Shown here: positions 1 to 64,000 of the stretch, one piece after another
How the letters are laid out: the number at the start of each line of letters is the position of its first letter
Position numbering within the stretch: position 1 is the first letter of the stretch
DNA from: Natronomonas marina
GTDB taxonomy: Archaea > Halobacteriota > Halobacteria > Halobacteriales > Haloarculaceae
Direction of reading: 5' to 3'
DNA length: 64,000 nt
NCBI RefSeq assembly: GCF_024298905.1
Contig: NZ_CP101154.1
Coordinates: 3,374,932 to 3,438,931, forward strand
Notes under the pieces: model-generated
Seen by the model: the letters and a program-made list of their open reading frames with translations, nothing else
The model's database searches: none
Told to the model about the DNA's origin: nothing
Position numbers and translations under genes: made by a program

Positions 1-104
1 TTCCCGTGCTGGTAGGCGGCGAATGCCTCCTCGACGGCGACGATTACCTCCTCCGTACGGGCGTTGTCGGCGACGTCCTCGGGGTCCAGCAGCAGCGTCT
101 CCAT
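1..104 (-). CDS. Ornithine cyclodeaminase / alanine dehydrogenase family protein, N-terminal part
   Basis: Only the first 34 codons are inside the window; the gene runs off the left edge. It begins METLLLDPEDVADNAR and continues with a helix ending AAYQHG. This is the usual opening of haloarchaeal ornithine cyclodeaminase/mu-crystallin (NAD-dependent alanine dehydrogenase-like) proteins, where the acidic start and the AVEEAF helix come before the substrate loop. The ATG at 104 has an AT-rich stretch just upstream (about 109-119, AAAATTTGC on the + strand). Family assignment rests on a short stretch; the exact substrate cannot be told. Confidence 0.6.
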   Translation of the reverse strand, partial: METLLLDPEDVADNARTEEVIVAVEEAFAAYQHG

Positions 105-182
105 GAGGCAAAATTTGCACGGGTCCCTACTTAGCTTCCCGCCTTTTCGGGGAGCGGGGGACCCTCGTCCGGTAGCACCGGC

Positions 183-572
183 TCAGTAGCGCCGGAACGT
201 CGCCGACCCGACCTCGATGCGGACGAGCGTGTTCCCGGACCAGGCGTCCTCGCTGGCTCCGTACCGGCGGTTGATCCGGCGGTTCGCCGCCCGGGCCTCG
301 GCCTCGTCGTCGACGACGTGTGCGGTCCCGCGCAGCGTCGCAGTCCAGTCGGGGTCGGTCGCCGGCCCCGCCTGCACCGCCAGCGACGCCTTCGGGTTCC
401 GGCGGAGGTTCGCCAGTTTCCGACCCGTCGTCATCACCTCGACAGTGCCCGTCTCGTAGCGGAACCACAGCGGCGCGACGTGGGGCCGGTCCTCGTGGCT
501 GGTCGCCAGGTACGCGACCAGCGGGTCGCCCGTGAGCAGTTCCTCGAGTTCCGGCGGGACGGGGTCGCTCAT
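183..572 (-). CDS. Pyridoxamine 5'-phosphate oxidase-like, FMN-binding split-barrel protein
   Basis: A 129-residue protein starting MSDPVPPELEELLTGDPL. The pattern ATSHEDRPHVAPLWFRYE, then VEVMTTGRKLANLRRNPKASLAV, is the flavin split-barrel core of the PNPOx-like family, used by F420- or FMN-dependent oxidoreductases and by simple flavin-binding proteins. The ATG at 572 is chosen because the longer upstream reading frame turns into arginine- and serine-rich out-of-frame sequence lacking haloarchaeal composition. It lies 40 nt downstream of the gene at 613-1608 and may be cotranscribed with it. The true substrate is unknown; genuine pyridoxine biosynthesis is unlikely for so short a protein. 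Confidence 0.8.
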   Translation of the reverse strand: MSDPVPPELEELLTGDPLVAYLATSHEDRPHVAPLWFRYETGTVEVMTTGRKLANLRRNPKASLAVQAGPATDPDWTATLRGTAHVVDDEAEARAANRRINRRYGASEDAWSGNTLVRIEVGSATFRRY

Positions 573-612
573 GGGTGGTGTTGGGGCGCCACGAACATAC
601 GTCGACCGGCAG

Positions 613-1608
613 TCAGACCCACTCGATGGCGCCGCCGAGGTCGAAGGGCAGGGCGCCGTGGAGGTAGCCCTCGACGTGGCCGTCCGGGCGGGCGCGGAAG
701 ACGACGGTCGGTTCGTGGCCGACGCCGGGTTGCTCGCCGCGGACGGCGGCCCACTCGTCGTCCCGGAAGGAGGTACAGTCGATGAAGAGCGCGGAGTCGG
801 GGTGTTTCGCCAGCTGGTCGGAGCGTTTCGCGCCGCCGGTCTCCCTGACGGCGGCGACGGGGTGGTCGGCACCGGAGCGGCGCGCCGGCGGCTCCGGGCG
901 GGTCACCTCGACGAGGTCCCCGTCGACCGCGAAGTCCAGCGCGTGCCCGCTTTCCTGCTCGACCTCGGGGACGAAATCGAGACCGGCGTCCGCGAGCAGC
1001 CCCGCGACGTTGAACTCGGCCATCGTCGCCCGCATCCGGCCGACGTCGTAGCCGGCGGAGGTGCCCAGTTTCGAGGCCATCGTGTAGCGGTGGGCGTCCA
1101 GCACCCCCGTCGAGAGCAGCGACTCGTAGAAGGCGAGACCCTCCTCGCGGGTCGCGTCGGGGAAGCCGGCGGCGTCCTCGGCGAAGAACCGCCGGGTCGT
1201 GTCCCGGCCGTCCTTCGAGCAGAAGACCGGCAGGAAGAACCAGGTGACGTACTCGAAGTCGGCGAGCCACGGGTCGGTGAGTTCGACCCGTGCGGTGAGC
1301 TCCCGCTGTGCCCACCGGGAGACGGCGTGGGGCGCCTCCTCGAAGGTCTCCTTGTCGGTCCGCCACAGCGGCTCGGGGGTCTCGGTGTTGCCCATCCAGT
1401 AGGCTCGGCCGGGACGGAAGCAGAACAGCGCGAAGTCGCCGTTGTCCATCTCGAGGCGGGCGGCGTCGTAACGGTCGTCGCCCACCTCGAACCAGGGGTC
1501 CTCGAGGCGCGCGCCGAAGGACGAGGCGAGCGGCGAGAGGAGTTGCTCCCGGACCCGCTCGCGGGTCCAGGTTTCGTTCGACCGGCGGAATCGGAGGGGA
1601 CCAGCCAC
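613..1608 (-). CDS. Conserved haloarchaeal protein (DUF5784-type), function unknown
   Basis: A soluble 331-residue protein with GTG start at 1608. It begins MAGPLRFRRSNETWTRERV and has a tryptophan- and phenylalanine-rich middle (YVTWFFLPVFCSKDGRD). I recall haloarchaeal proteins of this length and start as the Pfam family DUF5784, but I cannot check it here. No signal peptide, membrane segment or recognised catalytic motif is visible. The C-terminal third contains SALFIDCTSFRDDEWAAV and ends in a short acidic tail. It is read in the same direction as the flavin-barrel gene after it. The function is not known. Confidence 0.75.
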   Translation of the reverse strand: MAGPLRFRRSNETWTRERVREQLLSPLASSFGARLEDPWFEVGDDRYDAARLEMDNGDFALFCFRPGRAYWMGNTETPEPLWRTDKETFEEAPHAVSRWAQRELTARVELTDPWLADFEYVTWFFLPVFCSKDGRDTTRRFFAEDAAGFPDATREEGLAFYESLLSTGVLDAHRYTMASKLGTSAGYDVGRMRATMAEFNVAGLLADAGLDFVPEVEQESGHALDFAVDGDLVEVTRPEPPARRSGADHPVAAVRETGGAKRSDQLAKHPDSALFIDCTSFRDDEWAAVRGEQPGVGHEPTVVFRARPDGHVEGYLHGALPFDLGGAIEWV

Positions 1609-1682
1609 ACCGGAGTTAGGGGTCGGCTGCGTTTACCGATTGCGTTCCTCGCGGGCAGCGACGGCCTGCAATCCCGAGATAG

Positions 1683-1690
1683 TATATAAA
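1683..1690 (+). promoter_or_regulatory. TATA box for the 1753 gene
   Basis: TATATAAA lies 63 nt before the ATG at 1753. A start site about 25 nt downstream would give a leader of roughly 35-40 nt, unlike the leaderless pattern of most genes here. GGTG at 1741-1744 could serve as a short ribosome-binding site. Confidence 0.55.
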
Positions 1691-1752
1691 TCCCCGGGCA
1701 TCATCCCCGACACATTGATTATGTACAATTCGTAAGATAGGGTGTGGTTACC

Positions 1753-1923
1753 ATGTCAATGGGTGCCTATGACGAAGACGAACACGAACGCCGCGAGCAG
1801 AAAGCCTCCAACGTCGACGCGTCCTTCGACGACGAGCGCACCAACTACGAGGGGGAACTGGAGTACGACTCCGGCGATTCGGCGGAAGCACTCATCGACC
1901 AGTTCAAGCAGATGAAGTCGTAA
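1753..1923 (+). CDS. Small acidic haloarchaeal protein (DUF5786-type)
   Basis: A 56-residue protein, MSMGAYDEDEHERREQKA at the start and ALIDQFKQMKS at the end, absent from ORF lists with a length cut-off. Sequence and length match what I recall as DUF5786, a family found across Halobacteria. It is highly charged, has no cysteines or hydrophobic segment, and is probably a small cytoplasmic protein. It has its own promoter (TATATAAA at 1683-1690) and a short leader, so it is likely well expressed. It converges with the membrane protein gene at 1927-2625, only 3 nt away. Function unknown. Confidence 0.85.
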   Translation: MSMGAYDEDEHERREQKASNVDASFDDERTNYEGELEYDSGDSAEALIDQFKQMKS

Positions 1924-1926
1924 CGG

Positions 1927-2625
1927 TCAGTCGGTTTCTCGGACGCGCAACAGTACCAGCGACGTTCCGGTGACGACGGTCACCGCCGTGACGTGGCCGA
2001 CCAGCGCCGCGAGTAGCACCCGGTGTTCCAGAAGGAACGGCACCAGCAGTAGCTGGACGACGCCGAACAGCAGCGTCTCGCGGTCGGCGCGGCGCAGCGT
2101 CGCGGCCGTCTCGGGGTCGAACCGATAGCGGGCCGACCGCCACAGCCCGACCACCGACGCCCACCAGCCGGTCCCGATGCGGTAACAGACGTCCCACAGC
2201 ACCAGGAGGGTGAGGTAGACGACCAGCAGCGGCGGGTCCGGGCCGAACAGCCGCTCGACGAGTCGGCCGCCGCTCCGGGGGTCGAAGACGAACAGGTGGG
2301 TGATCAGGGCGACGAACGCAAGCACCGCCAGCACGACCTCGATGCTGGAGCTGAACAGCAGCCGTCGGTACGGCTCGGGGGTCTCGGGGGCGCGTGCGGC
2401 CCGGCTGATGCGGAGCATCTCGACGCTGCCGACGGCGGCGACGACGACGGCGGCGGTGCCGGCGACGGCGGCCGACCAGAGCCCGTAGTAGGCGGCCAAC
2501 GCGAGGACGGCCGTCTCGAAGACCAGAAGCTGGATGGCGATGGCCTCCCCCCGCGAGAGGTCGACGCCCGGCAGCGCGCCGATGATGCTCTCGTAGGCCC
2601 ACGTCTCGCCGTAGTCGGGGTGCAT
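1927..2625 (-). CDS. Integral membrane protein of unknown function
   Basis: A 232-residue protein with five or six hydrophobic segments: around residues 30-47 (AIQLLVFETAVLALAAYY), 50-70, 95-115, 135-150, 185-200 and 205-225. A central loop carries YRIGTGWWASVVGLWRSARY between two membrane segments. I do not recognise a named family. The ATG at 2625 directly follows the stop of the upstream NAD-binding gene (stop codon at 2626-2628), so the two are almost certainly one transcript. This pairing suggests a shared task at the membrane, but nothing in the sequence names it. Confidence 0.75.
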   Translation of the reverse strand: MHPDYGETWAYESIIGALPGVDLSRGEAIAIQLLVFETAVLALAAYYGLWSAAVAGTAAVVVAAVGSVEMLRISRAARAPETPEPYRRLLFSSSIEVVLAVLAFVALITHLFVFDPRSGGRLVERLFGPDPPLLVVYLTLLVLWDVCYRIGTGWWASVVGLWRSARYRFDPETAATLRRADRETLLFGVVQLLLVPFLLEHRVLLAALVGHVTAVTVVTGTSLVLLRVRETD

Positions 2626-3540
2626 CTACGCGCCACCCGCCGTGGGTGCGTCGGTCGGCGCCGCCCGCTCGCCCAGCGCCGCCCGGACCGCCTCGTCGAA
2701 CGGCGTGAGGTCGACATCGACGTACCGCTCGATGCTGTGGTCGGTGACGACGACCGTGTTGCGGAGACCGGCCACGAGCGGCTTGGCCACGTCGAGGGAG
2801 ACGTCGGTGACGAGCCACAGCCAGCCGGCCGAGAGCCGCGGCGACAGCACCGGCACCGGGACGACCAGCGGCGCGCGCCCCGTCGACAGTTCGGCGGTCC
2901 GGACCAGCATCTCCTCGTAGGTGAGGACGTCCGGGCCGCCGACCTCGAAGGTCCGCCCGCGGGTCTCCGGCACCCCGATGACGCCCACCAGATACTCCAG
3001 CAGGTCCCCGACGTAGATGGGCTGGCAGTCGGTGCGGACCCACTTCGGCGTCACCATCACCGGGAGCCGCTCGCCGAGCTGTCTGATCAGTTCGAAGCTC
3101 GCCGACCCCTCGCCGACGACGATGGCCGCCCGCAGGACCGTCAGGTCGTAGTCCCCCTCGCCGAGGATGTGCTCGACCTCGCGGCGCGAGGCGAGGTGGA
3201 CCGACAGTTCCTCGCGGTCGGAGCCGAGCCCACCGAGGTAGACGACCCGGTCGACGCCGGCCGCCTCGGCGGCGTCGACGAACGTCCGGGCCGCAAGACG
3301 GTCCTTGGACTCGAAGTCACCGCCCGACCCCATCGAGTGAACGAGGTAGTAGGCGGCGTCGACCGACGGCAGCGACACCGGCGGTTCGAGCAGGTCGCCC
3401 TCGCGGACCTCGACGCCCTCGGGCGCGTCGTAGCGGTCGGCGTCCCGGACCAGTGCGACCACGTCGTGTCCCTCCGCCAGAAGGGCGGGGACGAGGCGCC
3501 GCCCGACGAAACCCGTCGCCCCGGTCACGAGTACGCGCAT
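2626..3540 (-). CDS. NAD(P)-binding atypical short-chain dehydrogenase/epimerase-like protein
   Basis: A 304-residue protein beginning MRVLVTGATGFVGRRLVPAL, the GxxGxxG dinucleotide-binding turn of extended/atypical SDR proteins. It is of the NmrA, YbjT and complex I NDUFA9-like type: an aspartate-containing EGDLLEP strand, a VHSMGSG segment in place of the classical catalytic YxxxK, and YEEMLVRTAEL in the C-terminal part. Such proteins often bind the cofactor without being active dehydrogenases. It is followed with no gap by the membrane protein at 1927-2625. Substrate unknown. Confidence 0.85.
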   Translation of the reverse strand: MRVLVTGATGFVGRRLVPALLAEGHDVVALVRDADRYDAPEGVEVREGDLLEPPVSLPSVDAAYYLVHSMGSGGDFESKDRLAARTFVDAAEAAGVDRVVYLGGLGSDREELSVHLASRREVEHILGEGDYDLTVLRAAIVVGEGSASFELIRQLGERLPVMVTPKWVRTDCQPIYVGDLLEYLVGVIGVPETRGRTFEVGGPDVLTYEEMLVRTAELSTGRAPLVVPVPVLSPRLSAGWLWLVTDVSLDVAKPLVAGLRNTVVVTDHSIERYVDVDLTPFDEAVRAALGERAAPTDAPTAGGA

Positions 3541-3564
3541 ACGCCGTCTACGGCCGCCGGCGCC

Positions 3565-4413
3565 TTAATCCCATCCCGGCGTCGCCGGCGCGCCGCGCTG
3601 CTCCTCCAGCGCGCCGAGGCCGGGGTCCGCGTCGCCGCCCGCTCGCTCCGTCCAGGCCTCGATGGCCCGGCCGACCCACGAATCGGCTTCGAGGACCCGC
3701 TTTCGGGCGGTCTCGTAGCGGTCGCCGTCCACCTCGAGCCCGCCGGGGCGGGAGGCGGCGGCGACGGCGACGAACTCCGCGCGGTCGGCCGGGGTCGTCT
3801 CGCCGGCGACGACGCGGTCGACCCGGCCCTCGAGTCGGTCCGGGTCGGGATGGGCGAACACCGTCGCCCCGAGCGCGCCGGCGCCCAAAAGCGGGGTGGC
3901 GCCCTCCGGGTCGCCGTCGAGGAGCCGATTCCCGCCGAAGGCGGTCTCGACGCGCTCGCACTCCGTCCCGGCGCCGACCGCGAGGTTGTCGGCCGGGTAC
4001 GTCCCGCAGGCGTCGGGGTACCGCGCCCCGCCGTGGATGCGACACTGCAGCGTCGACGGGTCGAGAAAGACGCAAGCCGAGAGCCACGAGGGGTCGGTCC
4101 CGAAGGGCGCGACGGGCTTGGGTACCTTCCTGAGACCGACGAGGAACGCGGGCCGACCGTCGACGGCGGCGAGGTCGTGGCCGTCGACCCGGACCGAACC
4201 CGCCTCCGCCGAGAAGAGCCGCGGCGTCAGGGCGTCGCCGAGACCGTCCCGGACGAACCGCCGCACCTCGTCGCTGGAGAGCGGCACCAGGTTGTACGCG
4301 TCGTCGAGGGGGTCGAACCGCCCCCGCCGCTCGTGGTCGAGGTCGACGGACTCGGGCGCGAGGGGCCGCCAGTCGACACAGCAACCGGCACAGCCCTCGC
4401 AGTCCAGCTCCAT
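3565..4413 (-). CDS. YkgJ-family cysteine cluster protein
   Basis: A 282-residue protein starting MELDCEGCAGCCVDWRPLAP. The CxxCxxCC cluster, followed later by CVFLDPSTLQCRIHGG and YPDACGTYPADN, is the cysteine pattern of the YkgJ/UPF0153 family, thought to hold a zinc or iron-sulfur centre. The ATG at 4413 is preferred over one 24 nt upstream because family members start directly before the first cysteine pair. The C-terminal 90 residues are acidic and variable. It is divergent from the small membrane protein gene at 4595, and the 180 nt between them are unusually AT-rich and must hold both promoters. Confidence 0.85.
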   Translation of the reverse strand: MELDCEGCAGCCVDWRPLAPESVDLDHERRGRFDPLDDAYNLVPLSSDEVRRFVRDGLGDALTPRLFSAEAGSVRVDGHDLAAVDGRPAFLVGLRKVPKPVAPFGTDPSWLSACVFLDPSTLQCRIHGGARYPDACGTYPADNLAVGAGTECERVETAFGGNRLLDGDPEGATPLLGAGALGATVFAHPDPDRLEGRVDRVVAGETTPADRAEFVAVAAASRPGGLEVDGDRYETARKRVLEADSWVGRAIEAWTERAGGDADPGLGALEEQRGAPATPGWD

Positions 4414-4594
4414 GTTCGATGTACGGTACCGATGCACAAACCACTTTTCGTCCGGAAAACCGCGGGTAACGTCACCTCGAACCGTCTCGAAATATTCTTG
4501 AATATCACTAGAATACAGCTACTATAATTCCCAGCAGTTTCGAAGTAACGTTTTTGTTCCACGAAGTCGTTAGATTGCGGTAGAGGTGATGTTC

Positions 4595-4846
4595 GTGTCG
4601 GAGCGCCAGCCGAACAGCGGCAGCTTCGGAACCGGCCGTCCGGTCGCCCCGGACGAACTGCAGCCCGTTGACCCGGCCGGTCCCTCCCGGTACGACGTCC
4701 TCCTCGGTTCCATCTCGGTCCTCCTCGCGGTCGCCTGGCTGGTCGGGCAGTTCTCCGGCGTCCCCGTCTGGGCGGCGATGGCCGTCGGCTCGCTCCTCGC
4801 GCTCCCGCTGGTCGCCGACGGCCTGGCGGTGAATCCCCCGCGGTGA
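4595..4846 (+). CDS. Small membrane protein, two transmembrane segments
   Basis: An 83-residue protein with a polar N-terminus of about 35 residues and two hydrophobic segments (VLLGSISVLLAVAWLVGQF and VWAAMAVGSLLALPLVADG). Three starts are possible: GTG 4586, ATG 4589 and GTG 4595. I chose 4595 because GAGGTGA at 4583-4589 is a strong ribosome-binding site and is correctly spaced only for that codon; it overlaps the other two. No family recognised. It lies just upstream of the zinc-ribbon gene at 4885 in the same direction. Confidence 0.6.
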   Translation: MSERQPNSGSFGTGRPVAPDELQPVDPAGPSRYDVLLGSISVLLAVAWLVGQFSGVPVWAAMAVGSLLALPLVADGLAVNPPR

Positions 4847-4884
4847 TTCCGGCGGCTTTTCTCCGTGGGCCCGTTAGCGGTGGC

Positions 4885-5091
4885 ATGGCCAGCGAACCCT
4901 GCGACGCCTGCGGCGAGGACGTCCCCATCGGGGGCGGCATCTCCGGGATGTGGTCGTCGGACCCCCAGGGGACCGGCGGCATGACGCTGGAGTTCCCCGA
5001 CGGCAGCGAGTTCTTCCTCTGTTTCGACTGCATCGACGACCTCCCCGAGGAGCCGACGGCGGCCGACGTCGCCGACGCCGTCGAGGAGTGA
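4885..5091 (+). CDS. Small zinc-ribbon protein (DUF7561-type)
   Basis: A 68-residue protein, MASEPCDACGEDVPIGGG at the start, with a second pair FLCFDCIDDL. Two CxxC pairs separated by about 43 residues, with a glycine-rich region and TGGMTLEF between them, fit a single four-cysteine zinc site. I recall this layout as the haloarchaeal family DUF7561, unverified here. The ATG at 4885 is chosen because the longer frame from 4843 overlaps the previous gene and has no support. Small zinc proteins of this sort are numerous in haloarchaea and mostly uncharacterised. Confidence 0.75.
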   Translation: MASEPCDACGEDVPIGGGISGMWSSDPQGTGGMTLEFPDGSEFFLCFDCIDDLPEEPTAADVADAVEE

Positions 5092-5258
5092 GTCGGTCGC
5101 CGGCCGTCGCCAGGGACGGGGAACCCGGTCCCCGACAGGAGGCTGGACGGCTCCGGTGGCGCCGGGACCGCTAGTTCGGTGGACGGCGGGCCGGCCTGCG
5201 TCCGACCGGGGGCGCCCGGAGCCGATGGGTTTAGGACCGTGCCGTCGCTCGATTCGGT

Positions 5259-7091
5259 GTGGACCCGTCCCGCATCGTCGAGGAGTTCCCCGCCCCGTCG
5301 TTCCGGGGTGCCCAGGAGGAGGCCCTCCGTGACATCCGTGCGGCTTTCGAGGCCGGCAACGACGTCGTGCTGGTGCGGGCGCCGACCGGCAGCGGCAAGT
5401 CGCTGCTCGCGCGCGCCATCGCCGGCTGTGCCCGGCGGGCCGGCGAGGGCGACCCCGTCGACCCCATCGGCGCCTACTACACGACGCCGCAGGTGTCGCA
5501 ACTGGACGACGTGGCCGGCGACGAACTGCTCGAGGACCTCGAGATCATCCGCGGGAAGTCCAACTACTCGTGTATCCTGCCGGGCGAGACGGACACGCCC
5601 GTCGACCGCGCGCCCTGCGCCCGCGAGCGGGGCTTCGACTGCTCCGTCGAGCACCGGTGTCCGTACTTCTCGGACCGGGCCATCGCCTCGAACCGCCCCA
5701 TCGCCGCGATGACGCTGGCGTACTTCATGCAGACCGCCGGCAGCGACGTGTTCGGAGCACGCGACGTCGTCGTCGTCGACGAGGCCCACGGTCTCGCGGA
5801 GTGGGCCGAGATGTACGCGACAATCGAGCTATCGCCGTCGACGGTGCCGGTGTGGGACGCCTGCGAACCGCCCGAAATCGACGACCTGGGCGACGTCGAG
5901 AGCTACGCCGAACGGCTGACGACCGTCTGCGAGCGCCGCCAGGAGGAGCTCCGCGGCACGGCCGAACTCTCGCCGGCAGAGGCCGAAGAGCGGGACCGAC
6001 TCGCGGAACTCGTCCGCGACCTGGGCTGGTTCCTCGAGGACCTGCGGGACCCCGAGAGTCCGACAACGTGGGTCGCGGACCAGGCGCCCGCGGCGCGAGG
6101 CGCCGCGGAACGGCCGAGCGGGGAGCAGAGCGACCCGCGAGGGGGTGCCGTCACGGTCAAGCCGCTGGACCCCGCCCGCTACCTCCACCACACCGTCTGG
6201 GACCGCGGCACCCGGTTCGCGCTGCTGTCGGCGACCATCCTCGACAAGGAGGCGTTCTGTCGCGGCGCCGGTCTCGACCCGGCCGACGTCGCGCTGGTGG
6301 ACGTCCCCCACACATTCCCGGTCGAGAACCGCCCGCTGTACGACGTGACGCAGGGGAAGATGACCTACGAGCACCGCGAGGAGACCCTGCCGGCGGTGGC
6401 CCGCACTATCGTCCGGCTGATGGCGAAACACGACGACGAGAAGGGGCTGATTCACGCCCACTCGTACGCCATCGCCGACCGACTCCAGGCGCTGCTCGAC
6501 GACTTCGGCGTCGGCGGCCGCGTCCGCGGCCACGACGCCGAGACCCGCGACGCGGCGCTGTCGAGCTGGAAGCGGAGCGACGGAGCCGACGTCTTCGTCT
6601 CGGTGAAGATGGAGGAGGCCCTGGACCTGGAGGGCGACCTCTGCCGGTGGCAGGTGCTCTGCAAGGCGCCGTACCCCAACACCAACGACTCCCGGGTCGC
6701 GCGGCGCCTGGAGGACGGCCAGTGGGCGTGGTACTACCGGACGGCGCTGCGGACGGTCGTCCAGGCCTGCGGCCGGGTCGTCCGCTCGCCCGACGACCAC
6801 GGCGCGACCTACCTCGCGGACTCGTCGCTGCTCGACCTCTTCGAGCGGGCCCGGACCGACATGCCACCCTGGTTCGAGACACAGGTCGACCGCATGAGCC
6901 GTCCCGAACTGCCCCCCTTCGAGACCGGCGCCGGCGAGGGGTCGGCGTCGACCGACGGACGGACGACGGGCGGGGACGCCGGCGGCCGCTCCCGGGGACG
7001 GACCCGGAGTCGGTCGGAGACGGCCGCCTCGGACGACGACGCCGGGAACATCGAGGACCACCCACTCTCCGATGTTTGGGGCGACGGCTGA
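5259..7091 (+). CDS. XPD/Rad3-like (DinG-type) ATP-dependent DNA helicase with Fe-S cluster
   Basis: A 610-residue superfamily 2 helicase. Walker A APTGSGKS is at residues 41-48 and DEAH at 174-177. Four cysteines at 105, 120, 128 and 134 sit between them where XPD, FancJ and DinG helicases bind a 4Fe-4S cluster. QACGRVVRSPDDHG near residue 510 is motif VI. The start is GTG 5259; the first residues MDPSRIVEEFPAPSFR lead straight into the Q-like helix. Role: 5'-3' unwinding in repair or recombination. The reading frame carries a palindrome-encoded insertion around residues 277-297 (see 6088-6108), and the last 60 residues are a disordered tail. A second, more distant helicase of the same superfamily is at 20131-22491. 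Confidence 0.9.
   Translation: MDPSRIVEEFPAPSFRGAQEEALRDIRAAFEAGNDVVLVRAPTGSGKSLLARAIAGCARRAGEGDPVDPIGAYYTTPQVSQLDDVAGDELLEDLEIIRGKSNYSCILPGETDTPVDRAPCARERGFDCSVEHRCPYFSDRAIASNRPIAAMTLAYFMQTAGSDVFGARDVVVVDEAHGLAEWAEMYATIELSPSTVPVWDACEPPEIDDLGDVESYAERLTTVCERRQEELRGTAELSPAEAEERDRLAELVRDLGWFLEDLRDPESPTTWVADQAPAARGAAERPSGEQSDPRGGAVTVKPLDPARYLHHTVWDRGTRFALLSATILDKEAFCRGAGLDPADVALVDVPHTFPVENRPLYDVTQGKMTYEHREETLPAVARTIVRLMAKHDDEKGLIHAHSYAIADRLQALLDDFGVGGRVRGHDAETRDAALSSWKRSDGADVFVSVKMEEALDLEGDLCRWQVLCKAPYPNTNDSRVARRLEDGQWAWYYRTALRTVVQACGRVVRSPDDHGATYLADSSLLDLFERARTDMPPWFETQVDRMSRPELPPFETGAGEGSASTDGRTTGGDAGGRSRGRTRSRSETAASDDDAGNIEDHPLSDVWGDG
6088..6108. repeat. Palindrome inside the helicase gene
   Basis: CCGCGGCGC (6088-6096), spacer GAG, GCGCCGCGG (6100-6108): a perfect 9-bp stem. 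It encodes the start of a low-complexity stretch (APAARGAAERPSGEQSD) lying between two well-folded helicase segments. It resembles the palindromes in the LOG gene (43625) and the E2 gene (46104). Confidence 0.7.
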
Positions 7092-7104
7092 CGCGACGGT
7101 CAGG

Positions 7105-7188
7105 TCAGAAGAAACTCGCCGCGTAGGCTATCATCGACGTCATCATGAGCAGCGCGAAGAACAGCGCGAACAGCTTCTGCCGGTCCAT
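7105..7188 (-). CDS. 27-residue single-span membrane protein
   Basis: A complete tiny reading frame, MDRQKLFALFFALLMMTSM then IAYAASFF and TGA. Two positive residues precede one hydrophobic helix of about 20 residues, and there is nothing else. Its composition is unlike random frames in this GC-rich DNA (no arginine runs, many Phe, Leu, Met). I recall similar peptides of about 27-30 residues in other haloarchaea as hypothetical proteins. It is in the same direction as the NMD3 and tRNA-modifying genes but separated from their 3' end (7275) by about 90 nt; it may be their distal cistron. Function unknown. Confidence 0.65.
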   Translation of the reverse strand: MDRQKLFALFFALLMMTSMIAYAASFF

Positions 7189-7274
7189 ACCGGCCGTTGC
7201 CGTCACGGTCGTATAAATCGCTCGCCACGTCGACGAGGCGCTCGTCGGGCGCGAGGAACCCGCGCCGCGGGGCG

Positions 7275-8360
7275 TCAGTCGACCGCCGCGTCGACGACGC
7301 CGTGGACGACGCCGGCGCTGTGACTCTTGACGACCCGCGACTCACGCACCTCGACGGTGCGGCCGGCGTCGGCGGCCGCCGCCCGGAGCCGTTCGACCGG
7401 CCGCTCGGGGAACTGCGCCTCCGGCGTCGCCTCGTGGAGGTGGACGGTTCCACCCGAAACGAGGGCGTCGAGGGACGCGTCCAGGTACTCGAATCGCTCC
7501 CCGGTCCCGTCGTCGGCGCGTGGTTCGGCGGCGTCGTAGTGGCCCATCACTACCCTGTCGGCGGTCGTCTCGACGTCGCGGCAGTCGCCCAGCACCGGCC
7601 GCAGGCGGTCCGCGACGCCGTTCAGCCGCGCGTTCTCGACGAGGAACCGGTAGGCCTCGGGGTCGATCTCGGCGGCCGTCACCTCGGCGCCGGCCCGCGC
7701 CATCGGCAGCGCGAAGTAGCCGACGCCGGCGAACATGTCGAAGACCCGCTCGCCGGCCTCGACGGTCTCGCCCATCCGGGCGCGTTCGGCCTTGTTGCCC
7801 GGCGAGAACATCACGTCGGCGAGGTCGAGGGCGTACTTCGTCCCGTGCTCGACGTGGACGGTCTCGGTCTCGCCGGTCCCGGCGACCACCTCGGGAGCGG
7901 GGTCCCGCCGGGTCCCCGAGATGCCGCCCCGTGCCAGCACGGTGTCGGCCTCGCCGTGCAACGCCAGCAGCGCCTCGCCGACGGTCTCGCGGCGCTCCTC
8001 GGGGAGGGCGTCGTCGGCCGACACGTCCCCGAAGTCGACGAGGACGACGCTGCCGACGACGGCCCACGACCCGGGTGCGGTCTCGATTTCGGCCGCCGAG
8101 AAGCCGCGGTCGGCCAGCAGGTCCTCGAGACCGCGCTCGCGGCGCGGGAGCCGAACCGACTCGACGGACTCGACGTCGGTGTCGGCCGGCGGCGCGACGA
8201 CCGGGACGGCGACCCGCTCGTCGTCGTAGGTCTCGACGCTCCGGGTCGAGTCGTAGACGCCCTCCGCGCGCAGGCCGTCGATTGCCGCCTCTGCGCGCGG
8301 TTTGTCGACGATAGCCGCGAGGTCGGCGTCCCGATTCGGGCCGGCGTCGCCCACGCTCAC
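7275..8360 (-). CDS. tRNA-modifying SAM enzyme, Trm5/Taw2 family
   Basis: A 361-residue protein. The N-terminal half holds a YDSTRSVE/VAVPVV barrel-like region. FDMFAGVGYFALPMA is the SAM-binding motif, AEIDPEAYRFLVENARLN follows it, and the C-terminal end is SHSAGVVHGVV. In the family these enzymes act at position 37 of tRNA-Phe: Trm5 makes m1G, Taw2 transfers an aminocarboxypropyl group in wyosine synthesis. The motif after the SAM site reads DRVVMGHYDA, closer to the MG form I associate with Taw2 than to the MNLP form of Trm5, so Taw2 is favoured. The GTG at 8360 overlaps the NMD3 stop (GTGA); a second GTG at 8354 is better spaced from the GGAGG upstream and may be the true start. Confidence 0.82.
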   Translation of the reverse strand: MSVGDAGPNRDADLAAIVDKPRAEAAIDGLRAEGVYDSTRSVETYDDERVAVPVVAPPADTDVESVESVRLPRRERGLEDLLADRGFSAAEIETAPGSWAVVGSVVLVDFGDVSADDALPEERRETVGEALLALHGEADTVLARGGISGTRRDPAPEVVAGTGETETVHVEHGTKYALDLADVMFSPGNKAERARMGETVEAGERVFDMFAGVGYFALPMARAGAEVTAAEIDPEAYRFLVENARLNGVADRLRPVLGDCRDVETTADRVVMGHYDAAEPRADDGTGERFEYLDASLDALVSGGTVHLHEATPEAQFPERPVERLRAAAADAGRTVEVRESRVVKSHSAGVVHGVVDAAVD

Positions 8361-9487
8361 TCCTCCGGCAGGACGTGCAGGCCGTTTCGGTGCTTGAGGA
8401 CCGGCACCTCGTCGGCGTCGGGGTCGAGGTACTCGGGGCGCGGGACGGTCTTGGACTCGAAGGTGTCGGGGTCGAGCACCTGGACGGCGTGGTCGTCCTC
8501 GACGGCGACCAGCGTCGTCCGCTCGGCGTCGTCGCGCTCGCCGAGTTTCCGGGCGTCGGGCGCGATGCCCTCCTCGAAGTCGGCCTCGTAGCGCTCGCCG
8601 GTCTCCAGACGGCGGCCCTTCAGGTTGCCGTGGGCGCTCGTGACCAGCACCGGCCCGTCGCCGTCCCCGAGGTCGATGACGTCGCCGGGCGTGTACGGTG
8701 GCAGGCGGGCGGTGAACGTCACCCGGTAGACCTCGTTGCCGTCGCCGTCCTCGGTGACGAGCGTCGGCGCCTCCGAGACGGACCCACCCAGTTCGCGGAC
8801 GACGTGCTGGGCGATGCCCTGCCCCATCTGGTTGGTCGATATCTTCATGTCGACGCCGTCGTCCGTCCGGGTCGTCTCGGTGATGAAGGCGTTGCGGTCG
8901 CCCGTCGCCTCCCGCTCGGCGATGTACTCCTCCGCGATCTCGACGGCGCGGTCGTTCTCCGCGTCGGTCGGCGTCCGGTCGGTCCCCCGGACCTGGACGA
9001 TGGCGGCGTAGTAGTCGCCGGCGATGCGACCGCACCGGTCGCAGGTCTCACGGGCGACGTAGACCGGCACCGTCACCTCCTCGGAGACCGGCGCCTCGCG
9101 GACGACGCCGGTGAACAGGCAGTGCATCCGGATGGTGTTCTCGTCGACCTGCTCGGGTTCGACGCCCCAGTCGACCTCGCGGGCGTCGACGTGGACCGCG
9201 AGGCGGTCGGCGGTCTCCTCGACGGCGATGTCGGTGTAGTCGCGGGCGCCCACGTCCACCCAGCGGTTGCCGCGGTGGACGGCGCCACACTGGCTGCAGA
9301 CCCGCACCTCGATGCGGTCGGGCGCGTCCACGAGGTCGAACTCCTCGAAGTAGCAGTCGTCACACAGAACCGCGTCGGGGTCGGCGGGGCCGCCCCCCGG
9401 CCCGCCGGGCAACTCGACGTCCGGCGGCCGCTCGATGGCGTCACCGCAGCGCGGACAGAACTCCCCCGACCCGGAACCGGTACTCAT
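8357..9487 (-). CDS. nmd3: NMD3 homologue, large-subunit ribosome assembly/export family
   Basis: A 376-residue protein with four zinc-binding CxxC pairs: CPRCG at residues 11-15, CDDC near 43, CSQCG near 65 and CDRCG near 150. This is the archaeal NMD3 layout. In eukaryotes NMD3 binds the 60S subunit for export; in archaea a role in subunit maturation is inferred. The ATG at 9487 lies 27 nt after the centre of the TTTAAA box at 9512-9517, which fits a leaderless transcript. Its last codon overlaps the start of the tRNA-modifying gene, so both are translated from one message. Confidence 0.92.
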   Translation of the reverse strand: MSTGSGSGEFCPRCGDAIERPPDVELPGGPGGGPADPDAVLCDDCYFEEFDLVDAPDRIEVRVCSQCGAVHRGNRWVDVGARDYTDIAVEETADRLAVHVDAREVDWGVEPEQVDENTIRMHCLFTGVVREAPVSEEVTVPVYVARETCDRCGRIAGDYYAAIVQVRGTDRTPTDAENDRAVEIAEEYIAEREATGDRNAFITETTRTDDGVDMKISTNQMGQGIAQHVVRELGGSVSEAPTLVTEDGDGNEVYRVTFTARLPPYTPGDVIDLGDGDGPVLVTSAHGNLKGRRLETGERYEADFEEGIAPDARKLGERDDAERTTLVAVEDDHAVQVLDPDTFESKTVPRPEYLDPDADEVPVLKHRNGLHVLPEE

Positions 9488-9507
9488 TGGCGGGCGTAAT
9501 CGGCGGA

Positions 9508-9521
9508 GCCGTTTAAACGGC
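9508..9521 (-). promoter_or_regulatory. Palindromic TATA region of nmd3
   Basis: GCCGTTTAAACGGC is a perfect 14-bp palindrome centred about 27 nt before the nmd3 ATG. TTTAAA in its centre serves as the TATA element. The symmetry could let a dimeric regulator compete with TBP, or could be incidental. It means nmd3 does not depend on the interrupted toxin operon upstream. Confidence 0.5.
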
Positions 9522-9662
9522 GCGTCACGCGACGGGGTTCCCGTTCGGGCGAACGAACTCGCCGATGCCCTCCGCGACGGCGGCGACCGTGGCCTCGTCC
9601 AGTTGTCCGACCCGGCGGTCGACGTCGTCGTGCTGGAAGACGTGGAGCGACCAGGGATTGAC

Positions 9663-9830
9663 TTGACATCCTCCCACGGCTGAAGCCGTGGGATTCCCAC
9701 GTTGGGATAGTAGGGTCTACGGGGCAACCTGCTCTTGTGGGCATACTCTGCCCGTGGATTTGTCGAACAGGCGCACCGATGGCTGTGCCAAGCAGCCGTT
9801 ACTCCTATCCTTTTCAGGACTTGGAGTTAC
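9663..9830 (-). ncRNA. Predicted omega/sense-overlapping RNA at the tnpB 3' end
   Basis: TnpB nucleases use an RNA made from the 3' part of tnpB and the right end of the element, and haloarchaeal IS1341 elements are known to give such sense-overlapping RNAs. Here the right end contains a stem CCCACGGC/GCCGTGGG (9673-9692) followed by GGATGTCAA up to the element edge at 9663. RNA running past 9663 would carry a guide starting GTCAATCCCTGGTCGC, copied from the flanking toxin fragment. The 5' boundary is a guess; only the position and hairpin are seen. Confidence 0.4.
9673..9692. repeat. Right-end hairpin of the IS element
   Basis: CCCACGGC, loop TGAA, GCCGTGGG: an 8-bp perfect stem starting 10 nt inside the element edge at 9663. 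It lies just beyond the tnpB stop codon at 9717-9719. Confidence 0.8.
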
Positions 9831-10979
9831 CGTCGCTCGCATATTCTCTGCCGCGTTCAAGTCACTATTAGCGACTAACTCGCAGTTCTCACAGACGTAC
9901 AGGCCACGTTCGACACGGTTTGAATCGGCTTTCGTGCCACATTCACAGCACGTTATCGACGTGGCCAACTCATACTCATCGACCCGTTCAACCGCGATGC
10001 CACGTTCTTCAGCCTTGTACTCGATGTGACTAAGCAATGTTTCAAACGCCCAGTCGTGCAGGCGTTTGTTCCCGTGTCGTCCCCAGTCTTTGTCGTTACG
10101 GATGTTCTTCGGATGACCGACTGCTATCGCCCCAACACCACGATCAGCACATTCCTCAACGATGTCTTTCGAGAGCGCGTGCAGGAAATGCTCCTGTCGC
10201 CGGGATTTGTTTTGTCTGGCCCACTCTGCGTGGTTGCTGGGGCCGTTCTCACCTTCCGTGTCGTATTCCTGCTGTCGGAAGTAGTGGGCGTCCTCTTTCA
10301 GGGCGTTGCCGGGATACAACAGTGTTTCGTCACCGACAGAGACGGCCGCCGTGTTGCAAATGCCAAGGTCAACACCTGCTGTCTTCTCACCGGTCGTCTC
10401 AGGCGTCTCAATCCGCATCTTGCAGACGAAGTGCAGTTCCCACTGATCGCCAGTCCAGACAGCACGTACCGTTTGGACGCTTTCAACAGCGTCGAGCGTC
10501 TGCTCGTCTGCTTGGAGTGTGTATTCGCAGAGGATGTAGTCAGCGGCGTACCGCGACTCTTTCTGGTTCGTCCCTTTCGAGAGACGGATACGATTGTAGT
10601 GAGTGTCGAGTTTGAAGCCCTGGTTTTTCCACGTCACCGTCGAGCGTGGGTGGTCGTCGCCGTGTTTGCGGTAGCCGGGCGGGTTCGCGTCCGAGTCGTC
10701 CTGTTCGTACCACGAGACGAACGCCTCACCGAGTTCCTGAAGAACTCGCTGACTAGATTGTGAGTGCAAGTCCGCGTAGCGTTCGTGGGATTTGAGGTAC
10801 GAGCAGAGTTCATCGGCGTCTGGAATATGGTCGATAGCATCCCAGATACGCGAGATCGTCCATCGCCCGACGTTCCATAATTTCGACGCGGCAAAGCCAT
10901 GCGAATCGAGGTCATCACTGACTTGCGAGTGGTTGCGGATATTCGCTTTGAGTGTCCGAGTGACGACCCGATTCGCCAT
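9717..10979 (-). CDS. tnpB: TnpB, RNA-guided nuclease of IS200/IS605 elements
   Basis: A 420-residue TnpB. The N-terminal domain is MANRVVTRTLKANIRN followed by helical sequence. The RuvC core has the first aspartate in AGVDLGICNTAAV, the zinc finger CCECG ... CENC, and the last aspartate in VANSDLNAAENM. The central acidic position, usually a glutamate in a V-E-D/N-L stretch, reads AVGHPKNIR, so the canonical glutamate is missing. Whether this subgroup uses another residue cannot be told here. The C-terminal tail DRSNGCLAQPSVRLFD is common in haloarchaeal copies. Role in the family: cleaving the empty donor site under RNA guidance so that the element is retained. No tnpA accompanies it. Confidence 0.92.
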   Translation of the reverse strand: MANRVVTRTLKANIRNHSQVSDDLDSHGFAASKLWNVGRWTISRIWDAIDHIPDADELCSYLKSHERYADLHSQSSQRVLQELGEAFVSWYEQDDSDANPPGYRKHGDDHPRSTVTWKNQGFKLDTHYNRIRLSKGTNQKESRYAADYILCEYTLQADEQTLDAVESVQTVRAVWTGDQWELHFVCKMRIETPETTGEKTAGVDLGICNTAAVSVGDETLLYPGNALKEDAHYFRQQEYDTEGENGPSNHAEWARQNKSRRQEHFLHALSKDIVEECADRGVGAIAVGHPKNIRNDKDWGRHGNKRLHDWAFETLLSHIEYKAEERGIAVERVDEYELATSITCCECGTKADSNRVERGLYVCENCELVANSDLNAAENMRATVTPSPEKDRSNGCLAQPSVRLFDKSTGRVCPQEQVAP

Positions 10980-11082
10980 ACGTAAGCATAGTATTTTCTC
11001 TTACATAAATATTGGTGCTCGGTGTTGAATATCCACCCGGGGCTACGACCGTGGAAAGATTCTCAGCTGTCGGCTTCATCCC

Positions 11083-11110
11083 CGCGCTGAAGCGCGAGGC
11101 TTTCGCCTCG
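11083..11110. repeat. Left-end hairpins of the IS element
   Basis: Two adjoining small stems in the left end (tnpB orientation): CGAGGC/GCCTCG around TTTC (11095-11110) and CGCGC/GCGCG around TGAA (11083-11096), sharing two bases. They lie 7 nt inside the edge at 11117. The first stem is similar to palindromes found within three protein-coding genes in this window. Confidence 0.65.
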
Positions 11111-11324
11111 AATTTCTGTAACTCGGGTAGCGGTCGAGGCGTCCCTCGACGAACGACTCGGCGGTCACCTCGACGGCCGCCTCGCGCACCGTCGTCGTGA
11201 TGACGGCGACGGTGTACTCTTCCCCGAAGAACGGTCGGTCCTCGTTGGAGACGACCAGGTACGGTCGACGCCCGCCCCGGAACGACGCCGGCGCGAGGAC
11301 GACGCTGCCCTGTGCGTAGGCCAT

Positions 11325-11684
11325 CTACGCGTTCTCGCCGAGGTCGGGCAGGTCCTCGGCCCACTCGTCGTCCCGACCATAGCGGTCGTCGCCGTAGCGG
11401 TCCGCGATGGCGTCGAGGCTCACCAGACTGGCGACCCGCTCGGCCGTGACCTCGTCGCCCGCCGCCCAGTAGCCGTCGATACGGCGGACGAGACCCCGCT
11501 CTGCTAGCCGCGAGAGCGTCTTGCTGACGCTTCCATCGGGAACGTCGGTCACCTCCGCGAGTTCGCTCGCCGAGAAGGCGAGATCAGGATGGTCGACGAG
11601 CACCGCGAGCAGTTCGTGGGCGTTCGTCCCGGGCGAGACGGGCAACGACCGGCCGTCCTCCAGGTCCTCGATGCGGACGGGCAC
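11325..11684 (-). CDS. Winged-helix (MarR-like) protein, predicted partner of the interrupted toxin
   Basis: A 119-residue protein, GTG start at 11684. NAHELLAVLVDHPDLAFSA starts a winged-helix fold, with recognition helix in SVSKTLSRLAERGLVRR. A charged tail of 45 residues (DRYGDDRYGRDDEWAED) follows. In haloarchaea a regulator of this size commonly sits immediately before a PemK/MazF-fold gene. Here its stop codon (11325-11327) abuts the toxin ATG (11324). I infer an antitoxin and autorepressor role. With the toxin broken, the gene may be drifting, but its frame is intact. Confidence 0.78.
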   Translation of the reverse strand: MPVRIEDLEDGRSLPVSPGTNAHELLAVLVDHPDLAFSASELAEVTDVPDGSVSKTLSRLAERGLVRRIDGYWAAGDEVTAERVASLVSLDAIADRYGDDRYGRDDEWAEDLPDLGENA

Positions 11685-11743
11685 AGTACGTCAGTATTTG
11701 TCAGCAAACGACTTCAATATTCGGCTACGGTCAGCGACGGGGT

Positions 11744-12511
11744 TCACTCCCGTTCCCGACACTCCAACAGTTCGCCGTCCTCGCGGGGGTCGCCCTCGTC
11801 GTCCTCGACCCGCCGGACGACCCGTTCGTCGACGTAGTAGCGGGCGCCCCACCAGTAGTCGCCGTGGAACTGCGTCGCCTGGACGACGAGTTCGACGCCC
11901 GTGCCGTCGACGTCGAAGTAGGCGGTGTCGGAATCGCCGGGTTCGGTCAGCGGTTCGACGTCGTCGGACAGCGCCGCGACGCGTTCGATGTAGTGGTCGA
12001 CCCGCTCGCCCGGGTCGTCGACGTGGGCATCGTGTTCGCCCGACTCGGCGGCGCGTGCGAGGACCTCCCGGAGCAGGTCGTCCTCGACCTCGGAGAACGG
12101 CACGACGTCGGCACTCTCGGGTGGTTCGGCGGCCGCCGCCTGTAACTGCAGCGTCGGGTGGTAGACGCCGCCGTTGCCGGAGACGGTGACCTCGTAGCCC
12201 TCGCCGACGGCCGTCACGTCGCCGGTCGTCGCCTCCAGGCCGTACTCGTCGACCCGCGAGTCGGGTTCGTACTCGACGACGGCCTCCCGGTAGTAGGCGT
12301 TCTCGTAGGACTCGACGAACGAGGCGGCGGTCTCGGCGTCCAGTTCCGCGGGCCACTCGACCCCGAGGTCCCGGGTCGTCGGACACTCCCCGGGCAGGTC
12401 GCGGTCCGTCCCGGTCGGAGAGCCGTCGCCCGTCGGGTCGCCGATACAGCCAGCGGTGCCGACGGCGACGGCACCCGCGGCCGCGAGCAGCGTTCTGCGT
12501 GAGGCGTCCAT
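11744..12511 (-). CDS. Tat-exported lipoprotein, function unknown
   Basis: A 255-residue protein. MDASRRTLLAAAGAVAVG leads to the lipobox TAGC, with Cys22 the predicted lipid anchor; the twin arginine indicates Tat export, usual in haloarchaea. After a short Thr/Gly/Asp-rich linker comes a mostly beta and mixed domain with the segments FVESYENAYYREAVVEYE, VTAVGEGYEVTVSG and FHGDYWWGARYYVDERVV. No catalytic motif is recognisable. It is probably a haloarchaeal extracytoplasmic membrane-anchored protein. It is transcribed away from the gamma-glutamyltransferase gene, from which 172 nt separate it. Confidence 0.75.
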   Translation of the reverse strand: MDASRRTLLAAAGAVAVGTAGCIGDPTGDGSPTGTDRDLPGECPTTRDLGVEWPAELDAETAASFVESYENAYYREAVVEYEPDSRVDEYGLEATTGDVTAVGEGYEVTVSGNGGVYHPTLQLQAAAAEPPESADVVPFSEVEDDLLREVLARAAESGEHDAHVDDPGERVDHYIERVAALSDDVEPLTEPGDSDTAYFDVDGTGVELVVQATQFHGDYWWGARYYVDERVVRRVEDDEGDPREDGELLECRERE

Positions 12512-12683
12512 GGCGGTGCAACGGGGGGCGGTAGTCGTCGGCCTTGTGGAACGTCAAACGGCCGTTTCACCCACTCGCAGGGGCGACGTTGAGCCGGTAG
12601 AGGCGGGCCGCGAGCCGATGGACCGCGACCGCGGCGACGACCTCGGTCGCCGCCCCTATGTCCCCGCGGCCCCCAGCGACGGT

Positions 12684-14357
12684 ATGGAGAACGCCACCGT
12701 CGACGAGTTCGGGTCCCGGCGGTCGACCGTCCACGCGCCGAACGGCGCCGTGGCGACCAGCCAGCCGCTCGCGGCACAGGCGGGCGTCCGGACGCTGCAG
12801 TCGGGCGGCAACGCCTTCGACGCCGCCGTCGCCACCGCCGCGGCGCTGAACGTCGTCGAACCCACCTCGACGGGGCTGGGCGGCGACGTCTTCATGCTGT
12901 ACCGGGACGCCGACGGCGAGGTCGGCGCGATGCGGGCCTGCGGCGGTGCGCCAGCGGCCGCCACCCGCGAGCGGGTCCGGACGGCCGTCGCCGACGAGCG
13001 CGGCGTCGACCCGGCCGCGGCGACGATGCCCGAGGTCGGTCCCCACACCGTCACCGTCCCCGGCACGGCCCGCGGCTGGGAGGCGACCGTCGAGGAGTTC
13101 GGTCGGCTGACGCTCGCGGACGTGCTCGACCCCGCAATCGAGTACGCCACGGAGGGCTACCCCGCAAGCGAGGTGGTCGCCGACGCCTGGCGGCAGGCCG
13201 AGACGCTGTTCGACGCCGACCATGCCCGCGAGGCGTACCTCGTCGACGGCGAGCGCGCCCCGAGGCCGGGCGAGACCGTCCGCCTGGAGAACCTCGGGGA
13301 GTCACTGTCCGCCATCGCCGAGGCGGGCGCCGACGTCGTCTACGAGGGCCACATCGGCGAGGCCATCGCCGAGGAGGTCCAGGCTGCCGGCGGCTTCCTG
13401 ACCGTCGAGGACCTCGCGGACTTCGAGGTGGAGTACCCCGACCCCGTCTCGACGACGTACGGCGACGCGGACGTCTACGAGTTGCCGCCGAACAACCAGG
13501 GGCTGGTCGCCCTGGAGGCGCTGAATATCGCCCGCGAGGTCGGCGCCGCGGACCACCCGGCCGGTTCGGCGGCCCGGACCCACTACCTCGTCGAGTCGCT
13601 GAAGCGCGCCTTCCACGACGGCCATCGCTACATCACCGACCCCGAGTTCGAGTCGGTGCCGCCCCTGGCCTCAGAGGAGTGGGCGGCAAAGCGGGCCGCC
13701 GACATCGGACCGGAGGCGGCCGACGTCTCCTTCGGCCTCCCGGACGCGAACGCCGAGGATAGTGCGGGAGACGGTCCCGCCGACCCCCGGGACCCGAACG
13801 TTCCCGAGGACGCCGACACGGTCCTGCTGTGTGTCGCCGACGGCGAGGGCAACGTCGTCTCCTACATCAACTCCCGCTTCGCCGGGTTCGGCAGCGGTCT
13901 CGTGGCCGGGTCGACCGGCATCGCGCTGCAGAACCGCGGCGCCTCCTTCTCGCTGGACGCCGACCACCCCAACCGGCTCGAACCCGGAAAGCGGCCGTTC
14001 CACACGCTCATCCCCGGCGTCCTGAGGCGCGGCGCCGACGACTGGTCGGCCTTCGGCGTCATGGGCGGCTACATGCAGCCACAGGGCCACCTCCAGACGC
14101 TGGTGGGGATGCTCGACGACGACCTGTCGTTGCAGGCGGCGCTGGACCGCCCGCGGTGGCGCTACCGCGAGGACGGTCGGCTGGCCGTCGAGGCCCGCAC
14201 GCCGACCGAGGTCCAGCACGGTCTCCTGCGGCGCGGCCACGACGTGCAGGTGCTGCCGCCGTCGATGTTCGGCGGCGCCCAGGTGGTCCGGGACCGCGGC
14301 GGGACGCTGTCGGGGGCGACCGAGCCACGGAAGGACGGGACCGTGGCCGGGTACTGA
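12684..14357 (+). CDS. ggt: Gamma-glutamyltransferase family protein
   Basis: A 557-residue N-terminal-nucleophile hydrolase. SQPLAAQAGVRTLQSGGNA and STGLGGDVFMLYRD are typical of the large-subunit region. The predicted autoprocessing site is Thr379 in DADTVLLCVADGEGN, and SRFAGFGSGLV and the GY motif GGYMQPQGHLQTL follow in the small subunit. It should cleave gamma-glutamyl amide bonds after self-cleavage. There is no signal peptide with the ATG at 12684, and the longer upstream frame lacks haloarchaeal character, so a cytoplasmic enzyme is favoured. Haloarchaea use gamma-glutamylcysteine, a possible natural substrate. Confidence 0.9.
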   Translation: MENATVDEFGSRRSTVHAPNGAVATSQPLAAQAGVRTLQSGGNAFDAAVATAAALNVVEPTSTGLGGDVFMLYRDADGEVGAMRACGGAPAAATRERVRTAVADERGVDPAAATMPEVGPHTVTVPGTARGWEATVEEFGRLTLADVLDPAIEYATEGYPASEVVADAWRQAETLFDADHAREAYLVDGERAPRPGETVRLENLGESLSAIAEAGADVVYEGHIGEAIAEEVQAAGGFLTVEDLADFEVEYPDPVSTTYGDADVYELPPNNQGLVALEALNIAREVGAADHPAGSAARTHYLVESLKRAFHDGHRYITDPEFESVPPLASEEWAAKRAADIGPEAADVSFGLPDANAEDSAGDGPADPRDPNVPEDADTVLLCVADGEGNVVSYINSRFAGFGSGLVAGSTGIALQNRGASFSLDADHPNRLEPGKRPFHTLIPGVLRRGADDWSAFGVMGGYMQPQGHLQTLVGMLDDDLSLQAALDRPRWRYREDGRLAVEARTPTEVQHGLLRRGHDVQVLPPSMFGGAQVVRDRGGTLSGATEPRKDGTVAGY

Positions 14358-14398
14358 CCGCGCGAGGGGCTTAAGCACGTCCGACCCCAATTCGGTAC

Positions 14399-15268
14399 AT
14401 GGAGTGGCAACCGGACTGGGGGCTTCGCCTCCGCATGGCGTTCACGATGTTCCTCCTGTTCGGCCTCTACGTCGCCTTCGTCGGCGTGCTGACGCTGTAC
14501 TTCGACAACCTGTTGATTCCGGTCGTCCTGCTGGGGTCCTTCTCGCTGGTGCAGTACTTCTTCAGCGACCGACTCGCGCTGCGGTCGATGGGCGCGCGCC
14601 GCGTCGAGCCCTCGGAGTACCCCGACCTCCACGACCGGGTGAGCCGACTCGCCCAGCAGGCGGACCTGCCGAAACCGGGGGTGGCGGTCGCCGACAGCAA
14701 GACGCCGAACGCCTTCGCGACGGGGCGGTCGCCCGACAACGCCGTCGTCTGCGTGACGACCGGCCTCCTGGAGGCGCTCGACGACGCGGAACTGGAGGGC
14801 GTCCTCGCACACGAACTCGCCCACGTCAAGAACCGCGACGTGGCGGTGATGACCATCGCCTCCTTCCTGTCGACCATCGCGTTCATCATCGTCCGGTGGG
14901 GGTGGCTGTTCGGCGGGCGCGACCGAAACCAGGCGCCGGTCCTCGTCGCCATCCTCGTCTCGCTGGTGGTGTGGGTGGTCTCGTTCCTCCTCATCCGGGC
15001 GCTGTCGCGCTACCGGGAGTTCGCCGCCGACCGGGGGGCCGCGACAATCACCGGCCGGCCCTCGGCACTGGCGTCGGCGCTCGTGACCATCTCGGGGCGG
15101 ATGGACCGCGTCCCCGAGGAGGACCTCCGCGAGCAGGCAGAGATGAACGCCTTCTTCATCATCCCCATCTCGAAGGGGTTCATCGGCCGGCTGGCGCGGA
15201 CGCATCCGCCGACGGAGAAGCGCATCGAGCGGCTCCGCGAACTCGAACGGGAGATGGAGACGCGGTAG
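14399..15268 (+). CDS. htpX: HtpX-type M48 membrane metalloprotease
   Basis: A 289-residue protein. Two N-terminal membrane segments (residues about 15-35 and 38-56) are followed by the zinc motif HELAH in GVLAHELAHVKNRD near residue 139, two more membrane segments (about 158-172 and 180-200), and the third zinc ligand glutamate in RYREFAADRGA. This is the HtpX layout for quality control of membrane proteins. The C-terminal THPPTEKRIERLREL is the family ending. It converges with the AI-2E permease gene, with 4 nt between stops. Confidence 0.93.
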   Translation: MEWQPDWGLRLRMAFTMFLLFGLYVAFVGVLTLYFDNLLIPVVLLGSFSLVQYFFSDRLALRSMGARRVEPSEYPDLHDRVSRLAQQADLPKPGVAVADSKTPNAFATGRSPDNAVVCVTTGLLEALDDAELEGVLAHELAHVKNRDVAVMTIASFLSTIAFIIVRWGWLFGGRDRNQAPVLVAILVSLVVWVVSFLLIRALSRYREFAADRGAATITGRPSALASALVTISGRMDRVPEEDLREQAEMNAFFIIPISKGFIGRLARTHPPTEKRIERLRELEREMETR

Positions 15269-15272
15269 CCGC

Positions 15273-16271
15273 TCACTCCGGGGAGACGGCCTCGTCGCCG
15301 CTCAGTAGTTCCACCACCTCGACCAGCAGCGCGACGACGAGCGGCCCGGCGATGACGCCGATGATGCCGACGGTGAGGACGCCGCCGACGAACCCGACGA
15401 AGTAGAGACTGACCGGGAGCTTCGCCTGCCGGCTGGCCAGCTGCGGCCGGACGATCAGATCCGGCACGAGCCCGATGATCACGGGACCGAGGATGCCGAC
15501 CGCGATGGCCCGCTGTGTGAGCCCGGCCAGCAGGTCACTTGCGGCCAGCCCGACGGCGAGAAAGCCCGGCCCGAGAACGGGGATGAACTGCAGGATGGCC
15601 GCGACGACAGACAGGACGAAGGCGTCGTCGTAGCCGAGCGCGAAGAAGACGCCGAAGGCGACGGGAAAGGTCAGGACGGCGGTGGCCGCCTGGATGACGT
15701 ACAGCGCGTACAGCGTGCCGCTGACCCGCCCGTTGAGCGCCCGGATGACGTCGTGGTAGTCCGGCGGCGTGATCTCGAAGGTGGCCTTGCCGACGGCACC
15801 CGGCCGCAACAACAGCCCGTAGAGGACGAGGGTGAACATCGCAAGCTCCAGAAGGATGGAGACGGCGTTGGCCGCGAGGTCCAGGGCGAACGCCCGGAGG
15901 CCGACGATCGCGGCGTCGGTGAGGCTGGCGACGTCGACGGGGTAGGTGAAGCCAGCCACCTCGATGGGGAGGGTGTCGGGGAGGTTCCGCAGCAGCGCCA
16001 CGAGGTCGCCCCGGCGGCGGAACAGTGCCCAGCCGATGGGCGCAAGCAGAGCCACGACGACGAGGAAGGCCGTCGTCGTGACGAGGGCGCTCGCCACCCG
16101 GACGGGGACGCCGCGGCCGACCAGCCGCTGGCGGAGAGGGTAGAGCACGTACGCCACGGTGACGGCGAAGAAGACGACCTCGAGGACGTCCCAGAGCACC
16201 GCCGCCGTCAGGAGGCCGACGGCGGCGAGTAACCCGGCCAGGACGTAGCGCCGTTGTCGAAGCGATGCCAT
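15273..16271 (-). CDS. AI-2E transporter family (PerM-like) membrane protein
   Basis: A 332-residue protein with about eight membrane segments. The N-terminal pair (residues 11-50) and the C-terminal block (VLTVGIIGVIAGPLVVALLVEVVELL) match the family. AILQFIPVLGPGFLAVGLA in the fifth segment contains the family's PxxGP signature. Members export small molecules or act as Na+/H+ exchangers; the substrate here is unknown. The ATG at 16271 is selected because the frame above it overlaps the promoter and start of the thiamine-type binding-protein gene. Confidence 0.88.
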   Translation of the reverse strand: MASLRQRRYVLAGLLAAVGLLTAAVLWDVLEVVFFAVTVAYVLYPLRQRLVGRGVPVRVASALVTTTAFLVVVALLAPIGWALFRRRGDLVALLRNLPDTLPIEVAGFTYPVDVASLTDAAIVGLRAFALDLAANAVSILLELAMFTLVLYGLLLRPGAVGKATFEITPPDYHDVIRALNGRVSGTLYALYVIQAATAVLTFPVAFGVFFALGYDDAFVLSVVAAILQFIPVLGPGFLAVGLAASDLLAGLTQRAIAVGILGPVIIGLVPDLIVRPQLASRQAKLPVSLYFVGFVGGVLTVGIIGVIAGPLVVALLVEVVELLSGDEAVSPE

Positions 16272-16325
16272 GCGCGCCCCGTTTTCAGCCCGGCGACAAA
16301 ACCGTTTCCCGCCCGTAACGGGTCG

Positions 16326-16333
16326 CTTAAGTA
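16326..16333 (+). promoter_or_regulatory. TATA box of the thiBPQ operon
   Basis: CTTAAGTA lies about 27 nt before the ATG at 16356. This predicts a leaderless transcript and leaves no room for a thiamine riboswitch. Confidence 0.55.
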
Positions 16334-16355
16334 CACGGAGAGATACCACCGAGTA

Positions 16356-17396
16356 ATGAGACGACGCACGTTCGTCGCCGGCCTCGGGGCCGGCGTCGCC
16401 GCGACGGCGGGCTGTCTGGGGAACCAGGGCACCTCGGGGGACGGGGTGGTGACCGTCGCCACCTACGAGTCCTTCGTGGACGGGAACGAACCGGCCGGGC
16501 CGTGGCTCAAACAGGCCTTCGAGTCCCGGCGTGACGACGACGTGACCGTCGAGTTCCAGGTGCCCGAGAGCGGCATCAACCAGTACATCCAGCGCGCCAG
16601 GCAGGGCGCCGACATCGACGCGGACCTCTACGTCGGCCTCAACGTCGACGAACTCATCCGGCTGGACGAACAGCTCGACGAAGCGCTGTTCGACAGCATC
16701 GATGGCGACCTCGAGGGCGGCGACCGGGTGCTCGAGGAGCTCCGGTTCGATCCCGACGGCCGCGCGGTCCCCTACGACACCGGCTACATCAGTCTCGTCT
16801 ACGACGAGAGCGAGGTCGAACCCGAGACGTTCGCGGACCTCACCGCCGAGCGGAACCGCGGCGACCTCATCACCCAGAACGCCCAGCAGTCCGATCCGGG
16901 GCGGGCGTTCCTGCTGTGGACGATCCACGAGTTCGGCGAGGACGGCTACCTCGACTACTGGGCGGACCTGCAGGAAAACGAGGTTCGCATCCTCGGCTCC
17001 TGGGACGCCGCCTACAACGGCGCCTACCGCAACGGCGAGGCGCCGATGGTCGTCTCGTACTCGACGGACCAGGTGTACTACGGCGACACGACGCGACACC
17101 AGATCGGCTTCCTCAACGACCAGGGCTACGCCAACCCCGAGGGGATGGCCCGGTTCGCCGACGCCGGCGATCCCGAGGCGGCCGCCGACTTCATGGAGTT
17201 CGTGCTCACCAGCGAGGCCCAAGGCGAGATCGCGATGCGGAACGTCCAGTTCCCCGCCGTCGACGACGCCGCCCTCGACGAGGAGTTCGAACGGTTCGCC
17301 AAGGTCCCGCCCGAGCCGGTGACGTTCACCTACGAGGAACTGACCGGCAACCTCGAGGGGTGGATCGAGGACTGGGCCCGCCAGATCGCCGGCTGA
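16356..17396 (+). CDS. thiB: Thiamine-type ABC transporter substrate-binding lipoprotein
   Basis: A 346-residue protein. MRRRTFVAGLGAGVAATAG and Cys20 form a twin-arginine lipobox signal. The mature part has VVTVATYESFVDGNEPAGPWL, VPYDTGYISLVYDESEVEP and SWDAAYNGAYRNGEAPMVVSY, which match the ThiB/TbpA family of thiamine and thiamine-phosphate binding proteins. It captures the vitamin outside the membrane and delivers it to the permease encoded 3 nt downstream. The ATG at 16356 follows a TATA box. Without a thi-box the regulation would have to be by protein. Confidence 0.88.
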   Translation: MRRRTFVAGLGAGVAATAGCLGNQGTSGDGVVTVATYESFVDGNEPAGPWLKQAFESRRDDDVTVEFQVPESGINQYIQRARQGADIDADLYVGLNVDELIRLDEQLDEALFDSIDGDLEGGDRVLEELRFDPDGRAVPYDTGYISLVYDESEVEPETFADLTAERNRGDLITQNAQQSDPGRAFLLWTIHEFGEDGYLDYWADLQENEVRILGSWDAAYNGAYRNGEAPMVVSYSTDQVYYGDTTRHQIGFLNDQGYANPEGMARFADAGDPEAAADFMEFVLTSEAQGEIAMRNVQFPAVDDAALDEEFERFAKVPPEPVTFTYEELTGNLEGWIEDWARQIAG

Positions 17397-17399
17397 CCG

Positions 17400-19073
17400 A
17401 TGGATTGGCTCCGGCGGGTCGAACTCCCGTTTCTCGTCGCCGGGTTCGCGACGACCGCGCTGCTCGTCGTCATGCTGTACTACCCGGTTGCGAGCGTCCT
17501 CGTCGAGGGCGTCGTCGTCGACGGCCGCCCGTCGCTGTCGCCGCTCGTGGACGTCCTCGCGGACCCCTTCTACCACGACCTGTTCGGCTTTACGATCTAC
17601 CAGGCGATCCTGTCGACGCTTCTGAGCCTCGCGCTCGGCCTGCCGGGCGCGTACCTGCTGGCGCGCTTCGAGTTCCCCGGCCGGCGGACGCTGCAGTCCG
17701 TGACGCTGGTCCCGTTCGTGCTGCCGTCCATCATGGTCGCGATCGGCTTCGCCGCGATGTTCGGGACCAACGGGCCGCTCAATCGGGCGCTGGCCGCGCT
17801 CGGCCTCCCGAAACTCGAGCTCATGTTCACGCTGCGGATCATCGTCCTGGCGCACGCCTTCTACAACGCGCCGCTCGTGACGCGGATCGTGGCGGCCGCC
17901 TGGGAGGGCGTCGACGCCCGGACGGTCGAAACCGCCCGCAGCCTCGGCGCGTCGCCGCGCCGGGCGTTCGCCGACGTCGTCGCGCCACAGCTCGCGCCGG
18001 CCGTCCTCACGAGCGCGCTGCTCGTGTTCATCTTCACGTTCATGTCCTTCCCGATCGTGCTCGCGCTGGGCGGGCTGGAGCTGGCCACCGTCGAGGTGTG
18101 GCTCTACGACCGCATCACGCGACTCCGGCTCCAGGAGGCGGCCGCACTCGCGGTGCTGGAGGCCGTCGTGACGCTGGGACTGACCTACGCGTACCTCCAC
18201 TACGAGACCGCGCAGGCGGCGACCCGGAGCGTCGCACCACGGGTCCGCCGGCGGCTGTCCGCGGTCCACCCGCTCGAGGCGTTCGCGGTCGGCCTCTACG
18301 GCGTCGGCATCGCGGTCGTCTTCCTGGGTCCGATCGCCTCGATGCTGCTCGCGAGCGTGACGAACCTCGGCGGCGAGTTCACCCTCCAGTGGTACGAGTT
18401 CCTCCTCGCTCGCCGGGACGTCGCGGTCGGAACGCAGTCGGACGTCGCCATCCGCAACTCGCTCGTCTTTGCGGTCGGGACGCTGGCCGTCGCCGTCCCG
18501 ATGGGCGTCGTCGTCGCGCTGGCGACGGCCCGCGACACCCCGTCGGCGCGGGTCGTCGGGACGCTCGCAATGTTGCCCTTCGCCGTCTCCGGCGTCGTCG
18601 TCGGGTTCGGCCTGCTGCAGACGGTCGTCTTCGGCGTCGAGGTGCTCGGCCGCCGCGTGCAGGTGACCGGCGCCGTCGCCGTCGTCGCCGCCCACGCGGT
18701 CGGTGCCTACCCGTTCGTCGTTCGGACCGTCGCGCCGGCACTGTCCTCGATGGACGACCGCCTCGTCGAGACCACCCGCAGCCTCGGCGCCTCCCGGACC
18801 CGCGCGCTCGTGGACGTCGAGTTGCCGCTGGTCGCCCCCGCCGTCGCCGCCGGCGCTGCCTTCGCCTTCGCCATCAGCATCGGCGAGTTCAACTCGACGG
18901 TCGTCCTCGTGGAGGGCAGCGACGCCTACACGATGCCGGTCGCCGTCGAGCGGTACCTCTCGGCCCGGCCGCTCGGGCCCGCGGCCGCGATGGGGACGGT
19001 ACTCCTGGTCGTGACGAGCGTCAGTTTCGTGGTCATCGAACGCGTCGGCGGGTACGGAGGCTTCGCCCGATGA
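17400..19073 (+). CDS. thiP: Thiamine-type ABC transporter permease, two fused domains
   Basis: A 557-residue protein with about twelve membrane segments and two permease domains in tandem. Each has the cytoplasmic coupling loop: VETARSLGASPRRAFADVV in the first half and VETTRSLGASRTRALVDVE in the second. Fusion of both halves is characteristic of ThiP and of Fe(III)/sulfate-type type I importers. The ATG at 17400 is 3 nt after the thiB stop. It forms the membrane channel served by thiQ. Confidence 0.9.
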   Translation: MDWLRRVELPFLVAGFATTALLVVMLYYPVASVLVEGVVVDGRPSLSPLVDVLADPFYHDLFGFTIYQAILSTLLSLALGLPGAYLLARFEFPGRRTLQSVTLVPFVLPSIMVAIGFAAMFGTNGPLNRALAALGLPKLELMFTLRIIVLAHAFYNAPLVTRIVAAAWEGVDARTVETARSLGASPRRAFADVVAPQLAPAVLTSALLVFIFTFMSFPIVLALGGLELATVEVWLYDRITRLRLQEAAALAVLEAVVTLGLTYAYLHYETAQAATRSVAPRVRRRLSAVHPLEAFAVGLYGVGIAVVFLGPIASMLLASVTNLGGEFTLQWYEFLLARRDVAVGTQSDVAIRNSLVFAVGTLAVAVPMGVVVALATARDTPSARVVGTLAMLPFAVSGVVVGFGLLQTVVFGVEVLGRRVQVTGAVAVVAAHAVGAYPFVVRTVAPALSSMDDRLVETTRSLGASRTRALVDVELPLVAPAVAAGAAFAFAISIGEFNSTVVLVEGSDAYTMPVAVERYLSARPLGPAAAMGTVLLVVTSVSFVVIERVGGYGGFAR

Positions 19074-19092
19074 CGACCCGGAGGCCACGCCG

Positions 19093-20139
19093 ATGCGAGT
19101 GACGCTGGACGCCGTCTCGAAGCGCTACGGCCCGACGACGGCGGTGTCGGACCTCACCGCGACCGTCGAGGACGGCGAGTTCTTCACGCTCGTCGGCCCC
19201 TCGGGGTGCGGCAAGACCACGACGCTGCGGCTGCTTGCCGGCTTCGAGGCCCCCACGGAGGGCGCCATCCGCTTCGACGCCGAGTCGATGGCGGGCGTGC
19301 CGCCGGAGGACCGCGGCGTCGGCCTGGTCTTCCAGAGCTACGCCCTCTTCCCCCACATGACGGTCGCCGAGAACGTTGGCTACGGGCTCCGGTTTTCCGA
19401 CCCACCCGGCGGTCTCTCGACGGACGAGCGGGTCGCCGAACTCCTCGAACTCGTCGACCTCCCGGGGATGGGCGACCGCAATCCGACCGAACTATCGGGC
19501 GGCCAGCAACAGCGGGTCGCGCTGGCGCGGGCGCTGGCGCCCGACCCCGACCTCCTGCTGCTCGACGAACCGATGAGCGCGCTGGACGCCCGTCTCCGGG
19601 AACGGCTCCGGCGGGACGTCCGCGAGATACAGCAGGACCTCGGCGTCACGACGGTGTACGTCACCCACGACCAGGCGGAGGCGCTGGCCGTCTCCGACCG
19701 CGTGGCGGTCCTCTCGGACGGCCGACTCGAGCAGGTCGGCCGCCCCCGCGACCTGTACCGCCGCCCCGAGAGCCGGTTCGTCGCGGAGTTCCTCGGCGAG
19801 AACAACGTCTTCGACGCCGAGGTGGTCGACGGGTCGGGACCTGGAGGTGAAACGGAGGGGTCGTCGGTCCGGGTGCAGGGTCACGATTTCCGCCTCTCTC
19901 CGGTGGAGATGCCGTCCGACGGCCGTCTGACGTTCTGCGTCCGCCCGGCCGCCTTCCGGCGCGACGCCGGCGAGAACCGCATCACCGCCGACGTCCTCGA
20001 CAGCGAGTTCCTCGGCGAGACCACCCGCGTCCACCTCGCGTGGGAGGGCCGCCGCCTCGTCGTCGCGCTCGACAATCCACCGGAGATCGACGAGGTGACG
20101 GTCGGCTTCGACCCCGACGACGCGTGGGTCCTACCCTGA
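19093..20139 (+). CDS. thiQ: Thiamine-type ABC transporter ATP-binding protein
   Basis: A 348-residue ATPase: Walker A GPSGCGKTT, Q-loop in LVFQSYALFPHMTV, signature LSGGQQQR, Walker B LLLLDEPMS and switch histidine in YVTHDQAEAL. After residue 240 there is an OB-like C-terminal domain (FCVRPAAFRR), a regulatory fold of CUT1-like importers. It is 19 nt downstream of the permease. Its last 9 nt overlap the convergent helicase gene. Sequence alone does not separate thiamine from other CUT1 substrates; the call follows its partners. Confidence 0.88.
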   Translation: MRVTLDAVSKRYGPTTAVSDLTATVEDGEFFTLVGPSGCGKTTTLRLLAGFEAPTEGAIRFDAESMAGVPPEDRGVGLVFQSYALFPHMTVAENVGYGLRFSDPPGGLSTDERVAELLELVDLPGMGDRNPTELSGGQQQRVALARALAPDPDLLLLDEPMSALDARLRERLRRDVREIQQDLGVTTVYVTHDQAEALAVSDRVAVLSDGRLEQVGRPRDLYRRPESRFVAEFLGENNVFDAEVVDGSGPGGETEGSSVRVQGHDFRLSPVEMPSDGRLTFCVRPAAFRRDAGENRITADVLDSEFLGETTRVHLAWEGRRLVVALDNPPEIDEVTVGFDPDDAWVLP

Positions 20140-22491
20140 GTCGTCCCAGAACCGCTCGAGGGCGAACTCGAACATGTCGGTGCTGACGGCGTCGAACTCC
20201 TCGCGCTCGGCCTCGCCGAGCAACTCGCGGACGCTGTCCCACGACTCGCGGGCGTAGCGCTCGTCGCACAGCACCCGGACGCCCCGCTCGTCGGGCCCGC
20301 GGATGACGCGCCCGACGGCCTGTCTGGCCTTCCGGACGGCCGGCACCGCCAGCGCGGACCGGAAGCCGTCGCCGAAGGCGCGGTCGTAGGCCGTCCGGAC
20401 CGCCCGCGTGCGGGGACTCGCGGTGTTGATGATGGGGACGCCGCAGACGATGGCCGCCGAGAGGCGGTCGCCCCGGTAGTCGACGCCCTCCGTCAGCGTC
20501 CCGCGGAGGCTGGTGACGAGCACCTTCGGGTCGCCGTCGAAGAACGCCCGCTTGAGGCGCTCGGTCGCCACGTCGTCCGTCGAGGCGTCGACGAGCACCT
20601 CCTTGTCGCAGTCGTCGAGAACCGAGGCGGCCCACTCCGCCTCCCGATAGGAGGGCATCCCGACGAGGACGTTGCCGGGCGCGGCCGCCACCTGCCGGAT
20701 GGCGCGGGCGTGGGCGTGGCGGGTCTCGGTGTCCTCGCCGGGATTGCCGCGGTTAGCGTAGGTGAACTTCGGCGTCGACAGCGCCATCGAGGCGCGGTTG
20801 GACTCGGGGAACTCCAGACCGTAGGTCCGCTCGACGACCGGCCGGTCGGCCTCCGACTCGAGGTGCCGGAGACCGGTCACCTCCGCGAAGACGTCCAGCG
20901 GTTCCAGCGTCGCGCTCATCAGGACGCCGCCGCCGAACTCGCCGAGGCGCTCGCCGATGGCGCCGGCCGGCAGGCAGTTGTGCAGCGAGTAGCGGGCGAC
21001 GTAGGCCCGTCGCCACGACTCGGCCGGCCGGCTCTCGTCGATGGTTCGCTCCAGCCGTATCTCCCGGAAGAAGTCCGTGTGGTCGGCCCGGTACCACGTC
21101 GAAAGCGTCCGGCCGACCGCCGGGGCCGCCCGGCGGGTGTCCTCCTCCTCGAGGGTGTTCAGCACGCGGGCGACGACGGCACAGACCGTCTCGCTCCGGG
21201 TCCAGACCTTCGCGTCGAAGCCGTTGCGCTCGGCCCACGCCGTCAGTTCGTCGACGCCCGGTTCCTCCGGGTCCCGGAGCGGTATCTCGTCGTCCTCGAG
21301 GTCCGGGAGGTTCCGCCGCCAGCCCGGCCGTTCGGCGTCGAGGTGGTCGGTCACGCGGCGATCGAGTTCCTCCTCAAGCGCCGAGAGGAACCGGCGGGTG
21401 TCGCGCAACTCCCCGAGCGTCACGTCCGTCTCGTCCAGTTCCTCCCGAATCGTCGCGGCCGCTTCCTTCGCGTCGCGGCCGTGACGGGCGTCCTGGCCCG
21501 CCTCCTCCATCGCCGCCAGCGGCTGGATGACCCGCGACAGTTCCGCGCCGGCGTCCGAAAGCGCCCGGTCGGAGACATCGTCGCCGACCAGTTCCCGGAC
21601 GCGCGGTTCGAGCATGTGCGCCTCGTCGCAGACGACGAACGTCTCCTCGTCGACGAGGGCGCCGGTGAAGGACTGCACCGTCGTCGGGTCGAAGGCGTGG
21701 TAGTAGTTGCCGACGAGCACCTCCAGTTTCGGCAGCAGCGCGCCCATCACCGAGTGCGGACAGGAGCCGTGACTCGCCGACAGCCGGACGAGGTCCTCGG
21801 GTTCGACGAGACCCACGTCCGTCGGGTCGAAGGGGACGGCCTCCGAGGGGTCGCCGTCCTCGGGCAGGTCCGCGAGGAACCCCGCGTAGAAGGGGCAGTA
21901 CTCGACGTCGCCGTCGCCGCCCTCGGGCGTCTCGGGCGGATAGGGGGTCGGCTCGCCGGCGGCCTCGAGGTAGGTCGCGCCGCCGCCCTCGCGGGCGCCG
22001 GAGTCGGCGAGGCCGACCTGCTGGCTGCGCGCCTCGGCCGCGAGCGAGTCGGCGGTCGTCCCCTCGGTCAGCGCCCGGGTCCGCTCGCGGAGCCCCTCGC
22101 AGCGCTCGTAGACGTTGCCGTCGTCGATGTCGCCGGCGCCGGCGAGGTTGTACGGGCAGACGTCGGCCTTCCCGACGAGCGTCATCGCCGAGACGGGCCG
22201 CCAGTCGTCCGGCAGGTTCGCGTTGATGGTCCGGAGGTCCTCCTCGAACTGCCGCAGTTGCTGTTTGACGCTCGTGAGGACGAACACGCGCTCGAAGTCC
22301 GAATCCGGGTCCCGGACGAGGTCGATGCCGGCGGTCAGCGCCAGCATCGTCTTGCCAGTCCCGCAGGCGCCCTCCAGGGCCAGGAAGCCCGAATTGCGGG
22401 CCGTCTCGATTGCGGTCTCGATGCCGTCGACCTGCTCGTCGTAGGGCTCGTCGTGGCCGAAGATGGGGCGCCAGTCGGGGTCGGCGGACAC
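20131..22491 (-). CDS. XPD/Rad3-like ATP-dependent DNA helicase with Fe-S domain
   Basis: A 786-residue superfamily 2 helicase. Walker A is GACGTGKTMLA near residue 42, DEAH is in VVCDEAHMLEPRV near residue 290. Candidate Fe-S cysteines occur in ADVCPYN, YERCEGL, VEYCPFY and HGSCPHS, with an insert of about 95 residues between the second and third. GRVIRGPDERGVRV near residue 720 is motif VI. It is larger than and different from the helicase at 5259. The GTG at 22491 is chosen because the longer frame would overlap the divergent promoter of the DUF1684 gene. Likely role: repair or transcription-linked unwinding. Confidence 0.88.
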   Translation of the reverse strand: MSADPDWRPIFGHDEPYDEQVDGIETAIETARNSGFLALEGACGTGKTMLALTAGIDLVRDPDSDFERVFVLTSVKQQLRQFEEDLRTINANLPDDWRPVSAMTLVGKADVCPYNLAGAGDIDDGNVYERCEGLRERTRALTEGTTADSLAAEARSQQVGLADSGAREGGGATYLEAAGEPTPYPPETPEGGDGDVEYCPFYAGFLADLPEDGDPSEAVPFDPTDVGLVEPEDLVRLSASHGSCPHSVMGALLPKLEVLVGNYYHAFDPTTVQSFTGALVDEETFVVCDEAHMLEPRVRELVGDDVSDRALSDAGAELSRVIQPLAAMEEAGQDARHGRDAKEAAATIREELDETDVTLGELRDTRRFLSALEEELDRRVTDHLDAERPGWRRNLPDLEDDEIPLRDPEEPGVDELTAWAERNGFDAKVWTRSETVCAVVARVLNTLEEEDTRRAAPAVGRTLSTWYRADHTDFFREIRLERTIDESRPAESWRRAYVARYSLHNCLPAGAIGERLGEFGGGVLMSATLEPLDVFAEVTGLRHLESEADRPVVERTYGLEFPESNRASMALSTPKFTYANRGNPGEDTETRHAHARAIRQVAAAPGNVLVGMPSYREAEWAASVLDDCDKEVLVDASTDDVATERLKRAFFDGDPKVLVTSLRGTLTEGVDYRGDRLSAAIVCGVPIINTASPRTRAVRTAYDRAFGDGFRSALAVPAVRKARQAVGRVIRGPDERGVRVLCDERYARESWDSVRELLGEAEREEFDAVSTDMFEFALERFWDDSG

Positions 22492-22591
22492 GTCCGGAGG
22501 TGACGCGCCTTCGCCTAAAGACGTGTCGAACGGGAAGCCGACGGCGGCGCCCGCCGGGCGGCTTATGGGGCCGAACCACCACGTACCGGGT

Positions 22592-23158
22592 ATGGAGTTC
22601 GACACCGACGCCTGGCGGACGGAACTGCGGTCCTACCGCGACCAGAAGGACGAGCAGTTCGCCGAGTCCCGGCAGTCGCCGCTGCCGCCAGACGAGCGAG
22701 CGGAGTTCGACGGACTGGACTACTTCGAGCCGGACCCCGACTACCGGGTCGAGGCGACGGTCGAGACCGTCGACAGCGACGAGACGGTGACGATGGAGAC
22801 GTCGACCGAGGGCGAACAGCTGTACCACCGGGCCACTCGCCTCTCCTTCGAGGTGCCCGACGCGTCCGGCGAGGCGACGGAGGCGACGCTCGTCGCCTAC
22901 CAGCGCGTCGACCACGACGGCGGGTCGCTGTTCGTCCCGTTCCGGGACAAGACGACCGGCCAGCAGACCTACCCCGGCGGCCGGTACATGGAACTGCACC
23001 ACGACGGGAACCTGGAGGACGGCGCGGAGGTGCCGCTGGACTTCAACCTCGCGTACAGCCCCTTCTGTGCGTACAGCGACGCCTACGAGTGCCCGCTACC
23101 GCCGCGGGAGAACTGGCTGGAGATTGCGATTCCGGCCGGCGAGCGGTACGAGGGTTAG
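22592..23158 (+). CDS. DUF1684 family protein
   Basis: A 188-residue soluble protein. The family pattern is clear: RSYRDQKDEQFAES at the start, FEPDPDYRVEA, PFRDKTTGQQTYPGGRYME, and near the end DFNLAYSPFCAYSDAY followed by CPLPPRENWLEIAIPAGE. The two cysteines and NPxC/CPLPP segment are conserved in DUF1684, whose function is unknown. The ATG at 22592 is about 27 nt after a weak TATA-like CTTATG near 22562. Its end overlaps the convergent methyltransferase gene by 4 nt. Confidence 0.88.
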   Translation: MEFDTDAWRTELRSYRDQKDEQFAESRQSPLPPDERAEFDGLDYFEPDPDYRVEATVETVDSDETVTMETSTEGEQLYHRATRLSFEVPDASGEATEATLVAYQRVDHDGGSLFVPFRDKTTGQQTYPGGRYMELHHDGNLEDGAEVPLDFNLAYSPFCAYSDAYECPLPPRENWLEIAIPAGERYEG

Positions 23159-23835
23159 GGCACGACCCCGGCGGTCAGCAGCGTCCCGAACTCCCGGTAG
23201 CGCTCGACCATGTCCTCGCGGGACTCCCAGTCGTCGGTCGGGAACTCGCTCGCCGGCGGAATCTCCGTCTCGCGGTCCGGGATGGTGTCCTGTTCGGCGA
23301 CGACGAAGCCGGCCGCCCTGAAGGCCTCGCGGTAGTCCTCGTAGTCCCACAGCGTCATCTCGATGTCGATGTTCTCCTGCCACTCGTGGGTGTGAACGTT
23401 CTCCTCGAAGTAGTTGACCGCACAGTAGAACGTCCCGCCGGGCCGGAGCACCCGCCGGAGTTCCTCGAGGGCGCCGACCGGGTCGGGGGCGTAGTAGAAG
23501 GCCTCCATCGAGAAGGCGTGGTCGACGCTGTCGTCGGCGAACGGCAGCGACTGGAAGTCCCCGACGACGTAGGCGACGCGTGGGTCGTCGGTGTAGCTCC
23601 GGGCGTTTTCGACCATCTCGGGGGCGCCGTCGAGGCCGTAGGCGCGGGCGGCCCCGTCGGCCTCCCGGAGCGCGCGGGCGGCGTAGCCGCTGCCACAGCC
23701 CAGATCGAGGACGGTGTCGCCGGTCTCGACGGGCATCCGCGCGAGGGCGTGTTTCGCGGTGTGCCAGTGGCGCTCTTCCATCCCGCGGTCCCGGCCGTCG
23801 GCGGCCCAGGCGTCGAACTCGGCTCGGACGCTCAT
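23155..23835 (-). CDS. Class I SAM-dependent methyltransferase
   Basis: A 226-residue protein with the standard fold: VLDLGCGSGYAARALRE near residue 43 (SAM motif I), GLDGAPEMVENAR (motif II), DFQSLPFADDSVDHAFSME (post II/motif IV) and RRVLRPGGTFYCAV (motif VI). The C-terminal part is rich in acidic residues and has WDYEDYREAFRAAGF, typical of methyltransferase type 11 proteins acting on small molecules. Substrate unknown. It converges with the DUF1684 gene. Confidence 0.88.
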   Translation of the reverse strand: MSVRAEFDAWAADGRDRGMEERHWHTAKHALARMPVETGDTVLDLGCGSGYAARALREADGAARAYGLDGAPEMVENARSYTDDPRVAYVVGDFQSLPFADDSVDHAFSMEAFYYAPDPVGALEELRRVLRPGGTFYCAVNYFEENVHTHEWQENIDIEMTLWDYEDYREAFRAAGFVVAEQDTIPDRETEIPPASEFPTDDWESREDMVERYREFGTLLTAGVVP

Positions 23836-23920
23836 GCCGGCGGTTCGACGCGCGGCGGGTTAACCGCCACGAACCAACGCGGAGAACAGACGTTATGGTC
23901 GCGGCCGTGCTCGGTCCGGC

Positions 23921-24349
23921 ATGGCCCGGTTCCGCCCGCACCGTCGCTTCCGGTTGGCCGACTCCGCCCAGCAGGTCGTCGGCGGGTTCCTGCTGGCCGG
24001 CCCGTTCGTCGTCACCGAGGAGGTGTGGGTGCTCGCCGAGAGCATGAACGTCTATCAGGCGCTTTTGACGGTCGCCATCGTGTTCACCATCGGCTACGCG
24101 GCGCTGTACAAGGCGGCCGACCGGGACCCCGAGGACGACTTCGAACTCGCCGGCGTTCCCGCCAGGTTCGCCTCGCTGATGCTCGTCTCCTACGGTGCGG
24201 TCCTGGTCCTGGCGGTCGCGTTCGACGCGCCCGGAACCTTCCTCGCCGACCTCCCGCCTCGACGGACCGCCGTCGTCACCGCGAAGGCGGTCGGCATCGG
24301 CGCGGTCTTCAGCGTCGTCGGCGCCGCGACGGCCGACTCGGTGTTCTAG
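23921..24349 (+). CDS. DUF2391 family membrane protein
   Basis: A 142-residue protein with four hydrophobic segments (residues about 18-36, 45-62, 84-103 and 118-138). The opening RLADSAQQVVGGFLLAGPF and VVTEEVWVLAESMN match DUF2391, a family of haloarchaeal membrane proteins of unknown role. A TATA-like GTTATGG about 30 nt upstream of the ATG suggests a leaderless transcript. The next gene is in the same direction but has its own TATA-like element. Confidence 0.8.
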   Translation: MARFRPHRRFRLADSAQQVVGGFLLAGPFVVTEEVWVLAESMNVYQALLTVAIVFTIGYAALYKAADRDPEDDFELAGVPARFASLMLVSYGAVLVLAVAFDAPGTFLADLPPRRTAVVTAKAVGIGAVFSVVGAATADSVF

Positions 24350-24400
24350 GGCGGGCGCGCCTGACAATGATTTAAGATGGCCCCGGCCCCGTACCTCGGT

Positions 24401-24979
24401 ATGGACTACGAACTCGCCATCGAGAACGCACCCGACACCGTACCTGGCGGGACGGGGGTTCTGCTGGTCCACCCGTCGACGGGCGAGACGGACCGAATCG
24501 ACACCGACTTCCTGAAGTCCGACACCGACCACCTGCTCGTCATCTCGACGCGGACGACGGCCCGGGAGGTCCAGCAGAAACTGGAGTACTACGACGTCGA
24601 CGAGACGAAGGCCGACATCCTCGACACGCTCTCCGTCGAGCGGGGCTACTCCCGGCGACCGTCCGATCACGTCCACTACGTCTCCTCGCCGGACGACCTG
24701 GCCGGCATCGTCGACATAACGAGGGAGTTCCTCGCCGACAACGAGGGCAAGCGGCGGGTCAGCCTCGACTCCATCACCGAGATGGCCTACTACGCCGACG
24801 AGGAGCGGGCGATGGAGGCCGTCGAGGAGATACTCGACCTGCTCGCCGAGTACGACGCCGTCGGTCTCTTCCACCTCTCGGCGGAGGTCCACGACGAGGA
24901 GGCGGTCACCGAGTTCCAGGCGCTCTTCGACGGCGTCGTCACGCTCTCGGAGGACGGCACCGTCTACGCCGACTTCTAG
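24401..24979 (+). CDS. RecA-fold-like haloarchaeal protein (DUF7504/HTR-like)
   Basis: A 192-residue protein. MDYELAIENAPDTVPGGTG and LLVHPSTGETDRIDTDFL are followed by a strand-helix pattern HLLVISTRTTAREVQQKL and RRVSLDSITEMAYYADEE, as in KaiC/RecA-like domains that have lost the P-loop. I recall such proteins as HTR-like or DUF7504-type in haloarchaea, where they may act in signalling. The ATG at 24401 is chosen over 24377 because TTTAAG at 24371-24376 gives normal spacing for a leaderless start. It overlaps the end of the convergent aldolase gene by 4 nt. Confidence 0.7.
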   Translation: MDYELAIENAPDTVPGGTGVLLVHPSTGETDRIDTDFLKSDTDHLLVISTRTTAREVQQKLEYYDVDETKADILDTLSVERGYSRRPSDHVHYVSSPDDLAGIVDITREFLADNEGKRRVSLDSITEMAYYADEERAMEAVEEILDLLAEYDAVGLFHLSAEVHDEEAVTEFQALFDGVVTLSEDGTVYADF

Positions 24980-25713
24980 AGGACGTCCTCGGCGGTCCCG
25001 ACGGCGCGTCGCTGCCCCTCGACGAGGTGCGTGAAGTCGGCGCCGGCGACGAGGAAGTCGATCCCGAGCGACCCCAGCGAGCGTATCCCCTCGGGCGTGG
25101 TGCCGAGCGTGCCGACTGGGACGCCGGCCGTCTCGCCCGCCGACAGCACCGCCTCGACGGCGGCGACGAACTCGGGCGCCCCGAAGTCCGGGAAGCAACC
25201 GAGCGACGTCGAGAGGTCGGCCGGCCCGACGAACAGCGCGTCGACGCCGTCGACGGCGGCGATGTCGGCGGCGTTCTCGACGGCCGCCTCGCGCTCTATC
25301 TGGACGACGACCGACAGGTCGCGGTGGCCGTCGGCGACGTAGGACTCGAAGTCCCGCCCGTAGTCGGCGGCCCTGGCGGCCGCGACGCCGCGGACGCCCT
25401 CGGGCGGGTACCGGGTGGCCGCGACGGCCTCGCGGGCCGCCGCGGCGTCGTCGACCATCGGCACCAGCAGGCCGTCGGGCCCGAGGTCCAGCAGGCGCTT
25501 GATGCGGACCGGATCGTTCCAGGGGACCCGGACGACCGACCGGCAGTCCCGCGCGGCGACCGCACGCAGGCAGTCGGCGACCGTCTCCAGGCCGAGCGGC
25601 GCGTGTTCGGTGTCGACGACGGCGAAGTCGACGTCGCCGCCGGCCGCTATCTCGGCGACTGCGGGGTCGCCGAGCGAACACCACGTCCCGACCGCGTCGT
25701 ACAGGTCGTCCAT
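24976..25713 (-). CDS. HpcH/HpaI aldolase family protein
   Basis: A 245-residue TIM-barrel protein. DAVGTWCSLGDPAVAEI, DFAVVDTEHAPLG, VVRVPWNDPVRIKR, DGLLVPMVDDAAAAREAV, VVQIEREAAVENA and FVGPADLSTSLG give the class II pyruvate aldolase pattern, with the metal-binding glutamate in QIERE and aspartate in VGPADL. The reaction is probably reversible aldol cleavage of a 2-keto-hydroxy acid to pyruvate and an aldehyde. The ATG at 25713 is used because the upstream extension has no family match. No pathway neighbours are present. Confidence 0.88.
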   Translation of the reverse strand: MDDLYDAVGTWCSLGDPAVAEIAAGGDVDFAVVDTEHAPLGLETVADCLRAVAARDCRSVVRVPWNDPVRIKRLLDLGPDGLLVPMVDDAAAAREAVAATRYPPEGVRGVAAARAADYGRDFESYVADGHRDLSVVVQIEREAAVENAADIAAVDGVDALFVGPADLSTSLGCFPDFGAPEFVAAVEAVLSAGETAGVPVGTLGTTPEGIRSLGSLGIDFLVAGADFTHLVEGQRRAVGTAEDVL

Positions 25714-25832
25714 AGTCGATACGCGGCCGCCGCCGGCAAAACACCTCGGGCCGTGTTCCGTGCTGTCACGGGACAAAAAGAACCGGAGAGTCGGGGCGGT
25801 ACGATTACGGGCCGGTTGGCCGACACGCCGCC

Positions 25833-27194
25833 ATGGGAGCCGAGACGGACTACGGCGTCATCGACCGCCGCGTCGGCCTCGTCGGCGGGACGGGACTGGT
25901 CGTCGGCAACGTTATCGGCATCGCCATCTTCGTGCTCGCGGCGCCGCTGACCGCCGACGCCGGCCCGAGCGTCGTGCTGGCGATGCTCGTGGCCGGCGTC
26001 CCGCTGGTCTTCAGCCTCCTCACCGTCCTCCAGCTCGGCGGCGCCATCCCGGTCGCCGGCGGGACCTACGTCTACGGCTCCCGGCTCGTCGCGCCCTTCT
26101 GGGGATTTGCGACGCCGTGGGTCGTCGTGCCCGGCGTCTGGGCCGGACTCCTCTTTACCGCCCACGGGTTCGCCGACTACGCCGGCTACTTCCTCCAGCT
26201 CCCGATGGAGACGATGATGTACGCGATCCTCGCGACGTTTCTGGTGGTCAACCTCCTCGGCATCCGACTCGTCGCGTGGCTCCAGCTCGGCATGGTCGCC
26301 GTCCTGGTCGCCGGCATGCTCGCTTTCATCGTCCCGGGCGCGCTCACGGCCGACCCCGGTAACTTCACCCCGACCTTCCCCGAGGGCCTGGGCCCGTTCG
26401 TCGTCGCCGTCGTCGCGCTGCACTTCCCGTTGCGGGGCTTCAGCATGGTCATCGAGATCGGCGAGGAGATAGAGAACCCCGCGAAGAACATCCCCCGCGT
26501 GCTCGCCATCTCGGCGCTCGTCGGGCTGACGCTCATGGTCGCGCTGCTCGCGGTGTTCGTCGGCGTCGCCGGCTGGCAGGGCGTCGGCGACCTCGACGCC
26601 GCCGTCGCCGCCGTCGCCGGCGACTTCCTCCCCGAACCGCTCGTCGCCCTGGTCGCCGTCTCGGCGTTGCTCGGCTCGCTCACCTCGGTGAACACCACGT
26701 TCGCCAGCTACTCCCGGACCATCATGCGCGCCGGCCGCGACGACGTCGTCCCCTCCGGGCTCGCCGACCTCAACGACCGCTTCGACACCCCGCACCGCGC
26801 GGTGCTGCTGCTCGGCGTGCCGCCGCTCGTCCTCGTCCCGTTCACCCCGTCGCCGGTCGTGCTCTCGGTCGCGCTGTCTCTGGCAATCCTCTTTGCCGTC
26901 TTCGTCGGCGGACTGGCGCTGTGGAACCTCCCGAGGCTCTTCCCGCAGCGCTACGAGCACTCGCTGTACCGGCTCCCGATGCCGGTGCTGCGCGTCACGG
27001 CCGTCGGGAGCGTCTGCTCGGCGATCCTCCTGTGGCTCGCACTCGGCACGCGGCTACCGCGGGTCGCCGGCGCCGTCTTCGCGTGGCTCTGTCTCGGATG
27101 GGTCGTCTTCCGGCTCCGGGTCCGTCGGTACCGCGCCCGCGGAATCAACCTGCCCGAACGGATGCGGACGCTCCACGACCACGAGTCCGGGTAG
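25833..27194 (+). CDS. APC-family amino acid permease
   Basis: A 453-residue protein with about twelve membrane segments. VGLVGGTGLVVGNVIGIAIF is the first unwound helix with the GxG substrate motif; PVAGGTYVYGSRL and FVVAVVALHFPLRGFSMVIE followed by GEEIENPAKNIPR are signatures of the APC superfamily. It imports or exchanges amino acids by ion coupling; specificity unknown. The C-terminal 35 residues are cytosolic and basic for a haloarchaeon. The start ATG 25833 follows an AT-containing region near 25803. Confidence 0.9.
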   Translation: MGAETDYGVIDRRVGLVGGTGLVVGNVIGIAIFVLAAPLTADAGPSVVLAMLVAGVPLVFSLLTVLQLGGAIPVAGGTYVYGSRLVAPFWGFATPWVVVPGVWAGLLFTAHGFADYAGYFLQLPMETMMYAILATFLVVNLLGIRLVAWLQLGMVAVLVAGMLAFIVPGALTADPGNFTPTFPEGLGPFVVAVVALHFPLRGFSMVIEIGEEIENPAKNIPRVLAISALVGLTLMVALLAVFVGVAGWQGVGDLDAAVAAVAGDFLPEPLVALVAVSALLGSLTSVNTTFASYSRTIMRAGRDDVVPSGLADLNDRFDTPHRAVLLLGVPPLVLVPFTPSPVVLSVALSLAILFAVFVGGLALWNLPRLFPQRYEHSLYRLPMPVLRVTAVGSVCSAILLWLALGTRLPRVAGAVFAWLCLGWVVFRLRVRRYRARGINLPERMRTLHDHESG

Positions 27195-27231
27195 CGCAGT
27201 CCTTTTCCGGCACAGCCGCGTTGTGACGCGT

Positions 27232-27945
27232 ATGAGCGACGACTTCGACCGCGAAGCCGAACGCGAGAAACTGCGCGAGCAGTACGAGCGCGACCAGGCC
27301 AAGCGAGAGGCCTCCGAGCGGATGAGCGAACTCCTCCTGCAGGGCGCGACGATGACGAACCGCCACTGCCCGGAGTGTCACTCGCCGGTGTTCACCTACG
27401 AGGGGACGGCGTTCTGCCCGACCTGCCAGCGCGAGGTCACCGAGGACGGCGAGTTGGCCGGCGAGGCCGGCGCCGACGGCACCGGCGCGGACGCCGAAGC
27501 CGACGCCGGCACCGCCGACGCCGGGACGACCGCCGACCCCGCGGCCAACGGCGAGACCGTCGAGACCGACCCCGGCGCCGACGATGCGAGTCCCGATGCG
27601 GCAGCCGACTCGACGCCGGCCTCCGACCCCACCGACGAGAAAGCGGCCGAGGAGCCGACCGCCGACGAACCCCGCGAGCCGGAACGGCGCGAGCCCCGCG
27701 AGGAGACCCGCCCCGCGCCGGCCCGCGAGCGCCGGCCCGCCAGGGTCGACCCGCCGGCCCGACGCGAGGAGCCGGGCGACGCCGGCGAGCGCCGCGACCT
27801 CGCCGACGCCGAGGCCGCGCTGGTCCGCGAGATAACCAACCTGACCCGGCGGGCCGAGGAGACCCGCGACGTCGGCCGCAAGCGGGACTTCTTCGCCGCC
27901 GCACGCGAGGCCGCCGAGACGCTGGAGACCGTCCGGCGGCTGTAG
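27232..27945 (+). CDS. Sjogren's syndrome/scleroderma autoantigen 1-type zinc protein
   Basis: A 237-residue protein in three parts. A charged helix (residues 1-40) holds SERMSELLLQGATMTNRHC, then a zinc ribbon CPECHSPVFTYEGTAFCPTC (residues 46-65), the archaeal SSA1/UPF0148 signature. A linker of some 110 residues made of Ala, Glu, Asp, Pro and Thr follows, then a C-terminal helical domain with LVREITNLTRRAEETRDV. The linker is probably disordered and typical of high-salt adaptation. Function unknown in archaea. It starts 37 nt after the permease gene. Confidence 0.85.
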   Translation: MSDDFDREAEREKLREQYERDQAKREASERMSELLLQGATMTNRHCPECHSPVFTYEGTAFCPTCQREVTEDGELAGEAGADGTGADAEADAGTADAGTTADPAANGETVETDPGADDASPDAAADSTPASDPTDEKAAEEPTADEPREPERREPREETRPAPARERRPARVDPPARREEPGDAGERRDLADAEAALVREITNLTRRAEETRDVGRKRDFFAAAREAAETLETVRRL

Positions 27946-28039
27946 ATTCGGGCGCCGTCCGCGGGAAATTCCGCCCGACCGGCTGCCGTACATAAGTCTT
28001 TCCCCGTTGTCGGCGGTCGCGCCACAGCCTCGTCCCCAG

Positions 28040-28048
28040 TTTATATTT
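28040..28048 (+). promoter_or_regulatory. TATA box of the 28070 gene
   Basis: TTTATATTT centred 26 nt before the ATG at 28070 is the most TATA-like element in the window and predicts a leaderless transcript. Confidence 0.65.
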
Positions 28049-28069
28049 CCCGGTCGTTGCCCCGGTTGC

Positions 28070-28543
28070 ATGTCGACCACGACAGAGAACGCACGACCGA
28101 CCGGCCCGGCGAGCGGAAGCTGGCAGGCCGGCGTCCTCGGAGGTATCGTCGGCGCGGCCGTCATGGGCGCGCTCGTCGTCGTGATGAACCCCCCGACCGT
28201 CGGGGTCGCCATCCCGTCGCTGTACGGGCTGGCGCCGCCGCAGAACGCGGCCGCGGGGCTCGTCGTCCACGTCTCCCACGGCGCGGTGCTCGGCGTCGTC
28301 TTCGCCGGCATCGTCGGTGCCGCGGACCTCGACTCGACCGGCAAACAGGTCGGCGTCGGCGCCGTCTGGGGCGTCGTCACCTGGGCCGTGCTCGCGGCGC
28401 TCGTGATGCCCGCCTGGCTGGGCGCGGTCGGGTCGCCGGCGAACCCGCCGTTGCCCAACTTCGCGCCGCCGTCGCTGCTGTGGCACGCCGTCTACGGGGT
28501 CGTCCTCGGCGGCGTCTACGCGGGCGTCGAGGGCCGGTTCTGA
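28070..28543 (+). CDS. Four-span membrane protein (DUF6789-like)
   Basis: A 157-residue protein with four hydrophobic stretches (residues 20-40, 62-84, 95-115 and 135-153) and many small residues. GGIVGAAVMGALVVVMNPP in the first and LLWHAVYGVVLGGVYAGVE in the last helix are typical of haloarchaeal proteins I recall as DUF6789, often near cytochrome or halocyanin genes, though none is here. Function unknown. It has the strong TATA box described at 28040-28048. Confidence 0.7.
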   Translation: MSTTTENARPTGPASGSWQAGVLGGIVGAAVMGALVVVMNPPTVGVAIPSLYGLAPPQNAAAGLVVHVSHGAVLGVVFAGIVGAADLDSTGKQVGVGAVWGVVTWAVLAALVMPAWLGAVGSPANPPLPNFAPPSLLWHAVYGVVLGGVYAGVEGRF

Positions 28544-28637
28544 CCAGTAGCCGCCGAAATACGGGACGGTCGCGGCGCCCGTCCATCGACCGACGGCGCC
28601 GGACGGGACGTCCGTCGGCGGTACGTCCCCGGGGTCG

Positions 28638-28898
28638 TTACTCGTAATGCGTTTCGAGGTAGTCGACGATGTCGTCGCTCTCGTACATCGTCACACCGCG
28701 GTCGGTATCGACGAGATACGGAATCTGGTCGTCGCCGCCGGCCGTGAGTTCGGCGTGCGTAACCTCGTTCGTCACGTCACCGCCTTCGTCGCCCGGCAGA
28801 CGCGGGTTGTGGGCGACGAACGACAGACCGAGGTCGGACATCGTTTCGCGAACCTTCTTACAGTACGGACATCCCTCCGATTGGTACAGGACCAGCAT
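28638..28898 (-). CDS. Glutaredoxin-like thiol-disulfide protein
   Basis: An 86-residue thioredoxin-fold protein. MLVLYQSEGCPYCKKVR contains the CPYC active site at residues 10-13, QIPYLVDTDRG the cis-proline, and MYESDDIVDYLETHY the terminal glutaredoxin helix. It should reduce disulfides or mixed disulfides; haloarchaea have gamma-glutamylcysteine rather than glutathione. The ATG at 28898 is used because the in-frame extension upstream is arginine-rich. An unusually acidic loop (LPGDEGGDVTNEVTHAE) replaces the shorter loop of bacterial glutaredoxins. Confidence 0.9.
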   Translation of the reverse strand: MLVLYQSEGCPYCKKVRETMSDLGLSFVAHNPRLPGDEGGDVTNEVTHAELTAGGDDQIPYLVDTDRGVTMYESDDIVDYLETHYE

Positions 28899-29081
28899 CG
28901 ACCTACGCCGGAGTAGACGGCCGACGTACATCACGTTTCGGCTCCCGGTCTCCGCCGATGTACGGACGCGTCGTCGGTCGGTCCGTCGAGGAGCCAACGG
29001 TTCTGACGGCAAGTTCGTCGTCGGGAAACGCACACCGGCGGCGACGGAACCGCCAATCGGCGTCGACGTCCGGACGCGCCC

Positions 29082-29603
29082 TCACTCCTCGTGGTAGAGC
29101 TGCCACTGGGTGTCCTCGGCGTCGGTCTCCAGGATGCCCTCGACCTTCTCGCGGCGGAGTTCCTCGAGCTGGCCGGTCGCACCGGCGAGCCAGACGAGGA
29201 ACTGCCGTTTGAAGCTTCGACGAACCGTCTCGGGCGATTTCGGGGCGTAGACGTAGACGTGACCGCCCTCCCTGAGCAGGCGGCGGCGCTTCCGGAGGAC
29301 GCCGAGTTCGACGAGGTGGTTGAGATGGCGGGCGGCGACGCTGCGGTCGTAGTCGGTCCGTTCGGCTAGCTGTCGGACCGTCTGGTCGCCGCCCTCCATG
29401 ACGCAGAGACAGATGTCGAGTTCGGCGTCGGACATGTCGAAGACCGCCCGGAGCAGGTCCTCCAGCGAGGGCTCCTCGACCGCAGCGTCGACGTCGACGC
29501 GGGACATCGCCGACCCACAGCAGGCGAGTCGGCCGTCACCGAGGCCGACGTTCCCGCAGGTCTCACACTCGAAGGCGTCGACATCGCCCTCCGGGAGGTC
29601 CAT
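29082..29603 (-). CDS. Winged-helix transcription regulator with N-terminal cysteine motif
   Basis: A 173-residue protein. The first 30 residues hold CETCG and ACCG, a possible zinc ribbon, then SLEDLLRAVFDMSDAELD. The winged helix follows: TVRQLAERTDYDRSVAARHL with NHLVELGVLRKRRRLL as recognition helix and wing. A C-terminal helix FKRQFLVWLAGATGQLEEL resembles the tail of TrmB/ArsR-like regulators. I recall this type in haloarchaea as metal- or redox-related, but nothing in the sequence fixes the ligand. It lies downstream of a ferritin-like gene in the same direction. Confidence 0.8.
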   Translation of the reverse strand: MDLPEGDVDAFECETCGNVGLGDGRLACCGSAMSRVDVDAAVEEPSLEDLLRAVFDMSDAELDICLCVMEGGDQTVRQLAERTDYDRSVAARHLNHLVELGVLRKRRRLLREGGHVYVYAPKSPETVRRSFKRQFLVWLAGATGQLEELRREKVEGILETDAEDTQWQLYHEE

Positions 29604-29686
29604 GCGCGGTCGTTGCGGACGAACCCTAAGAAGCGTACCGCGGGTTGGTGCGCGTGACGGGAACCGCAGCGAGGGGCCGTCTGTCG

Positions 29687-30316
29687 TCAGCAGACGGGCT
29701 TGGGGTCGATACCCAGCCCCTCGAGGCTGTCGACGTACTCGCCGTAGGCGGCCTCGATGGCGCGGCCGGCGGCCGTCTCGGCCCGCTCGCGGTCGGCATC
29801 GTCGCAGACGCCGGCGACGACGGCGGCCCCCGCCTCGACCCCCTCGTCGGTCTCGGCCCGCAACTCGCGGAAGACGTCGGCCGCCCCGGCCTCGCTCTCG
29901 TTGATGAAGAAGCTGATGACCTGCAGCAGCGTCCGCGAGGCGACGAGCGGGCGCGCGACCAGCCCCGCTGCGGCCCGCTCGACGGTGTCGTCGAGTTCCC
30001 GGAGGTAGGCGTGGAGGGCGTCGGCCGGCGGGTCCGGCGCCGCGACGTCGCCGAGGGCACACACCCGGTCGTAGTGGTCCCGCTCGCTGGCCGCGACCTC
30101 CCGGAACGCCTCGCGGGCGCGGTCGTCGGCCTCGTCGTCGGTCCACGCCTCGAAGGTCGCCACCGCCCGGGCCTCGGCGGCCGCGGCCGTCTCGAGGACG
30201 CGCTCGCGGTCGAGGGCGGCGTCGGTGACCGCGACGAGCGCCTTCTCGGAGCCGAGTCGTTCGAGTGCGGTCGCGTTCGATTCCCGGACCGTCTCGAGGA
30301 AGTCGGCGCCGTCCAT
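29687..30316 (-). CDS. Rubrerythrin/ferritin-like helical protein
   Basis: A 209-residue all-helical protein. MDGADFLETVRESNATALERL, AAAEARAVATFEAWTDDEAD and REVAASERDHYDRVCAL carry the glutamates and E-x-x-H of a ferritin-like di-iron bundle, and the C-terminal end EYVDSLEGLGIDPKPVC is conserved in haloarchaea. Annotated relatives are rubrerythrin-family or, wrongly, antitermination proteins. The metal ligands are incomplete compared with true rubrerythrin, and the rubredoxin domain is missing. Divergent from the rhodanese/MBL gene. Confidence 0.78.
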   Translation of the reverse strand: MDGADFLETVRESNATALERLGSEKALVAVTDAALDRERVLETAAAAEARAVATFEAWTDDEADDRAREAFREVAASERDHYDRVCALGDVAAPDPPADALHAYLRELDDTVERAAAGLVARPLVASRTLLQVISFFINESEAGAADVFRELRAETDEGVEAGAAVVAGVCDDADRERAETAAGRAIEAAYGEYVDSLEGLGIDPKPVC

Positions 30317-30394
30317 ACGCCGACTGCGGCCGCGGGCCACACAACTCTGTCGGCGGGGCAGCGGCTTATTACGCCGCAGATCCAACCGCCGTGC

Positions 30395-31546
30395 ATGGCT
30401 CCCGACGCGGCAGCGGCCGACGAGATTGCGCCCGAGACGCTGGCCGACCGCATCGAGGCCGGCGAGGACGTCGCCGTCCTCGACACCCGCAACCGCGACG
30501 AGATCGACGCCTGGCACGTCGAGGGACCGGGCGTCGAGATAACTCACGTCCCCTACGTGAAGTTCCTGAGCGAGAACGCGACCGGCGACCCCGCCTCGCT
30601 CGTCGAGGACGACGGCTACGTGGTCGTCTGCCCGGAGGGGGAGGCCAGCGCCGAGGTCGCAGCGATGCTTGCGGCGGCGGGCGTCGACGCCGTCAACCTC
30701 GCCGGCGGCATGGAGGGGTGGGCGCGGGTCTACCGCCACGGCCGGATCGCCGCCGACGCCACTGACGCGACCGTCCACCAGTACCGCCGGCCGGCGAGCG
30801 GCTGTCTGGCCTACCTCGTCGAGTCGGCCGGCGAGACCCTCGTCGTCGACCCCCTGCGAGCGTTCGCCGACCGCTACGCCGCGGACGCCCGCGAGTCGGG
30901 CGCGACCGTCGAGTACGTCCTCGACACGCACGTCCACGCCGACCACTTCAGCGGCCTCCGAGGGCTCGCGGAATCGACCGGCGCGACCGCGCTCGTCTCG
31001 GCGGGCGCCGCCGAGCGCGGGATGGACGGCGGCGTCGAAACGGTTGCCGACGGCGACGGAATCGAGGTCGGCGACGTCGCGGTCGAGGTGCTGGCCACGC
31101 CCGGCCACACCACCGGCGCGGTGTCGCTGCGGGTCGACGACCTGCTGCTGTCGGGCGACTCGCTGTTCCTCGACGGCGCGCCGCGGCCCGACCTCCAGAA
31201 AGGCGACGACGCGGCGCCCGAGTTGGCGCGGACGCTGCACGCGACGCTGACCGAGCGGCTGGCCGACCTGCCGGACCGGACGGTGGTCGCGCCCGGCCAC
31301 GTCCCGCCGGGGCGGGCGGGCGAGGGCGGTACTCACACCGCACGGCTCGGCGACCTACGGGAGCGGCTGTCGGCGTTCTCGACCGACCGCGAGGCCTTCG
31401 TCGAGCGCGTCGTCGCCTCGATGGACGACCCGCCGGCCAACTTCGAGACCATCGCCGCCGTCAACCTCGGACGGGAGTCCGTGGACGAGGCCACTGCCTT
31501 CGAGATGGAACTCGGCCCGAACAACTGCGCGGTTTCGGCGGACTGA
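30395..31546 (+). CDS. Rhodanese plus metallo-beta-lactamase fusion (persulfide dioxygenase-like)
   Basis: A 383-residue two-domain protein. Residues 1-120 form a rhodanese domain with VLDTRNRDEIDAWHVEG and the loop VVCPEGEASAEV, whose cysteine is the expected persulfide carrier. Residues 125-300 form an MBL domain with the metal motif HVHADH, ATPGHTTGAV, SGDSLFLDG and VAPGHVPP. This is the set of ETHE1-like persulfide dioxygenases, here with rhodanese first. It probably handles sulfane sulfur. A TATA-like CTTATTA at 30365-30371 lies 27 nt before the ATG. Confidence 0.85.
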   Translation: MAPDAAAADEIAPETLADRIEAGEDVAVLDTRNRDEIDAWHVEGPGVEITHVPYVKFLSENATGDPASLVEDDGYVVVCPEGEASAEVAAMLAAAGVDAVNLAGGMEGWARVYRHGRIAADATDATVHQYRRPASGCLAYLVESAGETLVVDPLRAFADRYAADARESGATVEYVLDTHVHADHFSGLRGLAESTGATALVSAGAAERGMDGGVETVADGDGIEVGDVAVEVLATPGHTTGAVSLRVDDLLLSGDSLFLDGAPRPDLQKGDDAAPELARTLHATLTERLADLPDRTVVAPGHVPPGRAGEGGTHTARLGDLRERLSAFSTDREAFVERVVASMDDPPANFETIAAVNLGRESVDEATAFEMELGPNNCAVSAD

Positions 31547-31627
31547 GGTTTTCGAGAGACGGGTATGCGGCTCGTCGCTCGCGGAATCCGAGGGTATTTC
31601 TCGCTGGGCTCCGGATTCGAACGCCGT

Positions 31628-32020
31628 ATGGGTTCCAGCGGACGACCGTGGCTGGGACGGGTCCTTTTGACCGCCTCGCTCGCTGCGACGGCAGCGTTGA
31701 GCGGGAGTCGGCTGCTGGGCTACGACCCGCTGCCGTGGGGACGGGTAGCCGTCTTCCTCGTCGGGAGCCTCCTCCTCGCCGGCCCGCTCGCGTGGGCCGT
31801 CCACGCCCGACTACCGGCGGCACGGCGCGAGCGCCTCGGCTACGTCGTCGCCGGCGTCGCACTGCTCTGTCTCCCGTTCGTTCTCGGCGTCGGCCTCCTC
31901 TCCGGGGCCCTGCTCGAAACGTTGGACGCCGCGGTTTTCGGGGGCGTAGTCGGCTTCGCGGTCGCCGTCGCCCTCGAGCGGACCGTCCTCCCCGACCGGC
32001 TCCGCGGCACCGAACGGTAG
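31628..32020 (+). CDS. Small membrane protein, four transmembrane segments
   Basis: A 130-residue protein with hydrophobic segments around residues 10-28, 37-57, 70-92 and 98-118. The ATG at 31628 is chosen over 31565 because GTATTTC at 31594-31600 is correctly placed as a TATA box and the upstream extension is polar. No family recognised. It converges with hef with no spacing (stops at 32018-32020 and 32021-32023). Confidence 0.65.
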   Translation: MGSSGRPWLGRVLLTASLAATAALSGSRLLGYDPLPWGRVAVFLVGSLLLAGPLAWAVHARLPAARRERLGYVVAGVALLCLPFVLGVGLLSGALLETLDAAVFGGVVGFAVAVALERTVLPDRLRGTER

Positions 32021-34504
32021 CTACTCGCCCGCCGAGTCCGCGTACTCGCTTCCCGTCACTTCCCGGATGCGCTCGGCCGTCACCTCGCCGACGCCGTCGA
32101 CCGCCCGGAGGTCGTCCTCGCCGGCGGTCATCACCGCCTCGACGCTGCCGAAGTGCTCGAGTAGCGCCCGCGCCGTCACGGGACCGACCTCGGCGACGGA
32201 ACTGACCACGTACTCCTGGCGTTCGGTCAGCGTCTTGCCGCCCTTCTCGCCGTGGACCGACACCGCGCGGTCGTCGGTCTCCTGCTCGCGGCGGGCGATG
32301 ACCTCCAGCAGGTCGGCCGTCTCGTCGGCGTCGTCGGTCCGCAGGACGCTCGCGCCGAAGTCGACCGCGAGCGAGGCCAGGGCCCCGCGGACGGCGTTGG
32401 GGTGGACGTTCCGGGCCTCGTACAGTCGCTCGCCCTCCACGACGACGACGGGCCGGGCGTAGAAGCGGGCGGCGTCGCCGACCTGCTCGAACATCGAGCG
32501 GTCGCCGCCGACCAGCGTGTCGAGGAAGTCCTCGACGGACTTGCGCTCGACGACCACCCGGTCCGAGAGGACGTAGTCGCCGACGGCCAGCGTCTCCAGG
32601 CGCGTCTCGACGCCCTCCCGGGTCGAGAGGTCCCGGGCGATGTGGGAGTCCAGTTCCCGCTGGTCGGCGACCACCTCGACGCCCTCCCCGCCGGGGGCGG
32701 CCTCCGCGACGGTTCCCTCGGGGTCGGTCCCGTCCTCCTCGTCCGCCTCGCCCGCGAAGTCCGTGAGGCCGGCCTGGCCGTCGTCGTCGGACGCGGCCGT
32801 TCCGTTGTCGTCTTCCACAGCGTTCTCGTCGGCGCTGGACGCCTCCCCGTCGCCACCGGCATCCGGCTCCTCGGCGTCGCTGTCGTCCCCGGTCTCGTCG
32901 GCCTCGCCCCCGCTGTCGAACTCCGCGAGGCCGGCCTGTTGGGCGATTTCGGCCTCGATTTCGCCCTCGAGGTCCTTCAGTTTCCGGAGTTCCTCCTCCA
33001 TCTTCTTCTCCTCGTTTCTGGACATCCAGAAGAACGCCTCGTCGCGGGTGTCCTCCGCGAGCAGGACGACGACGCGGCCCTCGCTTGCGCGGCCGGTGCG
33101 CCCCTTCCGCTGGATGGAGCGGATTCCCTTCGGGACGGGTTCGTAGAACAGCACGAGGTCGACGTCGGGGACGTCGAGTCCCTCCTCGGCGACGCTGGTG
33201 GAGACCAGCACCTCGAACTCGCCGCTCCGGAAGGCGTCCAGCGTCTCCTTCTGCTCCTTCTGGGTCATGCCGTCGGAGCCCTCCTTGTCACCCTGCCCGA
33301 CGAAGCGGCGCGTCTCGAAGTGCTCGCCGAGGAACTCGGTGAGGGTCTCGGCGGTGTCCCGCGATTCGGTGAAGACGATGACGCGCTCGCCGTCCTCGAT
33401 GCCGAGCGTCTGCGCGAGCAGGATGCGCGTCCGGCGGAACTTGGGGTGCAGGTCGTCGAACTCCTCGGCACGCCGCATCGCCTCCTTGACGCGTGGCTCG
33501 GAGACGAACCGCTGGCTGGCCTTCGAGGACCCCGACGAGCGGGCGGCATCCCGCTGGCGCTCGAAGTAGCGGCGAAGCGACTCGACGCTCTGGGTCTCGA
33601 CCAGTTCGACCGCCCGCCGGAGTTTCATGATCTCGGCGTGGGCCGACATCCCGGAGTAGCCGTCGCTGTCGTCGTTGTTGATGAGTTCCTGCAGTTTCGC
33701 CCGGATGGCGTTCAACTGCTTCTGGGACATGTTCGGGTCCGTCGATGTCGTCACGCCCAGTTGCTTGAGTTTCTCCAGGCGGTCCGAAACCACGTCGTTC
33801 AGCGCGTCCCGTATCTCGATGACCGTCTCGGGCAACTCGACGTGCTCCCACTCGACCGACGTGTGGTGGGTGTGGGCCTTGACGTCGGCGTCCTCTTCGG
33901 TCATCACCGCCACCTCCCGCAGTCCGAGGTTGTCGCAGACCGTCAGTATCTCCTCCTTGTCGCCGCCAGGGGAGGCGCTCATGCCGGTCACCAGCGGCGC
34001 GTCGGCGTCGGCGTGGTAGCGGTCGGCGATGTAGTTGTACGCGTAGTCGCCGGTCGCGCGGTGGCACTCGTCGAACGTCAGGTGTGTCACGCCCGCCAGC
34101 GAGACGCGGTTGCCGACCAGGTCGTTCTCGACGACCTGCGGCGTCGCACAGACGACGCGGGCCTCCTCCCAGAGGTCGGCGCGGTCGTCGGGGCGGACGT
34201 CGCCGGTGAAGACCACGATTTCGTCGTCGGGCACCTCGAGGGCCTCCCGGTAGAAGGCCGCGTGCTGCTGGACGAGCGGCTTCGTCGGCGCGAGCAACAG
34301 CGACTTGCCGCCCTTCTCGGCCAGCCGGTCGGCCGTCACCAGCAGGCTCACCGCCGTCTTGCCCAAGCCGGTCGGCAGACAGACCAGGGTGTGGTCCCCG
34401 CTGGCGGTGTCGGCCAACTGCAACTGGTAGCGCCGCTCCTCGATGAGGCCGTCCTCGAGGAGCGGACCCTCGACGTACTCCACCTCGTCCGTGGCCGTCG
34501 CCAT
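32021..34504 (-). CDS. hef: Hef helicase/nuclease (archaeal XPF/FANCM-like)
   Basis: An 827-residue protein. The N-terminal helicase has Walker A PTGLGKT at 44-50 and DECH at 145-148, motif VI in QRKGRTGRA. An acidic linker (about residues 525-620) is longer than in thermophiles. The XPF-type nuclease signature VERKSVEDF has its ERK at 653-655, and tandem helix-hairpin-helix motifs fill 760-815. Hef acts at stalled forks and branched DNA. A TATA-like CTTATG near 34528-34534 places the ATG at 34504 as a leaderless start. It is divergent from alaS. Confidence 0.95.
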   Translation of the reverse strand: MATATDEVEYVEGPLLEDGLIEERRYQLQLADTASGDHTLVCLPTGLGKTAVSLLVTADRLAEKGGKSLLLAPTKPLVQQHAAFYREALEVPDDEIVVFTGDVRPDDRADLWEEARVVCATPQVVENDLVGNRVSLAGVTHLTFDECHRATGDYAYNYIADRYHADADAPLVTGMSASPGGDKEEILTVCDNLGLREVAVMTEEDADVKAHTHHTSVEWEHVELPETVIEIRDALNDVVSDRLEKLKQLGVTTSTDPNMSQKQLNAIRAKLQELINNDDSDGYSGMSAHAEIMKLRRAVELVETQSVESLRRYFERQRDAARSSGSSKASQRFVSEPRVKEAMRRAEEFDDLHPKFRRTRILLAQTLGIEDGERVIVFTESRDTAETLTEFLGEHFETRRFVGQGDKEGSDGMTQKEQKETLDAFRSGEFEVLVSTSVAEEGLDVPDVDLVLFYEPVPKGIRSIQRKGRTGRASEGRVVVLLAEDTRDEAFFWMSRNEEKKMEEELRKLKDLEGEIEAEIAQQAGLAEFDSGGEADETGDDSDAEEPDAGGDGEASSADENAVEDDNGTAASDDDGQAGLTDFAGEADEEDGTDPEGTVAEAAPGGEGVEVVADQRELDSHIARDLSTREGVETRLETLAVGDYVLSDRVVVERKSVEDFLDTLVGGDRSMFEQVGDAARFYARPVVVVEGERLYEARNVHPNAVRGALASLAVDFGASVLRTDDADETADLLEVIARREQETDDRAVSVHGEKGGKTLTERQEYVVSSVAEVGPVTARALLEHFGSVEAVMTAGEDDLRAVDGVGEVTAERIREVTGSEYADSAGE

Positions 34505-34708
34505 CTACCGGTCGTTCGTCGCTTCGCCGCATAAGGGTTCGGCCAGCGCGGTGAAAGTAAACGACCTTTCTGCACGGAGGTCTCGCTTCGTTACCGACCT
34601 CGTGACTGTCTCGTTCCGTTTCCGCCGCCGTGACGACCGCTCGCGTTCGTTCAGTTTCTCTCCCTGGCCTCGAAAACCCTTTAGCCGACGACGGGTGAAG
34701 GGGACGTA

Positions 34709-37501
34709 ATGAGCGACCTCGAGGAGGAGTATCAGCTGGACTATTTCCACGAGGAGGGGTTCGTACGCCGGGAGTGTCCGTCCTGCGGGGACCACTTCTG
34801 GACGCGCGACACGGAGCGGGAGCTGTGCGGGGAGCCGCCGTGTGCCGACTACGAGTTCATCGACGACCCGGGCTTCGACGAGCCGTACACCCTCGAGGAG
34901 ATGCGGGAGGCGTTCCTCTCCTTTTTCGAGGAGCACGACCACGAGCGAATCGACCCCTATCCCGTGGCGGCGAACCGCTGGCGGGACGACGTCCTGCTGA
35001 CGCAGGCGTCGATTTACGACTTCCAGCCGCTGGTCACGTCGGGGAAGACGCCGCCGCCGGCCAACCCCCTGACGGTCAGCCAGCCCTGCATCCGGATGCA
35101 GGACATCGACAACGTCGGGAAGACGGGCCGGCACACGATGGCCTTCGAGATGATGGCCCACCACGCGTTCAACGCCCGCGAGGACCTCGACGATCCGGAC
35201 CAGTACGCCTACCAGGGCGAGGTCTACTGGAAGGACGAGACGGTGCGGTACTGCGACGAACTGCTGGCGGAGATGGGCGCCGACATCGAGGACGTGACCT
35301 ACATCGAGGACCCCTGGGTCGGCGGCGGCAACGCCGGCCCCGCCATCGAGGTCATCTACCGGGGGCTGGAACTGGCGACGCTGGTCTTCATGTGCATGGA
35401 GCAGGACCCCGACGGCGACTACGAACTGAAGGACGGCAACAGCTACTCCTTCATGGACACCTACATCGTCGACACGGGCTACGGGCTCGAGCGGTGGACC
35501 TGGATGTCCCAGGGGACCGCCACCGTCTACGAGGCGGTCTACCCCGAGATGGTCGACTTCCTGAAGGACAACGCCGGCATCGAGTACACCGACGAGGAGG
35601 CCGAACTCGTCGGCCGGGCCGCCCGGCTGTCGGGGCAACTCGACATCGACGACGTCGACGACGTCGAGGCCGCCCGCGACGACATCGCCGACGCGCTCGA
35701 CGTGGAGACGGACCGGCTCCTCGAACTCGTCGAACCGCTGGAGGACGTCTACGCCATCGCCGACCACTGCCGGACGCTGGCGTACATGCTCGGCGACGGC
35801 ATCGTCCCCTCGAACGTCGGGACGGGATACCTGGCGCGGATGGTCCTGCGCCGTACCAAGCGGCTCTGTGACGGCGTCGGCGTCGACGCGCCGCTGGACG
35901 AACTGGTCGACATGCAGGCCGAGCGGCTCGGCTACCGGAACCGCGACACCGTCCGCGACATCGTCCGCACGGAGGTCGAGAAGTACCGCGAGACGCTGGA
36001 ACGCGGCACCAGACAGGTCGAACGGCTCGCCGACGAGTACGCCGGCCGCGACGAGCCCGTCCCACTGGAGGAGGTCATCGAGCTGTACGACAGCCACGGC
36101 ATCCAGCCGGAGACCGTCGAGGAGATAGCCGAAGAGCACGGCGCCGACGTGGAGATTCCGGACGACTTCTACTCGCTGGTGGCGGCCCGTCACGGGAGCG
36201 AGGAGGCCTTCGAGGACGACGAGGACGGCGAGGACGACCGGGTCGCCGACCTCCCGGAGACCGAGAAACTGTTCTACGAGGACCCCGAGCGGACCGACTT
36301 CGAGGCGGTCGTCCTCGACGTCGTCGAGCGGGAGACCGACGGCGAGACGGTCTACGACGTGGTGCTGGACCAGACGATGTTCTACCCGGAGGGCGGCGGC
36401 CAGCCGGCCGACGTGGGGACGCTGTCGACCGACGACGTGACCGTCGACGTGACCGACGTCCAGGAGGTCGACGGCGTCGTCCTCCACCGGACCGACGAGA
36501 GTCCGGGGAAGGGCGAGTTCGTCCGCGGACAGATAGACGGCGCCCGCCGCAGGCGACTGATGCAGCACCACACCGCGACCCACATCGTCGGCTACGCCGC
36601 CCGCGAGGTGCTGGGCGACCACGTCCGGCAGGCCGGCGCCCAGAAGGGCACCGACTCCTCGCGGTTCGACATCCGCCACTACGAGCGAATCTCCCGCGAG
36701 GAGGTAAAGCGCATCGAGCGGGTGGCGAACGAAATCGTCACCGACAACCTCGCGGTCGAACAGGAGTGGCCACAGCGCCACGAGGCCGAGGAGGAGCACG
36801 GCTTCGACCTCTATCAGGGCGGCATCCCGCCGGGCGAGCAGTTGCGGCTCATCCACGTCGCCGAGGACGTCCAGGCCTGCGCGGGGACGCACGTCACCCG
36901 GACGGGCGACGTCGGGACCATCAAAATCCTCTCGACGGAGCGGGTGCAGGACGGCGTCGAGCGGCTGACCTTCGCGGCGGGCGACGCGGCCATCGAGGCT
37001 ACCCAGCGGACCGAGGACGCCCTCTACGGGGCCGCCGACACCTTCGACGTCTCCCCGCAGGAGGTGCCCGGGACCGCCGAACGGTTCTTCGAGGAGTGGA
37101 AACAGCGTGGCAAGCGCATCGAGGACCTCAAGGAGCAACTGGCGGCGGTCCGCGCGGAGGGCGGCGCCGACGCCGAGGAGGTCGACCTCGGGGAGGCGTC
37201 GGCCGTCGTCCAGCGGGTCGACGCCGACATGGCGGAGTTACGCGCGACGGCCAACGCCCTCGTCGAGGAGGGGAAGGTCGCCGTCCTCGGGAGCGGTCAC
37301 GATGGCGCGACGTTCGTCGTCGCGGTGCCCGACGGCGTCGACATCGACGCCGGGAGCGTGGTCGGCGAACTCGCCGGCCGGGTCGGTGGCGGCGGCGGCG
37401 GCCCACCGGACTTCGCACAGGGCGGCGGTCCCGACGTCGACGCGCTTGACGACGCGCTGGCGGACGCGCCCGACGTCCTGCGGCAACTGCGCGAGGCGTA
37501 G
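34709..37501 (+). CDS. alaS: Alanyl-tRNA synthetase, archaeal type
   Basis: A 930-residue enzyme. It has the archaeal N-terminal extension ([19 protein letters not shown]), the class II core with [19 protein letters not shown], and the editing domain with [11 protein letters not shown] and [10 protein letters not shown] zinc ligands. The C-Ala region ends with glycine-rich [17 protein letters not shown]. It charges tRNA-Ala and clears mischarged serine. The ATG at 34709 has CTTTAG near 34680 as TATA element. Length is normal for haloarchaea. Confidence 0.97.
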
Positions 37502-37554
37502 CGGTTTCGTTTCAAACGAACAACCTTTTCCCGCGTCCGGCGGACACCGCGAGC

Positions 37555-37908
37555 ATGGCGGAACCGTACACGGGGTCGATTGCCGCGTTCCTGGTCGCAC
37601 TGCTCGTCGGCGGACTGGCCATCTACGTGAGCGCGAACCTGGTCGTCGGGAGCGACGACTACGGCCACGCGGTCGTCACCGCGCTCCTGGGCGCCATCGG
37701 GTGGGCGCTGACGTCCTGGATACCGCTCGTCGGACCGCTTCTCGCGCTCGTGGTCTGGGTCGGCATCATCAACTGGCAGTACCCGGGCGGCTGGGGCAAC
37801 GCCGCACTCATCGGCGTCGTCGCGTGGCTCTCGGCGCTGGTCATCCTCTACGTGGTCGACGCCGCCTTCGGGCTGGGCGTCGGCGCCTTCGGCGTCCCCG
37901 GCGCGTAG
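37555..37908 (+). CDS. Small membrane protein of unknown function
   Basis: A 117-residue protein with about four hydrophobic segments; IAAFLVALLVGGLAIYVSA is the first, and GWALTSWIPLVGPLLALVV and GVVAWLSALVILYVVDAAF are central and last. Two tryptophans near WINWQYPGGWGNA flank a reentrant-like loop. Similar small proteins occur beside alaS in haloarchaea, as I recall. It starts 53 nt after alaS and may be read from the same message. Confidence 0.7.
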   Translation: MAEPYTGSIAAFLVALLVGGLAIYVSANLVVGSDDYGHAVVTALLGAIGWALTSWIPLVGPLLALVVWVGIINWQYPGGWGNAALIGVVAWLSALVILYVVDAAFGLGVGAFGVPGA

Positions 37909-37960
37909 GCCGACGGACCGGCGGCTGCGGGGCGTCGCGCTCGAAGAAGGGGCGGCGTCG

Positions 37961-38632
37961 TTACTCGTCGTCGCCGTCGTCGCCGACGTCGATGCCGACG
38001 TCCTCGATGCGCTCCTCCAGTTCGTCGAACCGCTCGGCCTGCTCCTCGAACTGCTCGGAGAGCTGGTCGAGCTGCTCCTCGAAGCGGTCGGCCAGCTCCT
38101 CGGCCTGCTCGGAGACGCGCTCCTGGGCCTCGTCGGTCTGGTCTTCGAGCTCCGCCTCGAGTTCCTCGAACTGGTCGACGAACTCCTCGACGGTGTCGAC
38201 GAGCTGGTCCTCGACGCCCTCGTTGAGGTCCATCAGGACCTCGAGCTGTTCGTCGAGGCTCTCGGCGGCGTCGTCGCTGAACTCCTCGTAGCTCTCGGTG
38301 AGCGACTCGTACTCCTCGTCGACGGTGTCGAAGGCCTCGTCCTGCTGGTCCTCGAGGGTGTCGAACGTCTCGTCGACGGAGTCGCGCAGGTCGTCCAGCG
38401 TCGCCGACTGGGAGGTGACCGACTCGGCGGCGTCCAGCGACGTGTGGATCGACTGCCGGGTCATGTTGAGGACCTGCGTCTGGACCTCGCGCTGGGTGTC
38501 GACACCGCCGTACAGCGTGTCGCTCACGTCGCTCGGCACCTCGAGGGCGCTCTCGAGGGCGTCCTCGGTCTGTCTGATGGTACTCCGCTGCAACTCGAAC
38601 AGGGTCGCCAGGGGTGAGTCGTCGTCGCTCAT
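37961..38632 (-). CDS. Acidic coiled-coil protein
   Basis: A 223-residue protein, nearly all helix with heptad-spaced leucines and a high share of Glu/Asp and Gln. The N-terminal part is MSDDDSPLATLFELQRSTIR; the rest is EELADRFEEQLDQLSEQFE and alike. It is similar in style to haloarchaeal granule- or chromatin-associated coiled-coil proteins, but I cannot assign a family. There are no cysteines or membrane segments. ATTTTAAG at 38663-38670 (minus strand) supplies the TATA box with a leader of about 9 nt. Confidence 0.75.
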   Translation of the reverse strand: MSDDDSPLATLFELQRSTIRQTEDALESALEVPSDVSDTLYGGVDTQREVQTQVLNMTRQSIHTSLDAAESVTSQSATLDDLRDSVDETFDTLEDQQDEAFDTVDEEYESLTESYEEFSDDAAESLDEQLEVLMDLNEGVEDQLVDTVEEFVDQFEELEAELEDQTDEAQERVSEQAEELADRFEEQLDQLSEQFEEQAERFDELEERIEDVGIDVGDDGDDE

Positions 38633-38662
38633 GGCTGTGCGTCGGGGTAGTGCACCGACCCA

Positions 38663-38670
38663 CTTAAAAT
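38663..38670 (-). promoter_or_regulatory. TATA box of the coiled-coil gene
   Basis: On the minus strand ATTTTAAG is centred about 34 nt before the ATG at 38632. Confidence 0.5.
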
Positions 38671-38802
38671 TTGCCCCTGAAAACCATATGATGTATCTAG
38701 ATGGGTTCAGATGGTATTCAGGTTCTCTCGAAGGTTTCCGAGCCGGTGGCACGCCTCGGTCGAAGAACGTAGATTAAAGTTACACACCCATCATACCGAA
38801 CT

Positions 38803-38883
38803 GTGACCGGTAGCGAGGCCCCCGAGGACCCAGGAGCGGACGCGGGCCTCCGGAGACAACGGGTGGTGACCCACACAGCGTGA
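38803..38883 (+). CDS. Possible 26-residue upstream peptide coupled to the DUF445 gene
   Basis: A GTG at 38803 opens a frame MTGSEAPEDPGADAGLRRQR ending THTA, with TGA at 38881-38883 overlapping the GTG start of the next gene (GTGA). GATTAAAG at 38771-38778 is centred about 28 nt before 38803, so transcription probably starts at this GTG. This makes a leaderless micro-ORF whose termination could feed ribosomes to the DUF445 start. It could also be only leader sequence. No homology is claimed. Confidence 0.4.
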   Translation: MTGSEAPEDPGADAGLRRQRVVTHTA

Positions 38884-40187
38884 ACTCCCTGGCCGGCATC
38901 CTGCCGGGTCTGCCCTACGGCCTGGAGTGGCGACTGCTCCTCATCCCGCTGATAACCGGCATCATCGGCTACGGGACCAACTGGGTCGCCATCCAGTTGC
39001 TCTTTCACCCCATCGACTTCGTCGGTCTCCGGGTGCCGGGCATGAAGGAGATCGCCCCGGCGTTCCCCCGGAAACTGAAGCAGATCCCCGGCGTCGTCGA
39101 GGGACGCCTCGGCTGGCAGGGCATCATCCCCTCGCGGTCGGCCCGGATGGGCACCATCGCCGCCGAGAAGGGCATCGCCAAGATAGCCACCGAACGGGAG
39201 TTCTACGAGGAGTTCGACCCCGAGCGCATCGCCACGCACATGGTCACCAACTCCAAAGACGAGATGCGGGAACTCACCGAGGACGTGTTCCGCGAGGAGT
39301 ACCCGGAGCTGTGGCACAACACGCCCACCCCGGTCCGGGAGCTCGTCCACGCCCGCGTCCAAGAACGGCTCCCCCGCATCGCCGACGAGATAACCGACGA
39401 GATCGGGGACAACATCGACGAACTGCTCGACATCAACCTCATGATAACCAACCACCTCGACGAGAACCCCGAACTGCTGAACCGGCTGTTCCTCGAGGTC
39501 GGCGACCGGGAGCTGAAGTTCATCATCAACTCGGGGTTCCTCATCGGCGGCCTGCTGGGCTGTCTCACCATCCCGCTTTTCCTCTACATCGAGAGCGACC
39601 TCGTCCTCCCGGTTGCCGGCATCCTCGTCGGCTACGCGACGAACTGGATCGCGCTGAAGATAATCTTCCTGCCCATCGAGGAGCGGCGGGTCGGCCCGTT
39701 CCGGCTCCAGGGACTGTTCATCAAACGGCAGCCGGAGGCCGCCGAGAAGTACGCCGAGATCGTCGCCGACGAGATCGTCACCATCGGCAACGTCGCCGAG
39801 AACCTCATGTACGGGAGCCAGTCCGACCGGACCAGAAAGATGATACGCGACTCCATCCGCCCCGAGGTCGACCGCGCGGTCGGCATCGCCGGACCCGCCA
39901 TCCGGCTGACGACCGGCAGCGAACAGTACGAGGAGGTCCGCGAGACCTTCGCAAGCGAGAGCGTCGACCGGACGATAGAACCGCTGCAGGACCCCGAGTT
40001 CAACGAGGAGCGCAGCGAGGCCATCCGGCAGCTGATCACCGACCGCATCAAGAGCCTCGACCCACGGGACTTCGTCGGCCTGTTGCGCCCCGCCTTCGTC
40101 GAGGACGAGTGGATGCTCATCCTGCTGGGGGCCGTCCTCGGGTTCGTCGCCGGCTGGATTCAGCTCGCGGTGGTGACCGCCGCATGA
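38880..40187 (+). CDS. DUF445 family membrane protein
   Basis: A 435-residue protein, GTG start at 38880. An internal duplication is visible: GIIGYGTNWVAIQLLFHP near residue 25 and GILVGYATNWIALKIIFLP near residue 255, each a membrane hairpin with the GYxTNWxA motif of DUF445. Between them is a helical, charged domain (residues 55-210). The C-terminal end is one more membrane helix (LGAVLGFVAGWIQLAVV). DUF445 members are envelope-associated proteins of unclear function. The stop overlaps the ATG of the next gene (ATGA), so both are translationally coupled. Confidence 0.88.
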   Translation: MNSLAGILPGLPYGLEWRLLLIPLITGIIGYGTNWVAIQLLFHPIDFVGLRVPGMKEIAPAFPRKLKQIPGVVEGRLGWQGIIPSRSARMGTIAAEKGIAKIATEREFYEEFDPERIATHMVTNSKDEMRELTEDVFREEYPELWHNTPTPVRELVHARVQERLPRIADEITDEIGDNIDELLDINLMITNHLDENPELLNRLFLEVGDRELKFIINSGFLIGGLLGCLTIPLFLYIESDLVLPVAGILVGYATNWIALKIIFLPIEERRVGPFRLQGLFIKRQPEAAEKYAEIVADEIVTIGNVAENLMYGSQSDRTRKMIRDSIRPEVDRAVGIAGPAIRLTTGSEQYEEVRETFASESVDRTIEPLQDPEFNEERSEAIRQLITDRIKSLDPRDFVGLLRPAFVEDEWMLILLGAVLGFVAGWIQLAVVTAA

Positions 40188-41596
40188 GCGAGGGACCCGA
40201 CGCGTCGGACCCATCCGATGGCAGCCGGGCGGACCCCGACGACGGACGCGATACCCCCGCGACGGACGACGGACCGGACGATGACCGCCCCGAGGCGCCC
40301 GACGTCGACGCCGAGGCCGAACCCGACATCCCGCCGGAGGAGGTCGACCGGGTCTTCTCCGTGATGGACGAGGCGGTCACGAACGACGCCGTCGAGGGGT
40401 CGCAGGTCGAACGGCTCCTCTCGGTGCTGGAGCGGGCGCTGGCGAGTCCCTCGGAGACGAACCCGGAGACGCTGGCCGAACTCGTCTCCATTCTCGAGGA
40501 GATCGTTCTCGACCCCGACGACCTCGAGGAGGTCAACGTCGACGGACTGCTCGGCGTCCTCGAGGAGGCGGTCAGCGGCGCGACCGCCGCCGACTCCGAG
40601 AACCTGCGGGACGTCTTCGGCGTCCTCGAGGAGGGCTTCACCGACCCGACGTCGCTGGACCCGAAGGACATCGAGCGGTTCCGGTCGGGGCTGGAGGGCG
40701 CCATCGTGGACCTGACCGACCCCGCCGGCGGGAACCTCGGCGGGTTCTTCCCGATTCCGGGGCTGACGGGCGTCGACCCCGAGGACGTCGACCCCGACGG
40801 CGACGGCGACGCGATGGACATGTTCCGCATCGCACGGGTGGCGACGGCGATGACCCAGCGGGCGACGGGCTACTCCATGGAGTCCGGCATCCGGACCGGG
40901 ACCCGGATGGCCTACGCCGCCGCCACCGCCGAGTCGCCCGCCGACCTGCTGACGGAGACGCGGGCCATCACGCTCGACGAACTCCAGCGGGCCGGCATCG
41001 ACATCGGCGACGAGCAGTCCGACTGGCTGGAGGCCCACGAGGAGGAGATAGCCGACCGCCGACCCCTGACGGCCGAACGGCTCCGCGAGCGCGGCGAGCG
41101 ACTGCTCTCGAAGTCCGCCGAGGTGGGCCGCGACGAGTCGCTGCACCCCGCCTACCCATCCATCCTCGACGAACTGGCCGCCGACGAGGCGCGCATCCTG
41201 CGACTCCTGGCGACCGACGGGACCCAGGCGTACATGGACGTCCGGGACCGCGGCTACATCCCATTCCGCTCGCGGCTCGTCGCCGAGCACATGACGATGG
41301 TCGGCGCCGACGCCGGCTGTCGGCTCCCCGAGCGGACGCCCATCTACCTCCAGAACCTCGAACGACTCGGTCTCATCACCTTCTCGGAGGACCCCATCGA
41401 CGACCTCAAGCGCTACCAGGTGCTGGAGGCCCAGCCCCACATCGAGGCCGCCCGCGAGTCCGCGAAACGCCCCAAGACCGTCTACGGAAGCCTCTATCTG
41501 ACCGACCTGGGCGTCGACTTCTGTGACACCTGCCTCCCGGTCAGCGTCGACTTCGAGCGCTCGCGGGCGCGGTTCCGCCGCGAATCCGGCGAGTGA
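40184..41596 (+). CDS. Abi-alpha-like protein with N-terminal helical repeats
   Basis: A 470-residue protein. After an acidic, disordered first 55 residues come about four degenerate repeats of some 32 residues, each with a core like LLSVLERAL, LVSILEEIV, LLGVLEEAV or VFGVLEEGF. The second half has ILDELAADEARILRLLATDG and YLQNLERLGLITFSEDPI and ends YLTDLGVDFCDTCLPVSVD, as in DUF4393/Abi-alpha proteins (winged-helix-like end). In bacteria some of these cause phage abortive infection. That role here is only inferred. It is translated from the same message as the DUF445 membrane protein. Confidence 0.7.
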   Translation: MSEGPDASDPSDGSRADPDDGRDTPATDDGPDDDRPEAPDVDAEAEPDIPPEEVDRVFSVMDEAVTNDAVEGSQVERLLSVLERALASPSETNPETLAELVSILEEIVLDPDDLEEVNVDGLLGVLEEAVSGATAADSENLRDVFGVLEEGFTDPTSLDPKDIERFRSGLEGAIVDLTDPAGGNLGGFFPIPGLTGVDPEDVDPDGDGDAMDMFRIARVATAMTQRATGYSMESGIRTGTRMAYAAATAESPADLLTETRAITLDELQRAGIDIGDEQSDWLEAHEEEIADRRPLTAERLRERGERLLSKSAEVGRDESLHPAYPSILDELAADEARILRLLATDGTQAYMDVRDRGYIPFRSRLVAEHMTMVGADAGCRLPERTPIYLQNLERLGLITFSEDPIDDLKRYQVLEAQPHIEAARESAKRPKTVYGSLYLTDLGVDFCDTCLPVSVDFERSRARFRRESGE

Positions 41597-41674
41597 ATCC
41601 GCGCCGGACGGTCCGGCCGCTCCGGCCATCGTGGACTGTCGTCTCGTGACCGTCCGCCGGCGTCGGGCGCGTCG

Positions 41675-41911
41675 TCAGGAACGCGCTCGCTGTCGCGTTT
41701 CGTCGACGAATATCTCGTCGTCGCCCGTCACCCGCACGGTGTGGTCCGGGAGTTCGAACTGGAGGGTCCACGAGTCGCTGGGATGGGCGGCCAGCAGCCG
41801 TATCGCGTCGGTATCGACGTGATCCTGCAGGACGACGGCGAGGTCGTCGGCCTCTCGCCCCTCCGCCTCCGCGATAGCCTGGATTATCTTCCCGAGTACT
41901 GCATCCCCCAT
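41675..41911 (-). CDS. HalOD1 output-domain protein
   Basis: A 78-residue protein, MGDAVLGKIIQAIAEAEGRE at the start, then DDLAVVLQDHVDTDAIRLL and FELPDHTVRVTGDDEIFV. This is the helix-loop-beta pattern of the HalOD1 domain, a haloarchaeal output module often attached to response regulators but also found alone. The ATG at 41911 is used; the TTG upstream adds three residues without support. Role unknown, probably in signalling. Confidence 0.78.
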   Translation of the reverse strand: MGDAVLGKIIQAIAEAEGREADDLAVVLQDHVDTDAIRLLAAHPSDSWTLQFELPDHTVRVTGDDEIFVDETRQRARS

Positions 41912-42001
41912 ACTCGTCAATTCGTTTCCACGAGTATAACTGTTTGTGCTGTGGACACATTCATCACACGGCGATTCGGTCCGTCGGCGTCGGGACCGAA
42001 G

Positions 42002-42292
42002 TCAGAAGGAGACCTGGTCGGGGCCGTCCTCCCCGATGGACGGCGAGTCGCGGTCGGAGTAGTTCGCCCGGCCGATGGCTTTCTTCGAGACCGCCGAGTA
42101 GGTCACGGTTCGGGCGTCATCGGCGCTCTCCAGCGTCGTCTCGCCGTCCAGTCGGCCGAGTGCCTCGCCGAACGTCTCCTCGCCGTTCGCCACCTCGAGT
42201 TCGAGGTCGCCGTACTCCTCGATGAGTTCCGCGGCCGTGGCCGGATAGCTGTGGGCGTCGATCTTCTCGTCGGCGTTGGCGAGCAGTCGCAT
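42002..42292 (-). CDS. Small conserved haloarchaeal protein (DUF5789/DUF2795-like)
   Basis: A 96-residue soluble protein. MRLLANADEKIDAHSYPATA and AELIEEYGDLELEVANGEE precede ETTLESADDARTVTYSAVSK, with KAIGRANYSDRD near the end. I recall such proteins as DUF5789 in haloarchaea; the AIGR.YSDRDP segment is their hallmark. Possibly a small nucleic-acid- or protein-binding regulator. The intergenic region to the PHP gene (42293-42413) contains AT-rich TATAATT, a likely promoter. Confidence 0.75.
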   Translation of the reverse strand: MRLLANADEKIDAHSYPATAAELIEEYGDLELEVANGEETFGEALGRLDGETTLESADDARTVTYSAVSKKAIGRANYSDRDSPSIGEDGPDQVSF

Positions 42293-42413
42293 ACCGGAAC
42301 TGGCGACCGATCCTTCATCAATGTTGTCTATAATTTCCTCCCCCGGATATAATCACATCTAGGACGCGGGACCGAAACGCCGGGGCTTTGCCCCCCGAGC
42401 GCGGAGGGTCGGC

Positions 42414-43184
42414 ATGGTCGTCGCGGACCTCCACGTACACACGACGAACTCCGACGGAACGTTGACGCTCTCGACGCTGGCCGAGGCCGCCGAGGCGGCC
42501 GGCGTCTCCGCCGTCGCCGTCACCGACCACGACCGACTCCACCCCGACATCCGGGCGCCGGTCGCCGCCGTCGGCGAGCTGACCGTCGTCCACGGCATCG
42601 AGTTGCGGGTCGAGGCCGGCGACGAACGGGTCGACCTGCTCGGCTACGGCGCGCGCCGAACCGACGACCTCGAGTCCCTCGTCGAGCACCTCCAGGCCGA
42701 CCGCATCGAGCGCGGGCGGAGGATCATCGAGCGCGTCGAGGAGCGGGTCGGCGTCGAGTTACCCGTCGAACCCCGCGAGGGGCTGGGTCGGCCCCACATC
42801 GCCCGCGCCATCGAGTCCGCGACCGAGTACAGCTACGAGGGCGCCTTCGAGGAACTCATCGGCGCGGACTGTCCCTGCTTCGTCGCCCGCGACGTCCCCT
42901 CCTTCGAGGAGGGCGCCGCCGTCCTCCGGGAGGCCTGCGGACTGGTCTCGCTGGCGCACCCGTTCCGGTACGACGACCCCGAGGCAGCCCTGGAGTTGTG
43001 TGCCGATCTCGACGCCGTCGAGCGGTTCTACCCCTACGGCCGGGAGGTCGACACCCGCCCGCTGGAGCGGGCCGTCGAGCGATACGACCTGCTCGTGACC
43101 GGCGGCAGCGACGCCCACGGCGAGACGCTCGGCGAGGCGGGCCTGGACCGGACGGAGTACCGCCGGTTCCGCGCCGCGCTGTAA
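42414..43184 (+). CDS. PHP-domain phosphoesterase
   Basis: A 256-residue PHP protein. Metal-binding motifs: DLHVHTTNSDG (residues 5-15), VTDHDRLH, a histidine in GRPHIARAI, LAHPF and GGSDAHG near the end. This set fits trinuclear-metal phosphoesterases of the TrpH/YciV type, which hydrolyse phosphate esters of nucleotides or short oligonucleotides. It has no fused polymerase. Start ATG 42414. The next gene is a 54-residue zinc protein in the same direction. Confidence 0.9.
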   Translation: MVVADLHVHTTNSDGTLTLSTLAEAAEAAGVSAVAVTDHDRLHPDIRAPVAAVGELTVVHGIELRVEAGDERVDLLGYGARRTDDLESLVEHLQADRIERGRRIIERVEERVGVELPVEPREGLGRPHIARAIESATEYSYEGAFEELIGADCPCFVARDVPSFEEGAAVLREACGLVSLAHPFRYDDPEAALELCADLDAVERFYPYGREVDTRPLERAVERYDLLVTGGSDAHGETLGEAGLDRTEYRRFRAAL

Positions 43185-43251
43185 GACGCACGTTCGACGG
43201 CTGGCGTCCGATAACGCTGGGTTCAAACCGCTCGGCGTCCTATCCTGCTAC

Positions 43252-43416
43252 ATGCAGTGTCACTACTGTGACGAGGAGGCCGCCGTCGCCGTCGAGAAGG
43301 ACCACGTCAAGGTCGGCCTCTGCGAGCAGCACCTCCGCGACCGGATGGAGGAACTCTCCGACTCCGAGTGGCTCGAGGAGGTCGAGTCACAGGTCGACGA
43401 TTCGCTGAAGGACTGA
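43252..43416 (+). CDS. 54-residue zinc-finger protein (DUF6757-type)
   Basis: MQCHYCDEEAAVAVEKDHV begins with CxxC, and VGLCEQHLRDRMEELSD gives the remaining Cys and His ligands, so a CCCH zinc site is likely. The rest is an acidic helix ending DDSLKD. I recall it as the haloarchaeal DUF6757 family. It is too short for routine ORF calling but is clearly coding. It lies 67 nt after the PHP gene. Confidence 0.82.
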   Translation: MQCHYCDEEAAVAVEKDHVKVGLCEQHLRDRMEELSDSEWLEEVESQVDDSLKD

Positions 43417-43475
43417 CGACCGGCTCTTTTCGGCGCGTTCGGGGCACATTTCCGTGGTCGCGTGCTACGCCCGGC

Positions 43476-43997
43476 ATGCGCGTCTCCGTCATCGGCGGCT
43501 CCAGCATCGACGAGGCGACCTACGGGACCGCCCGCGAGGTCGGTCGCCTGCTCGGCGAGCGGGGCCACACCGTCGTCTGTGGCGGCCTCGGCGGAACGAT
43601 GGAGGCCGTCTGCCGGGGGGCTCGCGAGGCCTCGAGCGAAGCGAGTGGCCTCGAATCGGGCGAGCGGGGCGGCAGCCCCGCGAGCGGCGAGCACGACGCC
43701 GAGACCATCGGCATCCTGCCCACCGCGCGCCGCGCCGACGCCAACGAGTGGGTCACGACGCCCATCGCAACCGGGATGGGTAACGCCCGCAACGTCGCCG
43801 TCGTCCTGAACGGCGACGCCGCGATCGCCATCGACGGCGCCGCGGGAACCCTCTCGGAACTCGGCCACGCGCTGGACTTCGGCCGCCCCGTCGCCGGCCT
43901 GGACACCCACGCCGTCGACCTCGACGGCTTCGAGACCGTCGAGACGCCCGAGGCCGCCGTCGACTACGTCGAATCCGCTGCCGACAGCCACAGGTAG
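43476..43997 (+). CDS. LOG-family (TIGR00725-like) nucleotide-binding protein with inserted peptide
   Basis: A 173-residue Rossmann-like protein. MRVSVIGGSSIDEATYGTA, TVVCGGLGGTMEAVCRGA, IATGMGNARNVAVVLNGDAA and GAAGTLSELGHALDF show the lysine-decarboxylase-like fold of the LOG/TIGR00725 group, which binds nucleotides. The usual strand TIGILP should follow CRGA after a short turn; here about 25 residues (REASSEASGLESGERGGSPA and on) intervene, encoded by palindromic DNA. The fold around the insert is intact, so the protein may work. Start ATG 43476. Confidence 0.85.
   Translation: MRVSVIGGSSIDEATYGTAREVGRLLGERGHTVVCGGLGGTMEAVCRGAREASSEASGLESGERGGSPASGEHDAETIGILPTARRADANEWVTTPIATGMGNARNVAVVLNGDAAIAIDGAAGTLSELGHALDFGRPVAGLDTHAVDLDGFETVETPEAAVDYVESAADSHR
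43625..43681. repeat. Two palindromes forming an in-frame insertion in the LOG gene
   Basis: CGAGGCC (43625-43631) pairs with GGCCTCG (43647-43653) around TCGAGCGAAGCGAGT, itself partly self-complementary. GCGGGGC (43664-43670) pairs with GCCCCGC (43675-43681). Both encode the extra residues of the LOG protein. Confidence 0.75.
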
Positions 43998-44031
43998 ACA
44001 GAACAGGGCCGACACCGAGAGCGCCCGTCGT

Positions 44032-44331
44032 TCAGGCCTCGGTCGCCGACCTGACCGGTCCCTCGCTGTGGTCCGCGGCCCGGACGACGAACTCACGGAA
44101 GGGGAGCCGTTCGTCCCAGGTCCGGAGCCGTGCGCGGTAGGCGCTGGCGGTCTCGGCCGCCTCAAGGGCCGCCTCCCGGTCGCGGAACCGCAACGTCTCG
44201 GCCGGGAACGGTCGTCCGCCGGTCCGGGCGCAGACGAGGTAGTACCGGCCCGACGGGTCCGCGAGGGCCTCGAGGCGACGCCTGATGTCCGCGAGCGTGC
44301 GTCCGGCCGTCGTGTCGGGCCGATCACTCAT
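44032..44331 (-). CDS. Haloarchaeal protein of unknown function (DUF7552-like)
   Basis: A 99-residue soluble protein. TLADIRRRLEALADPSGRYY, LVCARTGGRPFPAETLRF and EAALEAAETASAYRARLR, then DERLPFREFVV. This resembles a haloarchaeal family I recall as DUF7552, associated with regulators, but without proof. The ATG at 44331 overlaps the upstream stop (ATGA), so it is coupled to the 56-residue gene before it. Both lie downstream of an iron-box-like palindrome (44618-44635), which suggests an iron-linked role. Confidence 0.75.
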   Translation of the reverse strand: MSDRPDTTAGRTLADIRRRLEALADPSGRYYLVCARTGGRPFPAETLRFRDREAALEAAETASAYRARLRTWDERLPFREFVVRAADHSEGPVRSATEA

Positions 44332-44498
44332 CGTCGGACGTCCACCGGTCGTTCGGCGGCGATAAACGGTGCTCCCTCGTCCGCCAGCGCGATGCCGCCA
44401 CAGTCGTCTCGGTAGACCGTCCACGCCGGGAGTTCCGGGATGCCGTGGTCGGCCGGGTCACCGAACCGATGGGCGAGGACCCACTCGCGGGCCCGCAT
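44328..44498 (-). CDS. 56-residue protein, first gene of a tiny iron-box operon
   Basis: A small frame: MRAREWVLAHRFGDPADHG, then PELPAWTVYRDDCGGIALAD, ending FIAAERPVDVRR. The composition is protein-like in this frame only, and the stop overlaps the next start. The tail pattern, a strand followed by GIALAD and RPVxVRR, recurs in small haloarchaeal proteins as I recall. No cysteine pair for metal binding. A leader of about 100 nt precedes the ATG at 44498. Function unknown. Confidence 0.68.
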   Translation of the reverse strand: MRAREWVLAHRFGDPADHGIPELPAWTVYRDDCGGIALADEGAPFIAAERPVDVRR

Positions 44499-44617
44499 CT
44501 ACGCCACCCCTGTCCCGTCGTTCCTCGCGGAGAGTCGACGACTGCGGGGCCGCGACCCGCGCTTCGGGTCGCCTCGCCGCGTCGGTGCACCACACGCCAC
44601 GGTCTCCGTCGCCATGG
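44499..44617 (-). other. Leader between iron box and the 44498 start; possible basic micro-ORF
   Basis: In the same frame as the next gene, a reading frame from ATG 44615 or GTG 44600 encodes 38 or 33 residues (ACGAPTRRGDPKRGSRPRSR and on), stopping at TAG 44501-44499 exactly before the ATG at 44498. The basic composition is unlike haloarchaeal proteins. I take it for untranslated leader, though a leaderless start at GTG 44600 is geometrically possible. The rest up to pcn (44636-44742) holds nothing else recognised. Confidence 0.35.
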
Positions 44618-44635
44618 TTTTAGGCTAGCCTAAAA
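44618..44635. promoter_or_regulatory. DtxR/Idr-type iron box
   Basis: TTTTAGGCTAGCCTAAAA is a perfect 18-bp palindrome. It follows the TTAGG...CCTAA plan of DtxR-family sites, known in haloarchaea for the Idr iron regulators. For leftward transcription the right half overlaps the TATA position, so binding would repress the 44498 operon. Its twin is at 55388-55405. Confidence 0.7.
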
Positions 44636-44742
44636 ATTGATAGCCTTTTCGGTTCCTGCGCCGAGCGATGGCGGAGTGGGAACTGAAAACGGGTGGACGG
44701 AAGCGGTCGTGCCGTCGGAGCAATCGAGGAAGAGGGGGGTGT

Positions 44743-45486
44743 TCAGTCGCTCTGGATGCGCGGCGCCAGCATGTAGGTGACGTGACCGTCGCCCTCGGCG
44801 AAGCCGAAGTGCATCTTGACGGGGAACTCCTCGCCGAGTTCCATCGTCACCTCGGCGTCCTTCGGGATGGCCTTGTTCATGTCCTTGAGGTAGTCCAGCG
44901 AGAACAGCGAGCGGGCCTCGCCGGCGGTGAGGTCGATGAGGTCCTCGCGGCCGAGTTCGAGGTGGACGTCGTCGGTGTCGCCCTCGGCGTCGACGTAGAA
45001 CTCCTCGTCGTCGGGGTCGACGCCCAGCGCGATGTGGTCGCTCACCATGTCGGCGGCCGTCACGGCGCGGGCGATGTCGCGCCCCTCGATGACGATCTCG
45101 GCCGACAGGTCGAGTTCCGGCAGGTCCGGCTCCTGGCGGATGGAGTCGGGGTCGATGAGCGCCAGCGTGTACTCCAGGCCGTCCAGCGAGATGTGGAGCT
45201 TCCGGGTTTCCTCGTCGAGTTCGAGGTGGACGAGCTGGTCGGAGTCGGCCATACCGACGATGTCCTCCAGACGGTCGAGGTTGACGCCGATGACGCCGCC
45301 GTCGGTCTCGTAGGACTCGAAGGCCTCGGCCGACAGCTCCAGGTCGACCATCCCCACGTTTGCCGGGTCGACCGCGCGGATCGTGAGGCCCTCCTCCTCG
45401 AGGCGTATCTTGCACTCGTCGACCAGCACGCTCACGGAGTCGAGCGCAGCCCCGAGCGTGTCCGCACTCACGATAGCGTTGAACAT
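44743..45486 (-). CDS. pcn: DNA polymerase sliding clamp (PCNA)
   Basis: A 247-residue clamp. [56 protein letters not shown] and the terminal [13 protein letters not shown] are diagnostic of archaeal/eukaryotic PCNA; the acidic surface is strong, as in halophiles. It encircles DNA as a homotrimer and binds PIP-box proteins. It is a single gene with its own promoter region; the neighbouring downstream element is the iron box on the other side of its 3' end. Confidence 0.96.
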
Positions 45487-45637
45487 GGACGGTGGTTCTG
45501 TCCGCCGGTTTAAAAAATCTCTCTTGTACGTGTGCGGGCGCGAGGCCGTCTACAGGACCCGACGGCCGCTCTCTCGACGGACGCTATCGGGTCCGAACGA
45601 CGGCGCGACGGGACGCGAACCGACGCTCGGACGAGTC

Positions 45638-45883
45638 TCAGATACCGCTGCTCGAGTGGGAGCCGCCGCCACCGCCGTTGCGACCGAGCAACACGTAGAG
45701 GACGAGTCCGAGGAGCGGGGCCAGAAAGACGACCACGGCCCACAGGAAGGCGGGGTGCTCGCTGTTCTTTTGGGCGTCCTTGTAGACCCAGACGGCGAGA
45801 CCGATGAATATCGCCAGGAACACGAGCCAGATTACCAAGACGAGTCCGGCACCGCCGTTCTGCAAGGGGAGGGCTGGAATCAT
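45638..45883 (-). CDS. Small membrane protein (PLDc_N-like)
   Basis: An 81-residue protein with two membrane helices (VLVIWLVFLAIFIGLAVWVY and FLWAVVVFLAPLLGLVLYVL) and a glycine- and serine-rich tail. WVYKDAQKNSEHPAFLWA between the helices is the PLDc_N (phospholipase D/nuclease N-terminal) membrane-anchor pattern, found as a stand-alone protein. Function unknown. It is 55 nt downstream of the E2 gene, same direction. Confidence 0.75.
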   Translation of the reverse strand: MIPALPLQNGGAGLVLVIWLVFLAIFIGLAVWVYKDAQKNSEHPAFLWAVVVFLAPLLGLVLYVLLGRNGGGGGSHSSSGI

Positions 45884-45938
45884 GCATGGGGCCGTTCCCC
45901 CAGGAGTTACAAAACGATTTCGTTCGTCGTCCGAACGA

Positions 45939-47546
45939 TCACTCGAGCAACAGCAACTCGGGCGTCTCGAGGTACTCCTTGACGGTGTTGACGAACTGCG
46001 CAGCGTCGGCGCCGTCGATGACCCGGTGGTCGATGGACAGCGACAGGGTCATCACCTTCCTCGCCTCCACCTCTTTGCTCACGGCGTCGCCGTTCGCACC
46101 GTCCGAGGCGCCTTGCGCCTCGCGCTCGACGACCCACGGCCGCTCCTCGATGGCGCCCAGTCCGAGGATGGCCGTCTCGGGGTAGTTGATGATCGGCGTG
46201 GCGTACTCGCCGCCGATGGCACCGAAGTTCGTGATGGTGAAGGTACCGCCCTGCATGTCCTCGCGGGCGATGGAACGCTCCCGCGCGCTCTCGACGAGGT
46301 CCCGCATCTCGTCGGCGATTTCGAGCATCCCCTTCCGGTCTGCGCCCTTCACGACCGGGACCATCAGGCCCGCGTCGGTCGCCGTCGCCACGCCGATGTT
46401 GTAGTCGCCCCGGACGAGGATCTCCTCGTCGTCCTCGTCGAGTTGGGAGTTGAGGATGGGGTGTTCCTTCAGCGCGGCGACGACGGCCTTGACGACGAAC
46501 GGCATGTAGGTCAGTTTCGTGCCGCGCTCCTCGGCGCGCTCCTTCAGTCGGCCGCGGGCCTCCACCAGCCCCGTGACGTCGACCTGGTCGTGGTGGGTGA
46601 CGTGCGGTGCGGTGAACTTCGAGCGCTCCATCTGCTGGCCGATGGTGCGGCGGACGCCCCGGTAGGGGATGCGTTCGTCCTCGCCGGCAGCCTCCACGGC
46701 GGCGGACTCGCCGCCCGCCGAGACGGCCTCGGCGTCGGCGGCCTGGGCCCGCTGCTGGGCCTCGGCGTACTGCTGGACCTGCGCCTCGGTGACGAAGGCC
46801 TCGCCGTCCTTCCGCTCGTCGGTCGGCACGGCGTCGAGGTCGACGCCCTCCTCCTCGGCGAGTTTCCGGGTGGCTGGCGCCGCCAGCGTGCGGTCGCGGT
46901 CGGCGGATTCGGCCGGCGTCGCGCCGTCGGCGTCCGTCGGCGTCGTCGCCGCCGCGTCGCCCTCGTCGTCGACCCGCCGGGTCGCCGACTCGACCGCCTG
47001 CCCGTCGCCGGACTCGTCGGCTTCGCCGGCCGCGCCGCCGCTCTCGGCGGCCGCCCGGACGTCCGCCTCGGTCACGCGGCCGCCGGGGCCGCTGCCCTCG
47101 ACGCTCCCGATGTCGACGCCGAGTTCGCGGGCGACCCGCCGAGCGGAGGGCGCCGCGAAGACGCGGCCCTCCGTCTCGCTCACGTCGCCGGCGTCGGCCG
47201 TCTCCGCGGGCTCGGCCTCGGTGGTCGCGTCGCCGGCCTCGCCCGCGTCGGCCGCCTCGTCGGCAGCCGCCGCCTCGGCATCAGTGGGTTCCTCCTGAAC
47301 CGCCTCGCCCTCCACGTCGAACGTGATGATGACGTTTCCGACCGGCACCATCTCGCCCGCCTCGGCGAGTATCTCGCGGACGGTGCCGTTGACCGGCGCC
47401 GGCACCTCCACGACCGCCTTGTCCGTCTCCACCTCGGCGACGGGCTGGTCCTCTTTGACCGTATCACCCGGTTCGACGAGCCAGTCGACTATCTCCGCCT
47501 CGGTGAGCCCCTCGCCCACGTCGGGAAGTTTGAACTCGCGTACCAT
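45939..47546 (-). CDS. 2-oxoacid dehydrogenase E2 (dihydrolipoyl acyltransferase)
   Basis: A 535-residue E2. The lipoyl domain has Lys43 in VETDKAVVEVPAP. Two peripheral-subunit-binding-like domains follow: APSARRVARELGVDIGSVEG near residue 133 and APATRKLAEEEGVDLDAVP near 220, separated by acidic linkers. The catalytic domain ends SLSIDHRVIDGADAAQFV with the HxxxDG site. A palindrome-encoded insert (REAQGASDGANGDAVSKE) sits before the EARKVM strand. Role: acyl transfer to CoA in a pyruvate or branched-chain oxoacid complex. The gene follows E1-beta by 3 nt. Confidence 0.93.
   Translation of the reverse strand: MVREFKLPDVGEGLTEAEIVDWLVEPGDTVKEDQPVAEVETDKAVVEVPAPVNGTVREILAEAGEMVPVGNVIITFDVEGEAVQEEPTDAEAAAADEAADAGEAGDATTEAEPAETADAGDVSETEGRVFAAPSARRVARELGVDIGSVEGSGPGGRVTEADVRAAAESGGAAGEADESGDGQAVESATRRVDDEGDAAATTPTDADGATPAESADRDRTLAAPATRKLAEEEGVDLDAVPTDERKDGEAFVTEAQVQQYAEAQQRAQAADAEAVSAGGESAAVEAAGEDERIPYRGVRRTIGQQMERSKFTAPHVTHHDQVDVTGLVEARGRLKERAEERGTKLTYMPFVVKAVVAALKEHPILNSQLDEDDEEILVRGDYNIGVATATDAGLMVPVVKGADRKGMLEIADEMRDLVESARERSIAREDMQGGTFTITNFGAIGGEYATPIINYPETAILGLGAIEERPWVVEREAQGASDGANGDAVSKEVEARKVMTLSLSIDHRVIDGADAAQFVNTVKEYLETPELLLLE
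46104..46122. repeat. Palindrome inside the E2 gene
   Basis: CGAGGCGC (46104-46111), spacer CTT, GCGCCTCG (46115-46122): a perfect 8-bp stem coding for the extra peptide in E2. It resembles the IS left-end stem CGAGGC/GCCTCG. Confidence 0.7.
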
Positions 47547-47549
47547 GGG

Positions 47550-48551
47550 TCAGGCGTCGGCCACCTCCCGGATGGCGTCTTCGATGCGTGCGTCCTCGGG
47601 CATGTAGTAGTCCTCCAGGGCGTACAGCGGGTACGGCACGTCGAAGCCGGTCACCCGCTCGACGGGCGCCTCCTGGTAGTACAGCGCCTCCTCCTGGATG
47701 GTGGCGGTGATTTCGCCCGCGAGGCCGCCCGTCTTGGGCGCCTCGTGGACGACGACCGCCCGGCCGGTCTTCTTGAACGACTCGACGATTGTCTCGGTGT
47801 CCATCGGCTTCAGCGTCCGGAGGTCGATTACCTCCGCGTCGATGCCCTCCTCGGCCATCGACTCGGCGGCCTCCAGCGAGGGCCGGGTCATCGCACCCCA
47901 GGTGAACACCGAGACGTCCGACCCCTCCCGGCGGACCGCCGCCTCGCCCAACTCGACCGTGTAGGGATCGTCGGGTACCTCCTCCCGGAAGGCCCGGTAG
48001 ATGAGCTTCGGTTCGAGGAAGACGACCGGGTCCGGATTGCGGATGGAGGCGGCGAGCAGTCCCTTCGCGTCGTAGGGCGTCGACGGGATGACGACCTGCA
48101 GGCCCGCCTCGTGGGTGTAGAAGGCCTCCTTGGACTCGGAGTGGTGCTCCGGGGCGCGGATGCCGCCGCCGTAGGGCGCCCGGATGACCATCGGCAGCGT
48201 GAACCGACCGCGCGAGCGGGTCCGAAAGCGGGCCGCGTGGGAGACTATCTGGTCGAATCCGGGGTACATGAACCCCGAGAACTGCAGTTCGGGCACCGGG
48301 CGCAGTCCGTAGGCCGCCATGCCGACGGCGGTTCCGAGGATGCCTGCCTCCGCAAGCGGCGTGTCGATGACGCGCTCGTCGCCGAACTCCTCGTAGAGAC
48401 CCTCGGTCGCCCGGAAGACGCCGCCGTTCTTGCCGACGTCCTCGCCCATCACGAGGACGTCCTCGTCGCGCTGCATCTCTCCTTTCAGTCCGTCGCGGAC
48501 GGCCTGTACGAGCGTCAGGTTCTGGGTTTCCGCCTGCTGTTCCGTGCTCAT
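47550..48551 (-). CDS. 2-oxoacid dehydrogenase E1 beta subunit
   Basis: A 333-residue protein. [57 protein letters not shown] and [17 protein letters not shown] give the transketolase-like pyrimidine-binding fold of E1-beta, and [17 protein letters not shown] the C-terminal domain. It forms the thiamine-diphosphate enzyme with the alpha subunit upstream. The ATG at 48551 overlaps the alpha stop (ATGA). In haloarchaea such complexes occur although pyruvate oxidation is mainly ferredoxin-dependent, and their substrates are often branched-chain oxoacids. Confidence 0.93.
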
Positions 48552-49675
48552 TCTAGTAGCTCCTCGTCGCCGTGGCGTTCTCGGAGCGCCTCGAGGTACT
48601 GCTGCTGTTCCCGAAGGCGCTCGGGCATCTCCTCGTAGACGTACTCGAACATCTCCGCGGGGTCGGGCCGTTCGATGCCCTCGGCGGTGTCGATGGCGTC
48701 GGCCACCTCGTCGGTGACCGACTGCTCGATGGCGTCGATCCGTTCGTCGTCGAGGACCCCCTGGTTCCGCAGGTAGTTCTCCAGGCGGGGGATGGGGTCC
48801 TTGGCCTTCCAGCGTTCGACCTCCTCTTCCTCGCGGTACACCGAGGGGTCGTCGGCGGTCGTGTGGGCGCCGAACCGGTACTGGACGGCCTCGATGAGCG
48901 TCGGCCGCGTCGCCCGTCCGGGCGCGTCGTCGGCCGCCGGACCGGGGTTCTTCGCCTTCTCGAGGGCCTCGCGGGTGACCTTGTAGACCGCGAGGGGGTC
49001 CATCCCGTCGACCTGGACGCCCTCGAAGCCGTAGGCGTGGGCCTTCTGGGCCAGCGTCTCCGAGGCCGACTGCCGCTCGCGGGGCACCGAGATGGCCCAC
49101 TGGTTGTTGTTACAGAAGAAGACCGTCGGCGTGTCGAAGACGCCCGCGAAGTTCAGTCCCTCGTGGAAGTCGCCCTCCGAGGTCGCGCCGTCGCCGAAGT
49201 AGCAGATGAACGCCTCCTCGTCGTTACCCTTCAGCTTCGAGGCCCAGGCCGCACCCGTCGCGTGCGGAATCTGAGAGGCGATGGGGACCGCCACGGGGAA
49301 GATGTTCAACCCCTCGAGGCTGTTGCCGCGCTCGTCGCCCATCCAGTAGCGGAGCGTCTCGTGCAGTTCCAGACCCCGGACGTAGGCGGCGCCGTGCTCC
49401 CGATAGCTCGGCACCATCCAGTCGTCGGCGTCGAGGGCCGCGGCGCTGCCGACCTGTGCGCCCTCCTGGCCAGACAGCGGCGGATAGGTCCCCATCCGCC
49501 CCTGTCGCTGGAGGCTGACGGCCCGCTCGTCGAAGTGGCGGGCGAGCCGCATCTGACGGTACATCTCGATCAACTCCTCGTCGTCGAGGTCGGGGACATC
49601 GGCCCCGTCGACGACACGTCCGTCCTCGTCGAGTACCTGCACTCGGTCGCGGGGGTCTCGCTGCAGCGTACTCAT
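48548..49675 (-). CDS. 2-oxoacid dehydrogenase E1 alpha subunit
   Basis: A 375-residue protein. [36 protein letters not shown] and the thiamine-diphosphate motif [18 protein letters not shown] ending [11 protein letters not shown] identify it. [15 protein letters not shown] is the conserved phosphorylation-loop region. The unusual [20 protein letters not shown] stretch is a short loop. It is the first gene of the operon, with AT-rich DNA and TTTACGTAAA at 49724-49733 upstream. No E3 (lipoamide dehydrogenase) follows E2 in this window. Confidence 0.93.
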
Positions 49676-49723
49676 GACTCCCTCCGTCGCATAGAGAGAC
49701 TGTCCGAGGCCGGCGGCATAGTG

Positions 49724-49733
49724 TTTACGTAAA
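49724..49733. promoter_or_regulatory. TTTACGTAAA palindrome in the E1-E2 promoter
   Basis: A perfect 10-bp palindrome about 50 nt before the E1-alpha ATG, flanked by AAATTTG. It may be the TATA region or an operator for a dimeric regulator; neither is shown by the sequence alone. Confidence 0.4.
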
Positions 49734-49829
49734 ATTTGCCACGTTCGGCGGCGGCGGTAGATCGCCATCCGTCGGCTCGGGGCGACTCCGAGGTCGGCGG
49801 CGGCCCGACGCCGACACGACGGGAGCGGC

Positions 49830-50039
49830 CTACGCCATCTCCTCGAGGTCGACGCCGGGACCGATGAGGTACCGACCCGGTGCGTCCCGGTCGTAGAGCA
49901 TCGTCCCCTGACCGGTCCGGCAGGTGCCGACGCTCCCCTCGAGGTAGCGCGGGTCACGGGGCGTATCGGCCCACGACTCGGGGAGTTGCTCCTCGATACT
50001 ACCCGCCCCACCCGCCTCGAACCGGTCGTTGGAGTCCAT
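49830..50039 (-). CDS. 69-residue hypothetical protein
   Basis: [20 protein letters not shown], then [19 protein letters not shown] and [20 protein letters not shown]. Composition is haloarchaeal (acidic, few basic residues) in this frame only. One cysteine, no hydrophobic segment. The strand MLYDRDAP resembles small haloarchaeal proteins with a YDxDxP turn, but I cannot assign a family. It stands alone between E1-alpha and the CinA-like gene; 50040-50201 holds no other feature I can see. Confidence 0.6.
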
Positions 50040-50201
50040 CGTGGTTTCGCCTCGTGGTACGATCGCACACCGACGGGGAAAGGTATTGTGACAGACGTTT
50101 CCAAACGTCGCGGGAGCCGCGTCGCGTCTCGCTACGTTCCGTCGGGCGTGTCCCGCCGACCGCTGTCGAGACCGGACGCGTCGAGGCGTTCTCCTGGGCT
50201 G

Positions 50202-50921
50202 CTACGGCTCCTGGGCGAGCGTCACGTTCTCGGCGAGCCACGCCGTCGCCTCCTCCAGCGTCGCGGCGTCGTCGCCGGTGACCTTCAGGCGGTTGTGGCC
50301 GGCCCCCCGGTCGGGGTAACAGCCGACCTTCACGTCGAAGCGCGTCTGTACCTCGTCGAGACGTTCGACGAGGTTCGCCTCCGGCTCTTCGGTGTAGAGC
50401 GTCCGAAAGCGGGCCGTCCCGTCGAACTCCCCCTCGACCGCCTCGAACATCCGCTTCATCTCCGACGGAATCCCGGGGAGGACGTAGACGTTCTCCAGAA
50501 CGCATCCCGGTGAGAGCCCCGCGTGATTGATCAGCGGCCGGGCGCCCTCCGGCAGCAGCGCCTCCTTTTCGGCGTCGACCTCCAGGTCGGGGTACTCGCC
50601 CGCGATGGCCGCAAGCGTCCGCTCGACGTCGGCGCGCGCGAGGTCGTTCTCCGTCATCGGGCGGTCGAACGCCGCCGCGACGGCCTCCATCGTCACGTCG
50701 TCCGGCGTCCGACCCAGCCCGCCGGTGACGACGACGGCGTCGAAGGCGTCGCTGTACTCGGCGGTGGCCTCGGCGATCACGGCACGGTCGTCGGGTACGG
50801 TCAACACCCGCCGGACCGTCGCCCCCCGCTCGGTGAGTTCCCGCGCCAGCCAGGTCGCGTTCGTGTTCTCCGTGTCGCCGTCGAGTAGCTCGTCGCCGAC
50901 CGTGAGCAGCGCCGCGTCCAT
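50202..50921 (-). CDS. CinA-like molybdopterin-binding-fold protein
   Basis: A 239-residue protein. MDAALLTVGDELLDGDTENT, WLARELTERGATVRRVLTV and VVVTGGLGRTPDDVTMEAVA are the MoCF/CinA N-terminal fold; PGCVLENVYVLPGIPSEMKR is the end of that domain. The C-terminal nicotinamide-nucleotide amidase domain of bacterial CinA is missing, as in many archaea. Possibly an ADP-ribose or FAD-type pyrophosphatase. It is a single gene with about 160 nt on each side. Confidence 0.88.
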   Translation of the reverse strand: MDAALLTVGDELLDGDTENTNATWLARELTERGATVRRVLTVPDDRAVIAEATAEYSDAFDAVVVTGGLGRTPDDVTMEAVAAAFDRPMTENDLARADVERTLAAIAGEYPDLEVDAEKEALLPEGARPLINHAGLSPGCVLENVYVLPGIPSEMKRMFEAVEGEFDGTARFRTLYTEEPEANLVERLDEVQTRFDVKVGCYPDRGAGHNRLKVTGDDAATLEEATAWLAENVTLAQEP

Positions 50922-51038
50922 GGCCGTGCTTCGGCGATCACGACAGTTAGGCTTTCGCTGTCGGGGGGCGTGCGTCGCCTGCGAGGTCCGGGGCCGAAAC
51001 GGTGCGACTCCGGCGCTGACCGGCCGAACGGAACGGTC

Positions 51039-53090
51039 CTATCCCGACCGCCGCTCCGTCTCGACGTCGACGAAGGAGGGGTAGTCGGTGTCGGGCACGT
51101 AGGCGTCGTCACAGACCGTCGCGCCGACGCAGACCTGCCGCTCGGGCGGCCAGACGACCTCGATTTCGCCAGTACGGGGCCGCACCAGCACCTCGAGTTC
51201 GTAGTAGACGGTGCCGCCCTGCGGCCCGACGACGGTCACCCGGAGTTCGGCGTCGGTCGGGCCGTCGATCGGAACCGTGGCGTTGCCCGCCGCCAACGCC
51301 GAGGGCGTCAGCCGCCAGTCGACGGCCAGCGACTCGCCGTCGACCGACCGGGTCGTGCGGGCTTCCTCGTCGCCGGCGTCGACGGCGACGGTGGCGCTGG
51401 TCGACCCCGCCGGCGCGCCGACCGTCGTCCGCGCGCGAAACTCGTCGGTCCGGACCCGCTCGGCCGACTGCAGCGTCGACTGGATCTCGTCGGCCGGGTC
51501 CGGCGTCCACGTCCCGCGGTAGCGGAACCGGTGTGGCGTCCGGTCCGGGTAGGTGTCGAGGACGGCCCAGGTCGTCTCGGCGTCGCGGTCCAAGGCGTAG
51601 ACGGTGCGGCCGTCGAAGCCGGGGTCGTTCCGGAGCGGCTGGAACGGGTGGTTCATCCACGGGCCGTACGCCGGCGGGAGCAGGACGACGGCGTCGTCGG
51701 GCGGTCGCGGCTCGAAGGGCGCGTAGGCCTGCTCGTAGTTGTCGGTGTAGGCGGCGTTCCGCTCGACCGGCTGGTCGAAGGCGGCGACGGCCGCGCCCCC
51801 GACCACCGGCGCCGAGACTGCGAGCGCCGCGACGGCGACGGCACGGCGCTGGGTCGTCGAGAGCCCCTCGACCGCCCGGAGCGCCCGGACCGCGCGGGCG
51901 ACGGCGTGGCCGCCGAAGACCGACAGCGGCAACAGCAACGCGAAGTGATAGAAGGGACCGAAACTGGCGAGCAGGCCGTCCCGGGGGTCCGTCGGTGTCG
52001 CCAACAGGTTGGCGTTGCCCCAGAAGTAGAGGTTGCCGACGGCGACACTGACGACGAGGCCGACGAGCACGGCCCGGAACTGTCGGTCCGACAGCCACGT
52101 CCCGGTGGTACCGCCGGACGCGCCGGCGGTCCGCTCCGGCGCCGACCGCGCGAGAACCACGCCGACGGCCGCGAGCGCGGTCCCGAGGGCGCCGAGCGGC
52201 CCCCACCGGGTCGCCAGGTACCACAGCACATAGGCGTTGGACTCCAGCGCCCGCGCAGGGGTGTAGACCATCTCGTGGTTCAGGATGCGGCGCTGGCCGA
52301 ACCCGAGGCCGTCCAGCGGCGCGAACGCCTGGTAGGGAAAGAGCAGGGGGTCGCCGGTCACGACCGCATTGTACCCGAGTGTGACGCCGACCCACGCGAG
52401 GCCGACCGCGACCAGCGCCGCGTACGGTCGGACCGCACGCTCCCGTTCGGTCGCCAGCACCCACAGCGAGTGGACGGCGAAGGGGGCGGCGAACAGCACG
52501 GCGGTGTAGGGCCGCGCGAAGAAGGCGACGCCGCTGGCGAGGCCGGCGGCGGCCGCCCACCGGACCGACCGCACCCGACAGGCCCGGACGTACGCCGCCG
52601 CGAACGCGAGGTTCAGGCAGAACGTCGTCGCGTACGGGAGGAACGACGCCGAGGTCATCAGGAACATCGGTGCCGTCAGCAGGAGGCCGCCGGCCGCCAG
52701 CCCGGTCGGTCGGTCGAAGGCCCACCGGCCGAGCGTGACGACGAGGGCGGCGCTCGCGGCGGCGACGGCGGCGAGCGAGAGCCGCGGTTCGCCGAGCGCC
52801 ATGCCGACGGCGAAGACGGCCGGCGGGACGGGACTGTACTTCGAGTACAGCCCGCGGTCGCTCTCGACGAAGAACCACGGCCGGAACGGGCCGTCGACGG
52901 GCGGCCGCAGGAACAGTTGCCCGTCCAGGAGCATCGCGGCCTGCTGGAGATACACCCCCTCGTCGTGGTTGACTGAGAGGTACGGGAAGAGTACGAGCGC
53001 GACCGCGAGGACGACGCCGCCGGCGACGGCGGCGACGGCGAGCGTCGGCCACCGGCGTCGGAGCCGCGTCCGAAGCTCGCCCGCCCGCAT
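51039..53090 (-). CDS. GT39-like membrane glycosyltransferase
   Basis: A 683-residue protein. An N-terminal membrane helix is followed by SVNHDEGVYLQQAAMLLDG, which has the DE pair in the first extracellular loop typical of lipid-phosphosugar-dependent GT39/ArnT enzymes. About eleven further helices reach residue 420, and a beta-rich extracellular domain of about 260 residues ends the protein. It probably transfers sugar from a dolichol carrier to a surface acceptor. The ATG at 53090 is 1 nt after the Fe(III)-binding-protein gene, so it shares the iron-boxed operon. Confidence 0.8.
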   Translation of the reverse strand: MRAGELRTRLRRRWPTLAVAAVAGGVVLAVALVLFPYLSVNHDEGVYLQQAAMLLDGQLFLRPPVDGPFRPWFFVESDRGLYSKYSPVPPAVFAVGMALGEPRLSLAAVAAASAALVVTLGRWAFDRPTGLAAGGLLLTAPMFLMTSASFLPYATTFCLNLAFAAAYVRACRVRSVRWAAAAGLASGVAFFARPYTAVLFAAPFAVHSLWVLATERERAVRPYAALVAVGLAWVGVTLGYNAVVTGDPLLFPYQAFAPLDGLGFGQRRILNHEMVYTPARALESNAYVLWYLATRWGPLGALGTALAAVGVVLARSAPERTAGASGGTTGTWLSDRQFRAVLVGLVVSVAVGNLYFWGNANLLATPTDPRDGLLASFGPFYHFALLLPLSVFGGHAVARAVRALRAVEGLSTTQRRAVAVAALAVSAPVVGGAAVAAFDQPVERNAAYTDNYEQAYAPFEPRPPDDAVVLLPPAYGPWMNHPFQPLRNDPGFDGRTVYALDRDAETTWAVLDTYPDRTPHRFRYRGTWTPDPADEIQSTLQSAERVRTDEFRARTTVGAPAGSTSATVAVDAGDEEARTTRSVDGESLAVDWRLTPSALAAGNATVPIDGPTDAELRVTVVGPQGGTVYYELEVLVRPRTGEIEVVWPPERQVCVGATVCDDAYVPDTDYPSFVDVETERRSG

Positions 53091-53091
53091 C

Positions 53092-54213
53092 TCAGACGTC
53101 GACGCCTGCCTCGCGCATCAGCTCGAGGGTCGGCTCGAGGTCCGACAGCTCCGTGAGGTCGACATCCGGAGGGTTCAGTTCGTCGATGGGCGGCAGCTCG
53201 CCGATGGGTTCGACCTCCGAGATGAGCGGGTACTCGAAGGTGGTCCGGGCGAAGTAGTCCTGGGCCTCCGCCGACAGCAGGTGCCGGACGAAGTTGGCGG
53301 CCATGTCATCGTCACTGGCGGTGTCGACGACGGCGGCGCCGGCGACGTTGAAGATGGTGCCCGCGTCGTTCTCGGTGAAGGTGGTCGACAGCGGCGCCCC
53401 CGACCGGGCGTCGAGGACGCGCTGGATGTAGTAGTGGTTGGTGAAGCCCGCCGAGAGGGTGCCGTCGGCGATGGCCTGACAGATCTGGAACTCGTCGGGG
53501 TACCGCTGGACGCCGGAGTCTACCATCCCCTCGAGCCACTGGCGGGTCGTCTCCTCGCCCTCCAGCAGGCGCATCGCGGTGACGAACGCCTGGAACGAGC
53601 CGTAGCCGGGCGCCCAGCCCATCTCGCCGTCGAAGCGGTCGGCGTCCGGGAACGCCATGACGTCGTCGGGGATGTCGCCTTCCGAGAACGCCTCCGTGTT
53701 GAACGGGATGGAACGGGCCCGTCCCGACGTCCCGGTCCAGCGGTTCTCGTCGTCGCGGAACTCCTCGCCGACGAGGCCCGCGACGTCGTCCGGCAGCGGC
53801 GTCGTCCGGCCGGCCTCCGCGAGGAGGCCCAGCGCCCCGGCATTGACCGAGTAGAACACGTCGGCCGGGCTGTTGTCGCCCTCGGTCTGGATCTGGCTGA
53901 CCATCTCGTTGGCCGACCCGTACTTGACGTCGAGCGTCAGGTCGGCGTACAGCGACTCGATGTAGCCGATGAGTTCGCCGACCAGCACCTCACCGCGGCC
54001 GGAGTAGACGGTGACGGTCCCCTCCAGTGGCGGCATCTCCTTCATCGAGGTGCCGCCGGGGGCGTCCCGGCCCTCGCGCCCGGAGCCGATCTGTCCGGGC
54101 GCGATGTCGTCGCCGTTGCCGTCCCCGTTGCCTCCCATGATGTTGCTACAGCCGGCGAGGCCGACGGCGCCGACCGAGGCCGTCGCCGCGAGGAACCGAC
54201 GACGGGAGCTCAA
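53092..54213 (-). CDS. Fe(III)-type ABC transporter substrate-binding lipoprotein
   Basis: A 373-residue protein starting at TTG 54213. SSRRRFLAATASVGAVGLAG and Cys form a twin-arginine lipobox. GTVTVYSGRGEVLVGELIGY, VKYGSANEMVSQIQTEGDNS, PADVFYSVNAGALGLLAEAG and FTNHYYIQRVLDARSG match the AfuA/FbpA family of ferric-ion-binding proteins. A perfect GGAGGTGA (54221-54228) stands 7 nt before TTG, which settles the start. The usual permease and ATPase genes do not follow; glycosyltransferase genes lie on both sides. Confidence 0.9.
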   Translation of the reverse strand: MSSRRRFLAATASVGAVGLAGCSNIMGGNGDGNGDDIAPGQIGSGREGRDAPGGTSMKEMPPLEGTVTVYSGRGEVLVGELIGYIESLYADLTLDVKYGSANEMVSQIQTEGDNSPADVFYSVNAGALGLLAEAGRTTPLPDDVAGLVGEEFRDDENRWTGTSGRARSIPFNTEAFSEGDIPDDVMAFPDADRFDGEMGWAPGYGSFQAFVTAMRLLEGEETTRQWLEGMVDSGVQRYPDEFQICQAIADGTLSAGFTNHYYIQRVLDARSGAPLSTTFTENDAGTIFNVAGAAVVDTASDDDMAANFVRHLLSAEAQDYFARTTFEYPLISEVEPIGELPPIDELNPPDVDLTELSDLEPTLELMREAGVDV

Positions 54214-55373
54214 TCCGCCGTCACCTCCGCTTCCGGGACGGCACGGTCGGCCGTCTCCAGTTCCTCGAGGCAGTCGAGCCACTCCAGCATCGTCTCGCCG
54301 ACCAGGTTGAGGAAGGCGCCGTTCTGGTAGGCCTCGAAGTCGCCCTCGGCGAGCTCCTCGCCCATCGCCTCGAAGACGCCGGCGTAGCTGTCGGCGTCGG
54401 CGCCGACGCCGTGGATCTCCTCCCAGACGTGCTCGTTCAACTCGAGGCCCGCGACCTCGTTGTGCAGGTCCGAGAACGTCGAGCGCGGCGCCTTGTTGTG
54501 CTCGCACAGCGGCGCACCGTTGTAGATGCGCTTGCCGAGCACGTCGCAGGCGCGCTTGAGGAACACGCCCGACCAGATATCGTCGAACCGGCCGACGTCC
54601 CACTCGTTGTCGTCCATCGGCAGCTGGTAGAACGCCGGGATTACCTCCCGCCGGAACGCGAGGTTCATCGAGCAGACGGTGAGGTAGTTGCCACGGGCGG
54701 CGACGAAGTCGCCCTCGAAGTCCGCCGCCGAGGTGCGGGTCTGGGCCTGGCCCTGCAGGTCGCCGTCCATCAGGATGCGGACCGCGTCGAGGTCGGGCAC
54801 GTTGGTCCACAGCCCCTGGGAGGCGACCACGTCGTCGACTGCGACGGGTTCGGTCTCGACGGTCTCGTCCATCGCGCTGTAGGGGTAGCCCCGCGGGTAG
54901 AGTCCGTGCTCGTCGGCGTTCTGGTACAGCACGTTCACCCACTGCTCGTCGGAGGCGACGGCCTCGATCTCGCCCTCGAAGGCGAGGTTCCGCAGGTGCC
55001 GCCCGAAGAAGTCGTACTCCTCGTGGGGCAGCGTGTCGTCGTCGATGAGGAAGCCGTACTCGTAGTCGCCGGCCCACAGGTACAGCAGGCCGAAACTCGT
55101 CTCGGCGTGGCTCGCCGCCGGGATGAGGTCGGCGTACTCGGAGAGACCGCGAGACTCGAACCAGGACTCCCGGCGCGGTCCGTCGAAGACCTCGCCGTCG
55201 ACGCCCAACTCGTCGAGCATCGCCTCCATCCCCTCGACATCGCAGAACTCCTCGGTCACCAAGAGGAACTGCAGTCGGTCGGTGTCGAACCCGTGAGCCC
55301 GCGCGTTCTCCACGTAGGCGCGGACGCACTCCGGTTCGCGGACCGTCGGCACGATAACACAGATGTCGGTCAT
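54210..55373 (-). CDS. GT75-like (reversibly glycosylated polypeptide) glycosyltransferase
   Basis: A 387-residue protein. MTDICVIVPTVREPECVRAY is the nucleotide-sugar-binding start; YEYGFLIDDDTLPHEEYDFF carries the DDD motif; GLWTNVPDLDAVRILMDGD and FKRAC/VLGKRIYNGAPLCEHN follow. The family is often named alpha-1,4-glucan-protein synthase. Substrate: a UDP- or GDP-sugar. The ATG at 55373 is preferred over TTG 55385 because the TATA-like CTTTTAGG inside the iron box gives a leaderless start there. It is the first gene of the three-gene operon. Confidence 0.88.
   Translation of the reverse strand: MTDICVIVPTVREPECVRAYVENARAHGFDTDRLQFLLVTEEFCDVEGMEAMLDELGVDGEVFDGPRRESWFESRGLSEYADLIPAASHAETSFGLLYLWAGDYEYGFLIDDDTLPHEEYDFFGRHLRNLAFEGEIEAVASDEQWVNVLYQNADEHGLYPRGYPYSAMDETVETEPVAVDDVVASQGLWTNVPDLDAVRILMDGDLQGQAQTRTSAADFEGDFVAARGNYLTVCSMNLAFRREVIPAFYQLPMDDNEWDVGRFDDIWSGVFLKRACDVLGKRIYNGAPLCEHNKAPRSTFSDLHNEVAGLELNEHVWEEIHGVGADADSYAGVFEAMGEELAEGDFEAYQNGAFLNLVGETMLEWLDCLEELETADRAVPEAEVTAD
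54221..54228 (-). promoter_or_regulatory. Full-length ribosome-binding site for the TTG start
   Basis: On the minus strand GGAGGTGA, fully complementary to the 16S rRNA end, lies 7 nt before TTG 54213. It sits in the last codons of the GT75-like gene and indicates strong internal initiation. Confidence 0.75.
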
Positions 55374-55387
55374 CTCGCTCGCCAATA

Positions 55388-55405
55388 TTTTAGGGAGACC
55401 TAAAA
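55388..55405. promoter_or_regulatory. DtxR/Idr-type iron box
   Basis: TTTTAGGGAGACCTAAAA: 7-bp perfect arms around GAGA, the same plan as the box at 44618. It overlaps the TATA position for the 55373 start, so binding of an iron-loaded repressor would block the operon containing the Fe(III)-binding protein. Confidence 0.8.
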
Positions 55406-55438
55406 GCCTGCCGGAACGCGTTCGATGCCCCTCTCGCC

Positions 55439-56368
55439 TCAGAGCCGGGTCGCACCGAAGACCGCGATACCGATGGAGACCGCCCCCACGACCACGACGA
55501 CGACCATCGGGTCCATCCCGAAGAACTGCTGGTCCGAGGCCGGGGCGGGCGTCGGCGTCGCGGTCGCCGTCGGCGTCCCGTTCTGCGATTCGGCCGTCGG
55601 TGTCGCGGTCGCCGTCTGGTCGTCCGGCGCCGACGTGGGGGTGGCGGTGGGGTTGTCGACCGTCGGCGGCTCGAGGGTCGGGGTGGCCGTCGGGGTCGGC
55701 GTCGGGGTGGCCGTCGGGGTCGGCGTCGGGGTGGCCGTCGGGGTCGGCGTCGCCTCGGATGGCGGCGGTCCGAGTTGCTCGCGGGCGGCCGACTCGCTGT
55801 CGCAGCCCTCACAGACGGCGAAGTAGTGGGAGGTCGCCTCCAGCGTTATCGTCTCGTTGGAGCCGAACGCCGTCCCCTCGACGACGAGGTCGGCCTGGTA
55901 CCACCCGGCGTTGCCGGGGTTGCCGGCACAGCCGTCGAGGGTCAACTGGAGCACCTCGCCGACCTTGTAGTCGTTGCCGGAACTGGAGATGTCGAAGTCG
56001 GCGGTCCCGCCGCTGAAGGAGGCCCCGTACTCCTCGAACTCCTGTTGGCTCCCGTCGGAAGCGGTGGCCGAGAGGGTGTACGGCTGGCTGAAGAAGCCCC
56101 CGCTACAGCCGGTCACGTTGCCCGACGAGAGCGTGAACGTGACGCCCGTCGGGTTCTCGAACCCCGACCGGCTCTCGCCGAAGTTGTCCGTCAGTTCCGA
56201 CTCGAAGGTGTAGCTCACTTCGCTGGCGCCCGGCGAGGGGTTGTCCGGGCTGACGGTGAAGTCCGTGCTGTCGTCGCCGTGACTCGCCACGACGGCGCCG
56301 GGAGCGAACCCCGAAACCGCCACGACGACCGCGACGAAGGCGAGAACGGTTCGCGTGCGTCGAGTCAT
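55439..56368 (-). CDS. Secreted, membrane-anchored protein with Thr/Pro linker
   Basis: A 309-residue protein. A signal peptide (residues 1-28, ending VVASHG) leads a beta-rich domain of about 170 residues with VTGCSGGFF and DGCAGNPGNAGWYQADLV. Then comes YFAVCEGCDSESAAREQLG followed by PPP, which is shared with the protein at 62796-63941. A linker of TPTPTAT repeats (about 90 residues) reaches a single C-terminal membrane helix PMVVVVVVGAVSIGIAVFG. The linker is likely O-glycosylated. No PGF motif is seen, so anchoring is by the helix itself. Confidence 0.85.
   Translation of the reverse strand: MTRRTRTVLAFVAVVVAVSGFAPGAVVASHGDDSTDFTVSPDNPSPGASEVSYTFESELTDNFGESRSGFENPTGVTFTLSSGNVTGCSGGFFSQPYTLSATASDGSQQEFEEYGASFSGGTADFDISSSGNDYKVGEVLQLTLDGCAGNPGNAGWYQADLVVEGTAFGSNETITLEATSHYFAVCEGCDSESAAREQLGPPPSEATPTPTATPTPTPTATPTPTPTATPTLEPPTVDNPTATPTSAPDDQTATATPTAESQNGTPTATATPTPAPASDQQFFGMDPMVVVVVVGAVSIGIAVFGATRL
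55681..55752. repeat. Three perfect 24-nt tandem repeats
   Basis: Identical 24-nt units at 55681-55704, 55705-55728 and 55729-55752, each coding eight residues (ATPTPTPT type) of the linker. In-frame copy-number change would vary the linker length. Confidence 0.85.
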
Positions 56369-56444
56369 TACGCTATCACTACAGAGGAGGGTGATAAAAA
56401 CTTTCGACGGACACGTTGATGGACTCGCCGGGCGAAGCGCCGCC

Positions 56445-57401
56445 ATGCGCGCTCGCATCCGCTCGTGGTTCCTCGCGCCGACCGGACGGCTCCGGGCGCC
56501 GTGGCGCCTGCTCGCCGTCGGCGTCGCCTTCTTCCTCGTCAACCTCCTCGTCGTGGGGCTGGCGCTTTCGGCCGGCTACCCCGTCGATCCGACGACCGCG
56601 ACCGGGGCCGGTCTCGCGGCCGCACTCGGTGTCCTCGTCGCCAACGGCGCAGCCGTGACCGCCGTCGTCGTCCTCGCGGCCCGCCGCCTCGACCGGCGCG
56701 TCCTCGGCGACATCGGCTGCCGAATCGACGACTGGTGGTGGGCCGACCTCGCCGCCGGCGGCGCCGTCGGCGTGGGTCTCGTCGGCGGCGGCTACGCGGT
56801 CGGTCTCGCAATCGGCGTCTACCGGGTCACCGTCGCGCCGGCGGCTCCCTCGGCCTACTCGCTTCTCGTCTGGCTCGCTATCGTGGCCGCCGCGATGGTC
56901 GCCGTCGGCGTCTACGAGGAACTGCTGTTGCGCGGCTACGTCCTGACGAACCTCGCGGAGGGGCTCACGGCGTTTCTCGACGGCCGCCGGTCGGTCGTCG
57001 GCGCGCTCGCACTCTCCAGTGTCGGCTTCGGTTTTCTCCACGGGCTCAATCCCTCGGCGAGTCGGCTCTCGCTTGCGACCATCACGCTCGCGGGGCTCAT
57101 GCTCGGTCTCGGCTACGTCTACACCGGGTCGCTGGCCCTCCCCGTCGGCGTCCACGTCACCTGGAACCTCACCCACGTCCTGCTCGGACTGCCGGTCAGC
57201 GGCCTCGTCGTCCCCGTTCGGCTCGTCGAGACGACGGTCTCTGGCGACCCGCTGGTCCACGGCGGCGCCTTCGGACCGGAGGGTGGCCTGCTCGGGCTGG
57301 GAACGACGCTCCTCGGCTGTCTCGTGGTCGTCGGCTACGCCCGGCTCACGGGACGAGGGTTCCAAGAAGAGATCGCGGTGCCCGCGCTCGGTGACGGTTA
57401 G
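56445..57401 (+). CDS. CPBP-family (CAAX-like) intramembrane metalloprotease
   Basis: A 318-residue protein with about eight membrane segments. The motifs are in order: VGVYEELLLRGYVLTNL (EExxxR), VGFGFLHGLNPSAS (FxxxH) and VHVTWNLTHVLLG (HxxxN), the intramembrane active site. Such proteases mature peptides or protect against bacteriocin-like toxins. The ATG at 56445 is chosen as the first with membrane-proximal basic residues (MRARIRSWF). It converges with livF with a 4-nt overlap. Confidence 0.88.
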   Translation: MRARIRSWFLAPTGRLRAPWRLLAVGVAFFLVNLLVVGLALSAGYPVDPTTATGAGLAAALGVLVANGAAVTAVVVLAARRLDRRVLGDIGCRIDDWWWADLAAGGAVGVGLVGGGYAVGLAIGVYRVTVAPAAPSAYSLLVWLAIVAAAMVAVGVYEELLLRGYVLTNLAEGLTAFLDGRRSVVGALALSSVGFGFLHGLNPSASRLSLATITLAGLMLGLGYVYTGSLALPVGVHVTWNLTHVLLGLPVSGLVVPVRLVETTVSGDPLVHGGAFGPEGGLLGLGTTLLGCLVVVGYARLTGRGFQEEIAVPALGDG

Positions 57402-58165
57402 CCGCCGAGATAGGACTCGCGGATGTAGTCGTCGCCCTTCAGTTCCTCGGGCGTGCCCTCCCGGACCGCCTCGCCGTTCTCCAGCAGGTAGATGCGGTCG
57501 GCGTGCTCCAGGGCGAACGTGACGTTCTGCTCGGTCAGCAGGATCGTCACGCCGCGGTCGACGATCGGATCGAGCGCCTCGGCGATATCCTTCAGGATGA
57601 CCGGTGCCAGTCCCAGCGTCGGCTCGTCGAGGACGAGCAGGTCGGGGTCGCCCATCAGCGCCCGCCCGATGGCGAGCATCTGCTGTTCGCCGCCCGACAT
57701 CGAGCGGGCGTTCTGCTCGCGGCGCTCGTCGAGCCGCGGGAACAGGTCGTAGACGAACTCCTTGCGCTCCTCGATGACGTCGTCGTCGAGCAGGTAGCCG
57801 CCGAGCTCGAGGTTGTTCTCGACGTCCATGTAACCGAACAGGTCCCGCTCTTCGGTACAGTGGATCATCCCCTGCTCGACGAGGCCGGTCTGGCCGACGT
57901 CCGAAACCTCCTGTCCCCGGTAGCGGACGCTCCCGTCGTAGTCCAGAAAGCCCGACGCCGTGTTGCAGAAGGTCGTCTTGCCCGCGCCGTTCGGCCCGAT
58001 GAGCGAGACGATCTCCCCCTCCGTGACGGTTATGTCCAGCCCGCGGAGCGCGGTCACCTTGCCGTAGGAGACCGCGAGGTCGCTCGATTCGAGCACCACC
58101 TCGCTGCTGGTCGTGGTGTCGGTCTTCGACTCGAACTGGAACTCGTCTTCGGCGTCCGTGCTCAT
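57398..58165 (-). CDS. livF: Branched-chain-amino-acid-type ABC transporter ATPase LivF
   Basis: A 255-residue ATPase, last gene of the operon. Walker A GPNGAGKTT, Q-loop in VEQGMIHCTEERDLFGYM, intact signature MSGGEQQM, Walker B LLVLDEPTLGLAPV and switch TEQNVTFAL are all in place. The N-terminal 25 residues are an acidic extension. The start overlaps the livG stop (ATGA). Confidence 0.92.
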   Translation of the reverse strand: MSTDAEDEFQFESKTDTTTSSEVVLESSDLAVSYGKVTALRGLDITVTEGEIVSLIGPNGAGKTTFCNTASGFLDYDGSVRYRGQEVSDVGQTGLVEQGMIHCTEERDLFGYMDVENNLELGGYLLDDDVIEERKEFVYDLFPRLDERREQNARSMSGGEQQMLAIGRALMGDPDLLVLDEPTLGLAPVILKDIAEALDPIVDRGVTILLTEQNVTFALEHADRIYLLENGEAVREGTPEELKGDDYIRESYLGG

Positions 58166-58953
58166 ATCTCGTCACCTCCGAGGTAAGCCTCCTGAACTTT
58201 GGGGTCGTTCTTGATCTCGTCGGGCGACCCCTCGGCTATCTTCGAACCGAACTGGATGACGAACGCGCGGTCGATGAGGTTCAACAGGCCACGCATGTTG
58301 TGGTCGACGACGATAAGCGTCATGCCGTGGTCCCGCAGCGACAGCATCACGTCGGTCAGTTCCTGGACCTCGTCGGCCGAGAGCCCGGCGAACGGCTCGT
58401 CGACGAGCATCACGTCGGGCTGGGTCGCAATGGCGCGAGCCAACTCCAGCTTCAGCATACCGGCGTGGGGCAGTTCCGAGGGCGTCTGGTCCATCACGTC
58501 GCCGAGACCGACCCGGCGACATATCTCGCGGGCCAGCCGCTCGGTCTCGCCGCCCATCCCCGACAGCGTGAACAGTTCGTCGGGCGCCAGCGCCAGTTCG
58601 ATGTTCTTGACCACGGCGCGGTCCTCCAGCGGGGCGAACTCCTGGAACGTCCGGGACATCCCCTTCTTGACCATGTCGTGGGCCGGGATGCCGGTCACGT
58701 CCTCGCCCTTGAAGTAGACGCTCCCGCCGGTCGGCGGGTACGTCCCGGTGACGCAGTTGAACGTCGTCGACTTCCCGGCGCCGTTCGGCCCGATGAAGCC
58801 GAGGATCTCCTGTTCCTGGACGGCAAACGAGAGGTCGTCGACCGCGACGAGCCCCCCGAACTCCTTGCGGAGGTCCCGTGCGACCAGGATGCCGTCGTTC
58901 GGTCCGTAGGTCTCCTCCTCGACGTCCGCAGCGCGCTCGGGTTCGGAGCTCAT
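58162..58953 (-). CDS. livG: Branched-chain-amino-acid-type ABC transporter ATPase LivG
   Basis: A 263-residue ATPase. Walker A GPNGAGKST and Walker B VMLVDEPFAGLSADEV are normal, and switch histidine in VVDHNMRGLL. The signature region reads SELPHAGMLKLELARAI: the canonical LSGGQ/LPYGxQ glycine is replaced by alanine. This may be a subgroup trait. It pairs with LivF, whose signature is canonical. Overlaps livM (ATGA). Confidence 0.92.
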   Translation of the reverse strand: MSSEPERAADVEEETYGPNDGILVARDLRKEFGGLVAVDDLSFAVQEQEILGFIGPNGAGKSTTFNCVTGTYPPTGGSVYFKGEDVTGIPAHDMVKKGMSRTFQEFAPLEDRAVVKNIELALAPDELFTLSGMGGETERLAREICRRVGLGDVMDQTPSELPHAGMLKLELARAIATQPDVMLVDEPFAGLSADEVQELTDVMLSLRDHGMTLIVVDHNMRGLLNLIDRAFVIQFGSKIAEGSPDEIKNDPKVQEAYLGGDEI

Positions 58954-60161
58954 CGGTTATCACGCCCCAGGATGTCCTCGATCTCCTCACGATACTTCGC
59001 CAGCGTGCTCTCGGAGGCCGAGCGGCCGGTCTGACCCCGCGGCTCCTCGCCGCGACGGCGCGCCATGTACCGCTTGCCGGCGTCGGCCAGTTCCGGAACC
59101 ACGCCGCGTGGCAGGAAGACCAGCACGAGCATCCCCAGCAGGAACGTCGGGAGCGGCGACAGCGACGGGACGAAGGTGCTGGTGGTCAGCCTGGCGAAGA
59201 AGACCAGCATCGCACCGACCACGCTCCCGACGATGGTGCCCATGCCGCCGATGATGGCGACGACGATGACGTTGATGCTGAGGTCGATGCGCCCCGCTCC
59301 GAAGACGCTCTCGGTGTTGGGATACGACGACGGCCCGGCGTGCATCCACACGGCGGCGGCGAAGCCGCCGACGGCCGCCGAGAGGACGAACGCGAATATC
59401 TTGAACTTCGCGGGATTCAGCCCGACCGACCGGACGGCGTCTTCGTCTTCCCGGATGGCGGTGAAGACGCTGCCCGCAGCCGAACGGGTCACGGCGTACG
59501 TGACCGCGAGGACGACGAGCAGCGCGACGAACGAGAGGTAGTATCTGCCCAGCGCCTCCGTCCAGGCCGCCTGGGCCGTGATGATGGCGTCGGATCCGAG
59601 CCCGACTATCTGTGGGGGACGCTCGACCAGACCGCTGGTCCCACCGAAGCCGTCGGGAGCGAGGTACGGGAAGCCACCGCTGAACAGGATGAAACTCTGG
59701 TACAGCAGCAACGGCGCGATGAGCGTCACCAAAGAGAGGTACGGCCCGTCGAGCCGGAGGGCTGGCACGCCGATAAGCACGCCGCCGATGGCGGCGACGA
59801 GCGTCGCCACGAGGATGCCGAAGAGCACGTTCAGGATGGTGATTTCGAAGACGCTGTGCTGGGTCGTGACGACGGCCGTCCCGTAGCCGCCCAGCGCGAA
59901 GAAGAACGCGTGCCCGAAGCTGAGCTGACCGGTGTAACCCGAGACGACGTCCCAGCTGATGGCGAACATCATCAGATAGAGGACGTACGTGAAATCCAGC
60001 AGTTCGCTCGGCTGCAGTATCGTCGGCAACAGCCCCAGGAGGACGATCCCGTAGATGCCGAGCCGGTGGCGCAACGAGACGTCCTGGAACATGAGCTTCT
60101 CCTTGACCGCCTCCCGGCGGCGCTTGTCGACGTCACCTTCGAGTGGCGTTTCGGTAGCCAT
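58950..60161 (-). CDS. livM: Branched-chain-amino-acid-type ABC transporter permease LivM
   Basis: A 403-residue membrane protein with about ten helices. ISWDVVSGYTGQLSFGHAFF is the LivM signature near residue 80, and AIREDEDAVRSVGLNPAKFK the cytoplasmic coupling loop. A C-terminal cytosolic tail of about 45 residues (RRRGEEPRGQTGRSAS) is present. Its first codon overlaps the last of livH by 1 nt. Confidence 0.92.
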   Translation of the reverse strand: MATETPLEGDVDKRRREAVKEKLMFQDVSLRHRLGIYGIVLLGLLPTILQPSELLDFTYVLYLMMFAISWDVVSGYTGQLSFGHAFFFALGGYGTAVVTTQHSVFEITILNVLFGILVATLVAAIGGVLIGVPALRLDGPYLSLVTLIAPLLLYQSFILFSGGFPYLAPDGFGGTSGLVERPPQIVGLGSDAIITAQAAWTEALGRYYLSFVALLVVLAVTYAVTRSAAGSVFTAIREDEDAVRSVGLNPAKFKIFAFVLSAAVGGFAAAVWMHAGPSSYPNTESVFGAGRIDLSINVIVVAIIGGMGTIVGSVVGAMLVFFARLTTSTFVPSLSPLPTFLLGMLVLVFLPRGVVPELADAGKRYMARRRGEEPRGQTGRSASESTLAKYREEIEDILGRDNR

Positions 60162-61090
60162 TATTCTGCAGCCTCCCGTCCGAACAGTCCCTCGGGCTTG
60201 ACGAGCAGGAACACCAGCAGCAACGCGAGCGAGGAGACCCCCGCGAGCCGCGAGCCGTTCGGGACGAAGTTAATCGTGAATATCTCGAAGAAGCCGATGA
60301 TGTAGGCGCCGACGACGCTCCCCTTGATCGAGCCGAGACCGCCGAGGATGACGATGGCAAAGGAGAGGATGAGCGGCGCCGGCGGCTGGATGGACATCAG
60401 CCAGCTCCCGTTACCGAGCGAGCCGGCCAGGAGCACCCCGGCGTAGCCGGCGAAGGCACCGGCGAGCGTCCAGGTGATGAGGTTGATCTTCTCGGCGTCG
60501 ATGCCGACCAGCGCGGCGCCCTTGTCGCTCATGCTGACCGCGAGGATGGCGCGGCCGGTCCGCGTGTAGTTGACGAAGTAAAACAGCAGCCCGATGAACA
60601 GCCAGGAGGTGACGAAGATGAAGACGTCGTTCAGCAGGCTACCGCCGAGACCGAACGCGGGGTCCCTGATGACCGGACTAACCGGGATCGACAGCGGGTT
60701 GTCGATGCCGATGAAGGTGAAGATACCGCTGTTGATGATGATGCGGATCGAGTAGATGAGGAAAAAACCGATGACGAAGGTGAGTATCAGGACGGTCACC
60801 GGCCGCTTTCGGACGTACCGGATGATGCCCAGGTACGTGACGGCGGCGGTGGCAGCCCCGGCGGCCGCCCCGACGACGAGCCCGACCCACACCGGGAGCG
60901 CGACCAGCCCGGAGCTGTTGGTCACGAGGTAGGCGGCGAAGGCACCGACAGTGATGAACGCGCCGTGGGCGAAGTTCAGGATGCCACCGACGCCGAAGAT
61001 GAGCGTGAATCCGATGGCGATGATGGCGTACAGCGCGCTGATGAACGTCGCCGACAGCACGGCCTGGCCGATGGCACCGAGCGTGACCAT
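60161..61090 (-). CDS. livH: Branched-chain-amino-acid-type ABC transporter permease LivH
   Basis: A 309-residue membrane protein with eight helices. GFTLIFGVGGILNFAHGAFI is the LivH N-terminal signature, and SMSDKGAALVGIDAEKINL the coupling loop. It starts 1 nt inside the stop of the binding-protein gene (TGATG), so translation is coupled. Confidence 0.93.
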   Translation of the reverse strand: MVTLGAIGQAVLSATFISALYAIIAIGFTLIFGVGGILNFAHGAFITVGAFAAYLVTNSSGLVALPVWVGLVVGAAAGAATAAVTYLGIIRYVRKRPVTVLILTFVIGFFLIYSIRIIINSGIFTFIGIDNPLSIPVSPVIRDPAFGLGGSLLNDVFIFVTSWLFIGLLFYFVNYTRTGRAILAVSMSDKGAALVGIDAEKINLITWTLAGAFAGYAGVLLAGSLGNGSWLMSIQPPAPLILSFAIVILGGLGSIKGSVVGAYIIGFFEIFTINFVPNGSRLAGVSSLALLLVFLLVKPEGLFGREAAE

Positions 61091-62556
61091 CAGCCACCAC
61101 CTCCGATCCAGTCGGGAACGGCGTAGTCGGCGGTCCTGTTCTGCTCGGGGTAGAAGGAGTGCATCGTCCCGTAGTCCTCACGGATTTCGGGGTCCTTCTG
61201 CCACTGCTGGAAGACCGGCACGCCCGTCTCCTCGACGGAGGTCCACTGCGGTTCGTGGGCGTACGTCGCGTCCTTCGGCGTGAACTGGAACTCGTTGAGG
61301 ATGGTGCTTCCGGTGAACGTCTTCTCCTCCATGTACGGGATGATGAGGTCGTCGTCCGGAATCTCGCCCTCGATGCCCTCGCCCTCCATGGTCGCCCGGA
61401 GCGCCTGCTCGGTGAGGGTGATCGCGTCGTAGGTGAGCGCCCCGCTGTAGATGGGGACCGTGTCCCACTTCTCCTGGTACGCCTGCACGAAGTCCTGGGT
61501 CTGCTCGGTGTTGCTGGTCTGGGGCGTCATCGCGTTCATCGAGAAGACGAACTCGGTGTTGCCGTTCGTGGACTCCCAGTAGCTGAAGCTCTGGCTCGGG
61601 ACATGGATGCCGCCGAACTCGAAGTCCCGCTCCTGGTTGGACCACTGGTTGACGGCGCTGGTCCCGATGAGCGCCAGCCCGACCAGCGAGAGGTCACAGC
61701 CCTCGCTCTCTATCTCGTTGAAGATGGGCGACCAGTCGCTGATGCCGCCGACCCGCTTTTTGACCGGCACGTCGATGACGTCGCTCAGGCGGTTCGACAG
61801 CCGGTCGTGATACGGGTCGAACTCGCCGACGTTCTCGGTCATCAGCGCGACCTGCTCCCAGCCGTACTTGTCCTTGTTGTTCTCGATGAACTCCAGCATC
61901 GCGTCCGCGAGGTCGAGCAGGTGGAGCGGCCCCGCCCGGAAGTGGTACTTGAACCGCTCGTACTCGGTCTCGCCGCCCTCGCCGGTGATGTCGTCGTTGG
62001 ACTTCGAGACGAGTTTGCCGGCCCTGGGGTCCGCCGAGGCGGTCGTGATGTGGATGGTCTGCTGGTTCGAGATCGACGGCAGCGTCTGGATGAGCGCCGA
62101 TCCGAGGAAGATACCCATCGTGATGTCACAGCCCGCCTGCGTGACGAGCCGCCTGTGCTCGGAACGGGCCGTGGCCGGCGAGACGTTCGTGTTGCCGAGT
62201 TCGACCTCGACTTTCGCGCCGAGCATCCCGCCGCTGTTGTTGAGCTGTTCGGCGGCGAGCCGTGCGGCGTCCCACATCGACTCCCCGAGCGGCAGGTTCA
62301 TCGGTGCGAGGATGCCGATACGGACCGTCTCGCCGGAGAGCAGTCCGTCGCCGTCGCCGACGTCGTCCTGGCCGGTGTCGTCCTGATTTCCGCCGTCGTT
62401 CCCCGACCGGAGCCCGCTTCCGGGATACGGGTTCTGGGGCGACTGACACCCGGCGAGCCCGGCGGCGACGGCGCCACTTCCGCCGTATTTCAGGATCGAA
62501 CGGCGGTCGAGCCGGCCGCCGTCGTCCTGCTGTTCGTCGTCTGGTGCGTCTGCCAT
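61090..62556 (-). CDS. livK: Branched-chain-amino-acid-type ABC transporter substrate-binding lipoprotein
   Basis: A 488-residue protein. LDRRSILKYGGSGAVAAGLAG with Cys as lipobox has the twin arginine of Tat lipoproteins. VRIGILAPMNLPLGESMWDA, LNNSGGMLGAKVEVELGNTN and GALTYDAITLTEQALRATM are typical of LivJ/LivK-like (type I periplasmic) binding proteins, whose ligands include branched-chain amino acids, amides and urea. It is the first gene of the operon; a TATA-like TTCATAAAA lies near 62610-62620 upstream. Confidence 0.92.
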   Translation of the reverse strand: MADAPDDEQQDDGGRLDRRSILKYGGSGAVAAGLAGCQSPQNPYPGSGLRSGNDGGNQDDTGQDDVGDGDGLLSGETVRIGILAPMNLPLGESMWDAARLAAEQLNNSGGMLGAKVEVELGNTNVSPATARSEHRRLVTQAGCDITMGIFLGSALIQTLPSISNQQTIHITTASADPRAGKLVSKSNDDITGEGGETEYERFKYHFRAGPLHLLDLADAMLEFIENNKDKYGWEQVALMTENVGEFDPYHDRLSNRLSDVIDVPVKKRVGGISDWSPIFNEIESEGCDLSLVGLALIGTSAVNQWSNQERDFEFGGIHVPSQSFSYWESTNGNTEFVFSMNAMTPQTSNTEQTQDFVQAYQEKWDTVPIYSGALTYDAITLTEQALRATMEGEGIEGEIPDDDLIIPYMEEKTFTGSTILNEFQFTPKDATYAHEPQWTSVEETGVPVFQQWQKDPEIREDYGTMHSFYPEQNRTADYAVPDWIGGGG

Positions 62557-62795
62557 GTGTAGCCCAAGTACCGAAGTTCAACGGATGGGTGTTTCGCTGG
62601 TTTTCTCCGGGCTTTTATGAAGAATCCGGCTATTGTCGCTCGCTATCGCCACTGAACGGCAGTACGCCGCCGGTATCAGAGGGGTCGGACACGTACCGTG
62701 GACGATCCGAAACGGGCCGGTCCTCGTCGACGGAGCCCGCGGCTGGACGGCGTGATAGCGGCGGCGAACGGTCGGGAAAACGGCGGGATCGGCCG

Positions 62796-63941
62796 TTATC
62801 GTCGGCGGACGACGAGCAGTGCGACCGCGAGCAGCGCCACCAGCGCGACGACCGGCGTAAAGCCCGGCGCTTCGCTTATCGTCGGCGTGTTCCGGACGGC
62901 GCCACCGGCGCCGTCACCGCCGACGTTGCCCCGCGTCCGGGTGGCCTGGCTGCCGCCACCGCCCGGGGCGCTCTCGTCGGTACCGGTGGCCCGGACCCGC
63001 GTCTGCGTGGGCGTGCTGGGCGCCTGCGTCGCGGTCGGCGTGGACGTGTCGGGGACCTGTGTCGCGGTCGGCGTCGGGGTAGCACCCGACTCGGTCGGGG
63101 TGGGCGTGGCCCCGTTGCCGCTCGGGGTCGGCGTGGGCGTCGCGCCGCCGCTTTCGCCGCCGCTTCCCGCCTCGTTCGGCGGCGGCCCGAGCGTCTCGCG
63201 GGCCGCCGCCTCGCTGTCGCACTCGCAGATGTAGATGTAGTTCGAGTCCGCGAGTATCCCCGCTTTGTTGGCCTCCTCGGACGGCTCCTGGTCGGGCCCG
63301 TTGTCGGCCTCCGTCCCGTTGATGAACCCCTGTATCTGGTACCAGCCGGGTTCGCTGGTCATCTTCAGACAGGGCCCGTCGTTGGAGCCGGCGCCCTGGG
63401 CGGCCACGATGGCGTCCTCCGGGGCCGCGTACGGCGGGTCGCCGCCGAGGTCGCCCCAGTCGTAGAAGTCGATCGTGAGGCCGCCCTCCGCGAGGGTCGA
63501 ACTCTTGCGGGACTGGATGAGGTCCTCGTCGATCTGCGTCCCGCTGTCGTTGTTGCCGTAGTCGAGACCGAAGACCTTGGTGTTCTGGGTGACGTCGCAG
63601 TTGCTGTAGTCGATCCAGTCGGCCTCGAGGATTATGTTGTCGATGAACGCACCCTCCTCGGCGCCGACCTCTCTGAGCGCCTGTGCGCCCACGGCGTTGT
63701 ATTCGATGCTGGCGTTGTAGCCGTTCTGTCCGCTGTGGACCGGGTGGTTCCCCGGGTAGTGGTCGGTCCGCATCGGGAGCGTGACCGTGAAGTTCGCCTC
63801 CTCGGTGAAGTCCTCCGCCTCCGCTTTCGTGTGCTCGTCGGCCGCGACCGGTGTCACCGCCGCACCGAGAACGACAGCAGCGACGGCACCCGCTACGACG
63901 AGGGCTGCCGTAAGAGTCGATCTGGCCTGCCTCGGAATCAT
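62796..63941 (-). CDS. Surface protein with PGF-CTERM-like sorting signal
   Basis: A 381-residue protein. A signal peptide (residues 1-35, VTPVAADEH) is followed by a domain of about 200 residues with WIDYSNCDVTQNTKVFGLDY and SEPGWYQIQGFINGTEADNG. The motif IYICECDSEAAARETLGPPP is shared with the protein at 55439-56368. A Thr/Pro/Gly linker of about 95 residues reaches EAPGFTPVVALVALLAVALL and RRR, a PGF-type signal cut by archaeosortase A. The protein is thus expected to be lipid-anchored. Ligand or role unknown; it lies directly upstream of the Liv-type operon. Confidence 0.85.
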   Translation of the reverse strand: MIPRQARSTLTAALVVAGAVAAVVLGAAVTPVAADEHTKAEAEDFTEEANFTVTLPMRTDHYPGNHPVHSGQNGYNASIEYNAVGAQALREVGAEEGAFIDNIILEADWIDYSNCDVTQNTKVFGLDYGNNDSGTQIDEDLIQSRKSSTLAEGGLTIDFYDWGDLGGDPPYAAPEDAIVAAQGAGSNDGPCLKMTSEPGWYQIQGFINGTEADNGPDQEPSEEANKAGILADSNYIYICECDSEAAARETLGPPPNEAGSGGESGGATPTPTPSGNGATPTPTESGATPTPTATQVPDTSTPTATQAPSTPTQTRVRATGTDESAPGGGGSQATRTRGNVGGDGAGGAVRNTPTISEAPGFTPVVALVALLAVALLVVRRR

Positions 63942-64000
63942 GGACGATTGTTCGTGCGATAACGTGTCTAATGGTATCGCTCCGCATACGAGGGAATTTA

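What the first reader, a model, noticed from the sequence alone, without database searches (positions are those of the whole stretch)
44618..44635. Perfect iron-box palindrome in front of a tiny uncharacterised operon
TTTTAGG-CTAG-CCTAAAA matches DtxR/Idr operator style and has a twin at an Fe(III)-transport operon in this window. The only genes it can serve are the 56- and 99-residue proteins at 44328-44498 and 44032-44331. These become candidate new members of the haloarchaeal iron response.
Basis: partly seen in the sequence, partly recalled or inferred. Interest (0 to 1): 0.72.

Follow-up and report, generated by a model that had tools for sequence, protein, structure and literature searches.

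The report
Iron box driving a hollowed-out siderophore operon
A perfect iron-control switch in a salt-loving archaeon still sits at the start of a siderophore-uptake operon whose first gene has shrunk to a 38-codon stub, leaving two small, widespread, uncharacterised proteins as the apparent targets of the switch.

Summary
The palindrome is real and highly non-random. TTTTAGGN4CCTAAAA occurs perfectly 3 times in this 4-Mb haloarchaeal genome (about 0.0005 expected). The sites lie mostly at metal-uptake or ferritin-type genes. The two small proteins belong to the iron response: in other haloarchaea the same box precedes siderophore-binding lipoprotein genes, followed stop-to-start by the 56-aa gene, then in many genomes a DUF7552+DUF7551 gene, often with DtxR-type regulator and Dps genes. 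The 99-aa protein is a DUF7552 protein; the 56-aa family has no Pfam or NCBIfam entry.

A 38-codon ORF (44499-44615, minus) starts 2 nt after the box, at leaderless-promoter geometry, and its stop abuts the 56-aa ATG. It resembles the Tat-signal start of the missing lipoprotein and reproduces its stop/start junction, so it is most likely a deletion relic. Eleven of 72 sampled 56-aa genes have a box this close; all have such an ORF and 10 of 11 run into the 56-aa start. I infer that the stub survives because it delivers ribosomes to the coupled downstream genes. The DUF7551 half is absent from this genome.

Which DtxR protein binds, the iron response at this site, and the two proteins' biochemistry are untested.

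The parts
44618..44635 (.). Iron box (DtxR/Idr-type operator) TTTTAGGCTAGCCTAAAA, at -20 to -3 of the leaderless ATG
44636..44652 (-). BRE/TATA promoter element CCGAAAAGG-CTATCAAT, TATA at -28 to -21 of the ATG at 44615
   Evidence: same geometry in 60 distinct box-ATG starts; -28/-27 are T in about 80%
44499..44615 (-). 38-codon relic of a Tat/lipoprotein siderophore-binding gene (MATETVACGAPTRRGDPKRG...GVA*); stop TAG abuts next ATG
44328..44498 (-). 56-aa protein, family without a Pfam or NCBIfam entry (M-x-A-R-x-W ... RP-x-x-V-R-R)
   Evidence: dN/dS about 0.2-0.35 against relatives
44032..44331 (-). 99-aa DUF7552 protein without the usual DUF7551 half; ATGA overlap with the 56-aa gene
44743..45486 (-). 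pcnA (sliding clamp), upstream neighbour in the same direction, not part of the operon
55388..55405 (.). Twin iron box in front of an RGP-type gene (54210-55373, minus) and an SBP_bac_6-type solute-binding gene (53092-54213, minus)

Best explanation
The palindrome is the operator of a DtxR/Idr-type iron-responsive repressor, placed between the TATA element and the first codon of a leaderless promoter. It drives a remnant of a siderophore-uptake operon. The ancestral first gene, a Tat-exported siderophore-binding lipoprotein (FhuD type), was removed by internal deletion, leaving its promoter, start codon, the twin-arginine start of its signal peptide and its stop codon as a 38-codon stub. When iron is low the repressor leaves, transcription starts at the stub's ATG, ribosomes translate the stub, terminate at TAG|ATG and restart on the 56-aa gene, then pass through the ATGA overlap to the DUF7552 gene. 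The two small proteins are therefore made under iron limitation and most likely act as cytoplasmic accessories of siderophore-iron uptake or release. Shown by sequence: box, promoter geometry, stop/start junctions, gene family, operon context in relatives, recurrence of stubs. Inferred: which regulator binds, iron response at this site, re-initiation, role of the proteins.
For: Rarity and placement of the box. Genes next to boxes in this genome: a siderophore island with Peripla_BP_2 proteins, FecCD and ABC ATPase, DpsA, and ABC permease, ATPase and solute-binding genes of a transporter. In relatives: box, then lipoprotein, stop|ATG, 56-aa gene, oxidoreductase, DUF7552+DUF7551, DtxR-type regulator, Dps in varying subsets. 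Box in 24 of 30 DUF7552 loci (about 3 kb each) and in 31 of 42 named 56-aa loci (about 7 kb each), none for the backwards control. The stub resembles lipoprotein starts (real lipoproteins aside, only 2 of about 1,500 other ATG starts score higher). Ten of 11 short leaders end within 2 nt of the 56-aa ATG, about 2% expected each. Leaderless geometry in 60 starts. A congener keeps box and full-length DUF7552+DUF7551 at the same place after pcnA. Haloferax: fhu operons preceded by an iron-regulon signal, five FhuD proteins up 4-8 fold in iron starvation (PMC11349517). Coupling in Haloferax requires overlaps or very short gaps (PMC10666635).
Against: No expression or binding data for this organism. 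The stub is so short and decayed that its match to lipoprotein starts is modest on its own. Ancestry alone explains the abutting stop; selection for coupling is an inference, and one stub (G342) does not reach the 56-aa start. The proteins have no informative fold match, so their biochemical role is open. At least one box in this genome serves a glycosyltransferase with no evident link to iron.
Confidence: 0.82

Rival explanations
1. The 38-codon ORF is a chance ORF; the box simply controls a 56-aa gene with a 120-nt 5' untranslated leader.
For: The stub has no clear codon-position bias (GC 0.67/0.74/0.79), is arginine-rich rather than acidic, and stops are scarce in GC-rich DNA.
Against: Promoter geometry puts the transcript start at its ATG. 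ATG lies 2-3 nt after the box in all 11 short-leader loci and the ORF ends at the 56-aa ATG in 10 of 11. Several stubs carry recognisable lipoprotein starts or ends (G342 N-terminus; Halorubrum rubrum, Halorubrum sp. SD626R and G334 C-termini).
Confidence: 0.12
2. The stub is a functional small protein or regulatory leader peptide in its own right, not only a coupler.
For: Open frame kept in 10 cases, one through frame changes (Halorubrum rubrum L144), and tandem-repeat growth in G017.
Against: Stub sequences and lengths (28-106 codons) are not conserved between lineages; only start, stop and position are.
Confidence: 0.1
3. The box is bound by a manganese-responsive (MntR/TroR-like) DtxR-family protein, so the operon answers to manganese rather than iron.
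For: Both clear DtxR proteins of this genome score best to MntR models, though below their cut-offs.
Against: The box genes are siderophore-binding proteins, FecCD and Dps, and the corresponding Haloferax operons are reported under an iron regulon and respond to iron starvation (PMC11349517).
Confidence: 0.1

Closest known systems
DtxR/IdeR iron regulon (Idr/SirR/TroR in haloarchaea; the 'ferR' regulon signal of Leyn and Rodionov 2015 cited in PMC11349517)
   Same: TTAGG...CCTAA palindrome, placed in promoters of siderophore-uptake and Dps genes, DtxR-type regulators in the genome and often in the operon
   Different: Targets here are two small uncharacterised genes behind a relic; the motif of the cited work could not be read and compared directly
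Haloarchaeal fhuD-type siderophore operons (e.g. in Halorubrum, Natrinema, Natronomonas)
   Same: Same promoter layout, same stop|ATG junction into the 56-aa gene, same DUF7552 partner
   Different: Lipoprotein body and DUF7551 half are missing; module sits behind pcnA, away from the transporter genes
Pfam DUF7552 (PF24422) / DUF7551 (PF24420)
   Same: The 99-aa protein is a clear DUF7552 member (97 bits against a cut-off of 27)
   Different: No DUF7551 half and none elsewhere in this genome
Translational coupling by termination-reinitiation (PMC6728339, PMC10666635)
   Same: Abutting or ATGA-overlapping stop/start pairs in one transcript
   Different: Here the upstream partner is a decayed stub whose only evident use would be coupling; not tested experimentally

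Membership tests
DtxR/Idr-type iron operator | Palindromic TTAGG-N4-CCTAA core, far above chance | tested here: met
DtxR/Idr-type iron operator | Located in promoters of iron-uptake or iron-storage genes | tested here: met
   Peripla_BP_2, FecCD and DpsA genes, and DtxR-type regulator genes in relatives, next to boxes
DtxR/Idr-type iron operator | DtxR-family regulator encoded in the same genome | tested here: met
   Two DtxR proteins above cut-off with both N-terminal and dimerisation domains
DtxR/Idr-type iron operator | Metal-dependent binding of the regulator to this site | not testable with these tools
   needs ChIP or EMSA
DUF7552 (PF24422) | Match over the curated cut-off | tested here: met
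   97.1 bits against 27, residues 12-85
DUF7552+DUF7551 two-domain proteins | C-terminal DUF7551 domain | tested here: not met
   No DUF7551 in P0002 nor in the genome; a congener has it at the same locus
56-aa family of siderophore operons | Invariant M1, A3, R4, W6, A9, P15, P24, R56 and position behind a siderophore-binding gene | tested here: met
   alignments A1 and A2; junctions; in the window only the relic of that gene remains
FhuD-type siderophore-binding lipoprotein (relic) | Tat twin-arginine start, and stop codon abutting the 56-aa ATG | tested here: met
FhuD-type siderophore-binding lipoprotein (relic) | Lipobox and Peripla_BP_2 domain | tested here: not met
   absent from the 38-codon ORF, so it is a relic, not a member

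The most novel reading that the evidence does not exclude
Haloarchaea repeatedly hollow out the first gene of leaderless operons and keep the stub under selection as a dedicated ribosome-delivery ORF, so that an iron-controlled leaderless start can feed coupled downstream genes; the 56-aa protein is the indispensable part of these siderophore operons.
Probability: 0.4. Interest if true: 0.72.

Novelty: new variant of a known kind. Interest (0 to 1): 0.58.

Why it matters
It gives two widespread haloarchaeal orphan families (one without any Pfam or NCBIfam model, one a DUF) a concrete place: iron-controlled siderophore uptake. The repeated stubs are a natural experiment on how leaderless archaeal operons keep downstream genes translated after the first gene is lost, which can be tested in Haloferax or Halorubrum with simple reporters.

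Tried and rejected
Pfam and NCBIfam for the 56-aa and 38-aa proteins: nothing. PDB sequence search for the 56-aa family: nothing. AlphaFold models of the 56-aa protein (pLDDT 82, pTM 0.46) and DUF7552 (pLDDT 82, pTM 0.70) gave no informative fold match. Literature search for DUF7552: no paper. The archaeal DtxR regulon paper (Leyn and Rodionov 2015) is not held, so its motif was not compared. The idea that the gene at the twin box is a transporter was dropped: it is RGP-type, with the solute-binding gene second. The backwards control for the looser core at one mismatch exceeds the real count (36 against 14), so one-mismatch core sites are not evidence on their own; sites such as those at dpsA and the ABC ATPase rest on their gene context.

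Full report
Observation. The palindrome TTTTAGGCTAGCCTAAAA is at 44618-44635 and its twin at 55388-55405. In the whole genome (G000, 3.99 Mb) there are 3 perfect sites, 3 with one mismatch and 3 with two; the same pattern read backwards gives none. Composition alone predicts 0.0005 perfect sites and 0.03 with up to one mismatch.

What the boxes serve in this genome. Contexts were read from stretches around each site and checked with Pfam and NCBIfam. 3545118 plus 3545154: two boxes 36 bp apart before a Peripla_BP_2 siderophore-binding lipoprotein, with a second lipoprotein, an FAD-type oxidoreductase, FecCD and an ABC ATPase behind. 3537782: box 2 nt before a secreted protein, followed by another Peripla_BP_2 gene. 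55388 in the window: RGP-type gene, then an SBP_bac_6-type solute-binding gene. 1152537: ABC permease. 2064708 (two mismatches): DpsA. 2069887 (one mismatch in the core): ABC ATPase. 3344038: a glycosyltransferase. The permease, ATPase and solute-binding genes look like parts of one ferric-type transporter scattered in the genome, but no NCBIfam model exceeds its cut-off, so 'Fe(III)' is inference.

The two small proteins. The 99-aa protein is DUF7552 (97 bits against a cut-off of 27), found in 257 of 391 haloarchaeal genomes. The 56-aa protein has no Pfam or NCBIfam family but occurs in 95 of 391 genomes, with invariant M1, A3, R4, W6, A9, P15, P24 and R56. Pairwise dN/dS is about 0.2-0.35 for the 56-aa gene and 0.27 for DUF7552 against a congener (ratios of the dN and dS values), so both look like genes under purifying selection.

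Operon context elsewhere. In relatives the order is box(es), siderophore-binding lipoprotein gene(s), 56-aa gene, and then in varying subsets an FAD oxidoreductase, a DUF7552+DUF7551 protein, DUF7260, a DtxR-type regulator (PF01325, PF02742) and Dps. Some genomes have only lipoprotein plus 56-aa gene (L091). Boxes with up to 2 mismatches lie in 24 of 30 DUF7552 loci (about 3 kb each) and 31 of 42 named 56-aa loci (about 7 kb each), against none for the backwards control. This ties both proteins to box-controlled siderophore uptake independently of the window. In a congener (G288) the same place after pcnA holds a box 3 nt before a full-length DUF7552+DUF7551 gene; the other congeners examined have no box or DUF7552 gene within 1.5 kb of pcnA.

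The relic. Between box and 56-aa gene lies a 38-codon ORF, MATETVACGAPTRRGDPKRGSRPRSRRLSARNDGTGVA, starting 2 nt after the box and ending TAG directly before the 56-aa ATG. In most intact operons examined the lipoprotein's stop codon abuts the 56-aa ATG in the same way, and its start commonly lies 2-4 nt after the box with a ..PTRR.. Tat motif, for example MPTTETVQRAPTRRETIRYGG. Against a profile of 22 such starts, own genome excluded, the stub scores 8.7 bits; leaving aside two real lipoproteins of this genome, only two of about 1,500 other ATG starts score higher. I read it as the lipoprotein gene with its body deleted.

Recurrence. Of 72 distinct 56-aa genes, 11 have a box 50-400 nt upstream. 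All 11 have an ATG 2-3 nt after the box, and in 10 the ORF (28-106 codons) ends exactly at the 56-aa ATG or at most 2 nt before it; shuffles give about 2% for each. Some stubs keep recognisable lipoprotein parts: PTRRDYV in G342, EERLSDRRRVRDAVAGDL in H. rubrum, RPIDRERVADAVRGDR in SD626R, DERLSDRRR in G334. In H. rubrum the signal-peptide part is out of frame while the end is back in the native frame, as if an open path to the 56-aa start was kept. The genomes are not all independent (G017/G061 and G217/G334 are congeners), and the shuffle control does not separate inheritance of the junction from selection for it.

Promoter and mechanism. Sixty distinct box-ATG starts share one geometry: TATA-like element at -28 to -22, box at -20 to -3, ATG at once; the window fits (CCGAAAAGG-CTATCAAT-box-CC-ATG). 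This is the layout of leaderless haloarchaeal promoters (established knowledge), with the operator between TATA and start, where a bound repressor would block transcription. The genome has two clear DtxR proteins, one 42% identical to the operon-borne regulator of a relative. In Haloferax the fhu operons are preceded by an iron-regulon signal and five FhuD proteins rise 4-8 fold in iron starvation (PMC11349517). In archaea, coupling by termination-reinitiation needs overlaps or very short gaps, and in E. coli the last 15 nt of the upstream gene sufficed (PMC10666635). The chain here is TAG|ATG then ATGA, so one leaderless start could serve all three ORFs. This step is inferred.

Function of the proteins. 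The 56-aa model is a helical start plus a three-strand meander, the DUF7552 model two long helices and three strands; neither has an informative fold match. Neither shows a Tat or lipoprotein start, so cytoplasmic accessory roles in siderophore-iron release or transporter assembly are the best guess, at low confidence.

Verdict. The regulon is a known kind; the two families as members, and the recurrent stub, appear undescribed in the papers I could search.

Noticed in passing
window 53092-55405: The twin box precedes an RGP-type (reversibly glycosylated polypeptide, PF03214) gene followed by an SBP_bac_6-type solute-binding gene; a glycosyltransferase-like gene in an iron-box operon is unexpected.
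   Followed up: partly
L012:7260-10155 (G000:C1 about 3343260-3346155): Boxes in front of a dolichyl-phosphate-type glycosyltransferase and near a GMC-type oxidoreductase with a small Tat-type partner, genes with no evident link to iron.
   Followed up: no
L013:7452-7627: A 46-aa protein (..VFTEPDNSDGWIATDYTVDIER) behind a one-mismatch box core; similar 55-aa proteins sit in the siderophore operons of relatives (L076, L081). Another small orphan of the iron regulon.
   Followed up: no
L149, L150, L151: In three congeners an iron box precedes a 454-460 aa Tat-type secreted protein (no Pfam match for the one tested) followed by a short stand-alone DUF7552 gene.
   Followed up: partly
L046 / L084 (G017): The stub in this genome has grown by tandem repeats (AVRTERA repeated several times) to 94 codons while staying open.
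   Followed up: no
G000:C2:116713-117450 (L186): A second, 65% identical sliding-clamp (PCNA) gene on the smaller contig of this genome.
   Followed up: no
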